A stretch of 17,271 nt of DNA from Flavobacteriales bacterium (GTDB taxonomy: Bacteria; Bacteroidota; Bacteroidia; Flavobacteriales; PHOS-HE28), in contig SSGN01000151.1 in the NCBI GenBank assembly GCA_008016945.1, positions 1 to 17,271 on the forward strand. Direction: 5' to 3'. Shown here one piece after another: positions 1-17,271 of the stretch. Within the stretch, counting starts at the first letter, position 1; every line of letters starts with the position of its first letter. Below the pieces are notes generated by a model that had not been told where the DNA came from, made no database searches, and saw only the letters and a program-made list of their open reading frames with translations. The translations under genes were made by a program, and so were the position numbers.

Positions 1-1
1 G

Positions 2-532
2 ATGTACACCGCGCAGCTGAAGGACCACGGCCCGTTCAGCATCCGCTACCCGCGCGGCGAGGGCGTGATGACCGAGTGGAAGACACCCTTCAAGGAGATC
101 AAGATCGGCACGGGCCGCAGGGTGCGCTCGGGCAACGACATCGCCGTGCTCAGCATCGGGCACATCGGCAACATCGCCGCCAAGGGGATCGATGCGCTGG
201 AAGCCGAGGGCTACAGCGTGGCGCACTACGACATGCGTTTCGCCAAGCCGATCGATGAACTGCTGCTGCACGAGGTGTTCGGCAAGTTCAAGCACGTGAT
301 CACCATTGAGGATGGATGCATCCAAGGCGGCATGGGCAGTGCCGTGCTGGAGTTCATGGCCGACCACGGCTACCACGCCCAGGTGAAGCGCCTCGGCATC
401 CCCGACCGGTGGATCGAGCACGGTACGCAGCCGGAACTGTACGCGGAGTGCGGGTTCGATGATGTGGCCCTGATCGCGGCGGTGAAAGAGATGCTGCCGG
501 CGAAGGGGAAGGCGGTGAAGGCGAGCGCGTGA
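2..532 (+). CDS. dxs: 1-deoxy-D-xylulose-5-phosphate synthase, C-terminal part (5' truncated by window edge)
   Basis: DXS condenses pyruvate and glyceraldehyde 3-phosphate to DXP, the first step of the MEP isoprenoid pathway and a precursor for thiamine and pyridoxal phosphate. Only the last ~176 residues are inside the window; the reading frame is open at base 2 and the true start lies upstream. What is visible is the end of the pyrimidine-binding domain (SIRYPRGEG) followed by the transketolase C-terminal domain, with IGHIGNIA, MRFAKPID, ITIEDGCIQGGMGSAV and RLGIPDRWIEHG, all typical of DXS. The extreme C-terminus is a short Lys/Ala-rich tail. The stop is at 530-532. No terminator hairpin is obvious; the accessory island begins within ten bases of the stop. 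Identification is by motif recognition and is considered secure. Confidence 0.95.
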   Translation: MYTAQLKDHGPFSIRYPRGEGVMTEWKTPFKEIKIGTGRRVRSGNDIAVLSIGHIGNIAAKGIDALEAEGYSVAHYDMRFAKPIDELLLHEVFGKFKHVITIEDGCIQGGMGSAVLEFMADHGYHAQVKRLGIPDRWIEHGTQPELYAECGFDDVALIAAVKEMLPAKGKAVKASA

Positions 533-541
533 TCTGGCTGC

Positions 542-602
542 ATGGCCGCTCCCCGGAGAACGAAACCCCGCTGCATCATCATCGCCGGGCCTCAAGGAGG
601 CA
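542..602 (+). pseudogene. Decayed 5' fragment of a zeta-toxin-like gene (partial duplicate of 1927-1986)
   Basis: These 61 bases align with the first 60 bases of the intact zeta-toxin-like gene starting at 1927. I count about seven mismatches and one extra G (589), roughly 87% identity, including a 28-base identical core. The fragment starts with an ATG nine bases after the dxs stop and encodes the same N-terminus (MAAPRRTKPRCIIIAGP). It runs out of frame inside the Walker A motif (GPQGGN instead of GPNGAGKT) and stops at 611-613. Similarity ends near 602. It is therefore a remnant, not a functional gene. Together with the intact copy it brackets the reverse-strand ATPase gene as direct repeats about 1.38 kb apart. 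Confidence 0.7.
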
Positions 603-624
603 ACATCCTGTGATCCTACAAGCC

Positions 625-1791
625 CTACCGCACCGCCGCTTCCAAGTGGTCCCACAGCGTGGCCAATGAGCATACGGTGATGCCTAGGCCGTAGGGGTGG
701 TCCTTCGCGCTGGGCGTCACCACCAACCGCACCGGGGCCTGCACGGCCTCGTAGGCGAGCATATTGCCCTTGCTCAACGAGGGGCTGTTGGTGCTCTTCA
801 CCTCCATGGCCGCCAGCACCTTGTTGCCGCGCACCACCAGCAGGTCCAGTTCCGAACCGTCCTGCGTGCGGAAGTGGCACAGCTCGGCACGGCCTTCGAG
901 GCGGGCGCGCACCTGCTGTGCCACGAACCCCTCCCATGATGCACCGCGCAGGTGGTGGCCGAACAGGTCGTCGTGCGAACGCACGTTCAGCAGCGCGTGC
1001 AGCATGCCACTGTCGGTGATGTACACCTTGGGCGCCCGTATCAGCCGCTTACGCAGGTTGGTTTGGAAGCTGGGCAGCGCGAAGGTGACGTACGCCGCCT
1101 CGAAGAAGCCGAGGTAGTGCTTCACCGTGGGCGGGCTGAGGCCGATGGAGCGCGCGAGCATGGCCATGTTGAGCACGGAGCCGTGCGTGCTGGCGAGCAT
1201 GCGCAGCAGTTGCAGGGCGGTGCCCGCGTTGGCCCGCAGCCCCAGTTCGGGCAGGTCGCGCTCGGTGAAGGAGCGCAGCAGGTCGCGCTGCACGGCGCTG
1301 GTGTCGGCATCGCTATCCGCGAGGAACGCGTCCGGATAGCCCCCGCGCAGCCACAGGCGGTCCTGCTGCCTGCGCGGCACCTCATGCCCGGAGAAGGGGT
1401 AGAGGTCCAGATAGGCCACCCGGCCCGCCAGCGACTCCGATGCGCGTTGCACGATCACCGGCGAACTGGACCCCAGCAGCAGGAAGCGCCCCGCACGGCG
1501 GTCGCGGTCCACCAAGGTGCGCAGCAGGGGGAAGAGCTCCGGCATGCGCTGTGCCTCGTCGATCACCACCAGCTCATCGGTATGGGCCAGCAGGTATTCC
1601 TTGGCGTTGCGCAGGATGGCCCGGTCGTCGGGATCCTCGAGGTCCAGCCGCACCGAGGGCCGTCCCAGCCGCTTCACCAACAGGTGCGAGAGCGTGGTCT
1701 TGCCCACCTGCCGCGCACCAAGGATGGCCACCACGGGGCGCTCCCGGAGGCGGTCAAGGGCGGTGTCGGCAAGCAGGCGCTGGATCGGCAT
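625..1791 (-). CDS. AAA (AAA_14) ATPase with C-terminal DUF4143 domain
   Basis: This is a predicted 388-residue P-loop ATPase of the COG1373 type. Walker A is GARQVGKTT (residues 25-33). Walker B is LVVIDEAQ (74-81). A sensor-like strand, FLLLGSSSP, lies near 110. The C-terminal half is DUF4143-like, with LYPFSGHEV, LRGGYPDAFL, TERDLPELG, a winged-helix-like segment, ITDSGMLHALL and GASWEGFVAQQV. It ends in a PD-(D/E)XK-like arrangement (GSELDLLV then AAMEVKS). I start at the ATG at 1791, just before MPIQRLL, because family members begin about 20 residues before Walker A. The in-frame extension to 2040 crosses the inverted repeat and the zeta gene and looks non-coding. The family is widespread in Bacteroidota and archaea, mostly in accessory regions, and its role is poorly defined. 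It is divergent from the zeta-like gene and shares a palindromic control region with it. Confidence 0.9.
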   Translation of the reverse strand: MPIQRLLADTALDRLRERPVVAILGARQVGKTTLSHLLVKRLGRPSVRLDLEDPDDRAILRNAKEYLLAHTDELVVIDEAQRMPELFPLLRTLVDRDRRAGRFLLLGSSSPVIVQRASESLAGRVAYLDLYPFSGHEVPRRQQDRLWLRGGYPDAFLADSDADTSAVQRDLLRSFTERDLPELGLRANAGTALQLLRMLASTHGSVLNMAMLARSIGLSPPTVKHYLGFFEAAYVTFALPSFQTNLRKRLIRAPKVYITDSGMLHALLNVRSHDDLFGHHLRGASWEGFVAQQVRARLEGRAELCHFRTQDGSELDLLVVRGNKVLAAMEVKSTNSPSLSKGNMLAYEAVQAPVRLVVTPSAKDHPYGLGITVCSLATLWDHLEAAVR

Positions 1792-1802
1792 GGCGCAGAG
1801 TG

Positions 1803-1843
1803 AACCCTGCAAATATAAAGTCGGGATTTCGATTTGCAGGGTT
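1803..1843. promoter_or_regulatory. Perfect 12-bp inverted repeat with back-to-back Bacteroidota-type promoter elements
   Basis: Arms 1803-1814 (AACCCTGCAAAT) and 1832-1843 (its exact reverse complement) are separated by 17 bases. On the minus strand TATATTTG (1817-1810) matches the Bacteroidota -7 consensus TAnnTTTG. It lies 19 bases after CTG (1839-1837), one mismatch from the -33 TTG, and 18 bases before the ATPase start. The symmetry creates the same layout on the plus strand: CTG (1807-1809), 19 bases, then TCGATTTG (1829-1836), one mismatch from consensus, about 90 bases before the zeta-like gene. The repeat and motifs are directly visible. Function as divergent promoters and/or an operator for a dimeric regulator is inferred. 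Confidence 0.55.
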
Positions 1844-1926
1844 GCGAAATGGTCGTGAGGCGGTGTTCTGAAGGACGACCGATCGGGGTCGCCACCATTG
1901 GCGGGGCGTACGCGTACCTTGGCCTC

Positions 1927-2457
1927 ATGGCCGCCTCCCGGAAAGCGAAACCCCGCTGCATCATCATCGCCGGCCCCAATGGGGCAGGGAAGACGACGTT
2001 CGCCAAGAAGTTCTTGACACCGGACAAGGGTATCCTCCATTTCGTGAATGCGGACCTGATCGCTTCGGGCTTGTCACCGCTGCATCCCGAGTTGGCGGCT
2101 CGTGCGGCGGGCCGGTTGCTGCTTTCCGAACTGGACCGGCTGACGAACGCGGGAATATCATTCGCGCTGGAAAGTACCTTGAGCGGACGCACGTACGTGG
2201 AGTGGATCCAACGCATGAAAGAGCGGGGCTATACCGTGGAAATGCTCTTTCTCCGCTTGGAAAGCCCAGAACTGGCGATCAAGCGTGTGGCACACCGGGT
2301 GAAGCAGGGAGGCCATCATGTGCCACCGGAAGATGTGCGGCGGCGTTATGTGCGTGGATGGCATAACTTTGAACAGCAATACCGCCCGCTGGCCGACGCA
2401 TGGGCGGTGTATGAGAATTCCGGAGCTGTTCCCATACCCTTGGAGCAATATCCATGA
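1927..2457 (+). CDS. Zeta-toxin-like P-loop kinase (COG4185-type predicted ATPase)
   Basis: This is a 176-residue protein with the hallmark order of the zeta/COG4185 family. Walker A is GPNGAGKTT (16-24), followed by FVNADLIASGLSP (39-51), with a likely catalytic/substrate Asp at 43. FALESTLSG (79-87) comes next, then a lid segment with GGHHVPPEDVRRRYVRGWHNF, rich in arginines for phosphate binding. Known zeta toxins phosphorylate UDP-N-acetylglucosamine and so block wall synthesis; whether this short branch uses the same substrate is not known. The start at 1927 is chosen because the duplicate at 542 begins at the same ATG and the family starts close to Walker A; an upstream in-frame ATG at 1834 is unlikely. 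The gene overlaps the next small ORF by ATGA (2454-2457), so the two are probably translationally coupled. Its base composition looks slightly more AT-rich than dxs, compatible with horizontal acquisition. Confidence 0.85.
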   Translation: MAASRKAKPRCIIIAGPNGAGKTTFAKKFLTPDKGILHFVNADLIASGLSPLHPELAARAAGRLLLSELDRLTNAGISFALESTLSGRTYVEWIQRMKERGYTVEMLFLRLESPELAIKRVAHRVKQGGHHVPPEDVRRRYVRGWHNFEQQYRPLADAWAVYENSGAVPIPLEQYP

Positions 2458-2612
2458 GCAAGAAGAAGCAGAAGGCCGAGTCGGAAGAATTCTTCACCGC
2501 CGTGGCGAAAGCCATGAAGGAGGCCGCCAAGGAAGCCCGCCGCGTGGCCCGCATGCACGGCACCAAGGTGTGGGTGGTGAAAGATGGTAAGATCGTGGGG
2601 CTGGAGCCGTAG
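2454..2612 (+). CDS. Small basic protein, candidate antitoxin/partner of the zeta-like kinase
   Basis: This 52-residue ORF starts inside the stop region of the zeta-like gene (ATGA overlap) and ends with TAG at 2610-2612. The N-terminal two thirds form a charged amphipathic helix (MSKKKQKAESEEFFTAVAKA, then KEAAKEARRVARMHG). The C-terminal part looks like a small beta hairpin, VWVVKDGKIVGLEP. I recall small proteins of this shape next to COG4185-type genes, but I do not know a named family. The overlap implies co-translation with the kinase. Antitoxin function is inferred only from size and linkage; the order toxin-antitoxin would be the reverse of most type II modules. It could instead be a structural partner of the kinase. 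Existence as a gene is likely because the overlap, codon pattern and helix periodicity agree. Confidence 0.7.
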   Translation: MSKKKQKAESEEFFTAVAKAMKEAAKEARRVARMHGTKVWVVKDGKIVGLEP

Positions 2613-2664
2613 GTGAGCTACCTCTCCAGCACCGACCGCACCCACCCCACGGCAGCTCTCCCCA

Positions 2665-3060
2665 CTACTTCGCCAAGACCGTCAGTACCCATGCCATCGC
2701 TTCCTGTTCCGAAGTGAACATGCGGATCTCGTACGGTTGGGGGTGGTAGGCGTAGTGGATCTCCGTAAGCCTTTTGAACAGTCCATCGGAGGCGACCAAG
2801 GCGTGGGCGCGGACCCTATGCTCGAACCCTGCCGTACTGTGTTCCTGCTGCATGGCGCCGAGGTCCATCTCCCCATCGTTGGGCAGTACGCCGATCACGC
2901 CGAACGCTGGATCATCGGTGATCCGTTCGCAGCTGGCGATCACCTCGGCGATGCCGTCCGTGCTGAACTGGATCCCTTCGTGGTAGCGGATCACCACCAC
3001 ATCGGGTCGGACCAGCTCGATGGTCGCAAGCCGTGTTTCGATGGTACGCTGCGCGGACAT
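2665..3060 (-). CDS. Small STAS/SpoIIAA-like domain protein (DUF7793-like)
   Basis: This is a 131-residue soluble protein without signal peptide or membrane segment. Its pattern resembles the STAS-like small proteins frequent in Bacteroidota. An initial strand pair (VVVIRYHEGIQFS) is followed by a helix (GIAEVIASCERI), a central strand (GVIGVLPNDG) and a helix-rich section (HALVASDGLFKRLTEIHY). It ends with the characteristic MFTSEQEAMAWV, in which a final helix carries an aromatic residue. Such proteins are usually of unknown function. The start at 3060 is the only good ATG. It lies 38 bases downstream of the membrane-protein gene on the same strand and is probably the last gene of the lepA transcript. 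It converges with the zeta/antitoxin pair, 52 bases away. The family assignment is tentative; the coding call is firm. Confidence 0.7.
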   Translation of the reverse strand: MSAQRTIETRLATIELVRPDVVVIRYHEGIQFSTDGIAEVIASCERITDDPAFGVIGVLPNDGEMDLGAMQQEHSTAGFEHRVRAHALVASDGLFKRLTEIHYAYHPQPYEIRMFTSEQEAMAWVLTVLAK

Positions 3061-3098
3061 CGGGGATGGGATGGAGCAATATACGCCCCGCTATGGCC

Positions 3099-4529
3099 TC
3101 AGTGGAACGAGGTGGTGGTATTCCTGGGTGTTGGAACCTCCTCGAACCGCTCGTTACGCCAAACGAACGCCCGATCCTGAGGCCCGGTCGTACGCCATGC
3201 CCCGCGGAACAGGAAGCCTTTCGTAAGCGCGTCCTGCAATTGGGTGGCCTCGGGGACCACGATGATGCGGGCGCCTTCGCCACCGGCAAGGTCTACCGCT
3301 TCCGGAAGTCCATTGCGGAAGATGAACGCTCCGGCATGGGCGTCGGGCAGGCCAGCGAGCCAAAGGTCGCCATGGTCCGGCACCGAGGGCAGGCCGTTCA
3401 GGCAGCGCCGGGTGAGGCGTGAAGCCTCTTGCCAATGCGCATGGTTCTGGTGCAACAGCACGATGCTGCCGGTGCAGAGGGCCAGCGCTGCCAGCGCCCG
3501 CAGCCGCCGTTGCCCGATGCCGGACAGGGCGGTACCGACCAGCCCGCACAGGAAGGCCGATGGCAGATACAGGTAGCGATCGCTTTCGCTGGTCACCGTG
3601 CTCACCCCACCAGCCACCGCGATCCCCGAGGCCACCACGGTGAGCAGTGCCAACAGCCGCAACTTTCCGTTCATCGCCGTTCGGCGGGCGGCACGTGCGA
3701 AGGCGAAGGCCAGTGTGAGGAACGATCCGGCCAACAACGCACCGCGCGTCAGCTGTACGCTGCTGTTCGCTGCGGGAGGCAGGAACAGGCGTCCGGCCAC
3801 TTTCAAGGTGCGCATGACCAATTCGGACCCATCCTTGGGCAGGAGTGCGAGGGTGTAGTCGTGGTCCGCGCCCACGGTGGTGCCGCTGCGCCAGAGGAAC
3901 CAGCCCACCGCGGTTCCGCCCAGGGCGATGAGCAACGGTGGAACACCCGGCCACCCGCGCACCTGCCCGGACCACGCCACCAGCAAAGCGAGGGGGAGCA
4001 GGAGCACGGCGCTTTCGTAGGTGAGTGCGCCAAGGAGCATGGTGGCCGCCATCAGCCCCAGCTTGAGCGGCCTACGCAGGTCGGCGCCACCGATGACCAA
4101 GCCGAGGAGCACGGCCATGGTGCCCAGCGCCGATTCCCGGCCCACGAGCCAGACGATGGATTCCTGATGGAACGGATACACCAGGAACAACAAGGCACTG
4201 AGGAGGCCTGCGGTACGACCGGCCCAGCTTGTCATCAGCACCGAAAGCAGGAAGGCGTTGACCCCGTGCACCACCACGTTGAACGCGCGGTGCCCTTCCA
4301 CCGCAGTGCCCCAGAGGTGGTGTCCGAGCCGGAAGGAGAGGTCGCTCAGCGGACGGAAGAAGCCCTCGCGCCAGGGTATGCCGCGCACCCCGGCGTTCCA
4401 CAGGGCCGAGTGGTCGTCGCTGAAGGCCGAAAGCCCCAGCACCGGCCAGAACAGGAGGAAGGCGACCGCCAGGAACACGGGTAGCCACCACCAGGGTGCG
4501 GAACGGGTAGGGACCGAAGGCAACCGCAT
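3099..4529 (-). CDS. Polytopic membrane protein, GT-C glycosyltransferase-like
   Basis: This 476-residue protein has about nine to ten hydrophobic segments in the first ~340 residues and a soluble C-terminal part of ~130 residues. The first membrane helix (WWWLPVFLAVAFLLFWPVL) is followed by an acidic loop, FSDDHSALWN, with adjacent acidic residues as in the catalytic first loop of GT-C enzymes. Further features recall TMTC/O-mannosyltransferase-like proteins: FRPLSDLSF, HRAFNVVVHGVNAFLL, YPFHQESIVWLVGRESALG and SDRYLYLPSAF. This suggests transfer of a lipid-linked sugar on the periplasmic side, but no substrate can be named and the similarity is only at motif level. The start at 4529 directly precedes the first membrane helix. 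The gene follows lepA after 40 bases containing a hairpin and precedes the STAS-like gene. Confidence 0.7.
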   Translation of the reverse strand: MRLPSVPTRSAPWWWLPVFLAVAFLLFWPVLGLSAFSDDHSALWNAGVRGIPWREGFFRPLSDLSFRLGHHLWGTAVEGHRAFNVVVHGVNAFLLSVLMTSWAGRTAGLLSALLFLVYPFHQESIVWLVGRESALGTMAVLLGLVIGGADLRRPLKLGLMAATMLLGALTYESAVLLLPLALLVAWSGQVRGWPGVPPLLIALGGTAVGWFLWRSGTTVGADHDYTLALLPKDGSELVMRTLKVAGRLFLPPAANSSVQLTRGALLAGSFLTLAFAFARAARRTAMNGKLRLLALLTVVASGIAVAGGVSTVTSESDRYLYLPSAFLCGLVGTALSGIGQRRLRALAALALCTGSIVLLHQNHAHWQEASRLTRRCLNGLPSVPDHGDLWLAGLPDAHAGAFIFRNGLPEAVDLAGGEGARIIVVPEATQLQDALTKGFLFRGAWRTTGPQDRAFVWRNERFEEVPTPRNTTTSFH

Positions 4530-4540
4530 CGGCCAAAGCT

Positions 4541-4563
4541 ATGCCCTGCGCGGAGCAGGGCAT
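4541..4563 (-). terminator. Hairpin between lepA and the membrane-protein gene
   Basis: Perfect 9-bp arms (4541-4549 and 4555-4563) enclose a 5-base loop, starting 6 bases after the lepA stop on the minus strand. No T-run follows, so it may be a weak terminator, an RNA-processing or stability hairpin, or a structure affecting the next start codon, which lies 11 bases further on. The structure is visible; its role is open. Confidence 0.45.
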
Positions 4564-4569
4564 GGCGCC

Positions 4570-6357
<1,788 letters not shown>

Positions 6358-6392
6358 GTGCTTGGAATACAGGGGTATTGGCCAAAGGGCTG

Positions 6393-6400
6393 CGAAGGTA
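6393..6400 (-). promoter_or_regulatory. Possible -7 element of lepA (TACCTTCG)
   Basis: One mismatch to TAnnTTTG, located about 36 bases before the lepA start codon. No clear TTG is seen at -33. It is one of three TAnnTTCG octamers upstream of genes in this window (with 10780-10787 and 15171-15178). Confidence 0.3.
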
Positions 6401-6431
6401 ACCCAAGATCGGCCGTGGATGGAGCACGCTT

Positions 6432-6439
6432 TATCTTTG
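6432..6439 (+). promoter_or_regulatory. -7 promoter element upstream of the ECF sigma gene (TATCTTTG)
   Basis: Exact match to the Bacteroidota -7 consensus TAnnTTTG in the lepA/sigma intergenic region, about 70 bases before the sigma start. A TTG at the expected -33 spacing is not evident, so either an activator or an alternative sigma factor may be needed. Motif seen; promoter function inferred. Confidence 0.45.
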
Positions 6440-6510
6440 AACGTTGTGCCCGGCGTTTTCGAGGCCAGGCAACCATTCGCATGCGGATCGCATCATTCCA
6501 ACGGATGACC

Positions 6511-7065
6511 ATGACGGATGAACGGCTGGTGGAAGGCTGCGTGAAGGGGGATCCCGTGGCGCAAAAAGCCCTTTATCAGCAGTACGCCAGGAAGATGATG
6601 AGTATTTGCATGCGTTACGCCAATGACCGGGACCAAGCCCAGGACATCTTGCAGGATGGCTTCGTGAAGGTGTTCCAGAAGATGGACCACTACCGGGGCG
6701 ATGGGCCATTGGGGGGGTGGATCGCTCGCACCATGGTGAATACAGCGTTGGACCACATACGCCGCAATAAACCGTATGATCATAGCCTGGACCTCACCGA
6801 GGCCGAGCACCTGCATCAGGAGGACGAGCATGTGCTCTCCGGAATGAGCACCGATGAGCTGATGGCCCTGATCCAGGCGTTGCCAACGGGCTACCGAACG
6901 GTCTTCAACCTGTTCGCCATCGAGGGCTATGCCCATAAGGATATCGCCGAAATGCTGGGGGTGAGCGAGAACACCTCCAAATCGCAGTTCATGAAAGCGC
7001 GGGCCTACCTGCGTAAGTTGCTGCCCAAGGAAGTGGCGGCCCTATACGGACACGGACATGAGTGA
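6511..7065 (+). CDS. ECF-type RNA polymerase sigma-70 factor
   Basis: This is a 184-residue sigma factor with only regions 2 and 4. Region 2 (about 6-85) contains DQAQDILQDGFVKVFQKM and a GWIARTMVNTALDHIRR helix for core binding and -10 recognition. Region 4 (about 115-170) contains LPTGYRTVFNLFAIEGYAHK and the helix-turn-helix AEMLGVSENTSKSQFMKARA for -35 recognition. The start MTDERLVEGC at 6511 matches how related factors begin; 6505 (two codons longer) and 6481 are alternatives. Its 3' end overlaps the next gene by 8 bases (ATGAGTGA, 7058-7065), which points to coupled translation with a dedicated membrane regulator. Target genes are unknown; the secreted protein gene downstream is an obvious candidate. 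Confidence 0.93.
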   Translation: MTDERLVEGCVKGDPVAQKALYQQYARKMMSICMRYANDRDQAQDILQDGFVKVFQKMDHYRGDGPLGGWIARTMVNTALDHIRRNKPYDHSLDLTEAEHLHQEDEHVLSGMSTDELMALIQALPTGYRTVFNLFAIEGYAHKDIAEMLGVSENTSKSQFMKARAYLRKLLPKEVAALYGHGHE

Positions 7066-8092
7066 TCCTTTGAATACCCTCCTGCAACAGCGGTTCCAGG
7101 GCCACGAGGCTCCGGTGGACCCTCATGTTTGGGAGGGTGTACGACAACAACTCGCCGCCGCCGGTGCGGGGGGCGACGAGGTGAATGAATTGTTCAAGGA
7201 GCGCTTTCAAGGGCACGAGGTTCCGGTGGACCCATCGGCCTGGATGGCGATCAGCGGCCAACTGGGACATGCCGTGGCGGCAGGCTCCGCTTCTGGCTCG
7301 GTGTGGGCATGGGTCGCCGCCGGGGCTACGGCCGTGGCGGTGTCCACGGCGGTATGGTTCGGCGGAGGCTCCGGATCCGCTCCTTCAGGCCCCGTTGTGG
7401 CGGTGACCGAGGTGATGTCGCCCGTTGCCGAACAAGTACGATCCGCAGAGCCGGTCGCTCCAAGCCCCGCCGATCCTGTGGGGAAGGTGGAGCGCACACA
7501 CGAGCATGCCGTAACTCGCTCCGGTGCTGCACGGTGGAACCCTTCCCCGAAGCGGACCGCTCCGGTGGCAATGGTTGATGAACGTATGGAACGGCCGGTT
7601 CCCCAGACCGCCGAGCCGATGGAAGCACCGGTGGAGCAGCATGGCCCTGCCGTGGTGTCGGATATCATCAACGTGCTTGAGGAACAAGTGTGGCATCGAC
7701 CGGTGACCGCAAAGCCGGAGCCCGGGCTTACCACAACACCGCGAAGCGATACGACGGGAGATCGGGTGGTCCATACGCCAGCCTCCACCGAACCCGCTAA
7801 GGAACCCCTAACCCCACTTCCTAAGCTGTTCATGGCCAACACCTTCACTCCCAATGGCGATGGGGTGAACGACACCTATTACGTGGAAGGCGAAGGGTAT
7901 GCCATGATCCTGATGCGGGTCTATTCCATGAAGACCAACGCCTTGGTGTTCAGCACCAACAGTGCTGAACCCTGGACCGGTGAGGGGTGTGAGGATGGCA
8001 TGTACATGGTGGCCATGGAGGCCCATACGGCCGACGGACGCTCCACCACCGAAGGAAAGGTGGTTTGGCTCACCAGGAATCGAATGAACTAA
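7058..8092 (+). CDS. Putative membrane anti-sigma factor with a T9SS-like C-terminal domain
   Basis: 344 residues in three parts. Residues 1-75 are predicted cytoplasmic and hold two copies of a ~27-residue motif (6-32 and 43-69), each with RFQGHE-PVDP-W and a hydrophobic end. One membrane helix follows (about 82-101, WAWVAAGATAVAVSTAVWF) with no cleavable signal peptide. Then comes a ~150-residue Pro/Thr/Glu-rich linker, and from about 254 to the end a domain with ANTFTPNGDGVND, PWTGEGCEDGMYMV and EGKVVWL. This matches the gliding motility/T9SS type B C-terminal domain, except that the usual NRWGxxVF strand is replaced by YSMKTNALVF. The 8-base overlap with the sigma gene and the single membrane helix suggest an anti-sigma factor, although no known anti-sigma (zinc or FecR-like) motif is visible. 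Anti-sigma role and N-in topology are inferred; the domain reading is direct. Confidence 0.8.
   Translation: MSDPLNTLLQQRFQGHEAPVDPHVWEGVRQQLAAAGAGGDEVNELFKERFQGHEVPVDPSAWMAISGQLGHAVAAGSASGSVWAWVAAGATAVAVSTAVWFGGGSGSAPSGPVVAVTEVMSPVAEQVRSAEPVAPSPADPVGKVERTHEHAVTRSGAARWNPSPKRTAPVAMVDERMERPVPQTAEPMEAPVEQHGPAVVSDIINVLEEQVWHRPVTAKPEPGLTTTPRSDTTGDRVVHTPASTEPAKEPLTPLPKLFMANTFTPNGDGVNDTYYVEGEGYAMILMRVYSMKTNALVFSTNSAEPWTGEGCEDGMYMVAMEAHTADGRSTTEGKVVWLTRNRMN
7073..7264 (+). repeat. Tandem duplication within the anti-sigma-like gene
   Basis: Two 81-base coding units (7073-7153 and 7184-7264), offset by 111 bases, encode the two RFQGHE-PVDP-W motifs. Similarity is visible in DNA (GGGCACGAGGTTCCGGTGGA versus the diverged first copy) and clearer in protein. 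This indicates an internal duplication of a short cytoplasmic unit. Confidence 0.7.
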
Positions 8093-8118
8093 GTTGCCGT
8101 ACGTATGGCGATAGCGAC

Positions 8119-8126
8119 TATGTTTG
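8119..8126 (+). promoter_or_regulatory. -7 promoter element upstream of the secreted CUB/PKD protein gene (TATGTTTG)
   Basis: Exact TAnnTTTG match between the anti-sigma-like gene and the cargo gene, with TTG at 8094-8096 and a 22-base spacer, slightly longer than the usual 19-21. It would start transcription near 8133, which argues against the upstream ATG at 8105 as the cargo start. It suggests the cargo can be transcribed apart from the sigma operon. Confidence 0.45.
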
Positions 8127-8185
8127 GACGGATCACACATCAGGTCACGGTCATGACCAAGGCCGGGACATCAGAACCACGCACG

Positions 8186-10729
8186 ATGACGATGAGGACA
8201 ATCGCATTGGCGGCCGTTGCCGCCACAGCCATACAAGCCACCCAGGCCCAATACACCATCATCGATGGTTATGTGGCGGCCTGTTCAGGATCCATCCTCG
8301 ATTCCGGGGGGGAGGGGGCCTCTGGCTATAGCGACAACGAGAACCACACCCTGATCATCTGTCCGGATGGTTCGGGCGGTCCGGGGATCTCCTTGCAGTG
8401 GTTCACCTTCAACTTGTCCACGGCAGGTCCGGAACCCATCGACCAGTTGGCTATCTATGATGGTATGATCGATGGCGTGAACCCGGATCCTCCGTTGATC
8501 GGGGTCTTCACGGGCAACACGCCTCCGGGCATCGTCTCGGCCAGCTTCGAGAACGTGCAGAACACCCTTAACGGCGGAGGATGCCTCACCTTGGTGTTCA
8601 CCAGCAACTCCACCGGTACGGGTACCTTCGCGGCGTTGATCAGCTGCTTCGCCCCGTGCGAGCCGCCTACCGCCTCGGCCACCTTCGGATCCCCGATCCC
8701 GCTACTGGCCTGCCAGGATGAGCCCATCACCTTCGATGGCAGCGCATCCACCGCCGCCGATCCTTTCGAGATCGTGCAGTATACCTGGGATTTCTACGAT
8801 GGACAACAGGATAGCACGACCGGACCAGTGGTGACCCATTCTTATGGTGAAGCCGGGGAGTATGTGGTACAATTGACCGTGACCGATGACAACGGATGTT
8901 CGAACACGAACCTGGTGGACCTCCAGGTGCTGGTCAGCACCACCCCGGACTTCTCCGGAACAGTGGTCGGGCCGCTGGAGATCTGTGAAGGCGAGACCGT
9001 GGATCTGAATGCCGTGGCCACTCCGGTGCTCTGGTCGGCCCTGCCGTCGGTGAACCTGGGCGGTGCGGTGACCATGCCCGATGGTTCGGGTGTGGCGTAC
9101 ACCTCGCAGCTCACCTATACCCAGTTCGCTCCGGGAGCCACCCTCACCAACCCGAACGACCTCACGAGCATCTGCGCCAGCTTGGAGCACAGCTACATGG
9201 GCGACCTGATCATCTCCATCACCTGTCCCACCGGTCAAACCATGACCATGCACCAGCAGGGTGGGGGGGGCACCTATCTCGGTGCGGCCAATGACAGTGA
9301 TCCGGGCAATGCACCCGAGATCGGCGAGTGCTGGGAGTACTGCTGGAGCCCTACGGCCACCCTGGGCACTTTCGCCGATTGTGCCGCCTTCGGGACAACG
9401 CCGAACGTGACGCCGGCAGGCACCCCACAGAGCGATGCCTTGATCGCCGGCACCTATAGCAGCCTGCAACCTTGGTCGAACCTCACCGGTTGTGGTTTGA
9501 ACGGCACGTGGACCTTCCAGGTGATCGATAACTGGGCCATCGATAACGGATTCATCTGCGACTGGGGCCTCAACTTCAACCCTGCACTGTTCCCGAGCCT
9601 CACCCAGTTCACCCCGGTGTTGGGTACCAGTACGGCGGACTCCGCATCGTGGGTCGGGAATGGCCTGGCGTCCGGTACCACCCCCTTGGTAGGTACGGCT
9701 ACTCCGGTGGGCGTAGGAACGCATGACTACACCTTCTCCGTGACGGATAACTTCGGATGCACCTACGACACCACCTTCACCGTGATCGTGAATCCGGGTG
9801 TACCGGGCCCCATCACCATCACCGGGAACAACACCCTCTGCGAAGGGGCCATCGCCTACTTGAACGCACCGGCGGGCTACGATTCGTACACGTGGAGCAA
9901 CGGCGCCGTGGGCCAGCAGATCAGCGCATCGAGCGGCACCCATACGGTGACCGTGGCGCTTGGCGACTGCACCTTGGAGTCGCAGCCTTTCACCATTACA
10001 CCATTGCCAAGCCCGGATCCGCAGATCGTCGGCCCAGGCTTCAGCTGTGGCGGTGCACCGGCTGTCCTCTCCACCACCGAACGGTACAGCAGCTACCAAT
10101 GGTCCAATGGCGCCACATCGCCAACGGTCTCTGTGGGGTCGGGCAGCTATAGCGTAACGGCCACCAATAGCGATGGCTGCTCGGGGGTGTCCGACCTGTT
10201 CACCGTGGTGGTGGGCAGTGCCCCCCAAGCCGCGTTCTCTACCGACCCGCCCTCGCCACAAGGCCAAGGCACCACCGTGGCCTTCACCGATCTGTCCCAA
10301 GGCAATGGCTCCAACATCGTGGAGTGGCTCTGGTCCTTCGGTGAGGCGGGTGCCACCAGCAATGGCCAGTCGGCATCCTACACCTACGACACCCCCGGGA
10401 ACTACCCGGTGTCGCTTACCATCACCAACGCGGATGGCTGCGCACATACGTTCAACGTCTTCTATGTCATCCTGCCCGAAGAGCTCATCTTCCCCAATGT
10501 GTTCACTCCGAATGGCGATGGGCAGAACGAGTACTTCGAGATCCAGAACGGGCAGTATTACGATAACACCTTGTCGGTCTTCAACCGTTGGGGCCAGAAG
10601 GTGTTCGAGACCACCAATTACCGGAATGCGTGGCGCGGGACCGACCTGCCCGAAGGAACGTATTACTACGTCTTCACCACCACGATCGACAAGAAGGAGT
10701 ATACCGGTCATGTGACCATCCTTCGCTGA
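8186..10729 (+). CDS. Large secreted multidomain protein with CUB, PKD and P-like domains and a T9SS type B C-terminal domain
   Basis: About 847 residues. A signal peptide (MTMRTIALAAVAATAIQATQA) fixes the start at 8186, or 8192 two codons later. Then come a CUB-like domain (about 24-154), a PKD domain (about 160-250, YTWDFYDG, THSYGEAGEYVVQLTVTDDNGC), and a proprotein-convertase P-like domain (about 310-464, SLEHSYMGDLIISITCPTG and LNGTWTFQVIDNW). Two Ig-like repeats with YTWSNGA/YQWSNGA follow, then a second PKD domain (about 690-765) and the sorting domain from about 765 (FTPNGDGQNE, FNRWGQKVF, WRGTDLPEGTYYYV). CUB and P domains normally sit beside a protease or bind ligands; no catalytic domain is visible here. 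It should cross the inner membrane by Sec and the outer membrane by the T9SS, as an adhesin or surface scaffold. It may be a target of the upstream sigma factor. Confidence 0.9.
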   Translation: MTMRTIALAAVAATAIQATQAQYTIIDGYVAACSGSILDSGGEGASGYSDNENHTLIICPDGSGGPGISLQWFTFNLSTAGPEPIDQLAIYDGMIDGVNPDPPLIGVFTGNTPPGIVSASFENVQNTLNGGGCLTLVFTSNSTGTGTFAALISCFAPCEPPTASATFGSPIPLLACQDEPITFDGSASTAADPFEIVQYTWDFYDGQQDSTTGPVVTHSYGEAGEYVVQLTVTDDNGCSNTNLVDLQVLVSTTPDFSGTVVGPLEICEGETVDLNAVATPVLWSALPSVNLGGAVTMPDGSGVAYTSQLTYTQFAPGATLTNPNDLTSICASLEHSYMGDLIISITCPTGQTMTMHQQGGGGTYLGAANDSDPGNAPEIGECWEYCWSPTATLGTFADCAAFGTTPNVTPAGTPQSDALIAGTYSSLQPWSNLTGCGLNGTWTFQVIDNWAIDNGFICDWGLNFNPALFPSLTQFTPVLGTSTADSASWVGNGLASGTTPLVGTATPVGVGTHDYTFSVTDNFGCTYDTTFTVIVNPGVPGPITITGNNTLCEGAIAYLNAPAGYDSYTWSNGAVGQQISASSGTHTVTVALGDCTLESQPFTITPLPSPDPQIVGPGFSCGGAPAVLSTTERYSSYQWSNGATSPTVSVGSGSYSVTATNSDGCSGVSDLFTVVVGSAPQAAFSTDPPSPQGQGTTVAFTDLSQGNGSNIVEWLWSFGEAGATSNGQSASYTYDTPGNYPVSLTITNADGCAHTFNVFYVILPEELIFPNVFTPNGDGQNEYFEIQNGQYYDNTLSVFNRWGQKVFETTNYRNAWRGTDLPEGTYYYVFTTTIDKKEYTGHVTILR

Positions 10730-10751
10730 TCCTGTCCAGTACCGCCTGATG

Positions 10752-10779
10752 GAAAGGCTTCGCGAAAGCGAAGCCTTTC
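10752..10779 (+). terminator. Strong hairpin terminator after the secreted protein gene
   Basis: A perfect 12-bp stem (10752-10763 with 10768-10779) is closed by a GAAA tetraloop and begins 23 bases after the stop codon. The descending arm ends in CTTTCTACTTTC, a short pyrimidine-rich tail. It should end the sigma/anti-sigma/cargo transcript before metF. Confidence 0.75.
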
Positions 10780-10787
10780 TACTTTCG
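10780..10787 (+). promoter_or_regulatory. Possible -7 element of metF (TACTTTCG)
   Basis: Located immediately after the terminator hairpin and about 43 bases before the metF start; one mismatch to TAnnTTTG. No -33 TTG is recognisable because that region is occupied by the hairpin. Confidence 0.3.
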
Positions 10788-10830
10788 CCTTCCTTTCCAG
10801 AACCGTCCACCGAGGACCGCACCCCCCACC

Positions 10831-11784
10831 ATGAAGGTCATCGACCACCTGCGCAACGCGGATCGCACACTGCTTTCCTTCGAGATCCTACCCCCGCTCA
10901 AAGGCAAGGACATCCGTTCCATCTACGAGGGGATCGACCCCCTCTTGGAGTTCAAGCCGAGCTTCATCAACGTGACCTATCACCGGGAAGAGGTGGTGTA
11001 CAAGGAGCGTGGACAAGGGCTGTTGCAGAAGATCCGGATCCGCAAGCGCCCCGGTACGGTGGGCATCTGCGCCATGATCAAGGCGAAGTACAACATCGAT
11101 ACCGTGCCCCACCTGATCTGTGGCGGCTTCACCAAGGAGGATACCGAGGATGCCTTGATCGAGCTCAACTTCCTGGGGATCGACAATGTCCTGGCCCTTC
11201 GTGGCGACGCCATCAAGAGCGAACCGGCCTTCATCCCCGAGCGCGATGGCCATGCCCATGCCACTGACCTGATCCGCCAGATCGCCGGATTGAACAAAGG
11301 GAAGTACCTACACGATGAGGAGCAGGAGGCGGCGCCAACGGACCTGTGTATCGGTGCGGCCTGCTACCCGGAGAAACATGCCGAGGCCCTCAATCTGGCC
11401 ACGGACATCGCGTACCTGAAGCAGAAGGTCGATGCCGGGGCCGACTATCTCGTTACCCAGATGTTCTTCGACAACACGAAGTACTTCCGCTTCGTGGAGC
11501 TGTGCCGCGCCGAAGGGATCACCGTACCCATCATCCCCGGCCTGAAGCCGCTCACCACCCTGAAGCACATCGCTTTCATTCCCAAGACCTTCGCCATCGA
11601 CCTGCCACAGCCGTTGGCCACCGAACTGATGAAGTGCCGTTCGGATGCCGACGTGAAGCGTGTGGGCATTGAATGGAGCATCGCCCAGACCAAGGAGCTG
11701 ATCGCACAGCGCGCGCCTTGTGTGCACTTCTACACCATGGGGCGAAGCGAAGCCGTGCGCAGCATCGTGGGCGCGGTGTATTGA
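10831..11784 (+). CDS. metF: 5,10-methylenetetrahydrofolate reductase
   Basis: This FAD enzyme reduces 5,10-methylene-THF to 5-methyl-THF for methionine synthesis. At 317 residues it is slightly longer than the Escherichia coli protein (296). The TIM-barrel landmarks are present: SFEILPP near residue 16 with the catalytic Glu, FINVTYHREE, VPHLICGG, the flavin-binding NVLALRGD segment, GAACYPEKH, GADYLVTQMFFDN and PIIPGLKPL. It ends with HFYTMGRSEAV. The start at 10831 follows the terminator of the preceding gene. Its stop lies only 3 bases from the stop of the convergent riboflavin synthase gene, with no terminator hairpin in between. It probably forms a single-gene transcript. Confidence 0.97.
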   Translation: MKVIDHLRNADRTLLSFEILPPLKGKDIRSIYEGIDPLLEFKPSFINVTYHREEVVYKERGQGLLQKIRIRKRPGTVGICAMIKAKYNIDTVPHLICGGFTKEDTEDALIELNFLGIDNVLALRGDAIKSEPAFIPERDGHAHATDLIRQIAGLNKGKYLHDEEQEAAPTDLCIGAACYPEKHAEALNLATDIAYLKQKVDAGADYLVTQMFFDNTKYFRFVELCRAEGITVPIIPGLKPLTTLKHIAFIPKTFAIDLPQPLATELMKCRSDADVKRVGIEWSIAQTKELIAQRAPCVHFYTMGRSEAVRSIVGAVY

Positions 11785-11787
11785 TCG

Positions 11788-12375
11788 CTAACGGGGCAGG
11801 GCCAGCATCCGCTCCACGTACTTCCCCAGCACGTCGAACTCGATGTTCACCCGGTCTCCGGCCTTAAGCCGTTGGAACGTGGTGTGTGCATAGGTGTACG
11901 GGATGATGGCGACCGTGAAGGAGCGTTCATCCAACGCCGCCACCGTGAGGCTTACGCCGTTGATGCACACACTGCCCTTCTCCACCAACAAGTGCTTGGA
12001 TGCGGGGAGTTCAAAGGCGAAGCCCCACGAGCCGTCGCGGTCGTGTACCGCGAGGCAGCGTACCGTGGTGTCCACGTGGCCCTGCACCATGTGCCCGTCC
12101 AGGCGGTCGCCGATCCGCAGGCAGCGTTCCAGGTTCACCACCGTGCCGACCCGCCAGGTTCCGAGGTTCGTCCGATCGAGCGTCTCCTGAACCGCCGTCA
12201 CCTCATAGTGGTCAACGTTCACGGCGGTCACCGTCAAGCATACCCCTTCGTGGGCCACGCTCTGGTCCACCTTCAGCTCATGGGCCAGGGCCGCCTTGAT
12301 CGTGAAGGTGCGGTTCGTACCCTCCTCCTTCACGGCGGTCACCTCGCCCATTCGTTCGATGATCCCGGTGAACAT
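11788..12375 (-). CDS. Riboflavin synthase (alpha subunit type)
   Basis: The enzyme dismutates two 6,7-dimethyl-8-ribityllumazines into riboflavin. The 195-residue protein shows the expected two lumazine-binding repeats. The N-terminal one has MFTGIIE, VAHEGVCLTV and GHMVQGHVDTT. The C-terminal one has LLVEKGSVCINGVSLTV and ends with FDVLGKYVERML. The start at 12375 gives the invariant MFTGIIE, and the sequence upstream in this frame is not riboflavin synthase. The ATG overlaps the stop of the preceding surface-protein gene (TGATG on the minus strand), so translation is probably coupled to it. No FMN riboswitch is apparent in front of the gene, which lies inside the upstream coding region. 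Gene naming (ribC or ribE) varies by species, so no symbol is given. Confidence 0.96.
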   Translation of the reverse strand: MFTGIIERMGEVTAVKEEGTNRTFTIKAALAHELKVDQSVAHEGVCLTVTAVNVDHYEVTAVQETLDRTNLGTWRVGTVVNLERCLRIGDRLDGHMVQGHVDTTVRCLAVHDRDGSWGFAFELPASKHLLVEKGSVCINGVSLTVAALDERSFTVAIIPYTYAHTTFQRLKAGDRVNIEFDVLGKYVERMLALPR

Positions 12376-14993
12376 CAGTGTACGTTGCCTTGCGCTCCAC
12401 TGCCCTGGAGGTGCACATAGCCTTTCAGTTGCATGGGCTGTTCGCCCGCGAGCCGTCGGAGGGTCACCGTGCAGAGGTAGTAGTAGACGCCATCGGGCAG
12501 TGGTACATCGCTGTCCATATAGGTCCCCTTCCAATCGATATCGGGATCGGTGCTGGTGAACACCACCTGGCCCCAGCGGTTGAACACCTCGAGTTCGATG
12601 CGCACCACACCGCGATACGGGAACGGACCGAATCGGTCGTTGCGCCCATCGCCGTTGGGGGTGAAGATGTTCGGCAGTTCATACAACGGGCAGTTGTCGC
12701 CGCAGACGGGTTCCACGAACGCGCTTTCGTTGCCCACGGTATCCACGGCGGTCACTTGGTAGCAGCCGGCCACCGAACTCCCGTTCACATGGGTGAAGCT
12801 CGTGTTCTCCGCGCCATCGATCTCCGCGATCAGGTGGAAGGCGCCTCCCACACTGTCGGCGAAGTGGATGCGGTAGCCTTCGGTGTCATCGGCACACCCC
12901 GTGTTGGGGTTGTTCCAGGTCAGGGTGTTCAGCGGCCGTTCGCAGTCGTTGTCCAGGACAACGGTGGGCGCACAGGGCGGTGTCAGGTCCACGGGAGTGC
13001 CACATACCTCCTGGCTCCAGTTCAGAAGCGGCGAAACGATGGTGGCGTCGCTGTACGCACCGGTGCTCACCACCAGGTAGCAGTATCGCTGCCCGTTCAC
13101 CAGGCCGGTATCCACGAAGCTGTTGGTGGTGCTGGTGCCAACGGAGGTCCAGGTACCGCCGATATCCCGGAACACCTCGTACGAGTTGTTCGTCCACGGG
13201 GTGTTCAGGGTCCAGGAGATGGTGAGCTGTTCGTCGTTCGGCTCTGTGCCGATGAACATCGAGGAGGCCGCATTGCTGCTGCCGATCACATCGGGTCGTG
13301 GTTGGTCCGCACGACCGATCAGTTCCACGCGATACACGTAGGGTCGCGTCTCCGTGTCCAGCCCGGTAGCGATGAAGTTGGTATCCGGGTGGGCGAGGAA
13401 GGGGTGCTCGCCACTGGTCCAGATCAGCTCCGTGGCCGAGGTGAGGCCAGCCCCGCGGTACAGGTTGAAGCGGTAGGGACCCGGCCGTGCGAGGGTGTCC
13501 AGGTCGTAGGCGTTGCTCCACGCCACGGTATCCACGCCTGCGGCCACATCCGTGGTCCCGACGCTCACTTTGGTGATCACGGGCACTTGTCGGTCGAGCA
13601 TGGCGCAGAATTCAACGCTGGCATAGCTCTGGGCACCATCGGGGAACACCGCCACCACCATGTAACAGTAGCTGTTGCCGATCACCAGGTCGTCCGTATC
13701 GTTGTAGCTCGTGTTGCCGACCCCTTCGTTGGTGCCCACATGCACATATCCGGTGTACACCGGAACCCCCAGCTCGCAATGGTCGGGGGTGTACCCGTAA
13801 GCGCCACTCCGGCGGTAGATCAGGTAGCGTACCGCATTGGCGCATGGGCTGGGCTCCCATTGCAGCGCGATGGTGTTACCCACCGGCGTGGCCGTGGGGT
13901 TCTGGGGTGCGGGGCCCACCACCGTCACGTTCATCGTTCGGTAGTCCTGCAGCTGCACGGGCTGTCCATTGTCGGTGGCGTTGAACACCACCATGTATGG
14001 CTGGAGACGCACATGGGCGCAGGCGGTGTTCCAGCTGAATACCCCGTTCACCGGGTTGTTCGGTGATGGTGCGATGAAGCTGGCCGGAGAGGTGCTCAAG
14101 TTGAAGGGCTGGCCAAGGGCCTCGAGCTGTACGGTCTGCGTGCCATTGGGGTCCGACGCCTGCACGTTGATGGAAAGGAATGTTCCGGCAACAACGCAGG
14201 TGTCCTGTGGCTGCGCGATGGTGGGTGGTTGATTGTTGCAGGGCACCACGGTGATCTGCATGTCGCGCATCACATACCCCACCTCGCGCCACACGCCGTT
14301 CACCAGACGCCACTCACGTACGATGAACGCGATGTTGTATTCTCCCGCCAGCGAGGGTGCGATCCAGGTGATGGTGCCGGTGGTGGGGTCCACCGTGTAG
14401 GTGGGGCCGGGGAAGGAGTAGCCCGGTATGGGCAGGCCGTTCAGTCCGAGGCATACCGCCGGTTCGTAGGAGAGACTGTCCCCGTCGGGGTCGAACGCCG
14501 CTGGATTGTGGATCCAAGGTTGGCCCAGGCATGCATCCTGGATGGGAGAGTTCAGGAACCGCGCCGAGCAATTGCCCCCGGTCAGCGGCGTGATCCGGAA
14601 CATCGTGTGTACGCTGAACGATTGGGCGATGGAGTTCGGCACATTGATCACCCCGCCGTTCCGGTTCATGTCATCGATCTGGATCAGGTATTCTCCGGCC
14701 CCGACGTATTCGTGGTCCACGACATATTCGCTGCGCCGGAGATCCTGGGCGGGAAAGTCCTGGATATCGGTCCGGGGGATGGTGTCCCAGATCGGCGAGT
14801 CGCCGTAGTTGATCTCCAGCTCCGGACGGTCCGCGGGGGCGCTGAGCTTGGTATGCGTGATCACCGTGATCCGGTACCAGTTCGTGTTGCCCAGCCTGCA
14901 AACGGTGATCTCGCCCGCGCGGTTGTGTGTGGCCCAAGCCACGGCTTGGGCGCACAAGGCCACCAGCAACAAGAGGGTTCTCTGCCTGAACAT
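12375..14993 (-). CDS. Large secreted surface protein with a T9SS type B C-terminal domain
   Basis: 872 residues. A signal peptide (MFRQRTLLLLVALCAQAVAWA) ends before THNRAGEIT, an N-terminus I recognise from Bacteroidota gliding-associated surface proteins. Residues ~22-270 form this N-terminal region, including PELEINYGD and a cadherin/Ig-like FDPDGDSLSYEP. PPTIAQPQDTCVV starts a second Ig-like unit. The middle has three to four fibronectin III-like repeats (IALQWEPSP, YLIYRRSG, LTISWTLN, YEVFRDIG, NTLTWNNP, YRIHFADS). The sorting domain starts near 770 (NIFTPNGDGRNDRFGPF, EVFNRWGQVVF, WKGTYMDSDVPLPDGVYYY). No enzymatic domain is seen. The start at 14993 fits the signal peptide; the in-frame extension to 15188 is low-complexity and rejected. 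Likely an adhesin or matrix protein. Confidence 0.9.
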   Translation of the reverse strand: MFRQRTLLLLVALCAQAVAWATHNRAGEITVCRLGNTNWYRITVITHTKLSAPADRPELEINYGDSPIWDTIPRTDIQDFPAQDLRRSEYVVDHEYVGAGEYLIQIDDMNRNGGVINVPNSIAQSFSVHTMFRITPLTGGNCSARFLNSPIQDACLGQPWIHNPAAFDPDGDSLSYEPAVCLGLNGLPIPGYSFPGPTYTVDPTTGTITWIAPSLAGEYNIAFIVREWRLVNGVWREVGYVMRDMQITVVPCNNQPPTIAQPQDTCVVAGTFLSINVQASDPNGTQTVQLEALGQPFNLSTSPASFIAPSPNNPVNGVFSWNTACAHVRLQPYMVVFNATDNGQPVQLQDYRTMNVTVVGPAPQNPTATPVGNTIALQWEPSPCANAVRYLIYRRSGAYGYTPDHCELGVPVYTGYVHVGTNEGVGNTSYNDTDDLVIGNSYCYMVVAVFPDGAQSYASVEFCAMLDRQVPVITKVSVGTTDVAAGVDTVAWSNAYDLDTLARPGPYRFNLYRGAGLTSATELIWTSGEHPFLAHPDTNFIATGLDTETRPYVYRVELIGRADQPRPDVIGSSNAASSMFIGTEPNDEQLTISWTLNTPWTNNSYEVFRDIGGTWTSVGTSTTNSFVDTGLVNGQRYCYLVVSTGAYSDATIVSPLLNWSQEVCGTPVDLTPPCAPTVVLDNDCERPLNTLTWNNPNTGCADDTEGYRIHFADSVGGAFHLIAEIDGAENTSFTHVNGSSVAGCYQVTAVDTVGNESAFVEPVCGDNCPLYELPNIFTPNGDGRNDRFGPFPYRGVVRIELEVFNRWGQVVFTSTDPDIDWKGTYMDSDVPLPDGVYYYLCTVTLRRLAGEQPMQLKGYVHLQGSGAQGNVH

Positions 14994-15006
14994 CCGTATG
15001 GTCGTA

Positions 15007-15013
15007 CAAAGTA
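15007..15013 (-). promoter_or_regulatory. Weak promoter-like motif before the second cargo gene (TACTTTG)
   Basis: A shortened version of the -7 consensus (one spacer base missing) about 14 bases before the start codon on the minus strand, in the 206-base divergent gap shared with the aminopeptidase gene. Nothing else, including any small ORF or RNA, was recognised in that gap. Confidence 0.2.
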
Positions 15014-15170
15014 CGGTGATCCACGCCGCGTTACCATCGCCATTGCGTGTTGCAGCACCCCCGTTGCCTGGGTCGTCGGATCGCGACACCTGGCCGAACG
15101 GGGGCCACTCCGCGAGGTCGCCCAGGGCCGAAGATCCACGGCGGCCCCCACGGGCACCATGCACGGCGGT

Positions 15171-15178
15171 TATCTTCG
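15171..15178 (+). promoter_or_regulatory. Possible -7 element of the aminopeptidase gene (TATCTTCG)
   Basis: One mismatch to TAnnTTTG, 22 bases before the aminopeptidase ATG, giving a short leader. No convincing -33 element. Confidence 0.3.
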
Positions 15179-15199
15179 GCCCTTCCATTCGAAGAAGCG

Positions 15200-16633
15200 A
15201 TGATCACCCTTTCCAAGAGCTCACGCCCATCGGCGGCACGCGACTCCCTTGTCATCCTCAGCGATATCGGCCAGCTGCGCAACCTGGATCTGGAGCGGGG
15301 CGATCGCCAGTACCTTACCGAACAGCTGCAGGCCGACCCTTCCTTGGCCATCTGCGATGTGAGCGGCCGATTGGTGATGGTGCACCTGGTGAAAGAGGCC
15401 GCGGTGGAGGTGCAGTTGGAGAAGGCGCGCCGCGCCGGTGACGCGATGATCGCCCGGTTGAACGCGGCCAAGCGCACCGAAGCACAGTTGATCGGCCTGC
15501 AGGACAACGGGGCGCTGACCCTCGCCTTGGCCGAGGGAGCCGCTCTGGGGAATTATGCCTTCCGCAAGTACAAGAGCGACACCAAGGGTGCACCCACCAT
15601 GGAGAAACTCACCCTTGTCGCCAAGGAGGTGAGCGCCAAGGCGGTGGAGGAGCTGGGCGATATCGTTGAGGCTACCTGTACGGCGCGCGACCTGGTGAAC
15701 GAACCGGTGAGCTTCTTGAACGCTACTCAACTGGGGGCCGAGATCCGGACCCTGGCCAAGAGCACCGGCTTCAAGGTGGAGGTGATGGAGAAGGCCCGCA
15801 TCGAAGCCCTCGGCATGGGTGGATTGCTCGCGGTGAACAGAGGCAGCGTGGATCCGCCCACGTTCAGCGTGCTGGAGTGGAAACCGAAGAACGCGGTGAA
15901 CAAGAAGCCGGTCGTGCTGGTGGGAAAGGGTGTGGTTTACGATACCGGGGGCCTCAGTTTGAAACCCACGCCCAACAGCATGGATCAGATGAAGTGCGAC
16001 ATGGCCGGTGCGGCCGCCGTGGCTTGTGCCATCGCCTTGGTGGCCCGCCAGGAGCTGCCCGTGCATGTCATCGGCCTGGTCCCCGCCACGGACAACCGCC
16101 CCGGCGGCAACGCCTACGCACCAGGTGATGTGATCCGTATGCACAGCGGGCTCACCGTGGAAGTGCTGAACACCGACGCCGAAGGCCGCCTGATCCTGGC
16201 CGATGCCCTGAGCTATGGCGAACGCTACAAGCCGGAGCTGGTCATGTCCATCGCCACCCTCACCGGAGCGGCCATGCGCGCCATAGGTACCTATGGTACA
16301 GCCGTGATGGGAACCGCATCGGATAGCGATTTCCAGCAACTGGAGAACGCAGGGAACACCGTGTTCGAACGAACGGCCCGCCTACCCTTCTGGGATGAGT
16401 ACGGCGAAGAGATCATCAGCGATGTGGCCGATATCAAGAACCTGGGCAGCGACCTGGGCGGCGCGCAAACGGCTGGCAAATTCCTCGCGCGCTTCACCAC
16501 ACATCCGTACATCCACCTGGATATCGCCGGACCGGCGTTCCTCGGCCGCAAAGACGGTTACCGCACCAAGGGTGGTACCGGCGTAGGCGTACGGCTGTTC
16601 TACGAATTCCTCAAACAACGTGCGAAGAAATGA
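15200..16633 (+). CDS. M17 leucyl aminopeptidase (cytosol aminopeptidase family)
   Basis: This is a di-zinc exopeptidase of 477 residues, close to the family norm, that removes N-terminal residues from peptides in the cytosol. The N-terminal macro-like domain (1-150) is weakly conserved. The catalytic domain shows GKGVVYDTGG with Lys243 and Asp248, SLKP (Lys255), MKCDMAG with Asp267, PATDNRPGGNAYAPGD, and NTDAEGR with Asp326, Glu328 and Arg330. These match the metal ligands and catalytic residues of Escherichia coli PepA, with one extra residue between Lys255 and Asp267. It ends with the family's GTGVGVRLFYEFL. The start at 15200 precedes a good N-terminal domain; the in-frame extension to 15047 is Arg/Gly/Pro-rich and rejected. 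Divergent from the second cargo gene. Confidence 0.95.
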   Translation: MITLSKSSRPSAARDSLVILSDIGQLRNLDLERGDRQYLTEQLQADPSLAICDVSGRLVMVHLVKEAAVEVQLEKARRAGDAMIARLNAAKRTEAQLIGLQDNGALTLALAEGAALGNYAFRKYKSDTKGAPTMEKLTLVAKEVSAKAVEELGDIVEATCTARDLVNEPVSFLNATQLGAEIRTLAKSTGFKVEVMEKARIEALGMGGLLAVNRGSVDPPTFSVLEWKPKNAVNKKPVVLVGKGVVYDTGGLSLKPTPNSMDQMKCDMAGAAAVACAIALVARQELPVHVIGLVPATDNRPGGNAYAPGDVIRMHSGLTVEVLNTDAEGRLILADALSYGERYKPELVMSIATLTGAAMRAIGTYGTAVMGTASDSDFQQLENAGNTVFERTARLPFWDEYGEEIISDVADIKNLGSDLGGAQTAGKFLARFTTHPYIHLDIAGPAFLGRKDGYRTKGGTGVGVRLFYEFLKQRAKK

Positions 16634-16640
16634 TTCTGGC

Positions 16641-16661
16641 ATTCCGGGCCTCACCCGGAAT
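16641..16661 (+). terminator. Hairpin after the aminopeptidase gene
   Basis: Perfect 8-bp arms (16641-16648, 16654-16661) around a 5-base loop, starting 8 bases after the stop codon. No T-run follows, so termination strength is uncertain. It separates the gene from pdxA, whose start is 60 bases further on. Confidence 0.45.
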
Positions 16662-16721
16662 CGCGAATATGATCCCTGATCGAAGCACCCGTACCGTCGA
16701 CCCCCTGGATCGACTAAAGCA

Positions 16722-17271
16722 ATGACGCATCACCTCGAACGCAATCCCCTCCGCATCGGCATCACCTGTGGCGACCTCAACGGCATCGGCATCGAAGTGG
16801 TGCTGAAGTGCTTCGAGGATGCCCGTATGCATACCGACATCACCCCCATCCTCTACGCTAACGCGCACACGGTGAGCCATCACCGCAAAGCGTTGAAACT
16901 GGATGAGGTGCAGTTCCAGCGGGTGAACGACGCCCGCGACGCCGTGGCCCGCAAATTCAACGTGGTGAACGTGTGGGAGGAGGATGTGGCCATCGAGTTC
17001 GGCAAACCCTCGGGCCAGCTGGCCAGCTACGCCATCAAAAGCCTCGAAGCCGCCGCACAGGACCTCTCCAGCGCCAAGATCGACGTGCTGGTGACGGCCC
17101 CGATCGACAAACACGCCATGCAACAGGCGGGTTTCGCCTACCCCGGCCACACCGAGTACCTGCAACACCTCGCGGGCGGCGATGGTGAAGTATTGATGCT
17201 GCTCGTGGGCGATGGCCTGCGCGTGGGCACGGTGACCGGGCACATTCCGCTGAAGGATGTTTCCAACGCCA
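16722..17271 (+). CDS. pdxA: 4-hydroxythreonine-4-phosphate dehydrogenase, N-terminal part (3' truncated by window edge)
   Basis: PdxA oxidises 4-phosphohydroxy-L-threonine in the DXP-dependent pyridoxal 5'-phosphate pathway; PdxJ then joins the product with DXP, which DXS (at the other end of the window) makes. The first 183 residues are visible and the frame stays open to the last base. Landmarks are IGITCGDLNGIGIEV (residues 12-26, the Bacteroidota version of the usual GDPAGIGPE), FGKPSGQLASYAIKSLE, VLVTAPIDK, YPGHTEYL with a likely metal-ligand His, and VTGHIPLKDV with another. The start MTHHLERNPLRIG at 16722 places the first strand correctly. The 88-base gap before it holds only the aminopeptidase hairpin. 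Confidence 0.95.
   Translation, partial: MTHHLERNPLRIGITCGDLNGIGIEVVLKCFEDARMHTDITPILYANAHTVSHHRKALKLDEVQFQRVNDARDAVARKFNVVNVWEEDVAIEFGKPSGQLASYAIKSLEAAAQDLSSAKIDVLVTAPIDKHAMQQAGFAYPGHTEYLQHLAGGDGEVLMLLVGDGLRVGTVTGHIPLKDVSNA

Follow-up and report, generated by a model that had tools for sequence, protein, structure and literature searches.

A candidate Dma-like anti-sigma factor with a T9SS-type sorting domain at its tip, encoded between an ECF sigma factor and a T9SS cargo

The window analysed here, a whole stretch of 17,271 nucleotides from a Flavobacteriales contig, carries an ECF sigma factor gene followed by the genes of a 344-aa membrane regulator and an 874-aa T9SS cargo, all on the (+) strand. 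Judged from its sequence, the regulator is a candidate Dma-like anti-sigma factor in which a T9SS sorting domain would replace the outer-membrane barrel, the scaffold being known and the tip new. Anti-sigma action of the regulator is very probable; contact between its C-terminal domain (CTD) and T9SS parts is evenly poised, and the CTD could plausibly dock on the T9SS, which would make the protein a sensor of secretion. The whole reading, a Dma-like anti-sigma factor with a T9SS type B sorting domain in place of the barrel, we believe and doubt in about equal measure. The features of the locus are as follows.

6468..6496, +, promoter-like element GGCAAC-N16-GCATCAT, putative ECF -35/-10 (conserved in relatives; predicted function)
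6511..7065, +, ECF sigma factor, 184 aa from ATG 6511 (Pfam Sigma70_r2/r4_2 over cut-off)
7058..8092, +, 344-aa regulator, candidate anti-sigma factor of Dma-like layout with a T9SS-type tip (Pfam, homologues, hydropathy, AF2)
7058..7165, +, head repeat 1, residues 1-36, helical hairpin (AF2 helices 3-13 and 22-36, moderate confidence; alignment)
7166..7273, +, head repeat 2, residues 37-72, helical hairpin (AF2 helices 41-51 and 59-68, moderate confidence; alignment)
7295..7375, +, transmembrane (TM) segment, about residues 80-106 (hydropathy peak; AF2 confidence low at the segment)
7376..7813, +, Pro-rich tether, residues 107-252 (15% Pro; low identity; low pLDDT)
7643..7699, +, short conserved tether helix, residues 196-214, V..II..L (alignment; AF2 helix 196-213)
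7814..8089, +, residues 253-344 of the regulator, CHU_C / T9SS type B-like domain at the C-terminus
8105..10729, +, large T9SS cargo, 874 aa, start more likely about 8186 (Pfam and NCBIfam)
10487..10720, +, cargo type B CTD, residues 795-872 (Pfam and NCBIfam)

In the sigma protein, Sigma70_r2 (63.7 bits) and r4_2 (55.2 bits) both exceed their Pfam cut-offs, and the start at ATG 6511 (alternative ATG 6505) is kept in relatives. The ECF superfamily model is the sole NCBIfam model over cut-off among the matches listed (25 rows). The original prediction of a sigma gene overlapping by 8 bases that of a single-pass protein, itself composed of a head, a Pro-rich linker and a T9SS-like CTD, agrees with the locus: the overlap spans 7058-7065 (regulator ATG at 7058, sigma stop at 7063-7065). 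Hydropathy gives one main peak in the regulator (residues 81-99, 1.49; next best 0.86), located at the matching place in relatives. This first strong hydrophobic stretch, from residue 81, lies behind a hydrophilic head, and no N-terminal signal peptide was found by hydropathy. In the alignment the head consists of a single motif, RFQGHE.PVDP.[VA]W..I..QL, that occurs twice, a feature absent from the original prediction; no Pfam model reaches its cut-off there. The large T9SS cargo expected next is present at 8105-10729, where PKD_4 (two stretches), P_proprotein and, at 82.7 bits, CHU_C exceed their Pfam cut-offs and TIGR04131 (49.3 bits) exceeds its NCBIfam cut-off. By eye, its true start is probably Met28 or Met30, at about 8186, preferred because a signal-peptide-like stretch lies there; the gap behind the regulator is thus 12 nt from the annotated start or about 90 nt from the later one.

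The architecture is more than a chance arrangement. Regulator homologues number 162 at E<=1e-3. In a listing of 120 of them, the alignment covers 97% or more of the query for 118 proteins, and 116 have PF13585. Within the group the regulator was matched in 41 of 45 genomes, and the sigma gene lies directly upstream in 40/40 fetched loci having upstream DNA, where gaps were taken from the longest ORF, so that overlaps are upper bounds. The contig scan lists 80 of 172 relatives. The same pairing recurs in six more Bacteroidota loci (L020, L023, L032, L039, L159 and L160). In one of the searches behind these pairs, matches below about 60 bits are noise because its query file comprised 123 proteins; its four real pairs were re-read using the sigma query alone. 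Conserved sigma linkage in relatives, proposed beforehand as a check, is therefore borne out. In L024, a sigma gene lies 2.8 kb off on the opposite strand.

Linkage of a cargo to the pair is likewise kept within the group, a CTD cargo being the next gene after the regulator in 36/40 loci (counts without L157). Among the four next genes without a detected CTD, those of L125, L142 and L147 reach the contig end, and that of L137 is a shorter ORF with cargo-like ORFs behind it. In the distant loci a CTD cargo adjoins the pair in L032 and probably in L160; none adjoining the pair was found in L020, L023, L039 and L159 (4/6), which speaks against a strict cargo-linked form of the idea. The expected co-occurrence with the T9SS holds, SprA being present in 45/45 group genomes and in 6/6 other genomes with the architecture, but this test barely discriminates and has little power because SprA is found in 228/296 sampled phylum genomes anyway. 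A phylum search with the full profile (A3) matched 56/296 genomes, with matches starting in the head in G001, G086 and G090 among those listed; it scored at most six candidates per genome and so probably overlooked some, and the count is not put forward as a frequency.

The regulator CTD, a sandwich of about 90 aa by Pfam and AF2, exceeds the PF13585 CHU_C cut-off in the window (28.9 bits vs 27, residues 259-330) and lies under that of TIGR04131 in NCBIfam (19.8 bits vs 35), because of which, on sequence grounds, we count it as a diverged domain; in the window clade its loop is shortened, the canonical form being lost, and a C-terminal extension is present. Such divergence would suit an alternative that we consider unlikely, in which an Ig-like sandwich, reused as the CHU_C-like domain, senses a periplasmic ligand or envelope stress and is unrelated to the T9SS, making the regulator a membrane anti-sigma factor of the ordinary kind whose sensor domain is new. 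TIGR04131 is also under cut-off in 7/10 scanned relatives, Foldseek/VIA matches to the CTD (VIA rows covering residues 252-342) comprise many generic Ig/FN3/PKD folds of similar Z, the best (8.4) being an unrelated enzyme, PKD domains stand ahead of the CTD in the L032 and L160 regulators, and the four distant pairs without linked cargo point the same way. The Ig-like sensor is opposed by CHU_C over cut-off in ten of ten further regulators (11/11 with the window) and TIGR04131 in 3/10, by seven CTD residues (F263, P265, D268, N271, W306, G314 and Y316) invariant in 27 rows of A3, and by the T9SS cargo co-encoded in the group.

Across 70 rows the CTD is the best conserved part of the regulator (identity 0.65), compared with 0.61 for the head and a mean pairwise 0.15-0.17 for the tether outside the 196-214 helix, which itself reaches 0.40. 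CTD dN/dS was 0.00-0.23 over seven informative pairs, below the tether in 5/5 comparable pairs and below the head in 5/7; it exceeds the head in the pairs window/L124 (0.23) and L142/L149 (0.21). The group's regulator CTDs form one clade separate from the cargo CTDs (98, starred) and are therefore not recent copies of the neighbouring cargo's CTD; this tree was built without L159, whose CTD was missed by the motif used for extraction.

T9SS type B cargos are exported via a signal peptide. Going by partial published descriptions, the regulator is unlike them in that its TM segment looks uncleaved and follows a hydrophilic head; its C-terminal domain, over the CHU_C cut-off and in the window under that of TIGR04131, is a putative counterpart of the CHU_C/TIGR04131-type domain of the type B cargos SprB and PG1035. 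CTDs of type B have PorP-like proteins as binding partners (PMC9143113, in excerpt); no PorP-like gene caught the eye in the window. The CTD stands at the extreme C-terminus after a long, mostly unstructured tether (AF2 pLDDT < 50 across most of residues 101-190), and in another species a surface CTD protein feeds an ECF-sigma pathway (PMC7712824, in excerpt). Both points would fit a regulator that is cut in the periplasm and whose CTD part exits via the T9SS, so that the trigger for anti-sigma breakdown would be the secretion of the tip rather than its docking; the tether, poorly conserved save for the one helix, in which V200 and I203 are invariant across 70 rows, argues otherwise, and we regard this route as improbable. 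PorA of the PorXY-SigP system in Porphyromonas gingivalis, as excerpted, resembles the regulator as a CTD-bearing protein affecting an ECF sigma that serves the T9SS, and differs as a secreted surface protein with a lectin-like domain that works through a two-component system; the excerpt describes it with a signal peptide, an Ig-like domain and a CTD, without an anti-sigma head or TM, whereas the regulator has head, TM and tether (PMC7712824).

The anti-sigma-like layout originally proposed is that of published Dma (dual membrane-spanning anti-sigma) proteins, which are reported, in the available part of the source, only in Bacteroidota and comprise a head, a TM, a tether and a C-terminal beta-barrel (PMC13088901). 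As in Dma, the regulator has an adjoining sigma gene, a predicted N-terminal cytoplasmic head, one predicted TM helix, a long disordered tether and a C-terminal domain that would face the outer membrane; unlike the Dma described there, its tip is a T9SS CTD, a CHU_C sandwich, rather than a beta-barrel, and regulators carry a tandem or triple head and a linked T9SS cargo gene. The likeness to Bt Dma proteins is drawn from that partial description of layout, not from sequence. Among the marks of Dma systems, the sigma group is ECF21, and the window sigma matches the ECF superfamily model among the matches listed; as for the head, its profile is common to barrel-tipped sigma-adjacent proteins, and sigma binding is predicted from sequence.

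The head profile (A4, without the L023 type) matched 34/296 genomes at E<=0.01 in a weak search, most E-values lying between 1e-6 and 1e-2, and an ECF sigma gene adjoins the match in 30/30 inspected loci (of 38 places). Tips on these proteins vary: OMP_b-brl barrels are over cut-off in L191, L195 and L209, and of the 18 loci labelled barrel, a label assigned like 'unclassified' from C-terminal sequence and length, six were Pfam-scanned, with three over cut-off, two under and one without a match. That the membrane protein is instead a passive or positive partner, for instance a cargo scaffold merely co-transcribed with sigma, might be read from the head lacking a Pfam match over cut-off, but is very improbable given that this head is common to many sigma-adjacent proteins whose shared parts are head and TM, and that Dma1 and Dma2, which share this layout, work via their sigma, whose deletion cancels the Dma2 mutant phenotype (PMC13088901, in part). 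Of the novelty first claimed for the design, the T9SS-type tip stands, a literature search for an anti-sigma factor built on a T9SS sorting domain having found none, whereas the scaffold had already been published as Dma, unknown to the original prediction.

Upstream of sigma, GGCAAC-N16-GCATCA occurs exactly in 38/40 loci, the window included, and with two mismatches each in L130 and L001 (counts without L156, whose contig begins inside the regulator, and L135, which has no upstream DNA). The site at 6468-6496, overlooked before, is the only exact element match in the window. Because this conserved promoter-like element precedes sigma, it points to autoregulation of a predicted sigma-regulator-cargo operon, and candidate control of the linked cargo by sigma is supported. 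In the distant CTD-tipped loci, GCAAC-N18-[AG]TC was found in 5/6 vs 0.01 expected, [AG]TC having been picked after the sequences were seen; a stricter pattern was found in 2/6 CTD-tipped, 3/9 unclassified and 0/18 barrel-tipped loci.

Across the 45 genomes, exact GGCAAC-N16-GCATCAT matched in 44, with 96 matches vs 22 for the reversed pattern. Of these, 37 are the sigma site in fetched loci, two others, in G008 and G028 (broken contigs), resemble it, and some 57 lie outside sigma sites, more than the control. Sigma-type sites make up 17 of the 30 pattern loci listed, and 12 of the 13 others look coding because their frame is open for at least 150 codons in the GGC-AAC register, GC-rich DNA often having long open frames. 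Allowing one mismatch in six genomes gave 255 matches vs 92 in the control among the matches listed, and no wider regulon could be read from either search, though one may exist. Upstream of sprA, searched on its own strand, the element was not found in 19/20 genomes; the sole match, in L251 about 500 nt upstream (0.08 expected over 20 genomes), is coding-like by eye. The idea that the sigma switch sets expression thus finds support for the linked cargo, with the element before the operon, and none for the T9SS core gene sprA. Published T9SS control, as excerpted, runs via PorXY-SigP; the SM6 ECF promoters of Flavobacterium psychrophilum likewise tie an ECF sigma/anti-sigma pair to T9SS expression, and that regulon differs in including T9SS core genes such as GldN and PorU (PMC9723704, in excerpt).

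In the Dma-like reading, the tandem hairpin head would retain, on the cytoplasmic side, the ECF sigma encoded beside it, with the one TM helix as inner-membrane anchor and a roughly 145-residue Pro-rich tether, in principle long enough to span the periplasm, placing the CTD within reach of outer-membrane receptors for such domains (the SprA translocon or PorP/SprF-like proteins). Docking on free receptors would change the head and release sigma, which would transcribe its own operon from GGCAAC-N16-GCATCAT and yield more regulator and linked cargo, whose CTDs would then occupy the receptors and shut the switch; the direction of this response is only weakly indicated. If the reading is true, a single protein would directly link a cytoplasmic sigma to a periplasmic T9SS address tag, which suggests that the cell may read T9SS state to set cargo output, and the Dma family would go from a barrel-only class to one of modular, exchangeable tips.

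More tentatively, one Bacteroidota anti-sigma scaffold (hairpin head, TM, tether) could possibly carry exchangeable tips, each depending on an outer-membrane machine for export or assembly (BAM for the beta-barrel, the T9SS for the type B CTD), with sigma reading how free that machine is; the window operon would be the variant for the T9SS and would adjust how much cargo is made to how much can be secreted. As to the number of origins of the CTD tip, the sigma tree gives three changes and the CTD tree three, both being quick trees with long branches, and the starred branches are compatible with one origin.

The gene arrangement originally predicted, an ECF sigma gene overlapping by 8 bases a gene for a single-pass regulator and followed by a gene for a large T9SS cargo, is borne out in the window:

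6511-7065, + strand, ECF sigma factor (Sigma70_r2 63.7 bits, r4_2 55.2)
7058-8092, + strand, regulator of 344 aa, its start overlapping the sigma gene by 8 bases

In the regulator, a hydrophilic N-terminus is followed by a single main hydrophobic peak, at residue 81 (1.49 on the Kyte-Doolittle scale over 19 residues), the weakest but one among full-length group members, and by a Pro-rich stretch preceding a C-terminal CHU_C domain. This domain passes the CHU_C cut-off narrowly (28.9 bits against 27) and falls below that of the stricter TIGR04131 model (19.8 against 35). The 874-aa protein encoded next has PKD and P_proprotein matches and ends in a clear type B C-terminal domain (CTD; CHU_C 82.7, TIGR04131 49.3). 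A second T9SS type B cargo (12375-15188, minus strand; CHU_C 62.5, TIGR04131 43.9 bits) recurs beside ribE in several relatives whose regions reach that far.

At E<=1e-3 the regulator has 162 homologues. The genome scan yielded one full-length group locus, L001 (among 80 of 172 relatives listed), and a regulator match was obtained in 41 of the 45 genomes of its family, G026 and G006 matching in pieces only; an order-level search returned the same 45 genomes. G008 is among the four genomes lacking a match, and a sigma promoter-like element lies at one of its contig ends (G008:C242:14-42), so the regulator's absence there may be an assembly gap. The gene series sigma, regulator, cargo(s), metF recurs across L001 and 40 fetched regions, with metF present in 36 of 41 regions and the remaining five ending too early. 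A divergent lepA lies upstream in 27 of 41; at least 10 lack it despite several kb of upstream DNA. In all 40 loci having upstream DNA the sigma gene directly precedes the regulator, at a distance of -26 to +3 when the longest ORFs are used. Of 40 next genes, 36 have a detected CTD and, among the four without, three run off the contig.

The conserved linkage proposed as a check was thus found in 40/40 group loci, and in six beyond the group. An ECF sigma gene just upstream of a head-TM-tether-CHU_C protein occurs in L020, L023, L032 and L039 (four of 79 other scanned loci), and two further pairs, L159 (genome G086) and L160 (G090), came from the sample of 296 Bacteroidota genomes. In L160 the window's gene order recurs: lepA on the minus strand, then sigma, the regulator and a large secreted protein. 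For the L039 type, 250 relatives reach E<=1e-3, and those listed (120) span the whole query; 42 close relatives top the list for the L023 type, with 41 covering 99% or more of the query. Among ten further regulators scanned, CHU_C exceeded its cut-off in all and TIGR04131 in three. A cargo follows the regulator in L032 and probably L160; none adjoins the pair in L020, L023, L039 or L159. A divergent, exported-looking protein of ~400 aa precedes sigma in L020, L039 and L159 (partial in L159), similar in look and possibly one conserved neighbour.

A head-only profile matched 38 places in 34 of the 296 genomes (E<=0.01), and an ECF sigma gene was adjacent at all 30 places inspected, 29 by script and L198 on visual reading, its ORF start having been over-extended. 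The domains beyond the tether (tips) comprised 3 CTDs, 18 barrel-looking and 9 unclassified, the last mostly in proteins of ~250 aa. Among six barrel-looking tips scanned, OMP_b-brl exceeded the Pfam cut-off in L191, L195 and L209; no Pfam match was found for L217 or for three of L193, L196, L198, L201, L202, L208 and L210. PMC13088901 describes dual membrane-spanning anti-sigma factors (Dma) as a head, a TM, a disordered tether and a C-terminal barrel, with an ECF sigma gene adjacent. Of the Dma features that this analysis could decide, the window's protein shares all except the barrel, and is therefore named Dma-like, not Dma. The scaffold is already published, and the window system is a variant of the Dma kind with a new tip; the sigma-regulator system itself is real, conserved and modular. 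The original prediction knew of no anti-sigma factor built on a T9SS sorting domain, and, going by titles, abstracts and the passages cited here, none was found in the open-access literature, a provisional result since most subscription papers lay outside the search. The nearest published systems are PorA (PMC7712824), Dma (PMC13088901) and the F. psychrophilum SM6 promoters (PMC9723704).

Upstream of sigma, 38 of 40 loci carry an exact GGCAAC-N16-GCATCA, the window among them (at 6468-6496, with no second exact match elsewhere in it); L130 and L001 each differ at two bases from GGCAAC-N16-GCATCAT. The looser GCAAC-N18-[AG]TC occurs in 5/6 distant CTD-tipped loci (0.01 expected from shuffles), 7/9 unclassified-tip loci (0.02 expected; the seven from L193 to L210 named with L217) and 0/18 barrel-tip loci (0.06 expected). 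Spacings of 16, 17 and 19 gave no match and 20 gave one. The degenerate [AG]TC form was picked with the sequences in view, so more weight falls on the 18-base spacing, which the window group sets. The element resembles an autoregulated ECF promoter. Group genomes hold 96 exact matches against 22 for the reversed pattern, and sprA upstream regions lack the element in 19 of 20 genomes. Since 12 of 13 non-sigma exact matches checked look coding, no wider regulon can be read from them, though one may exist.

In the CTD tree, built without L159, 23 group regulator CTDs form one clade (98, starred) separate from cargo CTDs, which argues that the group's tip is an old CTD lineage, not a copy of the neighbouring cargo. 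L160, L020, L032 and L039 group together at 93; L023 falls among cargos, and the sigma tree places it among barrel-tipped loci. The CTD tip may have had a single origin. CTD dN/dS was 0.00-0.23 in the seven pairs that were informative, an eighth being almost identical. It was lower than that of the tether in 5/5 pairs computable for both and lower than that of the head in 5/7, several dS values being close to saturation; the window/L124 pair gave 0.23 against 0.15 for the head. A relic CTD is unlikely.

Most likely, the head would hold sigma and the tethered CTD would report on outer-membrane receptors for CTDs. According to PMC9143113, type B CTDs bind PorP-like barrels, which makes these the first receptor candidates. 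A free receptor would turn sigma on and a filled one off, a sensible direction because the operon makes cargo. The T9SS core component SprA occurs in 45/45 group genomes and 6/6 others with the pair, but is also present in 228 of the 296 sampled genomes. Secretion sensing by the regulator is proposed as plausible and directly testable.

The N-terminal 72 residues of the regulator are one motif in two copies. AlphaFold2 (70 sequences) placed head helices at 3-13, 22-36, 41-51 and 59-68 with moderate confidence, i.e. two predicted hairpins. Distant relatives have a single copy, and a structure model of the Bacteroidales type gave helices 4-9 and 17-30. Mean pairwise identity over the 70 sequences was 0.61 for each head repeat, 0.65 for the CTD, 0.15-0.17 for the tether and 0.40 for a short tether helix (196-214). 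This helix, V..II..L (window 7643-7699), is conserved within an otherwise unconserved tether. Three head copies occur in six relatives (L140, L141, L143, L147, L154 and L157), at 394-400 aa where complete, and repeat number thus varies within one family.
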